48,740 nucleotides of DNA, from the IMG/VR virus record IMGVR_UViG_3300021960_000123, positions 1-48,740 of that record. One strand, 5' to 3'. The position numbers were made by a program, and so were the translations under genes. The notes under the pieces are model-generated. The model worked only from the letters and a program-made list of their open reading frames with translations, was not told the DNA's origin and did no database searches. Source of the stretch: a virus. Positions 1 through 48,740 of this stretch are shown here, one piece after another. Each line of letters starts with the position of its first letter. The first letter of the stretch is position 1.

Positions 1-328
1 CCTCACACCTACACAAGATTGGCTTTTCAAGAACAGTAATATCATAATCAAAACAATCCCAAAGTTGCAAAACATCAAGAGGTAATTGGTCCTCAGGATT
101 GATCTCTTCTTTCCATACAAACGCGGAGATCGGTAGTTTGTCATATAGTGCGCCATAATCAGTAAGTAGTGTTTCAAAATATAATGCTTTTGCCTGTGTT
201 GATTTAACGCTGATCCAAATGCCCGGTGTCAAATTACCCCAGCTTGGATGACCTGGTTCTAAATCATATAGATATTCCATCTTAACGTATACGTTCACTG
301 GCGGTAATGGATGTACTAAGAATGCCAT
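1..328 (-). CDS. Conserved phage hypothetical protein, 3' end outside window
   Basis: An open minus-strand frame starts with ATG at 328 and is still open at base 1, giving 109 codons (N terminus MAFLVHPLPPVNVYVKMEY). I recognise no catalytic motif; the protein is soluble-looking and rich in aromatic residues, with two Cys near the visible end. It starts just after the stop of the coiled-coil membrane protein at 330 and has no obvious Shine-Dalgarno of its own, so it may be translated by coupling. The context is the late, exported-protein region. Function unknown; coding status is inferred from the long clean frame and the tight spacing. Confidence 0.75.
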   Translation of the reverse strand, partial: MAFLVHPLPPVNVYVKMEYLYDLEPGHPSWGNLTPGIWISVKSTQAKALYFETLLTDYGALYDKLPISAFVWKEEINPEDQLPLDVLQLWDCFDYDITVLEKPILCRCE

Positions 329-329
329 A

Positions 330-908
330 TTAGTTTGCCAACGGATTGTTTAAGGCTCTTTGCAGCTTATCATTTAATGCATTATCAAGCTCTCTCATAT
401 CTTTTTCAATCATTGCTCGAAGTGATTCTAAGTCACGTTCTACTTTAGTTTCTAAATCATTCATGCGACTGTTGTTCGAGTTCCTTAGACTATTTGCTTT
501 TTCATCATAGTCATTAGATAGTGCATCACGCTTGTTTTCAAACCGCTCTTCTGCGTTTTGAACAATTTCTCTAGTTTTTTGTTCGCCTTCACGCAACTTA
601 TCCTCTGTGCGATCCACTTGCTTTTCAATGCCAAGTATATCATCTCTAAGACCTGTTTTAATGTCACGGGTATATTCAATGGCCTCGTTAATACGAACCA
701 TATTTTCTTCCATTCTAAGAATAACTTTTTCGTTTTCGGCTGCAATAGAATCTACATCAATATTTTCTACAATCTCTTTCATATTTCTATAATCATTGTA
801 AAACTCAAAGCCGCCCCATGCTCCACCACCTAATGTTGATAGTGCTGTGAGCACAACGAACATTTTACCACCTCTAAACGTGGTTCCAGCAAATTCAAAT
901 TCAGCCAT
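330..908 (-). CDS. Membrane-anchored coiled-coil protein
   Basis: A 192-residue protein. Residues about 14-36 form one hydrophobic, glycine-rich segment (FVVLTALSTLGGGAWGGFEF), followed by a long charged helical region (about 40-185) with many Glu, Lys and Arg and few prolines, as in a coiled coil. This predicts an N-terminal membrane anchor with an extended rod. Similar proteins occur in marine T4-like phages without a known role. It is the last full gene of the late exported-protein run, and a strong ribosome site (AGGAG, 9 nt) supports the ATG at 908. A role in lysis or the envelope is possible from context but not shown. Confidence 0.85.
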   Translation of the reverse strand: MAEFEFAGTTFRGGKMFVVLTALSTLGGGAWGGFEFYNDYRNMKEIVENIDVDSIAAENEKVILRMEENMVRINEAIEYTRDIKTGLRDDILGIEKQVDRTEDKLREGEQKTREIVQNAEERFENKRDALSNDYDEKANSLRNSNNSRMNDLETKVERDLESLRAMIEKDMRELDNALNDKLQRALNNPLAN

Positions 909-918
909 CTATTAACTC

Positions 919-1341
919 CTAGTTCTCAAACTCAACGCCGCCAGCTTCGTTTAAACGCTTTAACGCTTCTAATTCTTGTTGCAATTTTAAAACTTCTAAT
1001 CGTTTTTTTCTTAATTCTAATTGGTATAGGCTATTACAGTTAATTCTTTCCTTGGGCTTATCGAGTGGTATAACTATTCTTGCATATAACCCTACATCCT
1101 TCTCTTCATTTCCATAATCCGGTTCGCCAAATGGGCTACTATAATTATCAATAACCCCTGTCACTCCAAACTCAAAAGTTGTAGCGCCTCCAATAGAGTT
1201 CTTACAATCTAAGTCTCCTGCACGAATACTGTCTTGTCCATATGATTGAGCTGCTCCAGGTAAGGATAATCCAATACCGCTATTGTTTGCTAAAGTATAT
1301 GTAGGCAATAACATAGCCAATATTATAAAATGTTTTTTCAT
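919..1341 (-). CDS. Exported protein with C-terminal coiled coil
   Basis: A 140-residue protein with a clear Sec signal peptide (MKKHFIILAMLLPTYTLA, likely cleaved after LA at about 18). The middle is beta-like and rich in Gly, and contains two Cys (DCKNS, NCNSLY) that could form a periplasmic disulfide. The last 35 residues are a Leu/Glu/Lys helix of coiled-coil type. It overlaps the upstream gene by 4 nt (ATGA) and has an AAGG ribosome site. It belongs to a row of exported late proteins and is probably periplasmic or in the outer membrane. No enzymatic motif is visible. Confidence 0.85.
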   Translation of the reverse strand: MKKHFIILAMLLPTYTLANNSGIGLSLPGAAQSYGQDSIRAGDLDCKNSIGGATTFEFGVTGVIDNYSSPFGEPDYGNEEKDVGLYARIVIPLDKPKERINCNSLYQLELRKKRLEVLKLQQELEALKRLNEAGGVEFEN

Positions 1342-1727
1342 TCTTTAAACCTTTTCACTTTAGAGCATATCCTAGATGATATAATTGTTTTTGTTTCATA
1401 AGATTTACGAAGTTTAGATTTAGAACATATGTAAGTCACAATCAATTTATCTTTATCTCTGATAAATAAATCAATGCTAACTGTGCTTAGATAAGGTACT
1501 GGAATAACTTTATACGTAGTAACAAATGGAATAGGATTCCAGTCTTTAGTGAATATACCAATTTCGTAATATTCAACATCTTCTCTTTTATTAAAGATAG
1601 TAACAGTAGTTGAATGTAGCCCGGTAATATAAGATGGATTTAACTTAGGGTATGTGGGAACCATTTCATGAGCATGCGCTTTCAGACCCACTAATATAGT
1701 AGCTAATAACAAAACATAACGTAACAT
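1338..1727 (-). CDS. Exported protein, fimbrial-chaperone-like
   Basis: A 129-residue protein with a signal peptide (MLRYVLLLATILVGLKAHA, cleavage AHA-HE at about 19-20). The mature part is mostly predicted beta strand, with an alternating pattern like the N-terminal immunoglobulin domain of PapD-type periplasmic chaperones: a TVTIFNKREDVEYYEIGIF strand pair, then a basic strand region with two Cys. It is shorter than a full two-domain chaperone (about 230). The gene just upstream encodes a pilin-like protein, which makes the comparison more attractive, but no usher gene is in view. The chaperone call is by fold impression only. Confidence 0.8.
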   Translation of the reverse strand: MLRYVLLLATILVGLKAHAHEMVPTYPKLNPSYITGLHSTTVTIFNKREDVEYYEIGIFTKDWNPIPFVTTYKVIPVPYLSTVSIDLFIRDKDKLIVTYICSKSKLRKSYETKTIISSRICSKVKRFKE

Positions 1728-1736
1728 AATTATTCC

Positions 1737-2252
1737 TTACTTAGCGATGCACTCAGCTTCTACTAATGCCGTATAATTACCTCCAGGAAAAGCTCGAGAG
1801 CCGCCTAATGTAGCAACTGATTCTGTTTCAAACCATGTTGATCCAGTGGCAGTCAAGTCATACTTATCTGTCATGCCAAGCTCTTGCTTGCCAGTTTCAT
1901 ATGCACTCATTCCTGTTGCATCTGATACTGTTTTAACGGTCGTGTCTCCGGTCCAAGTTACCGTATCTGGCAATGTTGGACTAGTAGCAAATTCATCGGG
2001 CGCAGTAATATTAACATAGTAAGAATTAGCCAATGTAACATCTACTCGGATAACAGCATTATCACCACCAGCAGTTGCCTTTGTACTTAATTCATACGCA
2101 TTAGGGTTACCATATGTGCCTGAAGTATCGGTTTGAATTACACATCGAGATTGCACGGTACCATTAATTGGTGTATCATTACTTTGTCCACTACCTGTGC
2201 TTGCCATAGTCGTAATAGACAGAGCAACCAAGTATGTTTTAATATTAGACAT
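1737..2252 (-). CDS. Exported pilin-like / spore-coat-U-like protein
   Basis: A 171-residue protein with a short N-terminal export-like segment (residues about 1-23, ending GSGQ). The mature region opens with a GTVQSRCVIQ strand and ends with GGNYTALVEAECIAK. The GTYTxxV-type last strand and the two Cys, one near each end, recall spore-coat-U/CsuA-type and fimbrial subunits. The composition is Thr/Ala/Ser rich, like a secreted beta-sandwich. The AAGGAG ribosome site supports the ATG at 2252. It lies directly upstream of the chaperone-like gene. The pilin relationship is an inference from pattern, not a confirmed homology. Confidence 0.85.
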   Translation of the reverse strand: MSNIKTYLVALSITTMASTGSGQSNDTPINGTVQSRCVIQTDTSGTYGNPNAYELSTKATAGGDNAVIRVDVTLANSYYVNITAPDEFATSPTLPDTVTWTGDTTVKTVSDATGMSAYETGKQELGMTDKYDLTATGSTWFETESVATLGGSRAFPGGNYTALVEAECIAK

Positions 2253-2267
2253 TTAAGTCTCCTTAGT

Positions 2268-3176
2268 TTATTTTTCGTCTGTTAAGCTATACTGCATTTC
2301 TACCATTTGATTATGCAGCAATTGCTGTGCTAGTCCATTACGTAGGCCTCTATTCGAATCGGGTAATTTCGAATCTACTAAAGTTACTGTATCACTATAT
2401 TCTTTACCTGGTATTTGTTTTGACGCATATAACCTATTTATCTCACCATTCATCGCAGCATTCATTTGGATAATAACTAAATTTTCATTTGCCAATTGAG
2501 CCGCTTGTAAAGAGGTCAAAAGTTTCTCAAGTCTGTATTTTCTTTTACGCTCTTCTTCCTCTTCTTCATCATCTTCTCTAGCTTTCTCTCTATTTATCTC
2601 ATCCTGCTCAATTGTTTTATTGCGTTCCATATTGACGTTCTCATCGTCAAATACATCATACACATCATCTAAACTAACTTCTGGAATATCAGGGATCGGC
2701 GCAACGTAACCTGGACAGTTAGGGTCAAATTGAGGATTATAACATGGTGTAACTCTGTAAGTATAAACAACACTTGTATCATATACAGAGCCATTGCCGT
2801 CAACATCAATACTGCCGTCTCCCCAAGCTTCTCTAGGCAAGTTTCCTACAGGAACAGCTTTACTAATTCCTGTACCAGCTAAAGATCCAGGTTTCCACTC
2901 GTCAGTTTCTCTAAAAATATATCCAGTACCATTTGCATTTTTATTTTGCACATGAACTGTAACCCACTCACCAGTTTCTTTTTGAATTTTGTAGCTGTAT
3001 ATTACATTTTGAATATCTAATCCAGGTGGATTAGGCAATACGCTAGGCATAGACCAAGCCAAAGACTGGTCTGTAATTGCATTGCCTGTATATCCAAAGT
3101 ATGGCGCTATGCTCTCAGAGTAAGAGTAACCAGGCCAGCATACCAGCGCCAATAACAGGAGCAGCTTTTTCTGCAT
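2268..3176 (-). CDS. Exported protein with acidic/coiled-coil region
   Basis: A 302-residue protein with a signal peptide (MQKKLLLLLALVCWPGYSYS, cleaved near residue 20). The N-terminal half (about 22-150) is a Gly/Asn/Pro-rich beta domain, followed by a Cys pair (TPCYNPQFDPNC) and a Pro-rich linker. A very charged helix follows (about 185-215, with a run of Asp/Glu then Lys/Arg) and a helical C terminus. Homologues of the N-terminal domain occur, to my recollection, in marine T4-like phages as uncharacterised proteins. It overlaps the upstream exported gene by 62 nt, which implies translational coupling. Confidence 0.85.
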   Translation of the reverse strand: MQKKLLLLLALVCWPGYSYSESIAPYFGYTGNAITDQSLAWSMPSVLPNPPGLDIQNVIYSYKIQKETGEWVTVHVQNKNANGTGYIFRETDEWKPGSLAGTGISKAVPVGNLPREAWGDGSIDVDGNGSVYDTSVVYTYRVTPCYNPQFDPNCPGYVAPIPDIPEVSLDDVYDVFDDENVNMERNKTIEQDEINREKAREDDEEEEEERKRKYRLEKLLTSLQAAQLANENLVIIQMNAAMNGEINRLYASKQIPGKEYSDTVTLVDSKLPDSNRGLRNGLAQQLLHNQMVEMQYSLTDEK

Positions 3177-3690
3177 CTATAGGTCCCATCAAATTAAGTT
3201 CTTCTTCAGTTTCTTCAACGTGGCTTTCCCAACCAAGTTTAGCAGCTTCACCAATTAAACCATTATAAGGGCAAGGAGTTCCAGCATTCATCATTGCGTC
3301 AAAGACTTTTGGATCTTGACACATTGTAGATACCGCGGCTACTTTCATTCCCATATCATAAAGAACCTTTGCATTCTTTAATCGTTTACAGTTTTCTTCA
3401 GTATATGTACCACCAGCAGAAATACCTAGGATTTGTGTTTGTACTGCTCCAGCCACGCCAATAGTACATAGGTCAGAGTTACTACCTGTGCTAAATTGTG
3501 GGGAAATTGCAGATGGTGGTGGTTGCTCAATTGTCGTGGTCATCTGACCACTAGTAGTAATATTAGAGTCTGTACCCGATAATGTACAGACATATCCATC
3601 AGGGCATTCAACTGCATCTTGAGCAAAACTTGTTTGTGCAAAAAATACACAAATTATTAATACTAAAATTCCAAATAACTTATCTATCAT
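3115..3690 (-). CDS. Exported Cys-rich protein of marine T4-like phages
   Basis: 191 residues when started at the ATG at 3690, which follows a GGAG site and lies about 20 bases after a TATAAATA late promoter. Signal peptide at residues about 1-23 (MIDKLFGILVLIICVFFAQTSFA). Then a Cys pair, a Thr/Ser/Pro-rich linker (about 45-65), and a compact domain with at least four Cys and the phrase LYDMGMKVAAVSTMC, a pattern I associate with conserved exported proteins of cyanophage and pelagiphage genomes. A hydrophobic C-terminal tail (AWLLLL) could insert in a membrane. Function unknown. Confidence 0.85.
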   Translation of the reverse strand: MIDKLFGILVLIICVFFAQTSFAQDAVECPDGYVCTLSGTDSNITTSGQMTTTIEQPPPSAISPQFSTGSNSDLCTIGVAGAVQTQILGISAGGTYTEENCKRLKNAKVLYDMGMKVAAVSTMCQDPKVFDAMMNAGTPCPYNGLIGEAAKLGWESHVEETEEELNLMGPIDAEKAAPVIGAGMLAWLLLL

Positions 3691-3710
3691 ATTATACTCC
3701 ATTTCAGCTC

Positions 3711-3718
3711 TATTTATA
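3711..3718 (-). promoter_or_regulatory. T4-type late promoter TATAAATA
   Basis: An exact TATAAATA on the minus strand, 20 bases upstream of the ATG at 3690 and just after the stop of the preceding small gene (3731). It is the same octamer used in front of the capsid and tail genes in this window. Recognition by the phage sigma gp55 is expected from T4 biology. It would express the exported-protein run from 3690 leftwards. Confidence 0.8.
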
Positions 3719-3730
3719 ACAATTAAAATT

Positions 3731-3907
3731 TTATACTGCTTCAACACAAATAGCTTGCTGGCCAGGATCAAAGTACCCATAACGGTTAGTTAATTCTTTG
3801 CCTAGAGCTTCTCTGGCTTGAAAGCATTTTACCATAGTACTATGCTTACTATGTTCTTCTACATAAGGCTTAGCATCGTACATATAGACAAATAACAAAA
3901 CCCACAT
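3731..3907 (-). CDS. Small protein with hydrophobic N terminus, 58 aa
   Basis: A small gene of 58 codons (N terminus MWVLLFVYMYDAKPYVEEHS, C terminus QAICVEAV). Its ATG shares an A with the upstream stop (TAATG), a typical coupled junction here. The first 9 residues are hydrophobic, possibly a short anchor or signal. Two Cys remain (MVKCFQAREAL and AICVEAV). The CFQAREAL...GYFDPGQQAIC pattern resembles small proteins next to exported proteins in marine T4-like phages. Function unknown. Confidence 0.75.
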   Translation of the reverse strand: MWVLLFVYMYDAKPYVEEHSKHSTMVKCFQAREALGKELTNRYGYFDPGQQAICVEAV

Positions 3908-4257
3908 TACAGATCTTCTTTCTTTTTATCCCAGGGCTGACGGCCTCCATAAGGTTCCCACTCGGCTCCAGCAATAATTAAGCATGACATTATAGGGCCA
4001 TTATCATTTGGAAAAGACAGCACAAATGCAAGTGTGCCGGTATCTTGATTTAAAAATATCTGGGCGCCTGATGTAAAGTTTTTACCATCTTTAGAAGCAA
4101 TCGTACCAGTACCTTGAAGCAATAATGCATTTTTATATTGTAGCATTATCCTCATCACTTCAGGTGCTGGATCGCATGGTACATTTATTTGTATTGTATC
4201 AGCATGCGCTGGAACACAAGCAGAAACGAATCCTAAGGCCAATAATAGTTTCTTCAT
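3907..4257 (-). CDS. Exported small beta protein
   Basis: 116 residues when started at ATG 4257, which follows an AAAGGAC site and gives a textbook signal peptide (MKKLLLALGFVSACVPAHA, cleavage AHA-DT). The mature domain has two Cys and several short predicted strands, and ends in charged residues (KKKEDL). No known domain recognised. The gene is preceded by a terminator-like hairpin at 4275-4304 and a TATAAATA at 4337-4344, so its expression is probably late. Confidence 0.85.
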   Translation of the reverse strand: MKKLLLALGFVSACVPAHADTIQINVPCDPAPEVMRIMLQYKNALLLQGTGTIASKDGKNFTSGAQIFLNQDTGTLAFVLSFPNDNGPIMSCLIIAGAEWEPYGGRQPWDKKKEDL

Positions 4258-4274
4258 AGTATAGTCCTTTCTCA

Positions 4275-4304
4275 TAAAAAAAGAGGGGCTAACCATGGCC
4301 CCTC
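4275..4304 (-). terminator. Rho-independent terminator-like hairpin
   Basis: On the minus strand a 7-bp stem (GAGGGGC/GCCCCTC) with an 8-nt loop is followed by a run of seven or more T. It lies 45 bases after the stop of the outer-membrane-like gene (4349) and before the exported gene at 4257. It follows the late promoter at 4337-4344, so it would sit inside that promoter's leader. Confidence 0.8.
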
Positions 4305-4336
4305 GCGCACTTATTAAGTAGTGACCCTATAACTTT

Positions 4337-4344
4337 TATTTATA
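4337..4344 (-). promoter_or_regulatory. T4-type late promoter TATAAATA
   Basis: An exact TATAAATA on the minus strand, immediately after the stop codon of the beta-barrel-like gene. The predicted transcript would start near 4330 and run into the terminator-like hairpin at 4275-4304 before reaching the gene at 4257. Either late RNA polymerase reads through or the hairpin acts as a leader structure. Confidence 0.7.
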
Positions 4345-4348
4345 CGCA

Positions 4349-4741
4349 TTAGAAGGCAAAGGTAGCACCTACTTTAGTCGAAACATTATCAGATGCGTCG
4401 ACATCCCATGTTGTTTCACCAAACAACTCAACTCCACCAAATACTTCATATGTTGCACCAAGATTGATCTTTGGATCATCAAACGCATTGCTCAGTTGTA
4501 ATTCTTCGTTATTGTATACCGGAATGTCCATATCGGCTGTTAGACCAATACCGAACATTGAGTATCCGATTTCAGGAGTAATCTTAACTCCAAAATCATC
4601 TACCGCAGCGCCTGCTGCGTCATTGATCGTATATGCTGCTTCTGTTTCTACGCCCCAAGTAATACCGGTTGCTCCGATTTCATTGGCTGAGACTGATGTT
4701 GCCGTTACAAGAGCGGCTGCTGCGATTGCTGCAAATTTCAT
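4349..4741 (-). CDS. Small outer-membrane-type beta protein
   Basis: A 130-residue protein with a signal peptide (MKFAAIAAAALVTATSVSA, cleaved at about 19). The mature part alternates polar and hydrophobic residues in strands separated by Gly/Asp turns, and ends in ATFAF. A terminal aromatic Phe is the outer-membrane beta-barrel insertion signal. At about 110 mature residues it could form a small barrel or a multimer. It sits directly downstream of the tmRNA and ends at a terminator. Codon use is slightly more GC-rich than its neighbours, which could mean host origin. Confidence 0.85.
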   Translation of the reverse strand: MKFAAIAAAALVTATSVSANEIGATGITWGVETEAAYTINDAAGAAVDDFGVKITPEIGYSMFGIGLTADMDIPVYNNEELQLSNAFDDPKINLGATYEVFGGVELFGETTWDVDASDNVSTKVGATFAF

Positions 4742-4777
4742 TTCTTTAGTTCCCTTTTAAAATTATCATAATAAGAT

Positions 4778-4910
4778 GCCACTTTTCTGTTGCTAGGTAA
4801 GTGGCCAACCCCCTGTGATTATGCCGCTAGGGCAAATCCAGATGGTGCAAAATTATCGTTTGCATTTATGTTTTGTAAACTAGAATACATGTCGATCCTA
4901 TTTCAGCCCC
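4778..4910 (-). ncRNA. ssrA: tmRNA coding piece (5' domain, tag frame, 3' pseudoknot)
   Basis: Begins with GGGGCTGAAATAGGATCGAC at 4910. The tag frame follows at 4819-4863. After it a 7-bp stem (4799-4805 with 4778-4784) has a loop containing CAAC (4789-4792) that can pair with the GTTG just before the stem (4806-4809), giving a compact H-type pseudoknot. The 3' boundary is set at the stem end and is not certain. Confidence 0.8.
4819..4863 (-). other. tmRNA proteolysis-tag reading frame
   Basis: The resume codon is GCA at 4861-4863. The frame reads ANDNFAPSGFALAA and stops at TAA (4819-4821). The AND start and the ALAA end match ssrA tags, which mark stalled proteins for ClpXP-type proteases. 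ANDN-starting tags are typical of alphaproteobacteria. Confidence 0.9.
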
Positions 4911-5054
4911 ATCATAAGCACACTTGCGAAGTCTTTTATTATAACCGCGCTTAATCTTCTTACGTTCACCTGGTTTCCAATGATAGTATTTTTTAGATTT
5001 CTTGCTTAGAGCATCAAACTCATCGCCGCCTTTCATTTTAATACGTGTCGTCAT
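4866..5054 (-). CDS. Basic phage protein encoded inside the tmRNA intervening segment
   Basis: A 62-residue protein from the ATG at 5054 (GGAAAC upstream). The first 48 codons fill the tmRNA intervening segment (4911-5074) and the last 14 codons run into the tmRNA coding piece, stopping 3 bases before the resume codon. The N-terminal 44 residues (MTTRIKMKGGDEFDALSK... then a basic GYNKRLRK end) resemble a small family of basic proteins found in phages. The tail read from tmRNA sequence looks like an appended extension. If pre-tmRNA is processed, this message would be cut out, so expression must compete with tmRNA maturation. Function unknown. Confidence 0.65.
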   Translation of the reverse strand: MTTRIKMKGGDEFDALSKKSKKYYHWKPGERKKIKRGYNKRLRKCAYDGAEIGSTCILVYKT

Positions 5055-5074
5055 TATGTTTCCAAATGTGCTTG

Positions 5075-5141
5075 TGGTGGAGCTGCTCGGTACCGCCCCG
5101 AGGTCCATACATCCGTTATTAACGCCTACATTCTATGTATT
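5075..5141 (-). ncRNA. ssrA: tmRNA acceptor piece with encoded CCA
   Basis: The minus strand reads CTCGG-GGCGGTA-CCGAG (5-bp T stem with 7-nt loop, 5086-5102), then CAGCTCC and ACCA ending at 5075. This is the exact geometry of a tmRNA 3' end, and the CAGCTCCACCA end is the same as in E. coli tmRNA. The T loop lacks the usual TTC start, which is odd. The 5' limit of the piece is unclear; sequence to about 5141 can pair with the coding piece. Confidence 0.85.
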
Positions 5142-5234
5142 ACTTTATAGCCCTTACTTTGCACATAGCTTTCAACAATGTGCTTATCCTGTGATATAAT
5201 TATTACAGTTTTATTTTCGTCATAAGCATAATAC

Positions 5235-5540
5235 TTATGCTTCTTTTTCACTATCGTGGATGTAGAGTTGAATGAGGGCATAATGGAGAACTTTCATTAA
5301 ATCCTTACGGGCGTCATCTCGACTACCTTTTTTTCCATAACGATTTGAATACTTGTCAACGTTTCCCATACAGAAACCGGTGCCATGTCCACGTTCAATA
5401 ATTACTTCTGTTGATTGAAATTTATTTGTAGCATAATGCCCATCATACGTGGAATCAATATAAGCTTGGAATTCTTCAATCAAGGAGCCTTCATTAAATT
5501 TATAATCAATATTTACGTTTCCGATTTTTTCTTTTGCCAT
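5235..5540 (-). CDS. DUF3310-like phage protein
   Basis: 101 residues from the ATG at 5540, which has GAGGAG 8 nt upstream. The core GNVDKYSNRYGKKG...DDARKDLMKVLHYAL matches the pattern of DUF3310 (SaV) proteins: a Gly-Asn-x-x-Lys-Tyr helix and then a Lys-rich helix. These are common in phages and of unknown function, often near nucleotide metabolism genes. It overlaps the DUF1289 gene by 35 bases and is followed by the tmRNA. Confidence 0.75.
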   Translation of the reverse strand: MAKEKIGNVNIDYKFNEGSLIEEFQAYIDSTYDGHYATNKFQSTEVIIERGHGTGFCMGNVDKYSNRYGKKGSRDDARKDLMKVLHYALIQLYIHDSEKEA

Positions 5541-5685
5541 ATCCAAGTCTCCTCATTACTGCCATACGCTGCTCTTCAGTATATGACGTCCATTCTTTAA
5601 TTTCATCTATAGTCCGGCCGCAGCCAGTACATGTTCTTAATTCTATACTAATTTTACAGATTTGTACACATGGTGTTACATACAT
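5506..5685 (-). CDS. DUF1289 small Cys protein
   Basis: A 59-residue gene. It has the DUF1289 signature: an N-terminal TPCVQIC motif, then CTGCGRTIDEIKEW, then EEQRMAVMRRL, i.e. four Cys able to bind a metal or Fe-S cluster. The C terminus is a basic tail (KRKNRKRKY). DUF1289 proteins are widespread in alpha- and gammaproteobacteria, so this is probably of host origin. It lies between the cell-wall hydrolase and the DUF3310-like gene, overlapping the latter. Function unknown. Confidence 0.85.
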   Translation of the reverse strand: MYVTPCVQICKISIELRTCTGCGRTIDEIKEWTSYTEEQRMAVMRRLGYGKRKNRKRKY

Positions 5686-5686
5686 T

Positions 5687-6157
5687 TTAGTCTAGGCTGT
5701 AAAATAAATGATTACCAATTACTTTGGTAAGTTTATATTCTTTTGCCCACCACGGATTTACGTAATTAGCGTGATAAAACTCAGCGCCTTTTGTAGGATC
5801 TTCAGTATTGCCAATCATAATATCACGCGCAATTACTTGAGCTTCTTTCCAAGCTCTTTCTTCAGTTGCTGTATGATCTTTAATCATGTGAGTCCAGCTA
5901 AATTGCTTCGCTTGATAAACAACTTCGCATATAGTGTTGGGCCAATTTTCATGACTAACTCTATTCATTGTTACATGTGCTACTGCAATTTGACCTTCCC
6001 AGCGCTCGCCACGGGCTTCGTGGTAAATGTTGAGTGCCATACATTTGTGCTGTTTAGGATCAACCTCTGGCAACGACATCATTGCTACAAGACCAATTGC
6101 TGTTATTGTCGCCATTGTTAGAATACCACTTGCTATGTGAACATATTTGTTATTCAT
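5687..6157 (-). CDS. SleB/CwlJ-type cell-wall hydrolase, membrane-anchored endolysin
   Basis: A 156-residue protein. Residues about 8-29 form one hydrophobic segment with small residues (IASGILTMATITAIGLVAMM). The catalytic domain has the Hydrolase_2 pattern: NIYHEARGERWEGQIAVAHVTMNRV (Glu at about 48 and Gly-Glu at 51-52), then WP.TICEVVYQ..QFSW and GAEFYHANYVNPWW. These enzymes cleave peptidoglycan. The uncleaved-looking anchor suggests a signal-anchor-release type endolysin, which is an inference. It is the only lysis-type enzyme in the window. A TATAAATA overlaps its start codon but is too close to act for this start. Confidence 0.85.
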   Translation of the reverse strand: MNNKYVHIASGILTMATITAIGLVAMMSLPEVDPKQHKCMALNIYHEARGERWEGQIAVAHVTMNRVSHENWPNTICEVVYQAKQFSWTHMIKDHTATEERAWKEAQVIARDIMIGNTEDPTKGAEFYHANYVNPWWAKEYKLTKVIGNHLFYSLD

Positions 6158-6167
6158 ATTTATAACC

Positions 6168-6344
6168 TTAGGAGACCACTACAGGTTTCATAGTGAGCTT
6201 AGCATATTCATTTGTATCGTGTAACCTACGAAAGTAATCTGCAGCTTGCTTATGGGCAAGACCAGTTGCAAACTCTTGTAATTCGTATTTGCCATTTTTA
6301 AAATAAAAGGCTTCAATTCTAAAATACTTACTATGCATAGTCAT
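6168..6344 (-). CDS. Small hypothetical protein, 58 aa
   Basis: Starts at ATG 6344 after AAGGATT, overlapping the end of the upstream gene. It encodes 58 residues (N terminus MTMHSKYFRIEAFYFKNGK, C terminus TMKPVVVS) with an aromatic, basic, probably soluble fold (a strand pair, then an Ala/Gln helix AHKQAADYFRRL). A second in-frame ATG at 6338 is possible. Not recognised. It sits between the gene at 6331 and the endolysin. Confidence 0.65.
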   Translation of the reverse strand: MTMHSKYFRIEAFYFKNGKYELQEFATGLAHKQAADYFRRLHDTNEYAKLTMKPVVVS

Positions 6345-6738
6345 AATCCTTATAATTACAAATCTTTGCTAGCTCATTGACTAGCAATTTACCATAATTA
6401 GTAAACAAGATACCTTGCTCCCAAACAAAATGTTCGACATCTTGAAGGTGATAAAAGGTTTCAGTACCTATCATCCACAAAAGAGCGTTAGTGCGATTAC
6501 CGGCTCCAAGCTCGACGATATCTTTGATGCGAGCTTCGAACTTTTCGATGGCGACTACTTCAGCTGCTTTTTCAGCTTTAGCATTTTCTTCGAGTTGCTC
6601 ACATAGAGCATCCCAAAGATTTTGCTTCGTTTGTTCGTCAAACGCTAAAAGGTTTTTCATGAAAATTGCAGAAGGGCGAAAGCCATGAACATCTTTATGA
6701 AGGTCTGACCAAAGATCGTCTGAGTAAGTGTAGTTCAT
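6331..6738 (-). CDS. Conserved phage hypothetical protein
   Basis: A 135-residue protein beginning MNYTYSDDLWSDLHKDVHGFRPS. The 'SDLHKD..GFRP' opening is a recurrent motif in small proteins of many tailed phages. The middle is a long Ala/Glu/Lys helix, and the C terminus has a Trp/Phe-rich section. It is the first gene after the early promoter at 6767-6795. No function is known. Confidence 0.8.
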   Translation of the reverse strand: MNYTYSDDLWSDLHKDVHGFRPSAIFMKNLLAFDEQTKQNLWDALCEQLEENAKAEKAAEVVAIEKFEARIKDIVELGAGNRTNALLWMIGTETFYHLQDVEHFVWEQGILFTNYGKLLVNELAKICNYKDYDYA

Positions 6739-6766
6739 AATATATTCTCCATCATTTGATATAATT

Positions 6767-6795
6767 ATCTTACACTATTACAAATCAAATGTAAA
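6767..6795 (-). promoter_or_regulatory. Sigma70-type early promoter
   Basis: Minus strand: TTTACA (6790-6795), 17-bp spacer, TAAGAT (6767-6772). It begins straight after a terminator T tract and drives the gene at 6738. Spacer and downstream bases (TAATAGTG, AATTATATCAAATG) are nearly identical to the promoter at 13450-13478, so this is a repeated cassette. Confidence 0.85.
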
Positions 6796-6819
6796 CAAAA
6801 AAGTGAGCAGTTAGCTCAC
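6796..6819 (-). terminator. Terminator fused to promoter
   Basis: Minus strand: GTGAGC-TAACT-GCTCAC followed by six T. The stop codon of the gene at 6811 lies in the hairpin loop, and the T tract runs directly into the -35 box of the next promoter. The plus strand also has a T run after the stem, so it may act both ways. Confidence 0.85.
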
Positions 6820-7032
6820 TTTTTTTTCACCACTCTCAGCGACTAATTCATCAACTAAGTCTATGATCAGATCAGCTTCCTCTTGCAACATTGGTTCAAG
6901 ATCTTTGTTATATATGCCTATGACCATTCTATCTTCAATATTTTCACGGTTTACTTTTCCGTTTTTTAAAGGTAGATGCCATTTGTTTAACAAAATATCC
7001 ATTGCCATAGTTGAATAATCGCTCATTCTCAT
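6811..7032 (-). CDS. Small hypothetical protein, 73 aa
   Basis: A 73-residue acidic protein (many Asp/Glu, LIIDLVDELV helix). It starts at ATG 7032 in an ATGA overlap with the upstream gene, with GGAG upstream; an in-frame ATG at 7026 is an alternative. It ends inside the terminator hairpin. Probably a small early protein that acts on a host target, but nothing in the sequence identifies it. Confidence 0.7.
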   Translation of the reverse strand: MRMSDYSTMAMDILLNKWHLPLKNGKVNRENIEDRMVIGIYNKDLEPMLQEEADLIIDLVDELVAESGEKKVS

Positions 7033-7268
7033 TCTATGATCTCCATTCCAGTAAATCCTTCTTGAGTCCAGCCACGAGCTTCAGCATGACCACTTATGAT
7101 ATTAGCATAATGACTATGAGGCCACATACCTTCTTTCTGGGCCCATTTCTTCATATCTATCTGCACAGCAATTGATTGCTCACCTTGAACATTATTAGCG
7201 TGAATACGCGCGACTTCGTCTGCAGCCATAACAAAGCCATTACGGGTTTTTTGAATCCAGGGTTTCAT
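7029..7268 (-). CDS. Small hypothetical protein, 79 aa
   Basis: A 79-residue protein with a Trp-rich, mixed helical composition (MKPWIQKTRNGFVMAADEVAR..., WAQKEGMWPHSHYANIISGHAEARGW). It shares an end-to-start overlap with the genes on both sides, so it is translated as part of a three-gene early operon from the promoter at 7494-7522. Not recognised. Confidence 0.7.
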   Translation of the reverse strand: MKPWIQKTRNGFVMAADEVARIHANNVQGEQSIAVQIDMKKWAQKEGMWPHSHYANIISGHAEARGWTQEGFTGMEIIE

Positions 7269-7468
7269 TATGCAGCCCTCCGAGCAGCCAAGAACTGATC
7301 AGCCATATCATTAAAGAACGAATTAAAGTTTTCACCTAAAACCTCTATCCAACCATCTAAGGCCAAATCAGACTCAACATAATTCCATATAACTGTTCCA
7401 TCCTCAGTCTGGTTAACATAGTTATTAGCAGCTTTGTCGAATGCAACTACAAAGTTTGAATCTCTCAT
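7268..7468 (-). CDS. Small hypothetical protein, 66 aa
   Basis: A 66-residue acidic protein (MRDSNFVVAFDKAANNY..., ending FLAARRAA), first gene behind the early promoter at 7494-7522, with a GGAG site upstream of its ATG. No domain recognised. Confidence 0.7.
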   Translation of the reverse strand: MRDSNFVVAFDKAANNYVNQTEDGTVIWNYVESDLALDGWIEVLGENFNSFFNDMADQFLAARRAA

Positions 7469-7493
7469 ATTGGTATCTCCTTTTGATATATCT

Positions 7494-7522
7494 ATACTAC
7501 ACTATTACAAATCAATTGTAAA
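7494..7522 (-). promoter_or_regulatory. Sigma70-type early promoter
   Basis: Minus strand: TTTACA (7517-7522), 17-bp spacer, TAGTAT (7494-7499). Same cassette as at 6767 and 13450. Upstream are two direct copies of TGCTCACTTTTTT, but the partner arm needed for a terminator hairpin is missing, so this copy seems to have lost its terminator. Confidence 0.85.
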
Positions 7523-7558
7523 CAAAAAAGTGAGCAGATGGAGAAAAAAGTGAGCAGA

Positions 7559-8749
7559 TTATAAAAATAATTCTAGTGTATGCGCAGCTCGTTTAACACT
7601 ATATGTTTGAGTCTTATTGTCTTGAAGAATGTAATCAGCTTCAACGGTTTCAATATTACCACCAAGAAAAGCTTTTACGTTCTCAGCCATATTCATTGCT
7701 GTGGTGACTGGAACATTTTGGCAAATCATGTTAAGATTTTTTATTCCGCCTTGAAGCTTAAAGTCCTTAGGCATTTTCATAATATCAAGAGCTTCTCGAG
7801 TATTAATGAATCGATCAATGTCAGGATGAACAAGACTTGTTGGCATATGGCCTACAAATGCGCCAATATAATCTTTGCCGATTTCAACACCTTTACGCAT
7901 AATGTTACCGCCAGATGCTAATTTTTCGTGCATCCGTTTTGCTTTTGGAACTAAACGGTCATACCCATTTTTCTCAGCCCATTTAGCAACAGTATTGTAT
8001 TTAATACCAGCATGCTCAATAGCATCATATGGATTCATTGTTTTCTTTATCTTCTTTACGTAATCAGTATGGCTAATTCCACCTTCAACTTCTTCCAATA
8101 CAAACCTGTACAATGGATCGTCTGTTGGTTTAATTTTATTATTAGCCTGCTCAAACATAACATCAAGTTCATTGGTTGCTGATGATCTGATTTGATCTTC
8201 AATAGGAAGATGCGGTTTATTATAGTATTGAAATATTGGAACGTGATTACCTTTCCAAAAGAAATAGAAAGTACGATCTCGTATTTGACTTAGTCCGTGT
8301 AAGATTGATTTTGTTTTATAGATTGAGAATGTGTATCCGTATTTCTTTGCGAGGCTTCGTAGTTTTGCAACAACTGGCTCTCCCATTTTACTAGCAAGGC
8401 GTGGAGCGTTTTCACCCCAGAACACAGTTGGTTGGACGGATTCAAGCACATATTCTGCAGACTTGACCATCCAATCATTAGTATTACTATCACCACTACT
8501 AGAAGGACTAAGTGAGCTAAGCCCTGCGCAAGGGCAGACAGTGTTGACCACATCAACGCTCCCAGGTGCACGAGCACCCTCATCAAGAAGAAGATAAGGC
8601 ACGCTGTAATTATAATAGTGAATAAGCTGGCTGTCATTTGCTTTAAAATCCGAATAAGAAAGAATGTACTCAGGTCTTTTTCCAAAGACCTTTTCCATTG
8701 CAATCGTTTCACCGCCAATCAATGGCACAATACTGGCGTATGTTGTCAT
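7559..8749 (-). CDS. DNA cytosine-C5 methyltransferase
   Basis: A 396-residue protein. Motif I-like loop (IVPLIGGETIAMEKVFG, about 7-23), catalytic Pro-Cys loop (CPCAGLSSLS, about 72-81, in place of PCQGFS), ENAP (about 112, for the ENV motif), QIRDRTFYFF (QxRxR motif, about 155), and a late QNVPVTTAMNM segment like motif X. This order fits 5-methylcytosine methyltransferases, which transfer a methyl group from S-adenosylmethionine. No restriction enzyme is adjacent, so it is an orphan phage enzyme. Methylating cytosine appears redundant with the hydroxymethyl-dCMP pathway upstream; it may act on host DNA or on residual cytosine. Confidence 0.85.
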   Translation of the reverse strand: MTTYASIVPLIGGETIAMEKVFGKRPEYILSYSDFKANDSQLIHYYNYSVPYLLLDEGARAPGSVDVVNTVCPCAGLSSLSPSSSGDSNTNDWMVKSAEYVLESVQPTVFWGENAPRLASKMGEPVVAKLRSLAKKYGYTFSIYKTKSILHGLSQIRDRTFYFFWKGNHVPIFQYYNKPHLPIEDQIRSSATNELDVMFEQANNKIKPTDDPLYRFVLEEVEGGISHTDYVKKIKKTMNPYDAIEHAGIKYNTVAKWAEKNGYDRLVPKAKRMHEKLASGGNIMRKGVEIGKDYIGAFVGHMPTSLVHPDIDRFINTREALDIMKMPKDFKLQGGIKNLNMICQNVPVTTAMNMAENVKAFLGGNIETVEADYILQDNKTQTYSVKRAAHTLELFL

Positions 8750-8751
8750 GT

Positions 8752-9093
8752 TTAAGTTTTCAAATCTTGATTTCTAACGTGTGCCATAATTGGCCATGTG
8801 GGGGCATCAGGTCTAACATCCATATTGTCATCCCAAGGGAAAGAAATAATACAGGTGGTGTCTTTTTGCATAGCCTCAACTTTGTTTGCCCGGTGTTCCA
8901 TATCTTCTTTCATTGCGACTGAAGAAAGAGATTGCCATGATAAGATATAAACTGCCATTGGATCATCATCAGTAAGTCTATATGGATTTGCATCCCATAC
9001 TGTAACTTTTACTTTTGAGCGATCAACATTTGCGTATTGATCGCATAAATCTAAAAAGTTACTAACATATAAATTTAATTCTTCGCTATACAT
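8752..9093 (-). CDS. Hypothetical protein, 113 aa
   Basis: 113 residues from ATG 9093 (AAGGA 8 nt upstream). Acidic, with a Trp/Asp-rich C terminus (IISFPWDDNMDVRPDAPTWPIM). It lies between the epimerase and the methyltransferase in the modification operon and ends 3 bases before the methyltransferase start. Not recognised. Confidence 0.75.
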   Translation of the reverse strand: MYSEELNLYVSNFLDLCDQYANVDRSKVKVTVWDANPYRLTDDDPMAVYILSWQSLSSVAMKEDMEHRANKVEAMQKDTTCIISFPWDDNMDVRPDAPTWPIMAHVRNQDLKT

Positions 9094-10045
9094 TATAATA
9101 TTCCTTGTACCATTCTGCAAATTTTGCTACGCCTTCTGGAATTGAAGTTGTAGGTTTCCAACCCAATGATTGTAGTTTTGTAGTATCAGACCACGTTTCT
9201 TGAGTATCAGCCGGGTGTTTTGGAAGCATTTGCTTATCAGCCTCTTTATCAAAGTTCTTTTCAATTTCAGTAATAAAATCCATTAATTGAACTTGTTCTC
9301 CACGACCAATATTATATATTTCAGTTATAACTTCCCTACTGTCCCATGAATTTTTAGTTACAGTTTTAATTCCTTCAACAATGTCATCAACATATGTAAA
9401 ATCGCGTTTCATATCTCCATAATTAAATACTTCAATTGGAGTTCCTCTTACAATACCTTCAGCAAATTTAAACAATGCCATATCAGGCCGGCCCCAAGGT
9501 CCATATACCGTAAAGAAACGAAGACCTGTTGTTTTTGGAATCCCCGATGTCATAAACTGACATTCATTTGTATTTTTAGTATATCCATATGGATTTAGTT
9601 GATGGTTCCTAGGTTCGTCTTCTTTCCAAGGCAATGGATTACCAGCCATAGTGCAAGAAGTAGATGCATAAATTACATCTTCGATTTTAGCTCTTTTGCA
9701 AAGTTCAATAAGATTTTGTGTGCCGATGATATTATTGTCAATATATTCTCTTGGATGTTCTAGAGAATGTCTAACTCCAGCATGAGCGGCTAAATGAATA
9801 ACTGTATCTGGTGTATGTTCTTTAAATAAGTCATCCATTTGGCCATAGTTTTTAAGATCAATAGCCCTAACAATTACGCCTGGAGTTTGATCTAACAACT
9901 CTTTACGGCGATATTTTAATTCTGAATCGTAATAGAAATCATTAAAGTTATCAAAGCCAAGTACACTATGGCCATCCTCAGCCAAAGACTTTGATAAATG
10001 ATAACCGATAAATCCGGCTGCGCCGGTAACTACTATTTTAGCCAT
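9086..10045 (-). CDS. UDP-glucuronate 4-epimerase-like sugar-nucleotide epimerase
   Basis: A 319-residue extended short-chain dehydrogenase. N-terminal Rossmann motif GAAGFIGYHL (about 8-17), catalytic STS segment (about 128) and YGYTK (YxxxK). The phrases TGLRFFTVYGPWGRPDMA and KRDFTYVDDIVEGI are those of UDP-glucuronate 4-epimerases, which interconvert UDP-glucuronate and UDP-galacturonate with bound NAD. The gene follows directly on the probable glycosyltransferase (8-nt overlap). With the short UDP-glucose dehydrogenase at 18697 it could supply UDP-galacturonate for DNA or envelope glycosylation. Substrate identity is inferred. Confidence 0.85.
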   Translation of the reverse strand: MAKIVVTGAAGFIGYHLSKSLAEDGHSVLGFDNFNDFYYDSELKYRRKELLDQTPGVIVRAIDLKNYGQMDDLFKEHTPDTVIHLAAHAGVRHSLEHPREYIDNNIIGTQNLIELCKRAKIEDVIYASTSCTMAGNPLPWKEDEPRNHQLNPYGYTKNTNECQFMTSGIPKTTGLRFFTVYGPWGRPDMALFKFAEGIVRGTPIEVFNYGDMKRDFTYVDDIVEGIKTVTKNSWDSREVITEIYNIGRGEQVQLMDFITEIEKNFDKEADKQMLPKHPADTQETWSDTTKLQSLGWKPTTSIPEGVAKFAEWYKEYYNV

Positions 10046-11162
10046 GAAGAACCTCTGAAATTTCTTGTTGTGTTACGCTTGTATTTAATGGGTGATTTCC
10101 AAGCAAGCATGAATATTGATCCATTGCTTTTTGCCATAGCTGGTCATCATCCATTGCTTCTAAATCTGAAGGTGTAAAGTTACAGAATTCTTCTCCATAA
10201 ATTTTACCTTCTTCTGGATCGCAGTAAGTAATACATTTTGCTTCTGCGCACTGCAATACTCGTGTGCGCCACCAACCTGATCCAACATTATCATATGCGG
10301 GCATTAAATTACCCCACACTTTTTGATATTCTTTTACCATTTTATCTTCTGTTAAACGCTCAGATTTATAAGCGCCTCGCTGAGCGCCATAAATTCTAAC
10401 ATCCCATTCCATACTCGTTTTATCTAGCCATTTACGAGTTTTAGTTTGAACAAGGGAACTAAAGATCCAAGCTTTTTCTTTTTCAGATGGATCTGGAATA
10501 TCAGACTTTGTATCGTCAAAGAAAGCTCTTAAGTCATTTTGATTTATGTCTTCAGACATTCCATAATTATTTAAAAATGATCGACTTAAATGATATGGAT
10601 TAGGATTAAAAGTATATAGTAAATTTTTATTCCAATCTAATCCAAACTTTTCTACATCCCCGCCTTTATATGTGCACAGCAAAACTTTATTATTTTTTTC
10701 TTTTAACATATCAATTGCATCAAGATATGCTGAATTAAAAGACATTACTTTTTCTTTGTTTTTAATTGTAGCATATTGATCTAAAATATGTGTGCGATAA
10801 GCTGATGATGGACGCTCTTTTAAAGTTTTACCGTATTGGATAATACCATTATATATGTCTTTTACTTGCCAGTCGTCAAAAGCAAGAATAGCATCAGGTC
10901 TTTGAGATAATGCCCAAAGACCATCAAACAATCGTTGGCAAAACCCTTGAGGATTATGTAGAAATACAATCACATGATCGTATTCAGAAATATCCGTTCC
11001 GGGTTCAGTGTAAGTTTGAGTAAGTTCAAAGTCCATATCTTCTAGACAGCGAACCAAACCAAAATGGCATAAAATAACGCCAACTCGTTTTCTTAAATAG
11101 CCATCATAACGGGTTTGTTCATTATTAAACCCAGTCACTAAAACTTTTTTCTTAGTCATCAT
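10038..11162 (-). CDS. Probable GT-B glycosyltransferase
   Basis: A 374-residue protein with two halves, as in GT-B enzymes: an N-terminal Rossmann-like domain (KKKVLVTGFNNEQ..., EYDHVIVFLHNPQG) and a C-terminal one (about 240-350) with AWIFSSLVQ..., WDVRIYGAQRGAYKSE and GWWRTRVLQCAEAKCITYCD. The last segment resembles the donor-binding 'R-E/A-C' helix region, and the arrangement is comparable with T4 beta-glucosyltransferase. It sits between dCMP deaminase/dCMP hydroxymethylase and the epimerase, so it is a candidate to transfer a sugar to hydroxymethylcytosine in DNA. The family is not confirmed; start at 11159 also possible. Confidence 0.7.
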   Translation of the reverse strand: MMTKKKVLVTGFNNEQTRYDGYLRKRVGVILCHFGLVRCLEDMDFELTQTYTEPGTDISEYDHVIVFLHNPQGFCQRLFDGLWALSQRPDAILAFDDWQVKDIYNGIIQYGKTLKERPSSAYRTHILDQYATIKNKEKVMSFNSAYLDAIDMLKEKNNKVLLCTYKGGDVEKFGLDWNKNLLYTFNPNPYHLSRSFLNNYGMSEDINQNDLRAFFDDTKSDIPDPSEKEKAWIFSSLVQTKTRKWLDKTSMEWDVRIYGAQRGAYKSERLTEDKMVKEYQKVWGNLMPAYDNVGSGWWRTRVLQCAEAKCITYCDPEEGKIYGEEFCNFTPSDLEAMDDDQLWQKAMDQYSCLLGNHPLNTSVTQQEISEVLHG

Positions 11163-11622
11163 TTACCTCAATAAATTCAAATTCAATTCCAGCTTCGCGA
11201 AACATCTTTTTAGTCCGTTCAAATGATTCCATCCAATGATCTGGATAGACACCTGCTGGCATTATAACACGTTTTATACCGACTTGTAAAATACCTTTTG
11301 CACAATCCGAACAAACAGGTAATCCCCATACGTATAGTGATGCGTTATCTAATGATACGCCATTATATGTAGCATTGTAAATTACGTTCTGCTCAGCATG
11401 AACAACATATTGGTATTTAGTAGCTTTATTTATGTACCTATTTTCGCCATCATAAATTCCACGAGGAAAACCATTGTAACCTTGAGCCAAAACTTGGCCT
11501 TTAGATCCAATAGCTATTGCTCCAATTTTAGTGGATGGATCTTTAGACCATGTGCTAACTTCTCTAGCAAGTCTAAGATATCGTGAGTCCCATTTATTTG
11601 ACAAGGTGAAAATGCCTTTCAT
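11152..11622 (-). CDS. cd: dCMP deaminase
   Basis: A 156-residue zinc-dependent deaminase. HAEQN (His ligand and catalytic Glu, about 77) and PVCSDCAK (two Cys ligands, about 103-109) are both intact. It converts dCMP to dUMP for thymidylate synthesis, here by ThyX, and with gp42 sets the fate of dCMP. It overlaps the gp42 gene by 29 bases. Length is close to other phage dCMP deaminases (about 150-190). Confidence 0.92.
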   Translation of the reverse strand: MKGIFTLSNKWDSRYLRLAREVSTWSKDPSTKIGAIAIGSKGQVLAQGYNGFPRGIYDGENRYINKATKYQYVVHAEQNVIYNATYNGVSLDNASLYVWGLPVCSDCAKGILQVGIKRVIMPAGVYPDHWMESFERTKKMFREAGIEFEFIEVNDD

Positions 11623-12271
11623 ACACGTGCAAATTTTGGACTTGCCAAATAATATGTCCAGGTTGGATTAAATGGCGTTTGCCACAATTATAATCAAAGC
11701 ACAGGCTGTTGAGTACATGTCTTTGCCAAGCAAAATCGTTTTTATATCCATAGATAACGTCATTAGATCGCATTTGTACAACCGAATGTAATAGGCCATC
11801 ACGAATATAATATGTTACAGCATTGGTGCAAATAAAGTCATTCTTACCACTTTCACAAAAATCTATCCAAATAGATGGTCTGTTATATACTAAGGTGGCT
11901 CTGCGACCATCTGGATTACTGAGAAGCTCATCTAAAACCATATCGTACTGATTGTAATACTTATCAGAATAAATCAAATGACCATAGTTAGAATTAATCT
12001 CGCCGTGGGCATTAGCTGTATATATCCAAGCAGCAGGTGGTTCTTTATTGGTATGAATATCATTAATGTTAGTTGACTTTTTTTCGTACCATTGTATTTC
12101 AGCATCTACATATTCTTGATTGACTGTGCCAAAAATGGCCGGTTTATCTGCAATAAAGCTGGCACCAATAAGCTCAATAGTTTTTTGGCCAGTTTTATCA
12201 ACAGTAAATGCTTCGTCTTTAAGTTCATCAATAAAATATTGACGGACATCTTGTACATTATTCAGTTTCAT
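11594..12271 (-). CDS. 42: dCMP hydroxymethylase (T4 gp42 type)
   Basis: 225 residues from ATG 12271 (a GTG at 12286 is an alternative). The sequence follows T4 gp42 closely: DKTGQKTIELIGASF, GEINSNYG, DGRRATLVYNRPS, the catalytic Cys in FICTNAVTYYIRD, and MRSNDVIYGYKNDFAWQ. The NDFAW Asp sits where thymidylate synthases have the dUMP-binding Asn, as expected for dCMP binding. It makes 5-hydroxymethyl-dCMP with methylene-tetrahydrofolate. Thymidylate synthesis is covered by ThyX at 15065, which supports this role. Implies hydroxymethylcytosine in the phage DNA. Confidence 0.93.
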   Translation of the reverse strand: MKLNNVQDVRQYFIDELKDEAFTVDKTGQKTIELIGASFIADKPAIFGTVNQEYVDAEIQWYEKKSTNINDIHTNKEPPAAWIYTANAHGEINSNYGHLIYSDKYYNQYDMVLDELLSNPDGRRATLVYNRPSIWIDFCESGKNDFICTNAVTYYIRDGLLHSVVQMRSNDVIYGYKNDFAWQRHVLNSLCFDYNCGKRHLIQPGHIIWQVQNLHVYERHFHLVK

Positions 12272-12605
12272 TATTACGAATCTCACGATTTAGAAAGTCG
12301 CGGTCAGGGTTCTGGCCAGGAATTTTACGACGACAGAATGCTACGCCAAAGCTGGCATAGTTAATTAGATCTTTAAATGAGTCTTCCATAGACTCAAAGT
12401 TTGGTTGGTACTCAGGGTCATTTTCCATAGCTTCAAGTACTGACCAAAGGCGAAGAGTTTTAGCATTGATAATATCCATGATTGAAGCTACACCACGTGG
12501 ATAGTAATCAGCTTGGACAATACGTGATTTATCATTTTGATAGTCACGTGATTTTTGCTGTTGCAACTCAGCACATTCTTGTAAAACTTTAAGTGATTCA
12601 CGCAT
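12258..12605 (-). CDS. DUF1599 / nucleotide-modification-associated protein
   Basis: A 115-residue helical protein with the pattern KSRDYQNDKS....ADYYPRGVASIMDIINAKTLRLWS, typical of DUF1599 (nucleotide modification associated domain 1). The family is often found beside base-modification genes in phages, and here it precedes gp42 with a 14-base overlap. The biochemical function is unknown; a nucleotide-binding role is suggested by context. Confidence 0.75.
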   Translation of the reverse strand: MRESLKVLQECAELQQQKSRDYQNDKSRIVQADYYPRGVASIMDIINAKTLRLWSVLEAMENDPEYQPNFESMEDSFKDLINYASFGVAFCRRKIPGQNPDRDFLNREIRNNETE

Positions 12606-12614
12606 AATTATACC

Positions 12615-13139
12615 TCAATTCAATTGGTGACAAAATGGAAGATCTCGACTCTCATCTTCAGAAAGATATTTTTGAGTTAATCGAACTTCAACATTTTTAT
12701 GAGTACTTACTTCTTCAGTAAGTACGTCGTTGGTTAATGGACAATTGTATTCTATCACATGTTTGGGACATTGTACATAGAAAACTTCAATTCTATCTTT
12801 ATTTAGTGAATTCATAACATCCCATATTTTACGGTTTGTTGCATCGCCATATACGCCACGACTATATGTTTCAGCGCGTGAAGCAAATCCGGATGCTCCA
12901 CCTGCTTTGCCTATTTTCATAAGTTCATTATCAACAAACATAAAATAAACAACATCGCCTAAGGCCTTTACATCTTTACGGCGTAGACCTTCAGCTTTAG
13001 TGAAAGGCATTCTTCCACCTTCAATTGTAAAATATCCAAGGTAGCTAGCGCGTTTACTTATTTCGCTAAGTGTGCACATTTCTTCACCATTCTTTGTTGA
13101 CCATTGATATTTGCCTTTCAGCATCTCAGTAAAATTCAT
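12615..13139 (-). CDS. GIY-YIG nuclease resembling T4 endonuclease II
   Basis: A 174-residue protein. VVYFMFVDNELMKIGKAGG (about 63-81) fits the GIY-YIG strand pair (here VYF...KIG), followed by the Arg helix RAETYSRG and, about 30 residues later, RIEVFYVQC, then a conserved Glu region (NVEVRLTQKYL). T4 endonuclease II (denA) has the same layout (VIYAI...YIGK...KVEFYARQC) and cuts cytosine-containing host DNA. The neighbours are gp42 and DUF1599, which supports a role in attacking unmodified DNA. The denA relationship is inferred. Confidence 0.65.
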   Translation of the reverse strand: MNFTEMLKGKYQWSTKNGEEMCTLSEISKRASYLGYFTIEGGRMPFTKAEGLRRKDVKALGDVVYFMFVDNELMKIGKAGGASGFASRAETYSRGVYGDATNRKIWDVMNSLNKDRIEVFYVQCPKHVIEYNCPLTNDVLTEEVSTHKNVEVRLTQKYLSEDESRDLPFCHQLN

Positions 13140-13420
13140 TATGAATAATCCCGGATGTAAACGTCATAGTGAGTAGCGTTTTCCCAAGGCGTATCTTTTG
13201 CCCACTGAGACAGACGAGGACCACGAGGACGAATACGAAGGCCTTTTGTGGGTTGTTGACCAAAGAAACTCATGCGGCCATAATTTTTACGAGCACGTTT
13301 AATATAATCATTTTGTTTAACGAGTATTGATTTAAGATTTGCAATCTCAGGATCATCAAGAGATTTACAAGTAAAACGATAGTCTGATGATGAGCGATTT
13401 GTGTAAGTTACATAAGCCAT
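13139..13420 (-). CDS. Small basic hypothetical protein
   Basis: 93 residues from ATG 13420 with an AAGGA site 10 nt upstream. Basic (many Arg/Lys; KGLRIRPRGPRLSQW), could bind nucleic acid. First gene of the modification operon behind the promoter at 13450-13478; ends on the start of the nuclease gene. Not recognised. Confidence 0.75.
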   Translation of the reverse strand: MAYVTYTNRSSSDYRFTCKSLDDPEIANLKSILVKQNDYIKRARKNYGRMSFFGQQPTKGLRIRPRGPRLSQWAKDTPWENATHYDVYIRDYS

Positions 13421-13449
13421 AATATAGTATTCCTTCATTTGATATAATT

Positions 13450-13478
13450 ATCTTACACTATTACGAATCAATTGTAAA
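13450..13478 (-). promoter_or_regulatory. Sigma70-type early promoter of the modification operon
   Basis: Minus strand: TTTACA (13473-13478), 17-bp spacer, TAAGAT (13450-13455). It is almost identical, including the spacer, to the promoter at 6767-6795. It should express the genes from 13420 leftwards, including the nuclease, DUF1599, gp42, dCMP deaminase, glycosyltransferase and epimerase genes. Confidence 0.88.
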
Positions 13479-13501
13479 CAAAAAAGTGAGCAGAAGCCCA
13501 C
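13479..13501 (-). terminator. Terminator fused to promoter
   Basis: Minus strand: GTGGGC-TTCT-GCTCAC with one G-U pair, then six T, then the -35 box TTTACA. It ends the transcript of the Na/Pi transporter gene (stop at 13532) and abuts the next promoter. Confidence 0.82.
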
Positions 13502-13531
13502 TTTATTTTTGTTTTTTATAGCTTAGAATTT

Positions 13532-14014
13532 TTATCCGAATCTAGATAAATACTGCGCTATTCGTCCAACAAAAGGTAGTAGCATGAGAGCCATAAGTAA
13601 GTTCATTCCAGTATGAGCCATTGCAATGCGTAACGTATCGCCTCTTGGCATTCCATCGGAAACAAACAAACCAGCTAACCATATTGTACCTGTCGTACCA
13701 ATATTAGCACCAAGCACACAAGCAATAGCGGCCGGTAAAGGTAAAGCACCAGAAGCGACTAGCGCAATAATAGCAGTAGTAGATAGTGAAGACGATTGCC
13801 ACAGCAATGTCATGATTATTCCACCGAAGAACATATAGATTGGACTACCTAGAAACCAGTTAAGGTGTTCCATATTCCCCATAGATTTCATTCCACCTGA
13901 GAATGTCTTAAGTCCAATATAAAAAATGACCAGCCCAACAAGGGCTGTTATCACTGGGTTTCCTAGATCCATCTTCTTTACCTTTTTCCAAAGCTTCTTA
14001 CCTTCGTTTTTCAT
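13532..14014 (-). CDS. Half-length Na+/phosphate cotransporter (PF02690 type)
   Basis: A 160-residue membrane protein with four or five hydrophobic segments (about 19-38, 55-75, 78-105, 130-155). It has the Na/Pi-cotransporter repeat hallmark: QSSSLSTTAIIALVASG (about 73) followed by LGANIGTTGT (about 102). Bacterial and animal NptA/SLC34 proteins carry two such repeats; this phage version has only one, so it would have to pair as a dimer. It probably raises phosphate uptake during infection (an auxiliary metabolic gene). Preceded by a MazG-like gene and ended by a terminator. Confidence 0.88.
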   Translation of the reverse strand: MKNEGKKLWKKVKKMDLGNPVITALVGLVIFYIGLKTFSGGMKSMGNMEHLNWFLGSPIYMFFGGIIMTLLWQSSSLSTTAIIALVASGALPLPAAIACVLGANIGTTGTIWLAGLFVSDGMPRGDTLRIAMAHTGMNLLMALMLLPFVGRIAQYLSRFG

Positions 14015-14427
14015 TAGACGATACTCGGTAGATCGCCATGATTGCCTTCATGAGATGGAGGAGTCCAACCACTAGGCTTTAGCAAATCGGGTAATCCAAA
14101 ACGATTAGGCCGACCAGGTTTTACACCAGGTTCCTTTGCCATATTAGCTTCGTAAATAGCATTCCATGCTTTATTAGCATCGACACCCATAACATCAAGA
14201 GTACCGATAGCAAATACACACATATCAATAAGACCATCAACTACTTCTTCTGCATCAGAATTATTAATAGCGGATAGCGTCTCTTGGTATTCTTCACCAA
14301 TCATAAGCATACGAAACATGAGATATTTTTGCATTAGATCTTTGTCACCACGATTAGCTTGAAACCAATCATGTACACCAAACTTATCGTGCATATCTTC
14401 AATATCATTTACCCAATTATCTGACAT
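14014..14427 (-). CDS. MazG-like / all-alpha NTP pyrophosphohydrolase
   Basis: 137 residues from ATG 14427 (AAGGAAA upstream). The MLMIGEEYQETLSAI (EExxE) and EEVVDGLIDMCVFAIGTLDVMG (ExxD) helices form the Mg2+-binding motifs of MazG/phosphoribosyl-ATP pyrophosphohydrolase folds, which hydrolyse (d)NTPs to monophosphates. In a phage that makes hydroxymethyl-dCMP such an enzyme could remove dCTP, as T4 gp56 does, although this is another family. The C-terminal 35 residues are Pro/Gly-rich. Substrate unknown. Confidence 0.82.
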   Translation of the reverse strand: MSDNWVNDIEDMHDKFGVHDWFQANRGDKDLMQKYLMFRMLMIGEEYQETLSAINNSDAEEVVDGLIDMCVFAIGTLDVMGVDANKAWNAIYEANMAKEPGVKPGRPNRFGLPDLLKPSGWTPPSHEGNHGDLPSIV

Positions 14428-14446
14428 ATATTTTTTCCTTAATAAT

Positions 14447-14647
14447 TTAGTTTGTTTCCACCAGCCCATCAACTGCTTCCATTATATTACCATCTTTGGA
14501 AAGAGTCCAAGAACCATCTTCATTTGGAGACCATTGTATAAAATCTCCGACTTGCCAACCAAGATCTTCCATCATATCATCCGGAAATTCCAAAAACATT
14601 TCGCCATCCGAGTCAGCTGAAACTATTATAACATGTTTTTCATCCAT
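14447..14647 (-). CDS. AbrB/SpoVT-like small protein
   Basis: A 66-residue protein: GEMFLEFPDDMMEDLGWQVGDFIQW...DGSWTLSK follows the swapped-hairpin AbrB pattern (leucine-Glu-Phe-Pro, then LGW..GD.I.W). Such proteins are found in phages as small DNA-binding regulators or antitoxin-like factors. It is acidic overall, so DNA binding is uncertain. Overlaps the next gene by 8 bases. Confidence 0.7.
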   Translation of the reverse strand: MDEKHVIIVSADSDGEMFLEFPDDMMEDLGWQVGDFIQWSPNEDGSWTLSKDGNIMEAVDGLVETN

Positions 14648-14864
14648 ATAACATACCTATTTTCTTAACTCCTAATGCCCAATTTTCTGCAGCATCTTCA
14701 GCCCATCTTAAAGATTTGCCTTTATGATCTTCACTATAAAACATATTGCCTGTATCATCAAAATATTTTATATAAAAATATTCTTCTTTTAAATCGATGT
14801 GAATCTCACAATATTTTCCAGCTTCTACATCTGACCAGTATGTTGAAAGTTTTTTACCCATCAT
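14640..14864 (-). CDS. Small hypothetical protein, 74 aa
   Basis: 74 residues, aromatic-rich (EEYFYIKYFDDTGNMFYSEDHKG) then a helix RWAEDAAENWALGVKKIG. Overlaps its neighbours by 11 and 8 bases. Not recognised. Confidence 0.7.
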   Translation of the reverse strand: MMGKKLSTYWSDVEAGKYCEIHIDLKEEYFYIKYFDDTGNMFYSEDHKGKSLRWAEDAAENWALGVKKIGMLYG

Positions 14865-15063
14865 CTTCTTCCACCATCCCTACATGCCGATCATGCTGAG
14901 ATTTTCGAAGAAGAGTGTGTCCATTTTCCGTGGCATACGCTTCGGCTTCTGCTGTAGTAGCAAAGTATTCTTTAAAAGTTCCAGTGGCACTATCGCCAAA
15001 CTCTCCTTCAAAAGCAAATGCTACTTTACCTGCTCTACTTAAATCTGGTGTTCCTCTACCCAT
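14854..15063 (-). CDS. Small hypothetical protein, 69 aa
   Basis: Started at ATG 15063 because a strong AGGAGGG site precedes it. Composition is Ala/Gly-rich with a KEYFATTAEAEAYATENGHT helix and an acidic C terminus. It directly follows thyX. No function recognised. Confidence 0.72.
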   Translation of the reverse strand: MGRGTPDLSRAGKVAFAFEGEFGDSATGTFKEYFATTAEAEAYATENGHTLLRKSQHDRHVGMVEEDDG

Positions 15064-15064
15064 T

Positions 15065-15751
15065 TTACCCTCCTGTAAAATCTTGTATGGCCGGATAAAT
15101 TCGACCAATTGCTTTTCCTATTTCTATGGCTAATTCCATATGTTCTTTTTGTGTACCATTTGCTGAGCGTAATTCAATATAATGAATCCAGCTACGAATA
15201 GTACCATTAACATATACCCGAGAGACTGTGTTGCCTTCTGGTAATACTGCTCGCGCTTGCTCTTTAGCAATGCCGTTGTCAATCGCCCAATTGTATGCGG
15301 CTTTGGCACAAGCAATAACGTCACCCTGCATCTCTGCCCATCGTTCCTGTAGATCACTGCTGTCATTCTCAATAGAGTTTTGACGGTTCTTTGGATCTTG
15401 CAGACGAGCGTCTCGAATTACAAAATTATCATCAAGATCGCGGATGTCAGCATACCGCTGAGAAAACTCTTGAAATGAGAATGATCTATGTCGGAGGAGC
15501 TGTCTTGCGATGTCACGGGTTGTTGTGATTTCGATACAGGCTGATGCCATTTCGAATGGTGACCAGTGCTTGTGCTTGATAAGATAGTCGAGTAGCTTTG
15601 CAGTTGTTCTGGTGTTAGCTTGGTTTGTCGGATTCGAGACACGGGCACAATACGCGATGAGATCCTGGATGTTGTCGAGTCCCATGATCCCTGGTTCGCC
15701 TGAGTGTACGTGGGGAAAAGGTTGTGAGTATGAGATGAGACGTACATGCAT
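15065..15751 (-). CDS. thyX: Flavin-dependent thymidylate synthase ThyX
   Basis: A 228-residue protein with the ThyX signature RHRSFSFQEFSQRY (about 86-99) and the FAD/dUMP-binding RAVLPEGNTV region (about 170-180). It makes dTMP from dUMP using methylene-tetrahydrofolate and FAD/NADPH. Common in marine phages. Its presence means the thymidylate-synthase-fold protein at 11594 is free to serve as dCMP hydroxymethylase. The ATG overlaps the stop of the small basic gene (TAATG). Confidence 0.95.
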   Translation of the reverse strand: MHVRLISYSQPFPHVHSGEPGIMGLDNIQDLIAYCARVSNPTNQANTRTTAKLLDYLIKHKHWSPFEMASACIEITTTRDIARQLLRHRSFSFQEFSQRYADIRDLDDNFVIRDARLQDPKNRQNSIENDSSDLQERWAEMQGDVIACAKAAYNWAIDNGIAKEQARAVLPEGNTVSRVYVNGTIRSWIHYIELRSANGTQKEHMELAIEIGKAIGRIYPAIQDFTGG

Positions 15752-15870
15752 TATTTACCTTGACCTCGATATTTTTTATATGAACGCTTTTTGCTTTTGT
15801 TCATAGATGATGTTTTAACATTACGACAACCAATGGAAGTCTTTTTTGCATTAGTAAAACCTTTAGGCAT
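15751..15870 (-). CDS. Very basic 39-aa phage protein
   Basis: A 39-residue gene starting MPKGFTNAKKTSIGCRNVK and ending KKRSYKKYRGQGK, with about a third Lys/Arg. I recognise the pattern from small proteins of marine T4-like phages near nucleotide genes. It sits exactly between gp41 and thyX with coupled ends. Could bind nucleic acid; function unknown. Confidence 0.8.
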   Translation of the reverse strand: MPKGFTNAKKTSIGCRNVKTSSMNKSKKRSYKKYRGQGK

Positions 15871-15873
15871 AAT

Positions 15874-17244
15874 TTACTCCAATTTAAAATCTTCAAATCT
15901 TTTATTTACTTCCGACTTATCAAAGGTCGGAGTATCATCAACTAATCCAGCATCTGGATTATCTACATCGAATAGTCTCATTTTAGATCTATCCACCGCT
16001 ACAACAAAACGCTTGTTTATATTTGGATCGTTGTATCTATTCTTTAATTGCTTTACCATAATTTGGCCATTTGCTGCTAGTTCTTCATTAGAAATAAGAG
16101 CAAACATTAGATCAGCCGTTGCCGGCAAACCAAATGATTCTGAAGTATCTTCCAAACCAACATCCGAATTAGAAAATCCAGATCTAGTTGTTTGTGTAGC
16201 TGACATAATTGGCACATCAAATTCCACAGCCAAACCACGAATTTCTTCAGCGATTGCTTTAATATAGCTATAAGAGTTAATTGCTCCACCCATACCTTTC
16301 ATTCTTGCAGACGCACAAATATTTAGGTAATCTATAAAGATAACTTCAGGAATAAAATTCTTTTTTAGCTTTAATTCATTTAATAGAGCACGAAAATGGT
16401 TAGCATGTGCTTGACCAGTTGGATACTCTTTAATAATCAGCTTTCCATTAGTACGACCTGCAATTGTCGATACTTTATTCATAAGCATATCTTTAGAGAG
16501 AGTCTCCAACTGATCAATTGGAACATCTAGTAAGTTTGCATCGATTCTTTCCGCAATGCGTTCCTCACTCATTTCCATAGTTATGTATAATACATTTCTA
16601 CCTTGAGTTAAGGCAGAGGCTGCAACATGACACATAAAGAGAGATTTACCGACACCAGTACCAGCAAGAGCCACGTTGAGAGTTTTGTTTGGAATCCCGC
16701 CTTTTGTAATACTATTAAAGCGGTCAAGGTCAAACGGTATTCTTTCTTCTTGCTCATGATAAAAATCGTAGCGATTTGAGACATCTTGTAGATAGTCATG
16801 CCCGATGTTTGTATCAAATGAAACTGCTAGGGCTTTTGTAAGAATATCCGGCAAAGCATTTTTAGTAAGACTTTGGTGTTTGCCATCAATAATGGTAATG
16901 GATTCCATAATTGCATTATATACGGCTCTGTCTTGGCACCACTTTTCAGTAGTGTCTAATAGCCACTTATCGTCTACCTTTTCATAAGTAAATACATTTG
17001 GTATAATTTCTACAGCATGTTGGTACTGTTCGTCATTAAACCTATCTGATTGATCTACTTCAATCTTAAACGATTCCATAGTTGGTAGCCGATTATACTT
17101 TGCAACGTACTTTCCAACCTCTTTAAAGAGTTGTCTATACACACCTTCAAAGTATTCGGGTTTGATAAAAGGTAACACTTTACGCATAAACTTTTCGTTA
17201 GTAAGAACATTGCGTAAAACTGTTTGTTCAATATTAATATTCAT
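15874..17244 (-). CDS. 41: Replicative DNA helicase gp41
   Basis: A 456-residue DnaB-family helicase. Walker A AGTGVGKSLF (about 194), Walker B VIFIDYLNIC (about 296), and the C-terminal MSATQTTRSG segment typical of gp41/DnaB (about 342). The N-terminal region is the primase-interacting helical domain. It unwinds DNA ahead of the fork and works with a primase, the best candidate here being the gene at 20840. Length is close to T4 gp41 (475). Confidence 0.95.
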   Translation of the reverse strand: MNINIEQTVLRNVLTNEKFMRKVLPFIKPEYFEGVYRQLFKEVGKYVAKYNRLPTMESFKIEVDQSDRFNDEQYQHAVEIIPNVFTYEKVDDKWLLDTTEKWCQDRAVYNAIMESITIIDGKHQSLTKNALPDILTKALAVSFDTNIGHDYLQDVSNRYDFYHEQEERIPFDLDRFNSITKGGIPNKTLNVALAGTGVGKSLFMCHVAASALTQGRNVLYITMEMSEERIAERIDANLLDVPIDQLETLSKDMLMNKVSTIAGRTNGKLIIKEYPTGQAHANHFRALLNELKLKKNFIPEVIFIDYLNICASARMKGMGGAINSYSYIKAIAEEIRGLAVEFDVPIMSATQTTRSGFSNSDVGLEDTSESFGLPATADLMFALISNEELAANGQIMVKQLKNRYNDPNINKRFVVAVDRSKMRLFDVDNPDAGLVDDTPTFDKSEVNKRFEDFKLE

Positions 17245-17507
17245 TCTTGAGGGTGACCTATAGCTGATTCTAATATAGATGATAATATCATACCAGCGTG
17301 GTTTTGTAAACCAATATTTTCGGTATTTAGTGTATCATCTGGTGTATAGACAATATCAAAATTAAAAGTCATACTGTCTATATCATCATTTACTTTCAGG
17401 GCGCCAAATTGAATAACTGTTTCAATAAAGTCGCCCGTCTTGATTCTGACGTTCCAATGCTCTGCATCCTCAATAGGAATTAACTCATAATCTATGTTTT
17501 CCTTCAT
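17241..17507 (-). CDS. Hypothetical protein between gp41 and uvsX
   Basis: 88 residues from ATG 17507 (GGAG 11 nt upstream). Predicted beta-rich (YELIPIEDAEHWNVRIKTGDFIETVIQFGAL...). Small proteins in this position occur in marine T4-like phages; a role in replication is only suggested by its place. An upstream in-frame ATG (17540) lacks a ribosome site. Confidence 0.75.
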   Translation of the reverse strand: MKENIDYELIPIEDAEHWNVRIKTGDFIETVIQFGALKVNDDIDSMTFNFDIVYTPDDTLNTENIGLQNHAGMILSSILESAIGHPQE

Positions 17508-17688
17508 TACTGTCAACACTCCAAGTTTCACTGAATTCATTTGCAATTGATATTTTATGGGATGGATACCCATTAGTTTTTAAGAAATTATCAAAGTCAG
17601 GAGTTTTTAGATTAATATGCACAGGCATAGCCTTTGGAAATCCGTAAGAGCTCCCTCCCGGTGGATAAATCATTTTAAATTTAGTCAT
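17485..17688 (-). CDS. Small hypothetical protein, 67 aa
   Basis: 67 residues (MTKFKMIYPPGGSSYGFPKAMP...). Its ATG overlaps the uvsX stop (ATGA) and it overlaps the next gene by 23 bases. Not recognised; coding is supported by the coupling and clean frame. Confidence 0.65.
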   Translation of the reverse strand: MTKFKMIYPPGGSSYGFPKAMPVHINLKTPDFDNFLKTNGYPSHKISIANEFSETWSVDSNEGKHRL

Positions 17689-18731
17689 GCTTCCTCAACA
17701 ATATCTTCCATGTCCACCAAGGATTGGTGTCCAATACTATATTGTTTATTTAGGAAAGTTTTAAAGTCTGTATTTGCAAAAATTGGCGTCCAAAATTCTT
17801 TTTCTAAAGTTTTGTCATGACGAACTTTAGCTCCAACTTCTCCAGTAGCTTGATCAACCGGAGCATACCAACCATTTGAAGGCTTAGTAGCATATCCACC
17901 AGCAAGAGCACAATCGAGCAAGCCGGAATATTTGCGAACGCCGCCATCCCAAGACACTGTAATAGGAATCTTAGATTTTTCTTTAACGTAACGACTTTTC
18001 TCTACATTAATTACAAAATGATAGCCTTGAATCTCTGTGCCTTTCTTATCTTGCTGGCGACCCAGAATCCAGATGTTATCTGCACTATAGTAAATGCCAG
18101 TACCACCACCAACAACTGCCTTGGGAAATAAACCAATCTCCATATACGTATGGTTGACAGCAATGAGAGGAATGTTTTTCATTGTAAGATATGGCGTACT
18201 CATGCGAAATAAACCTTTTAAGGCTTTTGCACGTGACATATCTGCAACTGATTTTTCATTGATAGCGTCATCTAATTCTTTCTTAGATGCTAGATTACCG
18301 ATAGAATCGATTACAATAATTACCTTATCATTTCTATCTATTGCTTCAAGCTGGCCAATTAAATCAAATTTAAGTTCTTCTACATTAGCAATAGGTGTAT
18401 GCAAGATACGAGATGTATCAATATCAAATTGTTCGAAGTATGATTGTGGCGAACCAAATTCAGAATCATAAAATAGCATCACAGCTTCTGGATATTTTTT
18501 AAGATATGCACCAGCCATTAGAAGAGCAAAGGATGTTTTAAAATGTTTTGATGGCCCAGCTAAAACTGTTAAGCCGGGAGCTAACCCTCCGTCTACTGAA
18601 CCTGAAAGTGCTACGTTTATCATAGGCACATCAGTTGGTGTCATATCTACTTCTGTAAAAAACTTAGAGTCAGCGAGGACTTCAGAGGTTTTGATTTTAC
18701 TGTTTTTCTTCAGTTTGTCCATAATTGACAT
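17685..18731 (-). CDS. uvsX: RecA-like recombinase UvsX
   Basis: A 348-residue RecA/Rad51-family protein. Walker A-like LAGPSKHFKTSFALL (about 57-71; phage-type with Lys-Thr-Ser), Walker B KVIIVIDSIGNL (about 136), and the ssDNA-loop region with VVGGGTGIYYSADNIW. It forms filaments on ssDNA for strand exchange, loaded by UvsY (34416). Overlaps the short UDP-glucose dehydrogenase gene by 35 bases. Confidence 0.95.
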   Translation of the reverse strand: MSIMDKLKKNSKIKTSEVLADSKFFTEVDMTPTDVPMINVALSGSVDGGLAPGLTVLAGPSKHFKTSFALLMAGAYLKKYPEAVMLFYDSEFGSPQSYFEQFDIDTSRILHTPIANVEELKFDLIGQLEAIDRNDKVIIVIDSIGNLASKKELDDAINEKSVADMSRAKALKGLFRMSTPYLTMKNIPLIAVNHTYMEIGLFPKAVVGGGTGIYYSADNIWILGRQQDKKGTEIQGYHFVINVEKSRYVKEKSKIPITVSWDGGVRKYSGLLDCALAGGYATKPSNGWYAPVDQATGEVGAKVRHDKTLEKEFWTPIFANTDFKTFLNKQYSIGHQSLVDMEDIVEEA

Positions 18732-19521
18732 TTTGTTCTTTCTCTCTTTCGTCTAATTCGTATTGAGATCTATAATTATTATTAATTCTAATACATTCTT
18801 CAATAATTGTAAACCCGTTATCGTAATTAAATAGTGCTGAAGTGTCTTTTGGGAAACATGCTCCGCCATAACCTTGTTTACTATCAAATCCTGGAACCTT
18901 AGTATGTGATTGACCAATCCGTGGATCAGATCCAATGGCACGAGAAATCTTATTAAAGTTTACACCTTCTTTTTGAGCTAAGTCATATAGCTGATTGAAG
19001 AATGTAACTTTCAGAGATAAGAAATTATTGATGCCATATTTAATTAAACTTGCTTCTTTGTGGCTTACTTTAAATACCGGACAAGGATTACACAAACTAT
19101 AATTGTCATATAGTTTTTTTACATAACTAGTAGAAAAATCTGAACCGCCTAAGATATGGAAAGGAGGATTTACGAAATCTTCTTTTGCTGATTTCTCAGT
19201 TAAAAATTCCGGATTGTAAACTAAAAACTCTGCATTACTATACAAATCAAAAAAGTCTGGAGTAATAGTTGATTTTATAATAATAATCATATTATCTGAC
19301 AATTTGCTAAGAACATTTCTTACTATAGAATAATCTACAGTGCCGTCCTTGCCCATTGGTGTAGGTACACAAATAAAAGCTACACTATATTTTGTTTGGT
19401 CAATATCATCTATTGTTGTTCCATATTTTGGATCAATAATAGTTTTTTCAATATCTGGATGTTGGAAACCATAATCGACAGCCTGACCTACAAAACCATG
19501 GCCAATGATTAACATTTTCAT
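18697..19521 (-). CDS. UDP-glucose/GDP-mannose dehydrogenase-like, C-terminally short
   Basis: A 274-residue protein. N-terminal NAD-binding motif GHGFVGQAVD (about 7-16), CVPTPMGKDG (about 51), FLVYNPEFLTEKSA (about 98), and the catalytic GYGGACFPKDT (about 219-229) with Cys and Lys present. These enzymes oxidise the C6 hydroxyl of a sugar nucleotide to a uronate. Typical members have about 400-440 residues with a third, sugar-nucleotide-binding domain that is absent here. It is in an operon with a phosphomannomutase-like and a cytidylyltransferase gene. Substrate could be UDP-glucose or GDP-mannose. Confidence 0.88.
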   Translation of the reverse strand: MKMLIIGHGFVGQAVDYGFQHPDIEKTIIDPKYGTTIDDIDQTKYSVAFICVPTPMGKDGTVDYSIVRNVLSKLSDNMIIIIKSTITPDFFDLYSNAEFLVYNPEFLTEKSAKEDFVNPPFHILGGSDFSTSYVKKLYDNYSLCNPCPVFKVSHKEASLIKYGINNFLSLKVTFFNQLYDLAQKEGVNFNKISRAIGSDPRIGQSHTKVPGFDSKQGYGGACFPKDTSALFNYDNGFTIIEECIRINNNYRSQYELDEREKEQNVNYGQTEEKQ

Positions 19522-19952
19522 TTAGTTTTCTCCGTTTCATAAACTCGTTTACGTAGATCAGATGTAGAAAATCTGTGATCTCTTTTATTATAATAAATTT
19601 CAATATTACGCTGGGAACAAATATCCCGCCCAGTAAACTTCATTGATTTATATTCTTGGCCAATGATACGTAAATCTAAATCAAACATTTGTAAAATATC
19701 TTTTAGATCTTCTTCAGTTTGATATGGAATAATTTCATCAACATATTTCACGCTTTGCAATTGCATCCAACGCTCAACTAATGTTTGAACTGGTGAGTTT
19801 TTGTCTTTTCTATCTGCAGATGGGTCTACTTGTAAAGCACAAATCAAATAATCACAATGTTCTTTTGCTTCACGAAGCATCGAGCAATGACCAGCGTGTA
19901 GCAAATCAAATGTAGATGCAGTAAGACCTACTGTCCTTTTAGAATGTTCCAT
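19518..19952 (-). CDS. Glycerol-3-phosphate cytidylyltransferase-like nucleotidyltransferase
   Basis: 144 residues from ATG 19952 (GGAAAG upstream). TASTFDLLHAGHCSML (HxGH at about 21-24) and later FSTSDLRKRV (STS/TxxxR motif) are the two catalytic motifs of the TagD/RfaE family, which transfer CMP or AMP to a phosphorylated alcohol or sugar. Length is typical of TagD. Overlaps the upstream HAD gene by 25 bases; the product is probably a CDP- or ADP-activated compound for the envelope or DNA modification. Confidence 0.85.
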   Translation of the reverse strand: MEHSKRTVGLTASTFDLLHAGHCSMLREAKEHCDYLICALQVDPSADRKDKNSPVQTLVERWMQLQSVKYVDEIIPYQTEEDLKDILQMFDLDLRIIGQEYKSMKFTGRDICSQRNIEIYYNKRDHRFSTSDLRKRVYETEKTK

Positions 19953-20629
19953 GTTTCTTTCCAATCTTTTACATGATAAACTAATCCGCCATAAATGTGT
20001 AGCTTATTATATAGTGAATGATCATTACCACCAAGTTCGCAGTTGTCACCAAAGAAATAAATTTCGTCGTTGCTTATGTCAAAGTCTTTTAAAATTTGAG
20101 ACTTATCGCCTCCAGGTGGTGTAATATCTATGCCTGTTTCTCCAGCAATTTCAAATTTAATATCTGGATATTTTTTAGACATTTTATCTGCAATAGATGC
20201 ACGTTCGTTTTTATGCTCATCCCACTGTTTATACATACTACGTTGTTCTAAATTGCATCCTCGACCAACAATTGAAAAATTTACAAGGCCTGGACGCTCA
20301 TCAAAATGCGTTCCAGTTTTATGGTAAAATTTTGATTCTTTTAAAATAATCTCTAAATCTGCACGAACATTATTTGGCATATCCCAATGGTTAGATCGAA
20401 TATGTTTATCCTGCTCCCATACGTCATTACCAGAACATTGATATACGCGCTGACAATTATTATAAATCTCAGGCGTTAATTGTTCTATAGTTTTTTCTCG
20501 GTCTGAACCAGTAACAATATACACTTCCATATTTGTTACAAACTTTTTAAACCATAATTCAAATTCAGGATCTATACGTTGGCGCGATGGCGTTAGCGTA
20601 CCATCTACATCAAAAAGATATTTTTGCAT
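19928..20629 (-). CDS. Phosphomannomutase-like HAD protein
   Basis: A 233-residue HAD-family protein. Motif I FDVDGTLTPSRQ (about 6-17), VTGSDREK (motif II, about 40), then NFSIVGRGC (about 123), GETGIDITPPGGDKSQIL (about 166-183) and FFGDNCELGGND (motif III/IV, about 194). The order and wording are those of the eukaryote-type phosphomannomutase family (PF03332), which turns mannose-6-phosphate into mannose-1-phosphate; the length is close (about 245). This type is rare in phages. First gene of the sugar-nucleotide group. Confidence 0.85.
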   Translation of the reverse strand: MQKYLFDVDGTLTPSRQRIDPEFELWFKKFVTNMEVYIVTGSDREKTIEQLTPEIYNNCQRVYQCSGNDVWEQDKHIRSNHWDMPNNVRADLEIILKESKFYHKTGTHFDERPGLVNFSIVGRGCNLEQRSMYKQWDEHKNERASIADKMSKKYPDIKFEIAGETGIDITPPGGDKSQILKDFDISNDEIYFFGDNCELGGNDHSLYNKLHIYGGLVYHVKDWKETWNILKGQ

Positions 20630-20630
20630 T

Positions 20631-20840
20631 TTATCGATGTCCTATATCGTATGGCGCCCAAGGATAATTACGATCAATTTGAGTATTTTCCTTTGGCGGG
20701 CTTAATTCATTGATTCGCTTATAAGCATATTGCAATTGTTCTTGCAATTGATGCACATTATTTTCAAGTAAGTCTATTCTATTGGCCTGTGCCACAATAA
20801 TCTTTCGATTCTTTTCAGCTTCCATTTCATCTGGTAACAT
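20631..20840 (-). CDS. Small coiled-coil protein
   Basis: 69 residues; residues 5-45 form a heptad-type helix (NRIDLLENNVHQLQEQLQYAY) and the C terminus is Pro-rich. Its ATG overlaps the upstream stop (TAATG). Function unknown. Confidence 0.72.
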   Translation of the reverse strand: MLPDEMEAEKNRKIIVAQANRIDLLENNVHQLQEQLQYAYKRINELSPPKENTQIDRNYPWAPYDIGHR

Positions 20841-21772
20841 TAAAACACTCCATTTCTGTAAACGTATTCCAGGGCATTATTTGCTTCTTTTTCAATAGCC
20901 CTATTTTCATACCATCGACCATGATCATTATCAAAAGCACGACATAGGTCTTCGATTTCTTTTGATGTAATAGGGTAACCTTTTTCTACAGCTTTACCAG
21001 CAACAGCAATCATAATTTGATACATTTTGTGATACCAACCAGTATTGTTTATTGTTGTGTAATCTGATGCCAGTTTCTTTGGCCAAAATGGGCAATCATA
21101 ATAACCGGACCAGCTATACTCAGTATTCTCTAATGAACTTTTACGATGTTCAATTATTTGTTTTCGCCACTCATCTGGGAGACGGTCGAGAAAATTGCCG
21201 GAATCTCTTGTATCATCGTATTTATGTCGAGCAAGTAGCTCGTCCACATCAATAGGAATACCAGTATTCCGGAAAATAAAGTTAAAAGCACTACTGTAAT
21301 TCGCAGGGACATAATACATTCTGCTGAGATCCTTAGTTTGGCGATCTCCGATGCTGTCAAGTTCGGTGTTGAGGGCCCACCAAAAGTGCTTGATTTCATC
21401 TTGCTGTATATTTCTATCAAGTCTAAATACAAGCCGGAACTTGGGTAGTTTTTCCAAACTAGAAGCAGTACTATAGCAAATGAAATCCCATAAGCCAAAC
21501 TTATCGATAAGGGTATCATTCAAATCTCCTTCAGGTGTCCAATCATCAACATCAACAGCGCACCAGCCTGACCAAGCCAATACGTTCTTGTTGGCCCTAG
21601 TTGTGCCAATATTATAAACAGCTGGTGATATAAGTTCTGCATCAGTTTTTCCTTCTAATGGTCTTTCAGACAATTTAAAGAAAAACTTTGAAAACTTATC
21701 CCATGTTTCAAAATCAAATCTTTTATCTGTTTTATTATCAAATCTACTGGTGAATACAGTCAAAGAATACAT
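20840..21772 (-). CDS. Putative archaeo-eukaryotic-type primase (AEP-like)
   Basis: A 310-residue protein. WCAVDVDDW (about 70-78) looks like the DxD metal motif, CYSTASS...PKFRLVFRLDR (about 100-120) resembles motif II with the following 'fRlvf' strand, and DLSRMYYVP (about 150) resembles motif III, in the order seen in AEP-fold phage primases. The C terminus (about 235-310) is helical. It lies next to the polymerase gene 43. No classical gp61-type DnaG primase is present here, so it may prime lagging-strand synthesis. This is an inference from motifs only. Confidence 0.6.
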   Translation of the reverse strand: MYSLTVFTSRFDNKTDKRFDFETWDKFSKFFFKLSERPLEGKTDAELISPAVYNIGTTRANKNVLAWSGWCAVDVDDWTPEGDLNDTLIDKFGLWDFICYSTASSLEKLPKFRLVFRLDRNIQQDEIKHFWWALNTELDSIGDRQTKDLSRMYYVPANYSSAFNFIFRNTGIPIDVDELLARHKYDDTRDSGNFLDRLPDEWRKQIIEHRKSSLENTEYSWSGYYDCPFWPKKLASDYTTINNTGWYHKMYQIMIAVAGKAVEKGYPITSKEIEDLCRAFDNDHGRWYENRAIEKEANNALEYVYRNGVF

Positions 21773-24333
21773 TATGCAAAGAATTCCTCCAAGGTTGCTA
21801 CCGGTTCATGTGTCCAATCCATAGCATCAAGGATTGGCTTTAACGGCTCAATAAACGTCTTCCCAAACATTATATCATAGTTTACATACTGATGTAAACC
21901 AAATTCTTTAGGTAAAATCCCAGGAAATGACACAACATTTTCTTTTGTAGGATTCGGGACTTTTAAGTAAATAAACTTGATCTTTTCACCAGTTTTGATT
22001 GACTCATAACGTTTAGATAAATTTAATTGTTTAAGCCGGTTGTTATATAGCAGAGATCCACGAACATGAATTGGTGTGCCTTTTGTGTATATCAGTTTGC
22101 TATCTTTCCATTTGTTTAGAGCTGTTACACCACGCGGGAATGCTACTGCTTCTGGTGGTAAGCTATTAAACTCTCGTTTAAAATCAGCAATAAATGCTTG
22201 AGTTTCAGATTCAGAACTATTTATGATTACTTTAAACACTTCTTTAAATTTATTGCGAACTACTTCAGGAGTAGAAGACTTAATAGCTTCAATACCCATC
22301 ATTTTGAGTTTGGGCTCGGCGAACTGTACACCTTCAGAGTTATGTACGTTTAGAATATATCTTTTCTTTGCTGTCCATATGCCACGATCAGCAATAACTT
22401 CTCGAGCCATTTCCATACGAGGAGTATAGCCATTCATGATAAAGAAAAACTCATCATATGATTTTGCCATAACTTTTTCAAAATGATCTTTACATATTTT
22501 ATCTAAAAACTTAACAGGATCTTTTGGTTTAAACTTTTCAATAAGAGGACCCATATTGACATAGATAGAATCAGTATCAATCGCAACGATATAATCTTTA
22601 TTTGCTTTTGTAATATCGTTCATGGCTTTGTTCATACATTGCTCTGCCCACTTGATAACAGTCTGGCCAGTAAGTGTAACAGATTCTGCCAGTGCATTAT
22701 CAAAATATTTAAAGTACTTATTAGCAAGAGCGCCATATAAAGAGTTAAGCAAGATTTTAATGGCCATCTGATTGTTTTCAGCTTGGTTAATCTTAGAAAG
22801 AAGAGATTTATCTTTTGTCTTCTCATATGCAGATTGCGCATCAAGCATTTGGCGTTTAATAGTTGAACGTTCAGCATAGTAGTCAACAATCAATTCGGGA
22901 ATAATACCTTGGTTTGTCCGGTCATAGGGCACGCCAGATGAGGCGAGAGCATACGTATCACTAACTTGCTTTGTACGATCATGTTCAGAAAGATAATAAT
23001 CTACACCTTGTGGAAAACGTATAGTGTAATCTTTAACAAGTGTTTCAGGTGAAATGTTTTGTTGAACAATAATATTTGGATATAGAGAATTAAGATCAAA
23101 TGATACTACCCAGTCATGGGAGCCAACCTGTGGATCTTTTACATAACCACCGGCAATGCTGCCGGGTTTTCCCGCAGCTGCATCACGAGCATCCGCGCCA
23201 AGAACTGAGTATGGAACTTTTTTAATCTGATCGACTGGACAAATAACATTCTTACTTAATAGTCGCCGATAGATAATTGATTCCCAAATATTAGTAGTGC
23301 CAAATGTATCGTTAATATTGACGCCACCTTTATACGCCATAGTTAAAGCCAAAGAAATAAGGCCCATTTTCTGGTCAATACGATCTACTAGCTGGACGTC
23401 TTTAATGTTATAGTCAATAAACTTTTGGTGGTCTTCTTTATACAAAGTATATAGATTACCGTGTTCTTCATATGATAGCTTACGATCGCCAAGAACAACA
23501 TAACCAATATGATCAAGTTTATAAGATTCTTGAGCACCATATGAGTAACCAAACTTTTGAAATAATTCAAGATAATCTGCCTGTTGGATTCCAACAATTT
23601 CATATGCTGGTAAGATCCTTTGCATTTTCTTTACATCACGTGGATTTACCATATTCCAAGGTGAAAGGCGTCTTGCAGCTGTTTCTGAACCAATCAATGT
23701 AATACGGTTTACAAGATATGGAATATCAAAGAAACGAGAGTTCCAACCAGTAATTACGTCAGGATAGTTTTTAGTCCAATAGCCAAGAAACTTTGCTAGC
23801 AATTCCTCTTCAGAATTGCAATGGTGATATTGAATTTGATCACCATATAAATCAATATCGCACTTGGCTGGATCATACGAATCTAATCCCCAGACCTGGT
23901 AGATTGAAGACTTACTAGATTTTAGAGCAATAGAAATAATTGGATAAGCTGCTTCTTCTGGCGTTGGAAACCCGTCGTCTGAAGCCACCTCAATATCAAA
24001 GTTTACAACATTAATATGATTAATATTAAAATCAATATTAGTTGGAAATTTTTCTGTAATAAACTGATGAATATAATTTGTTGTGCCAAAGATACTAACA
24101 TCATTTACATCTTTATATTGCTCAACATATTCTTTAGCGTCGCGCATACTATTAATACCTCTTACAGGTACTAAGTCATGGCCAAACAAAGACTTGATTT
24201 CAGACTTGTTTTGAGATGCACGGTATAACGTAGGAGCAAATTTAATTTTATTTTGAATAGAGCTACCGTTAGCGGTATAGCCACGGTACAAAATAGAATT
24301 GCCGTAACGATTTACTGATGTATAGAATTCCAA
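21772..24333 (-). CDS. 43: DNA polymerase gp43 (family B)
   Basis: An 853-residue family-B polymerase. Exonuclease: [10 protein letters not shown] (Exo I, about 112), [11 protein letters not shown] (Exo II, about 200), [12 protein letters not shown] (Exo III, about 310). Polymerase: [10 protein letters not shown] (motif A, about 415), [10 protein letters not shown] (motif B, about 527), DTDSIYVNM (motif C, about 592). All catalytic Asp are present, so both proofreading and synthesis should work. Expressed from the sigma70-type promoter at 24356-24384 with a GGAGG site. Slightly shorter than T4 gp43 (898). Confidence 0.97.
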
Positions 24334-24355
24334 ATGAATTACCTCCGTTTGGTAT

Positions 24356-24384
24356 ATTCTATCATAAATTTAAGATTTTGTAAA
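24356..24384 (-). promoter_or_regulatory. Sigma70-type promoter of the polymerase gene
   Basis: Minus strand: TTTACA (24379-24384), 17-bp spacer, TAGAAT (24356-24361). Same spacing and same junction with a terminator T tract as the other early cassettes, but the spacer sequence differs. Confidence 0.87.
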
Positions 24385-24407
24385 CAAAAAAAAGGGCCGA
24401 AGCCCTT
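24385..24407 (-). terminator. Terminator fused to promoter
   Basis: Minus strand: AAGGGC-TTCG-GCCCTT followed by seven to eight T, then GTTTACA. The TTCG loop is a very stable tetraloop. It ends the transcript of the small membrane protein gene at 24421. Confidence 0.88.
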
Positions 24408-24420
24408 AATTTATTTTTTG

Positions 24421-24579
24421 TCATTCTAAACCTATACAAGGAATAAGAATAGATTGTTTGCAGTTATCTGGATAAGCAATAGCTGAGCCAAGTATAGGCA
24501 AACCCACCATTATAATAGTAATAAGCAAGAACGCCCAGCCTAGGCCTTTGGTTGTGCAATAATTAGTTTGTTCACTCAT
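24421..24579 (-). CDS. Small single-pass membrane protein, 52 aa
   Basis: A 52-residue gene. The ATG shares its A with the upstream stop (TAATG). Residues about 11-35 (LGWAFLLITIIMVGLPILGSA) form one transmembrane helix, and three Cys flank it. It is the last gene before the terminator. Could be a small membrane effector; no homology recognised. Confidence 0.72.
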   Translation of the reverse strand: MSEQTNYCTTKGLGWAFLLITIIMVGLPILGSAIAYPDNCKQSILIPCIGLE

Positions 24580-24791
24580 TATTTTTTATCAGATACAAAG
24601 GAATACATTTCCTTTGCTTTTTCTTGAAGCTCTTCCATTGTGTACATTGTTGGAACTTCTTCAATAGTTTTTTTACCAGCTTCTACCATCTGGGCAAACA
24701 AAGCTGTGTTTAATTCTACTTGTTTATCCATATAGTCCTTTGCCATAGCAAGGATGTCTGCACGGATTTCGAATGGATTTTTATTAGTCAT
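24579..24791 (-). CDS. Conserved small phage protein
   Basis: 70 residues: MTNKNPFEIRADILAMAKDYMDKQ... and a charged C terminus with EELQEKAKEMYSFV. The opening phrase is typical of a small helical protein found near gene 43 in marine T4-like phages. Function unknown. Confidence 0.8.
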   Translation of the reverse strand: MTNKNPFEIRADILAMAKDYMDKQVELNTALFAQMVEAGKKTIEEVPTMYTMEELQEKAKEMYSFVSDKK

Positions 24792-24852
24792 AATAGACTC
24801 CTGTGTGTGTGTGATTAAGAGGGCGATTTCCCGCCCTCTGATTTTTTGTTAT

Positions 24853-25026
24853 TTAGTCACGCAATCTGGCAACTTCCATCATGCACGCTTTCGCTTCCTC
24901 TTGATAACCAAGCCTTGCGAGCTCCGCTGCCGCTCTCGAGTATCCCACCACTTGGATGAAACGATCGAATGAAGACCACAAACCCGACAAGGGTGAGAAA
25001 ACATAGTTTGCTGCCAAAGTTGTCAT
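24853..25026 (-). CDS. Small protein of alphaproteobacterial type, 57 aa
   Basis: Starts at ATG 25026 in a TAATG overlap with the DUF1127 stop, with AGAGGG upstream. Residues about 35-57 (AAAELARLGYQEEAKACMMEV) look like a helical hairpin of the type in DUF1127-linked host proteins; the N terminus is aromatic and mildly hydrophobic. GC content is higher than in its neighbours (GCCGCTGCC-type runs), so recent transfer from the host is likely. Confidence 0.72.
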   Translation of the reverse strand: MTTLAANYVFSPLSGLWSSFDRFIQVVGYSRAAAELARLGYQEEAKACMMEVARLRD

Positions 25027-25253
25027 TAGACCCACCCTCTTAGATTTTCATTTGAACGCGCAACGTGATAAATTTCGCCACGTGAAAGTCCAATATCTGA
25101 TAGCTCATAATCAGTAAGTCGGCCTAGTTCTTTTTCAGTTGCGCGAATCATTCTGCGATTCGCTCTATACTGAATAAAAGATCTTAGTGCTTCGATGATA
25201 GTTTCAACTGCCCTCGTTGAGTAGCTGTGGGCTGTTAGTATCGCTTGTGTCAT
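25026..25253 (-). CDS. DUF1127 protein
   Basis: 75 residues from ATG 25253 (GAGGAAC upstream). The C-terminal LGRLTDYELSDIGLSRGEIYHVAR matches the DUF1127 motif (LxxLxDxxLxDIGLsRgeI). These small Arg-rich proteins are abundant in alphaproteobacteria; some act in RNA turnover and phosphate/stress regulation (known from Agrobacterium and Rhodobacter). A phage copy may alter host RNA regulation during late infection. Overlaps hsp20 by 50 bases. Confidence 0.88.
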   Translation of the reverse strand: MTQAILTAHSYSTRAVETIIEALRSFIQYRANRRMIRATEKELGRLTDYELSDIGLSRGEIYHVARSNENLRGWV

Positions 25254-25698
25254 TTTTGTTCCTCGTTTGACCAATATTGATTTTACGAGGACGCATTTCT
25301 TCTGGAATAACATACTGCAATTCAATTGCCAGAATACCATCCTGAATATCTGCTCCGTTTACATTTACATGTTCGGACAGCCTAAAGGTTCGTTTAAATT
25401 TCTTTGTCGAAATGCCACGATGGATAAACTCTCTACCTTTAGAGACGTGTTCCCCTGTAACAGTTAAGGTTCTATCTTTAACTTCTACAGATATCTCATC
25501 CTTTGTAAACCCAGCAATTGCTAGTTCAATCAAGTATTCTTGATCTCCAGCTTTAATAATATTATGTGGGGGATAGTGGTCTTGAGCATGTTTAGCAGTG
25601 AACTCTAGTTCATTGAATAAATGATCGAAACCAACAAAGGATGACCGCGGGAATAGTTGTTGTAAGCCTGTCATTGTTATCTCCTTTTGAGCAAGCAA
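25204..25698 (-). CDS. hsp20: Small heat-shock protein Hsp20 (IbpA type)
   Basis: A 164-residue protein. N terminus SSFVGFDHLFNELE as in IbpA-type proteins, an alpha-crystallin domain (about 40-130) with YLIELAIAGFTKDEISVEVKDRTLTVTGEH, and the GILAIEL strand near its end. A holdase chaperone for unfolding proteins; hsp20 is a common marine T4-like phage gene thought to help virion protein folding. Preceded by a TATAAATA late promoter at 25735 and an AAAGGAG ribosome site. Confidence 0.93.
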   Translation of the reverse strand: MLAQKEITMTGLQQLFPRSSFVGFDHLFNELEFTAKHAQDHYPPHNIIKAGDQEYLIELAIAGFTKDEISVEVKDRTLTVTGEHVSKGREFIHRGISTKKFKRTFRLSEHVNVNGADIQDGILAIELQYVIPEEMRPRKINIGQTRNKNDTSDTNSPQLLNEGS

Positions 25699-25707
25699 GA
25701 TTGAATT

Positions 25708-25729
25708 GGAGCCGGACTATCCGCACTCC
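25708..25729 (-). other. 5' leader hairpin of hsp20 late mRNA
   Basis: Minus strand GGAG...CTCC with an inner CGGA-TAG-TCCG stem; it starts about 6 bases after the late promoter octamer, so it would lie at the 5' end of the transcript. No T tract follows, so it is not a terminator. A stability or translation element is the likely role. Confidence 0.55.
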
Positions 25730-25734
25730 GATAG

Positions 25735-25742
25735 TATTTATA
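25735..25742 (-). promoter_or_regulatory. T4-type late promoter TATAAATA
   Basis: An exact octamer placed directly after the regA stop and 37 bases upstream of the hsp20 start. It separates the chaperone and DUF1127 genes from the replication operon upstream and makes them late. Confidence 0.8.
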
Positions 25743-25743
25743 A

Positions 25744-26157
25744 TCAGTTTTTATTACCTATGTTATACTTAGGGCATAATTCCCATTGATTTTTATCTTT
25801 ATATGAAATTACTTTAATTTGGCGCAAAGGTGCGATTTCAAGTTCTTCCTTTTTTACTAAATCAACTAATCCCCAATCAGATAGTAATGTCACGATAGTA
25901 TTTCTACGTGCAATATCATTACTTTCTAAATTTGCTTTCTTACCATCTAACATAAACAATTCTTTGAAATGCACAATAAAGTATCTACCTTGTTTATGCA
26001 ATATATGGCATGATTGAAATAGTTTTTTTTCTTTACGAGAAGCAACACCAATACGGGTTAATGTTTCACGAACCTTAAGAAAATCATCAGGTTCGTTAAT
26101 TGTAATTTCCAGCATTTGGTCCGGAGACCATTCAACAATATCATTTTCTTTTTCCAC
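25744..26157 (-). CDS. regA: Translational repressor RegA
   Basis: 137 residues with a GTG start at 26157; an ATG at 26115 (MLEITINEPDDFLKV) would give the T4-like length of 123 and may be the true start. EPDDFLKVRETLTRIGVASRK...LFQSCHILHKQGRYFIVHFKE and the ending PKYNIGN match T4 RegA closely. RegA binds ribosome-binding sites of many early messages and blocks translation. It lies after gene 62, as in T4. Confidence 0.94.
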   Translation of the reverse strand: MEKENDIVEWSPDQMLEITINEPDDFLKVRETLTRIGVASRKEKKLFQSCHILHKQGRYFIVHFKELFMLDGKKANLESNDIARRNTIVTLLSDWGLVDLVKKEELEIAPLRQIKVISYKDKNQWELCPKYNIGNKN

Positions 26158-26521
26158 CTTTACTCACCTTTTCTTTTATAGTTTTTATTTGGCCAGCGGA
26201 TAGGAGGGAAAGAACTTGTTTTGCTTTTTGATTACTATAACCATAATATTCTTTAATCGCTCCAATATCATTATCTGACTCAGGTTTATTCCATTTCGAA
26301 AATCTTTTACGTTTTCTAACAGTATTTATAAGAAACGAAAATTGGAGCTTTTTGTCTAAGTGGTGGTATTGATTTACCAGATTTGCAAGAGCTACAGTAT
26401 CATAGAAGTAGCTAAGACCACGATTAATCATAAAAGAATTATATGCTTTTTCGCATTCTTCGGTAATCATAATATCTTGTTTTGTATCATTAATAGCTTT
26501 TAAATAATCAAAGTGGTTCAT
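26141..26521 (-). CDS. 62: Clamp loader small subunit gp62
   Basis: A 126-residue protein between the exonuclease and regA; shorter than T4 gp62 (187) but in the same place and with the helical, basic composition (FDYLKAINDTKQDIM, RKRKRFSKWNKPESDNDIGAIKEYYGYSNQKA). In T4, gp62 joins a gp44 tetramer to load the gp45 clamp. Overlaps the upstream stop (ATGA). Confidence 0.85.
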   Translation of the reverse strand: MNHFDYLKAINDTKQDIMITEECEKAYNSFMINRGLSYFYDTVALANLVNQYHHLDKKLQFSFLINTVRKRKRFSKWNKPESDNDIGAIKEYYGYSNQKAKQVLSLLSAGQIKTIKEKVSKGGKRK

Positions 26522-27102
26522 AGATAACCTACTACAGTTTGCATTCGCATAACATCCATAACAATATCGTGACGAGGATCATGATGTACAAACTTTTCTT
26601 TTAATCCTTCAGGAATAAATGTATTAGCGATATCAGATCCCCACAATAAGCCATCTAACATTGAACGTGTATCCCGAATAGACCACCAAGGGTATGGTAC
26701 AGCTTTACCAAACGAATGTACAATACTTTCAAAGATAATAGGGTCAAAACCATTGCCACGAGTGTAGACCTTTTTAATGTCCATATTTTTTGTATAGTTC
26801 ACAAAAAACTGCCAAAGGTCTTCAATTGATTTATCTTCAGATGATGGTTTAATTAATTTTTTAGCAGACTCGCCTTGAGAGTTCCACCACTTAACTGTTT
26901 CCATATCAACAACACGCTTGTACTTATTCACTTGTTCTTTTACGTCAAACTTAATATAATCAGTTTGTTCTAGTAATTCTTCGTATGTGTATGGATTAGA
27001 TTCATAGCGATTCTCATCAAACTTAAGTGTTGCCATTGAAATTGCTGCACCAGTTGCAGGAACACCACTAAGGGTTTCGAAATCATATATTACGCAATTC
27101 AT
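26518..27102 (-). CDS. DEDD-type 3'-5' exonuclease (DexA/Rv2179c-like)
   Basis: A 194-residue protein. Exo I DFETLSG (about 6-12), a middle Asp region (RGNGFDPIIFESI, about 115-127), and HHDPRHDIVMDVMRM (Exo III, His-Asp, about 172-186). This matches DEDDh exonucleases of the DexA/Rv2179c group. It may degrade host DNA or trim nucleic acid. It is wedged between genes 44 and 62, which are adjacent in T4, with ATGA overlaps on both sides. Confidence 0.85.
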   Translation of the reverse strand: MNCVIYDFETLSGVPATGAAISMATLKFDENRYESNPYTYEELLEQTDYIKFDVKEQVNKYKRVVDMETVKWWNSQGESAKKLIKPSSEDKSIEDLWQFFVNYTKNMDIKKVYTRGNGFDPIIFESIVHSFGKAVPYPWWSIRDTRSMLDGLLWGSDIANTFIPEGLKEKFVHHDPRHDIVMDVMRMQTVVGYL

Positions 27103-28031
27103 TTAAAATTCACCTGTGCCATAATTTCTGTCATCATGGCTACCATATTTAATTCATGATCTGCCACAAAAGCATTTTTATATTGATACTCAGCCAATAT
27201 TAATACAAGTTGAGGAACTGATTGAGGAGCCACGGATTCATTTATATTATCATACAACTGGCGAATAATAGCCTGTGGCTCAACATCCATATTATTCACA
27301 ACCCATTGGCGCATCTTTTTAAAGTTTTTCTCTTTAAGATGAGAAACTAGGCCATTAACATTGCTATTGGCAGACTTACTATTTCCGTCAATGCTATGAC
27401 CAGAAGCTCCGGCGCGTTGGCATTCATTTAGTACTCGGCGCCAGTCAGGAGCATGCTTCATAATAATATCAGCTAGACCTTGACTAGTAAACGATACCTC
27501 TTCTTTATAAAGGATATCAGCTGCGCGATCCATAAACTGGCCGCATAATTCAACCATATCTTTTTTAGACGTATTAAATTCATACACACCACACCGCGAA
27601 TGAAGCGGATCAATGATTCGGTTCTTGAAGTTGCAGGTGAGAATAAAGCGGCAGCTATTTGAGAACTCTTCGATGAATCCACGCAAAGCTGGCTGGGTCG
27701 ATTGTGGATTGAGGTAGTCAGCTTCGTCCAAGATACATACTTTACTTCCTCCAGACAAAGAGACTGTTGAAGCAAATTGTTTGATTTTTCCTCTGAGTGT
27801 ATCAATGTTACCTTCTTCTGAGCCATTAATGACAATATAATCTGCGCCAATTTCTTTACATAATGCTTTAGCTACAGTAGTCTTACCTAAGCCGGCAGTT
27901 CCGGCGAACATCATGTTTTGAAGTTCACCGGAATCTACCATTTTCTGAAACGTATCTTTTAACGACTGAGGTAAAATTGTTTCAGAAATAGTTTGTGGTC
28001 GATATTTTTCGACCCATAAAAATTCAGACAT
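27099..28031 (-). CDS. 44: Clamp loader large subunit gp44
   Basis: A 310-residue AAA+ ATPase: N-terminal VEKYRPQTISETILP, Walker A FAGTAGLGKTTVAKAL (about 43-58), Walker B CILDEADYL (about 98-106), arginine-finger SRC (about 146) and sensor regions. The gp44/gp62 loader opens the gp45 ring. It follows the strong promoter at 28060-28088, and the ATG has GGAG upstream. Confidence 0.96.
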   Translation of the reverse strand: MSEFLWVEKYRPQTISETILPQSLKDTFQKMVDSGELQNMMFAGTAGLGKTTVAKALCKEIGADYIVINGSEEGNIDTLRGKIKQFASTVSLSGGSKVCILDEADYLNPQSTQPALRGFIEEFSNSCRFILTCNFKNRIIDPLHSRCGVYEFNTSKKDMVELCGQFMDRAADILYKEEVSFTSQGLADIIMKHAPDWRRVLNECQRAGASGHSIDGNSKSANSNVNGLVSHLKEKNFKKMRQWVVNNMDVEPQAIIRQLYDNINESVAPQSVPQLVLILAEYQYKNAFVADHELNMVAMMTEIMAQVNFK

Positions 28032-28059
28032 TCACGTACTCCATAATATAATAATGTCT

Positions 28060-28088
28060 ATTATAATCTATAAAAGAATAATTGTAAA
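28060..28088 (-). promoter_or_regulatory. Sigma70-type promoter before gene 44
   Basis: Minus strand: TTTACA (28083-28088), 17-bp spacer, TATAAT (28060-28065): a near-consensus promoter. The -35 box begins right after the stop of the small gene at 28089 and no terminator is present, so it adds to read-through. Confidence 0.88.
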
Positions 28089-28286
28089 CTACTCTTCTTC
28101 AGAAGCTTCCATTTGAGCTTGGTTTTCACACACTTGCATAATTTGAATACACTGATCACGTAATTGGCCAATTGAACTAAGCTCTTCGCCACGGAATCCA
28201 CCGCGTTGAACAACTGCGTCAATAACAGCTACAGTACTACGAGATGCTCGGCCGGCAAGTTGATAAATTTGAATTTCGTCAGACAT
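28089..28286 (-). CDS. Conserved small phage protein, 65 aa
   Basis: 65 residues (MSDEIQIYQLAGRASRSTVAVIDAVVQRGGF..., acidic C terminus SEEE). The whole sequence is helical with a hydrophobic face; AGGAG precedes the ATG. It lies between genes 45 and 44, a place where similar proteins occur in marine relatives. A clamp-linked role is possible, but unsupported beyond position. Confidence 0.78.
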   Translation of the reverse strand: MSDEIQIYQLAGRASRSTVAVIDAVVQRGGFRGEELSSIGQLRDQCIQIMQVCENQAQMEASEEE

Positions 28287-28295
28287 ATTTTTCTC

Positions 28296-28970
28296 CTATT
28301 TGTATGTCGATGTTTTTTCTAAAGCAACCCAATATTTTAGATCAGTATTTTCTTCATCTAAAGTAAATTGCGAAATAAGTTTAGATGAGATAGCAACATT
28401 ATAATTACCAGGAATCATCTGTAAATTTTTGATGTTAAGGATAAAATTGTAGTCGCCAGATGATTCACCAGGAACATCAATAGAGTACGTGTTTGATGTG
28501 GCATTATCAATATTGACTACAGATAAAGTAATTACTCCATCGCCAGGAGTAATAGACAATTGATCGTGGCCAAGAGCTGACGCAGCCTTTTTAATACGAC
28601 CAAGAGTTTCTTGATCCAAATAGAATTTAACATCTCCATCTGGCATAGAAATTGGTTTAGTTGGAGACGTAAGAATATCAGTGTCTGACATAAAGTATTT
28701 GATTTTAGAACGACCAGATGTATCACTAACTGTCATAAACTTTTCTTCTAATTTAATATTAGAAGTATCAAATAAATTTAATACAGATAGGAACTCTGAT
28801 AAATCATATATACCAACAGTACGATTAAACGTCTCTGGAACGGATGCCTGAGCTAATACATTTTTAGCTTCGGACATAGTCATAATAGAATTACCTTCAC
28901 GGATCACCAAGTTAGGATTGATGCCTGAATAGTTTTTCAATAAGTTCATAGTAAAAGTGGATAATTCCAT
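28296..28970 (-). CDS. 45: Sliding clamp gp45
   Basis: A 224-residue protein of the length and position of T4 gp45 (228). It has MELSTFTMNLLKNYSGINPNL at the N terminus and the clamp-like alternating strands. It forms a trimeric ring that tethers polymerase, and in T4 also activates late transcription with gp33 and gp55. The gene lies directly after gene 46. Confidence 0.94.
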   Translation of the reverse strand: MELSTFTMNLLKNYSGINPNLVIREGNSIMTMSEAKNVLAQASVPETFNRTVGIYDLSEFLSVLNLFDTSNIKLEEKFMTVSDTSGRSKIKYFMSDTDILTSPTKPISMPDGDVKFYLDQETLGRIKKAASALGHDQLSITPGDGVITLSVVNIDNATSNTYSIDVPGESSGDYNFILNIKNLQMIPGNYNVAISSKLISQFTLDEENTDLKYWVALEKTSTYK

Positions 28971-28971
28971 T

Positions 28972-30693
28972 TTAGTTTCCTTTTAATTTACTAAAGTTTT
29001 TCTCTTTATGGAATTCCAATTTATTTTGGAATTTACCATCGAGAATATCGCCTTTGTGACTAATCACAAACACATTTGTATCATCTCCAAGTGTATCAAT
29101 AATTTTCATTAGATTATCTACACCTTCATAGTCTAGAGATGAATCGAATGTTTCGTCTAGTACCAATAAGTTAGTTGATACTGAGTTCTTCATCTTAGCA
29201 ATATGGCGCCAAGTAAAGAGTAATGCCAAGTCAATACGTTGCTTCTCACCTTCAGAAAACGAATCATAAGAGAAGTTATCTCTATGACGGGAACGAATTG
29301 TTTCGGAAAATGCTTCGTCAAGATTAAATGAGACGAAGAAGTCAAGCACCTGTAAGTATTGATTGACTAGGTTATTTATAACAGGTAAATACTGTTTTAT
29401 AATTTTTGTTTTAATTCCCGTGTCTTTTAGCATTTCTAAGATAACAGTATTATAAGCCATAGATTCGTTATTCTCTAAACGAAATTCAAATAAATCATCT
29501 AATTCTGCTTTTAATTTATCTAAGTCTGATTGCGATTTAGCTACATCACCATCATTCCCGCGAATCTTTGAAATGGCAACGGTGAGAGTTTTAATCTGTC
29601 CTTGCAACCGTACGATTTCTCTGTTGTTAGAAGATATAAGTGAGGTTTTTGTTCTGATATCATTTGAGGTATCATTGAGCCGGTCAATATTTGATTCCAC
29701 AGAAGACGACTGCTCATACACATCGTCCAACGCTTTTTGTATCTCGGATGCTTTAGCTTTGGCGGCGGAGAGCTTCTCCGATCGTAAATCCGCGTTAATA
29801 TCTTGGGAACATGTGGGGCATGTATCATTTTCCTCGTAGAACTTTGAGTCCTTGACAAGTTGTTTGATTTTTTGATTGAATTCCGCGTTATAATGGAGAA
29901 GCGTTTGCTTTTTATTGTGGTTCGTTTTGAGGCTTTCTTCAAGACCTTCGGCAAGGCTTTCGATTTTATCAGAGGTCTCGGCGTTTTCCAGCTGTAAACT
30001 TGATATTGAGTCTTCTGAGAGAACGATTTCGTTTTCTTTTTCTTCAATTTGATCATTACTTAAATCTTCAACTTCTCGAATATACTTTTTCTGTAAATCA
30101 ATCTTTTCTTTAGTTAGCTCATAATTATATTCAATCTGGTTAGCTTTATCTTTCAATAAGCTATTCTTTTCTTTTAAGAGCTGATTCATCTTAGAAAATA
30201 CGTTAATGTCCAGAAGATCCTCAATAACATCCCGCCGATGTTGAGCCGGGAGCTGCATGAAAGGAATGAAGGAGGAGGAGCCCAGCACTACGATCTGATG
30301 AAAGCTTTTATGATTAAGCTTTAAGATGTTTTGCTCGAGGATCTTCTGGTACTCTTTGGAATGAGAGGACTGATTAATCATAATCCCATCTTTCCATATT
30401 TCAAATATATTTGGCTTGATGCCACGTACTACTTTTAATGATGAGCCTAATACACTAAATTCTACTTCAACAAGACAAGACTTATTGTTAATAGAATTTA
30501 CAAGTTGAGGCTTAGAAATATTACGATGTGCCTTGCCAAATAATGCAAATGCTAGTGCATCAAGCATTGTGGACTTCCCTGCGCCATTGTGGCCAACAAC
30601 CAAAGTGGTTTTGTAGGTAGTAAAGTCAACTTCAGTAAAAGAATTACCAGTGGATAAAAAGTTTTTCCACCGCAGTTTTTTAAATTTAATCAT
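28972..30693 (-). CDS. 46: Recombination nuclease subunit gp46 (Rad50/SbcC type)
   Basis: A 573-residue SMC-like ATPase. Walker A VGHNGAGKSTML (about 33-44), coiled-coil arms with zinc hook CPTCSQDI (about 293), signature SFSEGEKQRIDLALL (about 483), and Walker B LLVLDETFDSSLD (about 513). Together with gp47 it resects DNA ends for recombination-dependent replication. Close in size to T4 gp46 (560). ATGA overlap with gene 47. Confidence 0.96.
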   Translation of the reverse strand: MIKFKKLRWKNFLSTGNSFTEVDFTTYKTTLVVGHNGAGKSTMLDALAFALFGKAHRNISKPQLVNSINNKSCLVEVEFSVLGSSLKVVRGIKPNIFEIWKDGIMINQSSHSKEYQKILEQNILKLNHKSFHQIVVLGSSSFIPFMQLPAQHRRDVIEDLLDINVFSKMNQLLKEKNSLLKDKANQIEYNYELTKEKIDLQKKYIREVEDLSNDQIEEKENEIVLSEDSISSLQLENAETSDKIESLAEGLEESLKTNHNKKQTLLHYNAEFNQKIKQLVKDSKFYEENDTCPTCSQDINADLRSEKLSAAKAKASEIQKALDDVYEQSSSVESNIDRLNDTSNDIRTKTSLISSNNREIVRLQGQIKTLTVAISKIRGNDGDVAKSQSDLDKLKAELDDLFEFRLENNESMAYNTVILEMLKDTGIKTKIIKQYLPVINNLVNQYLQVLDFFVSFNLDEAFSETIRSRHRDNFSYDSFSEGEKQRIDLALLFTWRHIAKMKNSVSTNLLVLDETFDSSLDYEGVDNLMKIIDTLGDDTNVFVISHKGDILDGKFQNKLEFHKEKNFSKLKGN

Positions 30694-31751
30694 GCAATCT
30701 CAAGAGTCTGTGCTTCAATCATAAGTTCGTGCATACGTGTTTTAATACGATCTTTATCTAATTCAGTATCAACACCATCTACATAAGTATTTAAAAGCGT
30801 AGACGTATCCTCCAATGATATGCTGTTATCTTCGACATTAGATCCAATAAACTCGCTGAAGTTCTCAGCAATCTTAAGTTCATGAACCTTTCTTGATAGT
30901 ATTCTATCAACAAATCGATCAAATGTAAACTGGTCTTGTTTATTAATTACAACTATTTTTACAAATTTATTATCAACTACACTTAAATCATAATCCATAT
31001 ACTCGTGAACACTATCATCATAATAGATACGATGATAAAGAGTATGAGGATTCCCAATCGCATGCAACTCTCTTGTAGTTGTGTCCAAAATGTGGAAATG
31101 TTTGCTGTCGTGCGCGTCATTCCAATAAAACTCCATTTGTGAACCAAGGTAGTGAATATTGCCTTGGCTAGATTTAGTATGAAAGTGGCCTGATAAAACC
31201 GTTTCAAATCGGTTAAACAAACTTGGATCAAGCCCATGCTCGCATTTAATACCTTTGATCATTTCATAACCAATAATATCAAAATGTCCGCCAACTATAT
31301 CGGCTTTACAGTTATTAATAAAATCAATAGATTCTTTTTCATTCTCAGCACAGATCCAAGGGATAAGCGCCATGCTTAATTCGCCATATTCCATAACGGT
31401 TGGCTTATGTACGATATGAACCTCATTCATATAATGACCAAGTAATTCTTTTAAACTATTAAGCTCATTTGTATTTTTATAGTAAGTGTCATGATTACCA
31501 CAGATAATATCCATAGTAATGCCATTGTCTCTTAACGGTTTAAGAAAGTGATCGCGGTTACGGTTAAGAGCACGGAAGTTGACAAACTTCCGGTTATCGT
31601 AGTAATCACCAAGATGCACAATATGCTTAATATTATGTTCCAAAAGATAAGGAAAGAATACATCGCTATAAAATTTCTCTGCATTATCGAGAAATACGTC
31701 AGAGCTATTGCGAATACCACAGTGAGTGTCATTAAGAATTGCTACCTTCAT
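30690..31751 (-). CDS. 47: Recombination nuclease subunit gp47 (Mre11/SbcD type)
   Basis: A 353-residue metallophosphoesterase: NDTHCG (about 7-12), HLGDYYDNR (about 46), CGNHDTYYKN (about 84), GGHFD and GHFHTKS (His ligands, about 155 and 192). These are all Mre11 motifs. Partner of gp46. Length close to T4 gp47 (339). Confidence 0.96.
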   Translation of the reverse strand: MKVAILNDTHCGIRNSSDVFLDNAEKFYSDVFFPYLLEHNIKHIVHLGDYYDNRKFVNFRALNRNRDHFLKPLRDNGITMDIICGNHDTYYKNTNELNSLKELLGHYMNEVHIVHKPTVMEYGELSMALIPWICAENEKESIDFINNCKADIVGGHFDIIGYEMIKGIKCEHGLDPSLFNRFETVLSGHFHTKSSQGNIHYLGSQMEFYWNDAHDSKHFHILDTTTRELHAIGNPHTLYHRIYYDDSVHEYMDYDLSVVDNKFVKIVVINKQDQFTFDRFVDRILSRKVHELKIAENFSEFIGSNVEDNSISLEDTSTLLNTYVDGVDTELDKDRIKTRMHELMIEAQTLEIA

Positions 31752-32341
31752 TCCAAAAAGCCGCTTAGATCAGAGTCAACTTTTACAATACGTTTTTTTC
31801 TGTTTTTTTCTTGTTTTACATACGCTTTTAATTCTGTATCTTTTTCTTTTATTTTATCAATACGATCTTTGAGTGTATCAATAAACGAATTAATTACGCT
31901 ACCAGCGGCTGCGTCCTGTAGACCATCACCAATTACATATTGCTCGATACCGCTTTCAGACAAGTATTTAAGTTTAATGTCTTGTTGTTTCTTTTCTTTA
32001 GCAATCCGGCGTAAAAAAGCATACCATGAAATTTGAGTGAAATATGCGAATGCGTTTGGATTTCCCGATCTTGTTGCTGCATCTATATTATAGTTTTCAA
32101 CTGCCTTAAGACAATTCTCAACTGCATCCATTACCATTTCTTCGCGATATGTATAGCGAATAAAGTTTGACTTGTGAGACAAGCCTTCAGCAATTTTTAA
32201 AAAACATTGAGCAATGTAATCAGGAACTTTTGGTAAAGGGTCATCAGTTTCTTTACATTCTTTTACGTGTTTACAATACTCAACAATAGCTGTTGAAAAT
32301 TCTCTGTTATTTACGTAATGTATGCTTTTCTTTTTTGCCAT
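31748..32341 (-). CDS. 55: Late sigma factor gp55
   Basis: A 197-residue protein in the T4 position (next to 47), with YIAQCFLKIAEGLSHKSNFIRYTYREEMVMDAVENCLKAVENY..., NPNAFAYFTQISWYAFLRRIAKEKKQ, a region-2-like sigma segment. gp55 replaces sigma70 on host RNA polymerase to read TATAAATA promoters, of which many are found here. Its own promoter at 32366-32394 is of sigma70 type, as expected for a pre-late gene. Confidence 0.94.
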   Translation of the reverse strand: MAKKKSIHYVNNREFSTAIVEYCKHVKECKETDDPLPKVPDYIAQCFLKIAEGLSHKSNFIRYTYREEMVMDAVENCLKAVENYNIDAATRSGNPNAFAYFTQISWYAFLRRIAKEKKQQDIKLKYLSESGIEQYVIGDGLQDAAAGSVINSFIDTLKDRIDKIKEKDTELKAYVKQEKNRKKRIVKVDSDLSGFLE

Positions 32342-32365
32342 AATATATTCCTTAAAGTCTATTCA

Positions 32366-32394
32366 ATTATAGACGGATATGCTGAAAATGTACA
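32366..32394 (-). promoter_or_regulatory. Sigma70-type promoter of gene 55
   Basis: Minus strand: TGTACA (32389-32394), 17-bp spacer, TATAAT (32366-32371), followed by an AAGGAA ribosome site and the ATG at 32341. Confidence 0.82.
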
Positions 32395-32431
32395 CAACTT
32401 TTTTTAAAAAATTAAAACTTTTTTTTAACAG

Positions 32432-32475
32432 CTGCTCATTTTATGGGTTTACAATCTTGAAAATTAGTGTATAAT
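32432..32475 (+). promoter_or_regulatory. Plus-strand copy of the early promoter cassette
   Basis: On the plus strand: CTGCTCA (32432-32438), T-rich link, TTTACA (32448-32453), 16-bp spacer ending TTAGTG, TATAAT (32470-32475). The CTGCTCA, TTTACAAT and TAGTGTA parts match the minus-strand cassettes at 6767, 7494 and 13450. It points into genes that lie on the minus strand, so any transcript would be antisense to 32509-34415. A 14-codon frame with ATG at 32512 is the only early plus-strand start. Confidence 0.65.
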
Positions 32476-32508
32476 AAATCTACAGGATTTTTGGTGTGGG
32501 TGGATATA

Positions 32509-32943
32509 CTAATGTATTTTACGATTACTTGGGAAAGTAATCACATTTGGATCTGACGAATCATCTGAATCCATACTATCTAGAAAATCTTTTAATTGCT
32601 TAAATCTATCGTCTAAATCTAACTTTTCGTCTAACTCTTCGTCTGGGATTTCATTGTTTTTAATTGCAATTTTATATTGCTTTACCATTTCTGAAGAAGG
32701 TAAACCTGACATAAGTATTTGATCAGAGTTTAGACTTAGAACATGGTGAGGTCCCACTTGAAAAGACATATATGGTCTAATAGCGTAATATCTTGCGTTT
32801 AATTGTTCATTTTCCCATTTACGAACTTCAAAGCAATGTCGAACAATAAGCTCAGCATTTTCTGCGTCATCCCATTCTATAACTTCACATAACAACTCGT
32901 CACCTGAAGATAGTTTAAATTGTCTTATACTATCTAGTTTCAT
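32509..32943 (-). CDS. Conserved hypothetical protein between uvsW and 55
   Basis: A 144-residue protein. The N-terminal half (MKLDSIRQFKLSSGDELLCEVIEWDD...) reads like a small beta barrel of the Sm/LSm kind, and the C terminus is very acidic (about 110-132, Asp/Glu/Ser). The place next to uvsW is conserved in marine T4-like phages as I recall. Overlaps uvsW by 4 bases. Function unknown; RNA or protein binding is only a guess. Confidence 0.8.
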   Translation of the reverse strand: MKLDSIRQFKLSSGDELLCEVIEWDDAENAELIVRHCFEVRKWENEQLNARYYAIRPYMSFQVGPHHVLSLNSDQILMSGLPSSEMVKQYKIAIKNNEIPDEELDEKLDLDDRFKQLKDFLDSMDSDDSSDPNVITFPSNRKIH

Positions 32944-34415
32944 ATATTAACCTTAATGATTTTATATTTAAATTGTTCTTTTTCATAAATTTTTACGCGT
33001 TCTGCTGAATGTAATAGTGTATAGTTTTGTTGCGATTTCCAATGTAAGTCGTCTGCTACATCATAAAGTGTCGTGATCCTACCATCGTCAGATTTTCTAA
33101 GTCCTCGTCCAATTGACTGTAAAACTTTGATTTGCGATTTTGATGGCGAAGCAAAAACAATATTATGAAGATTACGAATATTAATACCAGTACTAAAAGT
33201 TCCTAAAGAGGCGACGATAATTGCATTTTTCTGACCTTCTACAATTTTTCGTATAGCTTCACGATCTCCAGTTGCAACTTCGCCACTCACAAAAAATACT
33301 TTTCTATTTTCATTTACTTTACTATTTATCAACTCAAATAATGGCTTTCCATGAGCCTCCACACGATTAAATAAGATGAGAGTATTTCCTTCAGCATCAA
33401 TAGCCAAATTAGAAATAAGACGATTTCTAGCTTCATGTCCAATAATAAAGTCAATTTCTTCTTGATACGTTTTCTTTCCAAAATTTTTCCTTACCTCCTC
33501 TGAATAATTTAATAAAAGGACTTTAATATCCAATGGCGCTAAAGTATTATTGTCTTGCAACTTTTTGGTCGTTGTAACCTTATAGACTGGACCAAACAAT
33601 CCTTCTAGAACCAGTCTGTGTGTTTGAGTGCCATCTAAAGTACCGGTTAGACCAAAACGATATTTAGCTTCTGTTGACTTATTCATAATTGAGGATAGCG
33701 ATTTTGATTTAAAGCCATGACATTCATCGCCAATTACCATACCAAATTGACTAAACCACTTTTTCTGTAATTTATATATTGATTGCCAAGTACTAATAAT
33801 AATACGTTTATTTGTTGTTTTATCTTTGCCAGAATATATTCTATGCATGTCTTCTGGCTTGTAGCCATAATCTATAAAGTCTTGATGCATCTGCTCTACA
33901 AGGGAAGTTGTAGGTACAATAACTAGTATTTTATTGTTATTAGACAAATGCATTAACCAGTATCTCATAATGAGATAAATAATAAATGATTTTCCAGATC
34001 CAGTAGGAGATAATAAAATTGCTCGAGTTCTTTTTAGGGCTTTTTCAATCGCATCGTATTGATAGTCTCGAGGTTGAAATGGAAGCGCTTCGTCAGCTAG
34101 TAAATCAGACATATATTGAAGAGGTTGTTCCGCAGGAAAAGGAAATCCATATTGATGAGACTCTTCTGTGTCTACAGAATACGACCGCTCTGCTGCAAAC
34201 TTTAACAAATAAACATATAGCCCAGCGCCAAGCTCACCAGTCATGCTATTAAATAGACGTATTTTACCGTCCCAAACCTTATTTTTGTAAGCAGGCATAA
34301 ACTTATAACCAGGAACATAGAATGAAAAATATTCTGATAGCTCTTGGGCAACTCCACGGCTACAATCTATATTCATCATACTGTAATTGTCAAGTTTTAC
34401 GGATATTTGTTCCAT
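32940..34415 (-). CDS. uvsW: Helicase UvsW
   Basis: A 491-residue superfamily-2 helicase: ILLSPTGSGKSFIIY (Walker A, about 133-147), GDECHGFKS (DECH, about 230), LTGTLDG (motif III, about 254), and SLGTFSTGINIRNLHN and QSIGRGLRKSDDG (motifs V and VI, about 395-440). UvsW unwinds R-loops and branched DNA and shifts T4 from origin to recombination-based replication. Length close to T4 UvsW (502). Confidence 0.95.
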   Translation of the reverse strand: MEQISVKLDNYSMMNIDCSRGVAQELSEYFSFYVPGYKFMPAYKNKVWDGKIRLFNSMTGELGAGLYVYLLKFAAERSYSVDTEESHQYGFPFPAEQPLQYMSDLLADEALPFQPRDYQYDAIEKALKRTRAILLSPTGSGKSFIIYLIMRYWLMHLSNNNKILVIVPTTSLVEQMHQDFIDYGYKPEDMHRIYSGKDKTTNKRIIISTWQSIYKLQKKWFSQFGMVIGDECHGFKSKSLSSIMNKSTEAKYRFGLTGTLDGTQTHRLVLEGLFGPVYKVTTTKKLQDNNTLAPLDIKVLLLNYSEEVRKNFGKKTYQEEIDFIIGHEARNRLISNLAIDAEGNTLILFNRVEAHGKPLFELINSKVNENRKVFFVSGEVATGDREAIRKIVEGQKNAIIVASLGTFSTGINIRNLHNIVFASPSKSQIKVLQSIGRGLRKSDDGRITTLYDVADDLHWKSQQNYTLLHSAERVKIYEKEQFKYKIIKVNI

Positions 34416-34859
34416 TTATCCACCGGCTTCAAACTGCTTCCATCTTATAATATTGCCAATAGTTTGGTGGCGCCATTTCAAAGAATCAACAATCTCTGTT
34501 AATGTTTCAATTATTGTTTTGTAATACTGAATTTTTTCTTCAGATCTGCTAATTTCAGGATCACTATCATAATAATAGTCCATTTCGCCTTTCATAATTT
34601 TTAAACCATTTAATGGATCTGGATCCCATCCAAGGTCTTCAATTGTTTCTTGGTCCATTTTGCCATTATACCAAAGCCATTTTTGTTTAAGCAACACCTT
34701 TTGTTCTCGCTCAGTACGCTTTAAAGAAAGCTTAGCGTGACTCAGTAATTGTAAATATTTTGCGTGAAGTTTTGGAGTATTTCTAGAAGTTTCGTCAAGA
34801 CTTACTTTATCAATTACACATTCTTTAGACCATTGGTCTAGTATATCTTCTAAATTCAT
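34416..34859 (-). CDS. uvsY: Recombination mediator UvsY
   Basis: A 147-residue helical protein with the UvsY hallmark ending SLKWRHQTIGNIIRWKQFEAG and the inner WLWYNGKM. It loads UvsX on gp32-coated ssDNA. T4 UvsY has 137 residues. Immediately followed by uvsW with no gap. Confidence 0.94.
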   Translation of the reverse strand: MNLEDILDQWSKECVIDKVSLDETSRNTPKLHAKYLQLLSHAKLSLKRTEREQKVLLKQKWLWYNGKMDQETIEDLGWDPDPLNGLKIMKGEMDYYYDSDPEISRSEEKIQYYKTIIETLTEIVDSLKWRHQTIGNIIRWKQFEAGG

Positions 34860-34876
34860 AATAAAATATCCTAAGA

Positions 34877-35425
34877 TTATTCAAGTTCAAAATACGAGAA
34901 TCTAAATGTTACTGGATACGTAATCACTGATTCCCCACCGGCAATTGCTTCAAATTGGATATTACCTAATCCCGTTGGTACACAATCTATATATTTAATT
35001 TTTCTAGTTTGATTATTATGGCTAGATAAAATAACTAACGATATATCAGCATATGTTGGAGGGACATCTTCAATTCTATCTAAAGCCGTCCGGTTTTTAT
35101 GCTCTACAAGTCTATTTACCCAATTATACATTTCAACATATGAGTTTAAGTTCTCATCTAAAATAACCATTGCAGTTAATTCGCCGAACGTTAATTTATC
35201 GCCTGCAACTGGAATATTACTAACTCTTTGATAGAACGTATCAGCGGCCTGGACTGTTAGATCCGGGTGCAATACAGTTTGAGCAAAAAACTCTAAGTTT
35301 TTAAAGTTTTTTCTATCTATAATTAATTTAAACGCGTTAGGTTGTAATAAGTTTATATTATTTAGCGTACTACTATAAGTAACATCACTTACCTCAACCG
35401 AAACTGAAGGGTTTAATTCTGGCAT
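34877..35425 (-). CDS. Tail-tube-like virion structural protein
   Basis: 182 residues from ATG 35425 (GGAG upstream; a TTG at 35437 is less likely). AFKLIIDRKNFKNLEFFAQTV, GDKLTFGELTAMVILDENLNSYVEMYNWV and a final ITYPVTFRFSYFE follow the pattern of tail tube and tube-initiator proteins of marine T4-like phages (gp19/gp54 fold). Expressed from a TATAAATA at 35447-35454, so it is late, unlike the uvsY-uvsW genes after it. The exact T4 counterpart is uncertain. Confidence 0.75.
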   Translation of the reverse strand: MPELNPSVSVEVSDVTYSSTLNNINLLQPNAFKLIIDRKNFKNLEFFAQTVLHPDLTVQAADTFYQRVSNIPVAGDKLTFGELTAMVILDENLNSYVEMYNWVNRLVEHKNRTALDRIEDVPPTYADISLVILSSHNNQTRKIKYIDCVPTGLGNIQFEAIAGGESVITYPVTFRFSYFELE

Positions 35426-35430
35426 AAATA
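35423..35430 (+). promoter_or_regulatory. Late-type promoter CATAAATA for the oxygenase
   Basis: A plus-strand CATAAATA (one base from the T4 octamer), 35 bases upstream of the oxygenase ATG. Its first three bases are the start codon of the minus-strand gene, so the two divergent late promoters overlap the neighbouring gene ends. Confidence 0.55.
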
Positions 35431-35446
35431 ACTCCAAGGTTTGTTA

Positions 35447-35454
35447 TATTTATA
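35447..35454 (-). promoter_or_regulatory. T4-type late promoter TATAAATA
   Basis: An exact octamer on the minus strand, 22 bases upstream of the ATG at 35425, within the leader of the plus-strand oxygenase gene. Confidence 0.78.
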
Positions 35455-35464
35455 TGAGGAAATT

Positions 35465-36226
35465 ATGGAAAGTTTTATTAGACAGCACCAAGTAGAAGAT
35501 GTAAAATTATGTGATGACATTGTAAATGTTTTTGAATCAGATCCAAATAAAGAATATAAATGTTCTGGTCAATCGGGTGGTTTTGTACAGAACCACGTAA
35601 AGGTTAGTTTAGACGAACAATTTAGTAGATATAATTATGGAAGAATTTTTGACAGATATGTCAAACACCTAACTCCACTTATTGCTGACTATATGGCTGA
35701 ATTTGGTATGCCTAATTTAGGTTTACAAAATGTACAGGTTCAAAAATATCTTCCTGGAGAAGGATTTAAAAAATATCATTTCGAAAGAGATGTTATGAAC
35801 CCATGTAGAACACTCACGTTTATGACATATTTAAATGATGTAGAAAATGCTGGAACAGAATTTCTATTACAGAATATAACGACTGATGCAAAAAAAGGCT
35901 TGACTGTAATATGGCCAGCTGAATTTACACATCCTCATAGAGGAATCGTTTCAGAAACAGACATAAAATACATTATTACAGGCTGGTTTTCTTTCCTTGC
36001 TCCTGGAGGTGAGACCCCCAACGCTGTAGGCGAAGGTTTTCCTTGTCCAGAATCTCACATATATCTTATGCCAAGAGATCACGATCATAAATATAATCCG
36101 CCGATTCCGCAAGCTACTTTTGTTAATAACCGAGCTTTGGACTATGCTGATGGATCTATTTATCATCACCCAGATTATGATGAACTGCTAAAAAACTTCA
36201 AAGAAGAAGAAAAAAGGAGCGCCTAA
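35465..36226 (+). CDS. 2-oxoglutarate/Fe(II)-dependent oxygenase (prolyl-hydroxylase type)
   Basis: The only plus-strand gene recognised. 253 residues from ATG 35465 (TGAGGAA upstream). Iron site: KYHFERD (His-x-Glu in place of His-x-Asp, about 106-110) and HPHRG (distal His, about 157-160), with DIKYIITGWFSF giving the 2-oxoglutarate-binding Lys (about 169). This variant is usual in marine phage 2OG oxygenases found by the capsid genes. Likely hydroxylates a protein; target unknown. The stop codon lies in the loop of a minus-strand terminator. Confidence 0.88.
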   Translation: MESFIRQHQVEDVKLCDDIVNVFESDPNKEYKCSGQSGGFVQNHVKVSLDEQFSRYNYGRIFDRYVKHLTPLIADYMAEFGMPNLGLQNVQVQKYLPGEGFKKYHFERDVMNPCRTLTFMTYLNDVENAGTEFLLQNITTDAKKGLTVIWPAEFTHPHRGIVSETDIKYIITGWFSFLAPGGETPNAVGEGFPCPESHIYLMPRDHDHKYNPPIPQATFVNNRALDYADGSIYHHPDYDELLKNFKEEEKRSA

Positions 36227-36233
36227 GCGCTCC
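36208..36233 (-). terminator. Terminator of the gene 23 transcript
   Basis: Minus strand: GGAGCGC-TTAG-GCGCTCC, a perfect 7-bp stem followed by six T. It lies within the last codons of the plus-strand oxygenase, whose stop TAA forms the loop. Confidence 0.87.
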
Positions 36234-36254
36234 AGTTATAATAAAAGATAGTTT

Positions 36255-36280
36255 GGCGGGGTTTATCCCCGCCTTTTTCT
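36255..36280 (+). terminator. Terminator of the oxygenase transcript
   Basis: Plus strand: GGCGGGG-TTTAT-CCCCGCC followed by TTTTTCTT. It ends 9 bases before the end of gene 23, so the two convergent genes have one terminator each within 75 bases. Confidence 0.9.
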
Positions 36281-36288
36281 TATATCTC

Positions 36289-37608
36289 TTATGTTTGTAG
36301 AATGTTGTCCACGCGGAAGATACGGTAGTATTGGTTCTGACGAGCATTACCCAAACCATTGTTTGAAATCGCACCAGGTACGAATGGATTTGCAGCCATA
36401 CCGTAACGAGTTTTGAAGCCAATTTTTGGTTGGAAATCGTTTTCACCAACTGCGCGTACCATTGTTAATGGAACGTATGGGCAATAGAACACACCAGCGT
36501 CATATGGGTTTGCACCTTTATAGCCAACTGTGATATAATCAGTTGTTGCATATGGGTCGATGTATACTTTCATCCGGCCATTAATAACACCAGCAAATGT
36601 ATTGCCTGTGTCATCAACGTTCAAGTTAGTTGACAATGCTGGAGCATAATCCAAAGCACCTGCAGCAGCCAAAGCTGAAGCAACGTCTGATGAACAGATG
36701 ATGAAGTTACCTTTACCGCGACGTGTGTCTTTTGCGATTTGGTTTGCTTCACGATCTAGTTGGACCAACAGACCTTTGAATTTTTCAACTGACCAGCGGC
36801 CATCAGCGTCTGTCGACAGATCGAAGATACCGTTGATTGCTGTGTTTTCTGTGCCTGCACCAGTTTTTGCTTGTGAGTTGATTGTACGTACAACTTCACG
36901 GTTGATTTCAGCCAAGATCTCTGTAGACAAAATGTTTGACAATTCTGTCTCAGCGTCCAAACCGTGGATCGCTTTAAGGTCTTGTGCCAGCTCCAAGCTG
37001 TATTCTGCTTTCAACGCACGTGATTTTGCAGTAACAGTTTGCTTTTCAATGGTGAAGCCCATGTTACGGAATGCACCTGAAAGTTCTGCATTAGCAGTTG
37101 ACATGCCATCGCCGAATGTTGGGTTTGAACCACGGTCATTGTCGATAGACGAGTCTGAGTTAGAGTCTGTCAAACCACCAAGGCCAGATGGATCTGAGCT
37201 TTGTGTATCTGAAGAGTCGCCAGCAAATGTAGTATCTGCTTCGTTGAATAGCGCTTCAGCTGCGCCAGTTGTACCTGATGTGTAGCGTGATTTCATTGCG
37301 AAAATCAAGCCTGTTGGACCAGCCATTGGCTGAACGCCACATACGTCATATGCCATCATGTTTGGCATTGCGCGGCGGACCAATGAGATAAGGACTGGGT
37401 CCCAATTTGCTACAGAAGAGTTACCTACAGATGTTGCAGGTGCTTCTGACAAAAAGTTTTGTTGTGCACGTTCTTCGCGAAGTGCTTTTTCTGTGTTCTC
37501 CAGAACGACAGCGGTAACTGCACGCTTATGCGTGTCAGCGATTTCACCAGCTGCTGATTCGTTCAAAACTGGAGACCATTTCTCTACGAGACGATCATAA
37601 GTTTCCAT
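36289..37608 (-). CDS. 23: Major capsid protein gp23
   Basis: A 439-residue protein in the standard order 20-67-21-22-23. The N terminus is helical and Ala/Glu-rich up to about residue 60, where T4 gp23 is cut by gp21; the typical phrases ALRRAMPNMMAYDVCGVQPM-like (here LVRRAMPNMMAYDVCGVQPM) and YCPYVPLTMVRAVGENDFQPKIGFKTRYG are present. GC content is clearly higher than in neighbours, as expected for a very highly expressed gene. Shorter than T4 gp23 (521), like cyanophage types. Confidence 0.97.
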   Translation of the reverse strand: METYDRLVEKWSPVLNESAAGEIADTHKRAVTAVVLENTEKALREERAQQNFLSEAPATSVGNSSVANWDPVLISLVRRAMPNMMAYDVCGVQPMAGPTGLIFAMKSRYTSGTTGAAEALFNEADTTFAGDSSDTQSSDPSGLGGLTDSNSDSSIDNDRGSNPTFGDGMSTANAELSGAFRNMGFTIEKQTVTAKSRALKAEYSLELAQDLKAIHGLDAETELSNILSTEILAEINREVVRTINSQAKTGAGTENTAINGIFDLSTDADGRWSVEKFKGLLVQLDREANQIAKDTRRGKGNFIICSSDVASALAAAGALDYAPALSTNLNVDDTGNTFAGVINGRMKVYIDPYATTDYITVGYKGANPYDAGVFYCPYVPLTMVRAVGENDFQPKIGFKTRYGMAANPFVPGAISNNGLGNARQNQYYRIFRVDNILQT

Positions 37609-37623
37609 AATAGGATCTCCTAA

Positions 37624-38574
37624 TTACTTTATTGATTTACGGATTGCTTGGATATACTGAGCCATCGCATCAGAAACATCTTCTTGAAGAGATTCTTCTT
37701 CTGTTTCTTCGTCGATTACTGACTCAGCTGTTTGTTTTTTGAAATATGATTCTTTGACAGTTGCTACTTTTGATTCAAAAGTTTCTGCATCTACAAAGTC
37801 CATATCTTCTACTAATGACTTAAGCTTTGCAACTTGAGTTTCTGCTAAATCTTTAGAAGCTTCGCGAATAATCGCTTCACGCTTATATGTTTCTAGCTCT
37901 TCTGCAAGTTCCATAGTTTTTGCTACTGCTTCATTGAATTGCTCTTCAAGCTCTTCGTTGTCTGCAGATAGTTCGTCAATTAGGTCAACTTTGGAATCTG
38001 GAACTTCAACATAAGATTCTACAAATAGGTCTTTCAACTTATCCATAAAGCCTTCTGCGATTTCTGTGCGTAAGCCAGATTGAATCGCAAGTTTATTTTC
38101 TTCCATCCAGTTCTCAACAACATAGTTGAGGTAGCTATCAACTTTCTCTACAAGGTCGCCCTTGATTGAAGCAACTTCTTCGTCTAGTTGAGTGCTATAC
38201 TCAGATTCTAGGCGATTAATTTCTTCAGAAAGTTTTGATTTTACTGCTGCTTCAAAAATTACAGCTGTTTTGGCTTTAAACTCTTCAGAAAGAGTTGCCT
38301 CAGATTCCACCAAAGCATTTAAGTCTTCACTAAAGTCTCTATTAAATTCAATAGACTCGGCTTGTGGTGCAGCTGGTTTTGTTGCTGCAGGAATTACTGC
38401 TTTTTCGCCGCCATCTTTATCACCCTTACGCTTTTTAGCTTTAGGGCCTTTTTCTTCGGCAGCATCTACAGAGGCGACAGATTGTGCTTCTGCATTTTTT
38501 GGATCATGAGCTTCTTCGATTTCCTCGTCGAGCTCTACATCCTGGTCTTGTACTTGATCAGTCATGTTTGACAC
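37624..38574 (-). CDS. 22: Prohead scaffold gp22
   Basis: A 316-residue acidic, helical protein with long Glu/Lys-rich segments and no Cys. Located between 21 and 23 as in T4. It forms the prohead core and is degraded by gp21 during maturation. N-terminal about 70 residues are low complexity (Lys/Glu/Ala), and the C terminus (VSDAMAQYIQAIRKSIK) is the conserved capsid-contact end. Confidence 0.92.
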   Translation of the reverse strand: MSNMTDQVQDQDVELDEEIEEAHDPKNAEAQSVASVDAAEEKGPKAKKRKGDKDGGEKAVIPAATKPAAPQAESIEFNRDFSEDLNALVESEATLSEEFKAKTAVIFEAAVKSKLSEEINRLESEYSTQLDEEVASIKGDLVEKVDSYLNYVVENWMEENKLAIQSGLRTEIAEGFMDKLKDLFVESYVEVPDSKVDLIDELSADNEELEEQFNEAVAKTMELAEELETYKREAIIREASKDLAETQVAKLKSLVEDMDFVDAETFESKVATVKESYFKKQTAESVIDEETEEESLQEDVSDAMAQYIQAIRKSIK

Positions 38575-38580
38575 TCCTAA

Positions 38581-39237
38581 TTATGATCTTTTCAACAACG
38601 AGAGGAAATTCTTAAACTCACGTGTCTGAACTTCGTAAAGATCAGAACGTGGAGCTGCTTTAATTTCAGTCTCCATTTTATCAATTACTTGAGCTTCAAT
38701 GATTCCATTATTCCAAACCCATTCGACACCTTCCATTATTCCATTAACAAAAGCTGTTGGTGCAGATGGATCTTGTACAATATCAACTGTATTAAGAATA
38801 AAGTCATCCTTGACGTACATAGTTCCGTTACGTTGCTCAAGGCTACCCATACCACGAGTTGAGACACCAAGTTGAACACCACCTTCAAGCAAACCTTTTA
38901 CAATGTTTCCCATTGGAGTATCCAATATTTGTGCCTTACCCACAACATCATTACCATTCCATTCTAGTTTGGTAATGAGGTGGGATACTTTATCTAAGTT
39001 TACTGTTGGTCCATCTGGATGGTTTAACTCACCAACTGCGCGCTTAGTATTAATTTGTTCTGTAACGTATTTTCCTACGGCTTTCTCCATGATTGCCTTA
39101 GGGTAAATACGTCCATTTCGGTTTTTCTGTTCTGACTGCATAAAAATGCCTTCAATAAAGTGATTCTTGCCGCCACCTTCTTTGGCTTCAACAATACACT
39201 CTAAACTTTGGTCATTATATTCTGCAATCAGCTTCAT
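38581..39237 (-). CDS. 21: Prohead protease gp21
   Basis: A 218-residue serine protease: FIEGIFMQSEQKNRNGRIYP (about 26-45), catalytic His in VGELNHPDGP (about 66-75), and catalytic Ser in LGVSTRGMGS (about 128). Cleaves gp23, gp22 and core proteins on head maturation. Close in length to T4 gp21 (212). Confidence 0.96.
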   Translation of the reverse strand: MKLIAEYNDQSLECIVEAKEGGGKNHFIEGIFMQSEQKNRNGRIYPKAIMEKAVGKYVTEQINTKRAVGELNHPDGPTVNLDKVSHLITKLEWNGNDVVGKAQILDTPMGNIVKGLLEGGVQLGVSTRGMGSLEQRNGTMYVKDDFILNTVDIVQDPSAPTAFVNGIMEGVEWVWNNGIIEAQVIDKMETEIKAAPRSDLYEVQTREFKNFLSLLKRS

Positions 39238-39241
39238 GTTT

Positions 39242-39427
39242 TTAACCTTTATATTGTTTGACGAATTCTTTCGCCATTTTTATAGCTTCAGCTTCTGACT
39301 TATATTTATCTAGCCTATCGCCATCAATAAAAACATCGTATACGTTTTTGTTCTTTTTGATTTCAACCGGTATCCGACCGATTTTCATCTTCTTAGAACT
39401 TTCACGTATTTGATTAAATGTTTTCAT
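39242..39427 (-). CDS. Small basic head-region protein (gp68-like position)
   Basis: 61 residues, MKTFNQIRESSKKMKIGRIPVEIKKNK..., rich in Lys. It occupies the place of the T4 core gene 68 between 67 and 21 and starts with the MKTFNQI phrase frequent in T4-like head-core proteins. Directly behind the late promoter at 39450-39457. Homology to gp68 is not proven. Confidence 0.75.
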   Translation of the reverse strand: MKTFNQIRESSKKMKIGRIPVEIKKNKNVYDVFIDGDRLDKYKSEAEAIKMAKEFVKQYKG

Positions 39428-39449
39428 TTTATATACTTTCGTTTGAATT

Positions 39450-39457
39450 TATTTATA
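39450..39457 (-). promoter_or_regulatory. T4-type late promoter TATAAATA
   Basis: An exact octamer in the 54-base gap between the gp67-like gene and the basic gene at 39427. It is the nearest late promoter upstream of 21, 22 and 23. Confidence 0.8.
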
Positions 39458-39481
39458 ACATTTCAAATTTGTAAAATAAAT

Positions 39482-39814
39482 TTATTCTTTATATCCTAAA
39501 CGTATCATCTCGGCTTGAATCTTACCTTCTTGATTCATATCCTGAATTTTTTGAAAATCTTCTTCAACTTCAACTTCAGTTTCTTCTTCATCAGATTCAA
39601 AATCTTCATCTTCTTCATCAGATTCAAAATCTTCATCTTCTAAGTCAAGTTCAAGTTGTTCTTCTTCGCCATTAAAAACTTGCCCAGCTACTTCAATTTT
39701 CGCTTGATCTAAAGCGTCAGTCATTCTTTGGCCAATTAATTCTTGGAATACATCATTTGCAGCATTAAAGTCTTGGTTTGCTGCGTGCCCAATCATTGTT
39801 TCAATATCACTCAT
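39482..39814 (-). CDS. 67: Prohead core protein gp67-like
   Basis: A 110-residue acidic protein after the portal gene. The N terminus (IGHAANQDFNAANDVFQELIGQRMTDALDQAKIEVAGQVF) matches T4 gp67 in pattern, followed by an Asp/Glu-rich middle (about 52-90), as in gp67. A 27-bp direct repeat lengthens the acidic tract. The C terminus (IQAEMIRLGYKE) differs from T4. Confidence 0.85.
   Translation of the reverse strand: MSDIETMIGHAANQDFNAANDVFQELIGQRMTDALDQAKIEVAGQVFNGEEEQLELDLEDEDFESDEEDEDFESDEEETEVEVEEDFQKIQDMNQEGKIQAEMIRLGYKE
39582..39640. repeat. 27-bp tandem repeat in the gp67-like gene
   Basis: A 27-bp unit (TCAGATTCAAAATCTTCATC then TTCTTCA) is present about twice in tandem, at 39591-39617 and 39618-39640. 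It encodes the doubled acidic 9-residue unit EDEDFESDE. The frame is kept, so copy-number change would only alter the acidic-tract length. Confidence 0.8.
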
Positions 39815-41345
39815 TTTTATCTCCTTGAGGTGCTGGATTTATATGGTCATCATCGTGACCAATTTCTCCAGATTTTAATTCATCATCAATCTGATTACGC
39901 ATTTGTTTAATATCGTCGTCATCAAAATGAAGTACATTCTTCATAACCCATTCTTTTGAATAGAACTCACCAACATACTGTTGCATAATATCTAACGTTT
40001 GTAAACGTTCTCTTAAAATTTCGGCATCTTTTAATTCTGAAAAATGATTATCTCTAATATAATCAACAAGAATATCGTTTGACCATTCATTCCAATCATC
40101 TTCAGTAATAATACCTTTTAAAATTAATTGTTTTTTAAGAATATTATAAAAGAAATGGTTGAATCTAGATCTAAGCCTGTCAATAAACTTTTGAAATTTA
40201 AGTTCATCCCGATTAATTTCTGTAGATCTGCCAAGAGAAAATTGAGATTCTTGTTCTAATCTATTAATTGGAACGTTTAAAGATCTATATAGGCGTTTTT
40301 GAAAGTAAATAATATCGTCAATTTGGCCAAGGTTTTCACCTCCTGGCAGTGTTGAAATCTCGGTGCCTCGGCCGCCTTCTCTACGAGGAAGCCAAAAATC
40401 TTCAAGCATTGACATATGTTTACGGTCATCTTTAATTGCGCCTGTTGATGCGTCATAAACTAATTTATTACGGTACTTAGCCATAATGTTTTTCATATAT
40501 TCTTCAGACTTACCCTTTGGCAAATTACCAACATCAATATAGAATATACGGCGCTCAGGAGCTCTAGCTAATCTATAAATGACTAGCGAGTCTTCCATCA
40601 TACGTAATTGATTAATTGGTTTTAATGATTTATGTAAGTGTGAAACAACTCTTTTTCTGCGCTCATCTAATAAGCCAGAGGTAACATATGAAACGGAATC
40701 TGTTGTAAGTTTTACGCCTTGTGCCTGAGCACCAGGTTTTTCTTGGTAAATAAAGAACTCATCAACATTTTTAATAACTGAAACGCCTGATACTGGATCT
40801 TTTTCTCTTCTTACTTGTTTTACTTTACGAATCTTAGAAGCATCAATTGGTCTTATTTCTTGAATACCAGCTTTTGCATTTTTATCATCAATAACCAAAT
40901 GGTGATACATTCTACCATCAACATACCAACGCTTAAACATGTCGTGCCCATGTTCGCCAAATTGAATCATTCTATAAACGTTATCGAATTCTTCTATAAT
41001 TTGTTTTTTAATATTATCAGGTGCTTTTACTTTATCTAAAACTAAAGAAACGTTTTGCTCTTCATTTGAAGAAGTAATAGATTCGTTGATAATATCTTCT
41101 ACCGCTGCGTCTACCTCAGGGTGAGTAGCTACAGCTCTATATTGTAATATAAGTTGCTGGTCATCTTTAGTTTTATCGTTACCTTCAATATCGACGTACG
41201 TACCAAAATGTGCTCCAGCCGCAGTAATATAGCCAGCGCCGTCATCGTCCAATGGAGGAACGATTGAAGGTAACATATCTTTGTTAACCTTTTTACCGGC
41301 TCTTTTAATCTCAAAACCAAATAATGTTAAACTATTGTCTGCCAT
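39807..41345 (-). CDS. 20: Portal protein gp20
   Basis: A 512-residue protein. Phrases typical of gp20 are present: YRAVATHPEVDAAVEDIINE (about 70-89), RRIFYIDVGNLPKGKSEEYM (about 262), SMLEDFWLPRREGGRGTEISTLPGG (about 312) and FFYNILKKQLILKG. It forms the dodecameric DNA portal and starts head assembly. Length close to T4 gp20 (524). Preceded by a late promoter and a leader hairpin. Confidence 0.97.
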   Translation of the reverse strand: MADNSLTLFGFEIKRAGKKVNKDMLPSIVPPLDDDGAGYITAAGAHFGTYVDIEGNDKTKDDQQLILQYRAVATHPEVDAAVEDIINESITSSNEEQNVSLVLDKVKAPDNIKKQIIEEFDNVYRMIQFGEHGHDMFKRWYVDGRMYHHLVIDDKNAKAGIQEIRPIDASKIRKVKQVRREKDPVSGVSVIKNVDEFFIYQEKPGAQAQGVKLTTDSVSYVTSGLLDERRKRVVSHLHKSLKPINQLRMMEDSLVIYRLARAPERRIFYIDVGNLPKGKSEEYMKNIMAKYRNKLVYDASTGAIKDDRKHMSMLEDFWLPRREGGRGTEISTLPGGENLGQIDDIIYFQKRLYRSLNVPINRLEQESQFSLGRSTEINRDELKFQKFIDRLRSRFNHFFYNILKKQLILKGIITEDDWNEWSNDILVDYIRDNHFSELKDAEILRERLQTLDIMQQYVGEFYSKEWVMKNVLHFDDDDIKQMRNQIDDELKSGEIGHDDDHINPAPQGDKNE

Positions 41346-41367
41346 TTTGAATTCCTAAAATAAAGAT

Positions 41368-41389
41368 GTAGGGCCTGTGAAGGCCCTAC
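41368..41389 (-). other. Hairpin at the 5' end of the gene 20 late message
   Basis: Minus strand: GTAGGGCCT-TCAC-AGGCCCTAC, a perfect 9-bp stem with a 4-nt loop, followed by ATCTTTATTTT. It starts about 9 bases after the TATAAATA at 41398, so it would be the first structure in the gene 20 mRNA; it could also end upstream transcripts, as the following tract is T-rich. Confidence 0.75.
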
Positions 41390-41397
41390 GATATTTT

Positions 41398-41405
41398 TAT
41401 TTATA
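41398..41405 (-). promoter_or_regulatory. T4-type late promoter TATAAATA
   Basis: An exact octamer 3 bases after the gene 19 stop codon and about 53 bases upstream of the gene 20 ATG. Confidence 0.8.
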
Positions 41406-41408
41406 CTA

Positions 41409-41936
41409 CTATGAAGTAGTTGCTGCTTCCCAGTATTGTACTTGGAATTCAACAGTAAATCTTTCAATTTCATTTTCTGAAGCATAGCTTAGATCAATTG
41501 GTGAAATAGCTGTTGGGAAAGCGCCACGGAAATTGTATGTTTTTAGTGTGCTTCCATCTTTGTCAATTTGCTCAACAAACAGATCAGCTTCATAATCAGT
41601 GGGGTTTGTTAGACCGGTATTTGCAGAGTGTGCATTCATACCATTCATCCAACGCTCCATTGCGTTACGAACATTAAAATCTGTATCGTTAATAATTGTT
41701 GGAGTCCATACATCAAATGTACGATCTCCAGCCATTTTTAATTGACGCCCCCGGAAAGGAACAATAATTGTTCCCATTGTTGATCCTGGTAACTGAGCTG
41801 CTTCACATAAGAATGAAGTAAGCTCTATATCGCCACCAGCATATCCTGGAAATGTAATTGTAGATTTAAAGAGATTAGGGCGTGCGCCTCCACCTCTTAG
41901 TTTTGCTTTAAAATCATCAACACCTAGTACTGCCAT
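41409..41936 (-). CDS. 19: Tail tube protein gp19
   Basis: A 175-residue protein after the sheath gene as in T4, close to T4 gp19 (163). FLCEAAQLPGSTMGTIIVPFRGRQLKMAGDRTFDVWTPTIIND is a typical tail-tube segment, and the end YASENEIERFTVEFQVQYWE is the conserved last strand. It forms the inner tube through which DNA passes. Confidence 0.95.
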   Translation of the reverse strand: MAVLGVDDFKAKLRGGGARPNLFKSTITFPGYAGGDIELTSFLCEAAQLPGSTMGTIIVPFRGRQLKMAGDRTFDVWTPTIINDTDFNVRNAMERWMNGMNAHSANTGLTNPTDYEADLFVEQIDKDGSTLKTYNFRGAFPTAISPIDLSYASENEIERFTVEFQVQYWEAATTS

Positions 41937-41947
41937 TTTTTATCTCC

Positions 41948-43567
41948 TTATACCTGTAGTCCAGCGACTTCTTCAAAGTCCACACCGGTTCTAACAGCTA
42001 CAAAGTTAAGAGTAATGTAGTTAATAGAACGTGCAGGTTTAATGAAAATGTTTGCAATAAATTCATTTCTATCGATTACAGCTGCTGTGTTATTTGTTTC
42101 GTCACATACGACACGGAAGTCTGTAATACCTCTCCGTCCTTTTACTTCTCTTAAAAATGGCTCAACGATACTTACAAATTCTGCTCTTGTAAATTCATCG
42201 TTAAATTCGAACATTGTGTTTCTCGCAGCCAAAGCAATTGATCTTTCCAAAACTAAAAACAGGCGACGTACGTTAATACGATCAAATGCTGATGGTCTAT
42301 TCATGTGAGTTTTATCACCAAATAGAAGCACACCTTGTCCTGGCATATTTGCAATTGGATTAATACCTGCTTTATACAGCGTATCTCTTTGAGCTTTTGT
42401 TGGTGTGTATGCTAGGTTAGTTACGCCTAGATAGTTACCACGTCTTGGGCCAGCTGGTGAGAACCAAGGTGCTGCGTTTGCATCTGATGCCGCCATAATA
42501 CCGGCTGTAGATGATGATGCAGGAATATGAATGTATTTGTCGTTATATTTATCATACACCTTTAACCAGTTATTATCAACAACTAAGTATGAACTGTATG
42601 TATAATCATCAACATCTGCTACAGTAGCAGTAACAGGATCTGATGCATTTACAACAGAAGCGCTAGCTGGAGATGTTACTACAACACAATCTTTACGTGT
42701 TGAGCTAGCAGTTGCAACTAAATCATCAACAACTGTTTCTTGAGCAGACGCAGTGGTCATACCTGGTGCAATTAAGAAATCTACTTCAATTGTATCTTTA
42801 TCTTCAACTTGATTATAAGCAGTTGTATAATCGCCTGTTGAAATCGTGCCGTCGTGGCCAAATGCAAGCGAAGCAGAATCTTTTGCGTCTGCAAAGGAAG
42901 CACCATTATACCAAAGCCAGTTTGATCTAGCATTAATAACGTCTTTTGCATAGTTTGTTGAACCATCAGCGTTTGTTGCTGAAGCTGAAGTTGATAAGAA
43001 TGAATATCTTTCTAGTACACTATTTGAAGTACCTGTAATTACGCCATCCTCATCAAGCACGAGAACGTGAACTTCACCTGCATCTGGTTGTCCATCAAAT
43101 TGCGCTTTAAATGATGCTGCATCTGTAGCCCAAGATCCATTATTAAGAACAGCGTATTTTAAGCTGTTTCCTAGTGTTCCTGGATATTTTGCTGTCCAAT
43201 CAGCAAGTCCAGTAAGTGTATCTCTATGGTCAGCATTCTTAATAAGATCTGCTGAATCTTGGCCTGCGAGGCCTGCGGCAGCGTTTGCAGCGCTGTCTCC
43301 ATCTATTGCACGAACGACTTGAAGTGCATTAGAATATTTTAAAAAATATGCAGCTGTATGGAAGTCAACTGCGCGGTTGTCGTCTGGTGCGCCAAAAGTT
43401 GTAGCTAGTTCAGTTTCTGTACTGATCTTAGTAGCTACTTCCGCCGGGCCCCAACGAAATTCACCAGCATATGCGCCAGTAGTAGATTGAACGTTAGGCA
43501 CACCGCCTGTTAGATCTACTTCTTTGACGATAATAGCTGGAGATTCGGAAGGTACGCCTATTGCCAT
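41948..43567 (-). CDS. 18: Tail sheath protein gp18
   Basis: 539 residues from ATG 43567 (AAGGAAA upstream): MAIGVPSESPAIIVKEVDLTGGVPNVQSTTGAYAG is the usual sheath start, and the C terminus RSINYITLNFVAVRTGVDFEEVAG the usual end, with the FVSIVEPFLREVKGRRGITDFRVVCDETNNT domain between. The contractile sheath. T4 gp18 has 659 residues, so the surface-exposed protease-resistant insert is smaller here. Confidence 0.96.
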   Translation of the reverse strand: MAIGVPSESPAIIVKEVDLTGGVPNVQSTTGAYAGEFRWGPAEVATKISTETELATTFGAPDDNRAVDFHTAAYFLKYSNALQVVRAIDGDSAANAAAGLAGQDSADLIKNADHRDTLTGLADWTAKYPGTLGNSLKYAVLNNGSWATDAASFKAQFDGQPDAGEVHVLVLDEDGVITGTSNSVLERYSFLSTSASATNADGSTNYAKDVINARSNWLWYNGASFADAKDSASLAFGHDGTISTGDYTTAYNQVEDKDTIEVDFLIAPGMTTASAQETVVDDLVATASSTRKDCVVVTSPASASVVNASDPVTATVADVDDYTYSSYLVVDNNWLKVYDKYNDKYIHIPASSSTAGIMAASDANAAPWFSPAGPRRGNYLGVTNLAYTPTKAQRDTLYKAGINPIANMPGQGVLLFGDKTHMNRPSAFDRINVRRLFLVLERSIALAARNTMFEFNDEFTRAEFVSIVEPFLREVKGRRGITDFRVVCDETNNTAAVIDRNEFIANIFIKPARSINYITLNFVAVRTGVDFEEVAGLQV

Positions 43568-43630
43568 CTTTGTTTTCCTTTTCCAGTGAAACAATTATAA
43601 GTAATCATAATACGAATATTCAATTACTAG

Positions 43631-43638
43631 TATTTATA
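43631..43638 (-). promoter_or_regulatory. T4-type late promoter TATAAATA
   Basis: An exact octamer just after the gene 17 stop and about 64 bases upstream of the gp18 ATG. No hairpin follows in the leader. Confidence 0.8.
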
Positions 43639-43642
43639 ATTT

Positions 43643-45250
43643 TTAAAAATTGGTGTGACTAGGGTCATATTTAACTTCCATGTCACCATCTAAAGACCAA
43701 GAATTTTCTGGAATGTCTTCAGTTTCTTCTACCCCGTCATCAATAAACCCAAATGGCACGACATCGGCTTCAATTTCTTCCATTCTCTGTTTAAACATCA
43801 TTTCTTTTAAATTAATATCAGTAAGATTTCTAAAATAATCTCCTGTTGCAAAATAACCAAACATAACTAAATTCATCATTAAGTCATCGTGGTTGCCATC
43901 TGAAGCTTCGTATGATTGACCTTTTGCCACAAATGTAGATATTTCTAATATAGTATTTTCATCATATATTTCTAATTTATTTTCTTCTAATATATCTTTT
44001 ATAGCAGAACAACCAAGTCGCTTGACTTTACGAGTCATTTCAACCCCAAGCGCATTTGCTTTAATAGCTGACTCAATAAACAGATTTTCATATTCTAGTT
44101 CATGATATAACCCATTGCATACAACCATGCCTTGGTCATTAGATTCTACTACAACCATTGCTTCATTGTATAGTTTTGCATATTTATAAATAATATTTGG
44201 GAAGAGTAATGGAGAGATAGTGTTATTGCGATATACAGCAACCTGTTCAAACGGGCGCGCGCTAATATCGATCAAATTAAAAGTTGAATAATCCTGTCCT
44301 CTTCCCCTCGAAACATCGACTGTCATAACGTAGTCATGTTCTTTTTTAGGTTCTTCATAAATATATAATGAATTAGATTCTAACAATGCTTTAGATGGTT
44401 TAGCTCTAAATTCTAATAGTTTATTTCCAGATATTAATGTATCACCCGTGCCAAAAAATGTATTACCAAACTCTTGGTCAAATTGCATCTGAGATGTATT
44501 AGCAATGGTTTGTTTTTTCCATTCTATATCTCTTCCAGGAACATCCCACCAATCTACTTTAAATGGCGTAAATTCATTTGTTTTTTGGACAGCGCCTTCC
44601 CATATCTTTTGAAATGTATTACCAATACCATTTGCTGTTGATGTAATAATAATTTTAGTATTTTTACCAGATGATACAACTGGATATGTAGATGTGTAAA
44701 ATTCTGCTGCTCTTTCAACGAAAGCAAATTCGTCAAGGTATAGAAGGTTAACAGACATACCACGAATAGAACTACCAGATGTTGCCGCAGCAATAATACG
44801 AGAGTTATTACTAAATTCTATAGAACCTTTGTTTAAAGCTTTACATCCTGGCTGTAAAAAGAACGGTAAATTTTCAAGTGTCATAGTTACTCGAGATAAC
44901 ATTTCACGAGCAGTTGCCCCTTTATTCGCAAGGATAGCAATTGTTTTTTCTGGATTAAAAATAGCAAACCATAGCAAATACACAACTGAAGAAATTGATT
45001 TACCAGACTGTCGGCATGCTAGTACAATATTAAATCTGTTATTATTAAAATGGCTAAACATTTTTTCTTGATATGGATAAAGCTCAAATGGAACTAATCC
45101 TAAATCAAGAGAAATAATTTTACAATATTTTGATGCAAAATATGCAGGATTGTTCATGCACTTAGCGTATTCTTGCACTTCATGTTCAGTCCAATTTTGA
45201 ACAATCCCATCGCGCTTTACATTAGGATTGCCAAGATAAGTGTCATTCAT
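43643..45250 (-). CDS. 17: Terminase large subunit gp17
   Basis: A 535-residue packaging motor. ATPase: Walker A ACRQSGKSIS (about 80-89), Walker B NLLYLDEFAFV (about 168), coupling motif TSTANG (about 205). Nuclease: VDVSRGRGQDYS (about 308), VVESNDQG (about 371) and SDGNHDDLMM (about 460) carry the RNase-H-fold acidic residues. Cuts concatemers and drives DNA into proheads. T4 gp17 has 610 residues. Confidence 0.97.
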   Translation of the reverse strand: MNDTYLGNPNVKRDGIVQNWTEHEVQEYAKCMNNPAYFASKYCKIISLDLGLVPFELYPYQEKMFSHFNNNRFNIVLACRQSGKSISSVVYLLWFAIFNPEKTIAILANKGATAREMLSRVTMTLENLPFFLQPGCKALNKGSIEFSNNSRIIAAATSGSSIRGMSVNLLYLDEFAFVERAAEFYTSTYPVVSSGKNTKIIITSTANGIGNTFQKIWEGAVQKTNEFTPFKVDWWDVPGRDIEWKKQTIANTSQMQFDQEFGNTFFGTGDTLISGNKLLEFRAKPSKALLESNSLYIYEEPKKEHDYVMTVDVSRGRGQDYSTFNLIDISARPFEQVAVYRNNTISPLLFPNIIYKYAKLYNEAMVVVESNDQGMVVCNGLYHELEYENLFIESAIKANALGVEMTRKVKRLGCSAIKDILEENKLEIYDENTILEISTFVAKGQSYEASDGNHDDLMMNLVMFGYFATGDYFRNLTDINLKEMMFKQRMEEIEADVVPFGFIDDGVEETEDIPENSWSLDGDMEVKYDPSHTNF

Positions 45251-45578
45251 GATCTATAATTTTTTCTTCTTGTTTTAGCATTCTTTGTAAATCTGTTGTA
45301 GATCCAATGAATACATTATTTGTGGTTTGGCCTTTAGGCAACTCCGTCAATTCATCCTTTTTATCAAAGTCTTTTTTCTTTTTATGAAGATCTAATAAAT
45401 TTCCATTAATATCAGCCACATGTTTCATCATATTAGAAAATACTTCAAACGCTCTAGGATGTTCTGTTGCTCTAGCAACTTCTATCATCTCATCAAGCGC
45501 ATCAGTGCCTTTTGCTAGTAAGTCATGGTAATTTCTTCTAGCATATTCAAAATCATTATCGGGTGTATCAGAATCCAT
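45243..45578 (-). CDS. 16: Terminase small subunit gp16
   Basis: A 111-residue helical protein that overlaps gene 17 by 8 bases, as gp16 does in T4. Central coiled-coil type helices (ALDEMIEVARATEHPRAFEVFSNMMKHVADINGNLLDLHKKKKDF) match the small terminase oligomerisation region. It regulates the motor and recognises DNA. Shorter than T4 gp16 (164). Confidence 0.9.
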   Translation of the reverse strand: MDSDTPDNDFEYARRNYHDLLAKGTDALDEMIEVARATEHPRAFEVFSNMMKHVADINGNLLDLHKKKKDFDKKDELTELPKGQTTNNVFIGSTTDLQRMLKQEEKIIDHE

Positions 45579-46366
45579 TAAGCACTATCACCATAATAAG
45601 TTATTGTTTCAGTAAATCCAAAGTCGCTATCTGCCAAACCAATCGTATCGATTGGATTTGGGGTAACAGATATTTTTTCTAAAGCAACATCTGAATCATT
45701 AAGCCCATTGTCAATTTGATAAAGATTAGTATCCGCTTGGCGAATAATAGTTTTAGAAGAAATAGGCCCATAAAAATTGACTTTCATATCAAAGTCTAAA
45801 GTATATATTATTGTGCGCCTTTGCTCTTGAGTTCCTTCATAATCATCAGTAAATGAAATCCCAGATAAAGAAATTGGAATATCTTCTTTTATATTTGAAT
45901 AATCATCAAATGGCTTAATCGTCAAAGTATATTGAGGCGTAAAATAAGGAAATATTTGTTCTACAATTTGTAAAGCATCATCTTGGTTTTTTGCATAAAC
46001 ACTTAATTGAAAGCTAATAATATATGGAACATAAGAGTTAAATTTATTTCTTTTATTAACATTTGACCCAGCTTGGGAAAAGGTGTTATTCTTTTGAAGT
46101 TGCCTTGTTAAATCATATGCAATAGCCGTGATTTCAAAAGACATTCTTGGTAGTTTAATTGATACTTTTGAGTCATCAACTAAATCTGGTTGCTGATTAA
46201 TTCTTTCGAGAAATTTTTGTTTTGGCCCATATGCTAATGGAACTTTCATTTGATTGATTACAGATCCCGAAGAATTTTTACGAATGACATAAAGATTATT
46301 AAATAGCGCGCCAAAAATAGCTACGCTTTTTCTAATTTTTTCGTGATAAAAGTGACCGCCGAACAT
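45578..46366 (-). CDS. 15: Tail sheath terminator gp15
   Basis: A 262-residue protein starting MFGGHFYHEKIRKSVAIFGALFNNLYVIRK, a typical gp15 opening. Mid-part PRMSFEITAIAYDLTRQLQKN and YTLDFDMKVNFYGPISSKTIIRQ are also characteristic. It caps the tail and joins it to the neck. T4 gp15 has 272 residues. One-base overlap with gene 16. Confidence 0.94.
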   Translation of the reverse strand: MFGGHFYHEKIRKSVAIFGALFNNLYVIRKNSSGSVINQMKVPLAYGPKQKFLERINQQPDLVDDSKVSIKLPRMSFEITAIAYDLTRQLQKNNTFSQAGSNVNKRNKFNSYVPYIISFQLSVYAKNQDDALQIVEQIFPYFTPQYTLTIKPFDDYSNIKEDIPISLSGISFTDDYEGTQEQRRTIIYTLDFDMKVNFYGPISSKTIIRQADTNLYQIDNGLNDSDVALEKISVTPNPIDTIGLADSDFGFTETITYYGDSA

Positions 46367-46368
46367 AT

Positions 46369-46629
46369 CTAACCTTTATATATTTGTTGAAGCTTTGTTT
46401 CAAATAATTCTATTTTTTCTAATCTATTTGGCCACAGAATATATTCTTTTTCTGGATTTTTCTTTAAATTATTTAAAAGTGGAACTACAGAATTATAAAG
46501 CTTATCTAATCTAGATTGAGTAGTCATAGCTAATTGCTCAGCATTATGTGCTACTGCAGCAGTTTGTTGTACTGTTTGAAGCTCATCTTCATCTACGGCC
46601 GTAAAGCCAAAATCAAACATTTCATCCAT
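46369..46629 (-). CDS. Conserved small protein between 14 and 15
   Basis: 86 residues: MDEMFDFGFTAVDEDELQ..., then a helix to the end. The MFDFGFTAV opening and its position between 14 and 15 are usual in marine T4-like phages and absent from T4. A head/neck assembly role is probable from place only. TAATG overlap with gene 14. Confidence 0.85.
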   Translation of the reverse strand: MDEMFDFGFTAVDEDELQTVQQTAAVAHNAEQLAMTTQSRLDKLYNSVVPLLNNLKKNPEKEYILWPNRLEKIELFETKLQQIYKG

Positions 46630-47528
46630 TATTCAGGATCTCCAAATGGATTAGATTCAGAAAAATCTAAGAAATCAGTAAGTGTATCAAAATATGTATT
46701 TTGTTCGGTGTTTGATAATTGATTATCTTCAGCTACTGATACTACATTAGACAATGCAAATAACTCACCAGCTGAAGTATCTAAATCTGTTGTACCTACA
46801 ATTGATCTGCCACTAACAAATGTATGATATAATCCATCATCAGCGCCAGCATTAATAACTCCAAGAATAAGATCTGAATCACTCCAACGAGAAACTTCGC
46901 CAGACATTACAACACCATCCGAGAAAGTTTGATTTACAGTTTCGCCTAATGCAAAACCACCACCATCTGAATCTAGTGTAAGTAAATACTCATAGCCATA
47001 ATCTCTTGCTATATCATCTACGTCAGTAATATCAGTATCAAAGTCTTCACCACTAAATTCAAATAGTTCGCAACGCAATTTATATGTTGGTAAATCTTTT
47101 AATTGGTAAAACGGTTGTTCATGCTCAACATGCGTAATTTCAAATAATTTTTTAGAAAACGGAATGTAAAGTAAATCACCTTCAAAGGGTCTTACACCTT
47201 CAAGTTCATTATCATATCTTGCAACAGTTTGCTCCCAACGTTTTTTTGCCACAATAAATGTGGCCTGATCTCGTATTTCAACTCCAAATTTTGTAAATAG
47301 ATCTCCTTCGCCGTCAAAACCTTCAATGTTTTCAATGTACATTTCAATTTTATATGACGAATTAAAACGAGAATTAGCATCCTCATTTAAAATATTATCT
47401 TTATTTACTATATCGCGCGGGAGATAGTAAATATCTTGGCCATAGATTTTTAGAGATTCAATTATAATTTCTTCATATAATTGTTGCTCTGGCCTACTGC
47501 CTTGGCTGAAATACATATTAGTTGCCAT
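46629..47528 (-). CDS. 14: Neck protein gp14
   Basis: A 299-residue protein with the gp14 start MATNMYFSQGSRPEQQLYEEIIIESLKIYGQDIYYLPRDIVNKDNI and the VKRWEQTVA-like (KKRWEQTVARY) and YIPFSKKLFEITHVEHEQPFYQL segments. Part of the neck joining head and tail. Size fits marine T4-like gp14 (T4: 256). Confidence 0.94.
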   Translation of the reverse strand: MATNMYFSQGSRPEQQLYEEIIIESLKIYGQDIYYLPRDIVNKDNILNEDANSRFNSSYKIEMYIENIEGFDGEGDLFTKFGVEIRDQATFIVAKKRWEQTVARYDNELEGVRPFEGDLLYIPFSKKLFEITHVEHEQPFYQLKDLPTYKLRCELFEFSGEDFDTDITDVDDIARDYGYEYLLTLDSDGGGFALGETVNQTFSDGVVMSGEVSRWSDSDLILGVINAGADDGLYHTFVSGRSIVGTTDLDTSAGELFALSNVVSVAEDNQLSNTEQNTYFDTLTDFLDFSESNPFGDPE

Positions 47529-47531
47529 AAT

Positions 47532-48284
47532 TTACCCCATAAAAAAATCTGATGGGAATTCATGCTCTAAACGAATAGATTCTCTTAGCCGTTCTAAATC
47601 TTGTTGTGCATCTTCAAAGATTTGTCTGCCATTAAGAGTTACGCCACCAGGAAGAGTCATACCTTCAAACTTAATTAAATTAGAACCCCATTGCCTTTTG
47701 AATAATGCTGTTGTGTATTCTTTTAACCAGCGATCATTATAAATTGAAGTGTTTGTATTAGGGTCTAAAATCTTATAAACTTCTGCTACAATGTAATCAT
47801 CCTTTTCAATATCTTTATCTTCGAAATCCCCATAAATATAAAGTCTATTTTCTCTTCTTGAAAATTGAACTTGAGGAGTACCATTTAACTTCATATCAAT
47901 TAATGATAAGTATTGCTGCATTTGTTCATAATAAGCTAAATCGCCCATATATGTATGAAGGTTTGCAATGTCATTTAAATGTAATTGGTATTTAATATCG
48001 AAAAAATCTTTTGTGACCGCGCCGCCTTTTATTGGAAACAGTCTAGATACATAAGTAATACTACTATCTAAAGAAATATATTGATTTGTAACATCGTCTT
48101 CTGTTACTTTATGTTTTAAATATGTCCTTAAAGTCGCATCAGAATGAAACTCTTGATAATATTGAAGAGCTTCATCTACACGATCTTCTTGTTGTTCAGG
48201 GTCAATATTGATTTCAATTACTGGATCACCCAATGAACGCATTACGTAATCAATTAAACTCTGCCTGCTGGTTGGATTAGCCAT
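47532..48284 (-). CDS. 13: Neck protein gp13
   Basis: A 250-residue protein opening MANPTSRQSLIDYVMRSLGDPVIEINIDPEQQEDRVDEALQYYQEFH, the standard gp13 start; later LYIYGDFEDKDIEKDDYIVAEVY and RQWGSNLIKFEGMTLPGGVTLNGRQIFEDAQ. Head-completion ring. T4 gp13 has 309 residues. Follows the late promoter at 48311-48318. Confidence 0.94.
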   Translation of the reverse strand: MANPTSRQSLIDYVMRSLGDPVIEINIDPEQQEDRVDEALQYYQEFHSDATLRTYLKHKVTEDDVTNQYISLDSSITYVSRLFPIKGGAVTKDFFDIKYQLHLNDIANLHTYMGDLAYYEQMQQYLSLIDMKLNGTPQVQFSRRENRLYIYGDFEDKDIEKDDYIVAEVYKILDPNTNTSIYNDRWLKEYTTALFKRQWGSNLIKFEGMTLPGGVTLNGRQIFEDAQQDLERLRESIRLEHEFPSDFFMG

Positions 48285-48310
48285 GTTTAAAACCTTTAAA
48301 TCTTTTTACT

Positions 48311-48318
48311 TATTTATA
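48311..48318 (-). promoter_or_regulatory. T4-type late promoter TATAAATA
   Basis: An exact octamer straight after the stop of the partial gene at 48320 and about 26 bases upstream of the gp13 start. Serves the neck-terminase group. Confidence 0.8.
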
Positions 48319-48319
48319 C

Positions 48320-48740
48320 TTACGTATTTGCATGACCATATGACCCTGCATAATAACCTGAGCGGAGATAATTAGGGTAGAATGATAATGAAGGTTGATA
48401 GCTATCAAAGGCAGTAACCGAAACAAAAGAAGAATATGGAAAAACAAAAGTCTTTTCTGTTTCACTATTAAAATTAAGAGGGTATGTATTCGGTGTTATA
48501 GCTAGCGTGGGTGATCCAATGTGATACATAGCTTGATGGGCATCCCCGCCGCTAGATACTTTTCCGCCGTAATGGCCAACATAATTAGTATCTCCTAACG
48601 TTGTGGCTTCGCCATCAGCTGTTGCGTGCGGATAGACTCTTACTTTTCCAATTACAGCAGAAATAGTGTTTGGACAGCCGCTGTTAGCTGACCATCCACC
48701 CCAAACATAACCCGAGGACGCACTGCTAGTGGCGGCGTGT
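48320..48740 (-). CDS. Virion structural protein, C-terminal part only
   Basis: A minus-strand frame open from the window edge to the stop at 48320 (139 codons visible). Rich in Gly, Ser, Tyr and Asn with short strands (SGYVWGGWSANSG, ending LRSGYYAGSYGHANT), as in fibre- or whisker-type phage proteins. It lies just upstream of gp13, where tail or neck fibre genes occur in T4-like phages. N terminus missing, so the exact identity is open. Confidence 0.7.
   Translation of the reverse strand, partial: HAATSSASSGYVWGGWSANSGCPNTISAVIGKVRVYPHATADGEATTLGDTNYVGHYGGKVSSGGDAHQAMYHIGSPTLAITPNTYPLNFNSETEKTFVFPYSSFVSVTAFDSYQPSLSFYPNYLRSGYYAGSYGHANT

Follow-up and report, generated by a model that had tools for sequence, protein, structure and literature searches.

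The two-piece tmRNA genes of many marine phages carry, as far as their sequences indicate, a small protein gene in the spacer between the two RNA pieces, and this is a general feature with interchangeable cargo. We regard it as very probable that the intervening segment (IVS) of these genes serves as a cargo site in which small protein genes are lodged and transcribed together with the tmRNA. This reading is built on the ORFs and the selection acting on them, the stem that closes the IVS, the presence, absence and exchange of cargo between relatives, and the intactness of the tmRNAs, all of which can be read from the DNA.

The window and its tmRNA

The window, by which we mean the whole 48.7-kb virus record analyzed, contains T4-type replication and structural genes, judged by its large ORFs, and its minus strand holds an intact permuted (two-piece) alpha-type tmRNA. 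Two Rfam models matched it above their gathering cut-offs, RF04321 at 5126-4819 (-) with 78.9 bits (cut-off 47) and RF01849 at 5168-4775 (-) with 66.6 bits (cut-off 50); a run of ARAGORN on the window did not report a tmRNA. The acceptor stem forms 7 of 7 pairs and contains G3-U70, the T stem forms 5 of 5, and the CCA is encoded. The tag, ANDNFAPSGFALAA, is read from the resume codon GCA at 4863 to a stop that ends at 4819, and has a small hydrophobic C-terminal end. The features of the locus are as follows.

5126 to 5281, minus strand: small ORF of 51 aa that ends at the 5' side of the tmRNA, which comes next in the same direction (ORF list)
5075 to 5126, minus strand: tmRNA 3' piece, the first to be transcribed, with T arm, acceptor 3' strand CAGCTCC and ACCA (Rfam RF04321/RF01849; acceptor and T-stem pairing)
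4911 to 5074, minus strand: IVS, 164 nt, not part of the mature tmRNA (between CCA 5075 and GGGG 4910)
5065 to 5074, minus strand: 5' arm of the IVS terminal stem, CAAGCACATT, which stacks on the acceptor stem (pairs with 4924-4915; covariation; minimum-energy fold)
4866 to 5054, minus strand: nested ORF, 62 codons plus TAA at 4868-4866 (ATG 5054; protein family, alignment, dN/dS)
4915 to 4924, minus strand: 3' arm of the IVS terminal stem, AGTGTGCTTA, which doubles as codons of the nested ORF (covariation; minimum-energy fold)
4819 to 4910, minus strand: tmRNA 5' piece with acceptor GGGGCTG, D arm and tag frame 4863-4819 (ANDNFAPSGFALAA, TAA) (Rfam; tag read directly)
4775 to 4818, minus strand: region at the 3' end of the tmRNA 5' piece (4775 is the last position in the RF01849 alignment)
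4349 to 4741, minus strand: downstream ORF of 130 aa with a signal-peptide-like start, in the same direction as the tmRNA (ORF list)

The first-pass annotation of this DNA had placed an ORF in the IVS of a tmRNA, and both the Rfam matches and the reading of the frame bear out its coordinates (IVS 5074-4911, 164 nt). It had put the stop of that ORF 3 bases ahead of the tag resume codon, and here the distance has to be corrected to 2 bases. The nested ORF runs for 48 codons up to the final base of the IVS and then for 14 codons within the tmRNA 5' piece, where it stops 45 nt past the IVS end, so that the excised IVS RNA ends with the codon GAT, exactly on a codon boundary and with no stop. Its Shine-Dalgarno sequence is weak (TTTGGAAACATA-ATG). 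Directly upstream of the tmRNA the window has TATAAAGT where others have TATAAAT[AG], which is not a strong promoter; we assume that the tmRNA may be transcribed from an upstream promoter. When IVSs of the window's composition (locus L002, which has the same sequence) were dinucleotide-shuffled, an ORF filled them in about 4-5% of trials, so the window taken alone could be a chance case. Chance is excluded for the nested ORF by the homology of its protein and by the population-wide excess of filled IVSs, both described below.

The protein family of the nested ORF

Residues 1-48 of the nested ORF were said by the first-pass annotation to resemble a small basic phage protein family, which might be found elsewhere without a tmRNA. 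A scan of viral contigs with these residues as the query gave 86 relatives, 80 of which were kept, and the family is present at no fewer than 80 viral loci, the majority being stand-alone genes without a tmRNA. The ORF lies between CCA and GGGG in L001-L009, L029 and L030; the other relatives inspected are stand-alone, with no flanking tmRNA, and a check of family records for a permuted tmRNA found none in 20 of 26. Two loci (L015, L016) have a stand-alone homologue and a separate tmRNA, and the whole match span of the latter is just 169-174 nt, which leaves no room for cargo.

Residues 1-48 are basic and share the family motif KGGDEFDAL..KKIKRGYNKRxRK. Over 34 aligned sequences 11 residues are invariant (E12, D14, L16, K32, I34, K35, Y38, N39, K40, R41 and R43), and the window protein carries every one of them. 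The dN/dS of the nested frame, which had been proposed as a check, is about 0.10-0.35 among divergent nested members of the family; the closest pairs range from 0.13 to 2.45, with too few changes to be informative. Judged by these alignments, residues 1-48 constitute a genuine phage protein family under purifying selection.

Database comparisons of the window protein gave a possible match to the PHROG 16066 profile (E 7e-4, 20 bits, residues 10-46), while the Pfam candidates Tox-REase-9 and M_Eco57I_C were rejected with scores far under their cut-offs. Its AlphaFold model has two helices (pLDDT 85); no PDB relatives of the protein or the model were found, and the sole viral structural match of the model was a weak one to Mycobacterium phage Adawi T2A815 (E 0.32). 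A search of a phage collection gave no match either with the window region as DNA query or with the window protein by tblastn. A suspected homology between the upstream ORF of the window and the cargo of L390 was unsupported on comparison.

The tail read from tmRNA sequence

Residues 49-62 of the window ORF come from the tmRNA 5' piece, and the first-pass annotation had pointed to this use of the 5' domain as coding sequence. A conserved design is not supported by the relatives, in which both frame and stop vary. Measured from the end of the IVS, the stops fall at 13, 30, 33, 36, 45 or 108 nt, while L029 and L030 read the conserved GTGTGCTTATGATGGGG region in another frame that stops in the D arm. 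The TGTGCTTATGAT end of the IVS is thus conserved as RNA and not as protein, since it is read in two different frames across the window family. Compared with L001, the window has one acceptor pair in the reverse orientation, a compensatory change that leaves the nested protein sequence unaltered. On this comparison the 14-codon tail is incidental and not a conserved design; likewise, a stop just ahead of the resume codon was rejected as a design because the stops of the relatives differ, which makes it a coincidence of the window phage.

Filled IVSs in phages and bacteria

The phage sample rests on a single D-arm pattern, GGGGNNGAANTAGGATCGAC, and on metagenomic contigs. The pattern was found in at least 120 stretches of viral sequence, and 112 of those listed pass the acceptor and T-stem tests. 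The filling of each IVS by an ORF was compared with a null in which IVS interiors were dinucleotide-shuffled. Scan 1 made no selection on the IVS and, among the matches listed, about one in five phage tmRNAs had a filling ORF: at IVS lengths of 60-100 nt there was no excess (15 of 32 filled vs 15.2 expected), and at 135 nt or more a single ORF filled 17 of 20 vs 1.2 expected. Scan 2 required TTATGAT before GGGG and, again among the matches listed, found ORFs filling all 17 IVSs of 100-134 nt (2.2 expected) and 16 of 19 of those of 135 nt or more (0.3 expected). A few long phage IVSs, those of L126 (499 nt), L368 and L405 (194 nt) and L372 (199 nt), do not count as filled by one ORF when the rule is applied; the IVS of L126 opens with a 34-codon ORF bearing a KIPKYLSG motif.

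Applied to bacterial genomes, the same D-arm pattern led to 104 distinct IVSs, whose lengths have a median of 29 and a maximum of 71 nt. Ten further bacterial matches failed the CCA filter; eight of these are short too, one lies at a contig edge and one (L301) may not be a tmRNA. Among 105 alphaproteobacterial genomes with a tmRNA over the cut-off, inspection of the five longest-span matches found no long IVS filled by an ORF; among these are an IVS of 232 nt and another of roughly 113 nt, neither of them filled. The 232-nt IVS (L507, genome G101) contains two copies of a ~57-nt repeat and has no ORF. Long IVSs without a convincing ORF were also seen in Sinorhizobium phage Phosso (L503, 410 nt) and in Rhodobacter and Roseobacter-group phages (L500, L501, L504 and L505, about 98-111 nt), and these may hold structured RNA.

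Cargo families

The nested ORFs form about 32 clusters that are mutually unrelated, some of which are single loci with ORFs near 30 codons that could be due to chance. The cargo representatives scanned against PHROGs and Pfam gave no match, save one that resembles DUF2061 under its cut-off, and annotated relatives are lacking for most cargo proteins. A Shine-Dalgarno motif precedes 17 of the 32 cluster representatives vs 2.9 expected, and in about ten clusters this motif (AAGGA) lies within the terminal stem. Most informative cargo pairs have a dN/dS of about 0.05-0.4, with changes that favor third codon positions. The ORF stops inside the IVS in 18 clusters, often at the TGA of TTATGAT one base ahead of the cut; in nine it stops at the D-arm TAG, three overrun and two are mixed.

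A second cargo family (MEIIWHILLTVC.., MEIIWH) is nested in 22 of 52 inspected loci. Outside the IVS it follows tRNA genes or lies between them, or else borders a tmRNA on its upstream or downstream side (L427, L464, L487, L494, L439, L446, L454), which suggests that the IVS is one among several tRNA-neighborhood sites that this family uses.

Gain, loss and exchange of cargo

Locus L006 carries an ORF of the window family and L357 a plain 43-nt hairpin, and their flanks are identical over 70 nt upstream and 120 nt downstream of the IVS. Other pairs of filled and empty IVSs have closely similar flanks (L009 vs L159, L331 vs L400, L355 vs L379), and L155 and L341 hold different ORFs between flanks that are 97-98% identical. 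Window-family IVSs are 90-99% identical across phages whose other nearby sequence mostly fails to align, and alignments of these loci typically stop at the tRNA-like domain. From such pairs it appears that cargo is gained, lost and exchanged while the surrounding RNA stays intact. What is exchanged extends from one arm of the stem to the other, and this makes recombination within the conserved motifs CCACCATAA and TTATGATGGGG the probable route.

The RNA around the cargo

Across the clusters the first 10 nt of the IVS pair with a stretch that ends 4 nt before GGGG. The mean pairing of this terminal stem is 0.93 vs 0.71 when the 3' arms are swapped between families, none of 1000 swaps was as good, and several pair types occur at most positions. 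The minimum-energy fold of the window contains the stem, continuous with the acceptor. Because bacterial IVSs have a related stem, phages seem to have enlarged a pre-existing hairpin.

The cargo-bearing tmRNAs have G3-U70 in 63 of 63 cases and a full acceptor in 98%, although 6 of 7 acceptor pairs were a requirement for a locus to be found at all, and 98% of the tags found end in AA. Unusually long tags of 24-30 residues, e.g. ANANFKPEAFTSLDMSMDSELLAA, are predicted for L006, L142 and L359. A TATAAAT[AG] box is present upstream of 44 of 61 cargo-bearing tmRNAs vs 1.9 expected; viral tmRNAs that lack cargo have it in 65 of 121 cases and bacterial ones in 2 of 103. A promoter sequence with TTGACA-like and TATAAATA-like elements lies directly upstream of many phage tmRNAs (for example L003, L006 and L009) and is almost absent in bacteria.

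Proposed mechanism and alternative explanations

We propose that the precursor transcript would run from the 3' piece through the IVS to the 5' piece, and that its two IVS ends would form a 10-bp stem extending the acceptor stem. The protein gene would thereby sit in a hairpin loop, and the tRNA-like domain could fold and be cut. Permuted tmRNAs are matured by the usual tRNA enzymes, with RNase P acting at GGGG and 3' maturation at CCA. Translation of the ORF, which in many cases has a ribosome-binding site of its own just past the CCA, would take place on the precursor, and families with the stop inside the IVS could possibly be translated from the excised piece too. Cargo turnover would probably proceed through recombination in the conserved sequences flanking the IVS. 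Translation, the exchange route and the fate of the excised RNA are the steps that we infer.

With its stop 45 nt inside the 5' piece, the full-length 62-residue window protein could come only from the unprocessed precursor. The RNA left by excision would lack a stop and end on a codon boundary, a classical trans-translation substrate, and trans-translation would be expected to tag and clear its product. It is conceivable, if unlikely, that this forms a self-limiting circuit in which making the tmRNA frees a nonstop mini-message whose product the same tmRNA tags. The nested protein would then accumulate only while the precursor escapes processing or tmRNA/SmpB is saturated, and the nested gene would report and respond to the ribosome-rescue load during infection.

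The first-pass annotation had gone further and held RNA and protein to be mutually exclusive for each transcript. In such a switch the message would be lost on processing, and ribosomes passing through the acceptor strand would in turn keep the precursor from being processed; we see this as a possibility on the less probable side. In the window and in about a dozen other cargo families the frame extends beyond the RNase P site and enters the 5' piece, and where the Shine-Dalgarno sequence lies inside the terminal stem, as in about ten clusters, initiation and stem formation would compete. Excision does remove the window's stop; however, the start and 48 codons survive it, and 18 of 32 families keep the whole ORF and its stop inside the IVS, so that excision need not destroy the ORF and would leave a complete mini-message. 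A strict either/or is therefore not general. The frame and stop in the tmRNA part vary even within the window family, and this lack of conservation argues that the overrun is mostly accident rather than regulation.

If the IVS were merely tolerant of insertions, its ORFs would be recent, unexpressed passengers from neighboring tRNA and tmRNA regions. The frequent presence or absence of cargo between close relatives agrees with this, as does the cargo family found also between tRNA genes and beside tmRNAs, but we consider it quite improbable given the purifying selection in most multi-member clusters, the Shine-Dalgarno enrichment, ORF boundaries that fit the IVS and an intact stem with a coding 3' arm. 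That the nucleotides are kept for processing or structure, with the reading frame as a by-product, is already disfavored and extremely unlikely: the terminal stem and TTATGAT are indeed conserved as RNA, the 3' end of the window-family IVS is read in two frames and the predicted folds of cargo loops are somewhat more stable than those of other IVS loops, yet third codon positions take most of the changes, members of this protein family are encoded where there is no tmRNA, and the site is filled by around 30 sequences unrelated to one another. Near-identical IVSs in otherwise unrelated phages would also suit an IVS that is itself a mobile element of intron or homing type. This origin was rejected for the window ORF, with no group I or II intron among the Rfam hits of the window and no homing endonuclease domain in the window ORF or the cargo representatives in Pfam or PHROGs; the cargo families are mutually unrelated and share no mobility function, so we take it to be largely refuted and very unlikely.

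Relation to known systems

The arrangement occurs in a cultured phage. The Methylophilales phage Melnitz (MZ577097.1) has a nested IVS ORF at about 46077-46218 (L495 3286-3427), preceded by a Shine-Dalgarno sequence (TTGGAGAAGTAT-ATG), with 54 codons that read MFKWLSKTRLVVITRDYFRERNRKADAKIPKYLSGTRSVYD followed by 13 residues of overrun into the tmRNA 5' piece; the predicted protein includes the stretch MFKWLSKTRLVVITRDYF.., and a product read from the precursor would end in GGELGSTGRNRKV. Melnitz and the window thus share a two-piece tmRNA with an overrunning nested ORF, and differ in cargo family, that of Melnitz (..KADAKIPKYLSG..) resembling the cargo of L336 and L358. SsrA is the sole feature annotated at the nested ORF in the Melnitz record, and the available portions of the Melnitz paper describe the two-piece tmRNA with no mention of an IVS ORF (PMC9004378). 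A 2025 survey of 97,179 tmRNA sequences, in the portions available, likewise mentions no protein gene in any IVS, and reports as extras a tRNA-Ala gene in the IVS of one permuted tmRNA and a repeat in that of another (PMC11915505); these resemble the present loci in having additional IVS sequence, but they are single cases that do not code for protein. The first-pass annotation knew of no described case, and our search, confined to open-licence papers, also found none.

Permuted alpha-type tmRNAs (RF01849, RF04321) share with these loci the gene order, the G3-U70 acceptor, the T arm, the D arm, the tag frame and the stem-closed IVS. The bacterial ones have IVSs of at most 71 nt in the pattern sample and no protein gene, whereas the phage IVS here holds one. 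Among known arrangements, a tmRNA group I intron with a protein gene inside comes closest: the available portions of the survey describe tmRNA genes with such an intron bearing a homing endonuclease (PMC11915505). A protein gene likewise lies there in a segment removed from the tmRNA transcript, and the site, the removal mechanism and the cargo differ, since that intron sits in the T loop and carries an endonuclease, and the phage site is the IVS, with no self-splicing intron and with diverse small phage proteins. The parallel with an ArfA-type stop-less rescue factor would be a message lacking a stop that tmRNA may tag, but the nonstop RNA here would be a by-product of making the tmRNA, and no ArfA homology of the window protein was seen in Pfam or by PDB sequence match.

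Loci of this kind are easily missed, as ARAGORN was blind to the window tmRNA and the Melnitz record annotates just SsrA. They hide a set of predicted phage proteins at the IVS site, most of them unlike anything in PHROGs, and place a protein gene and a ribosome-rescue RNA on what is very probably one transcript, in whose stem the same nucleotides both code and form RNA structure. They would offer a natural system for asking whether precursor translation and processing compete, and the presence of the arrangement in a cultured phage makes it testable now.
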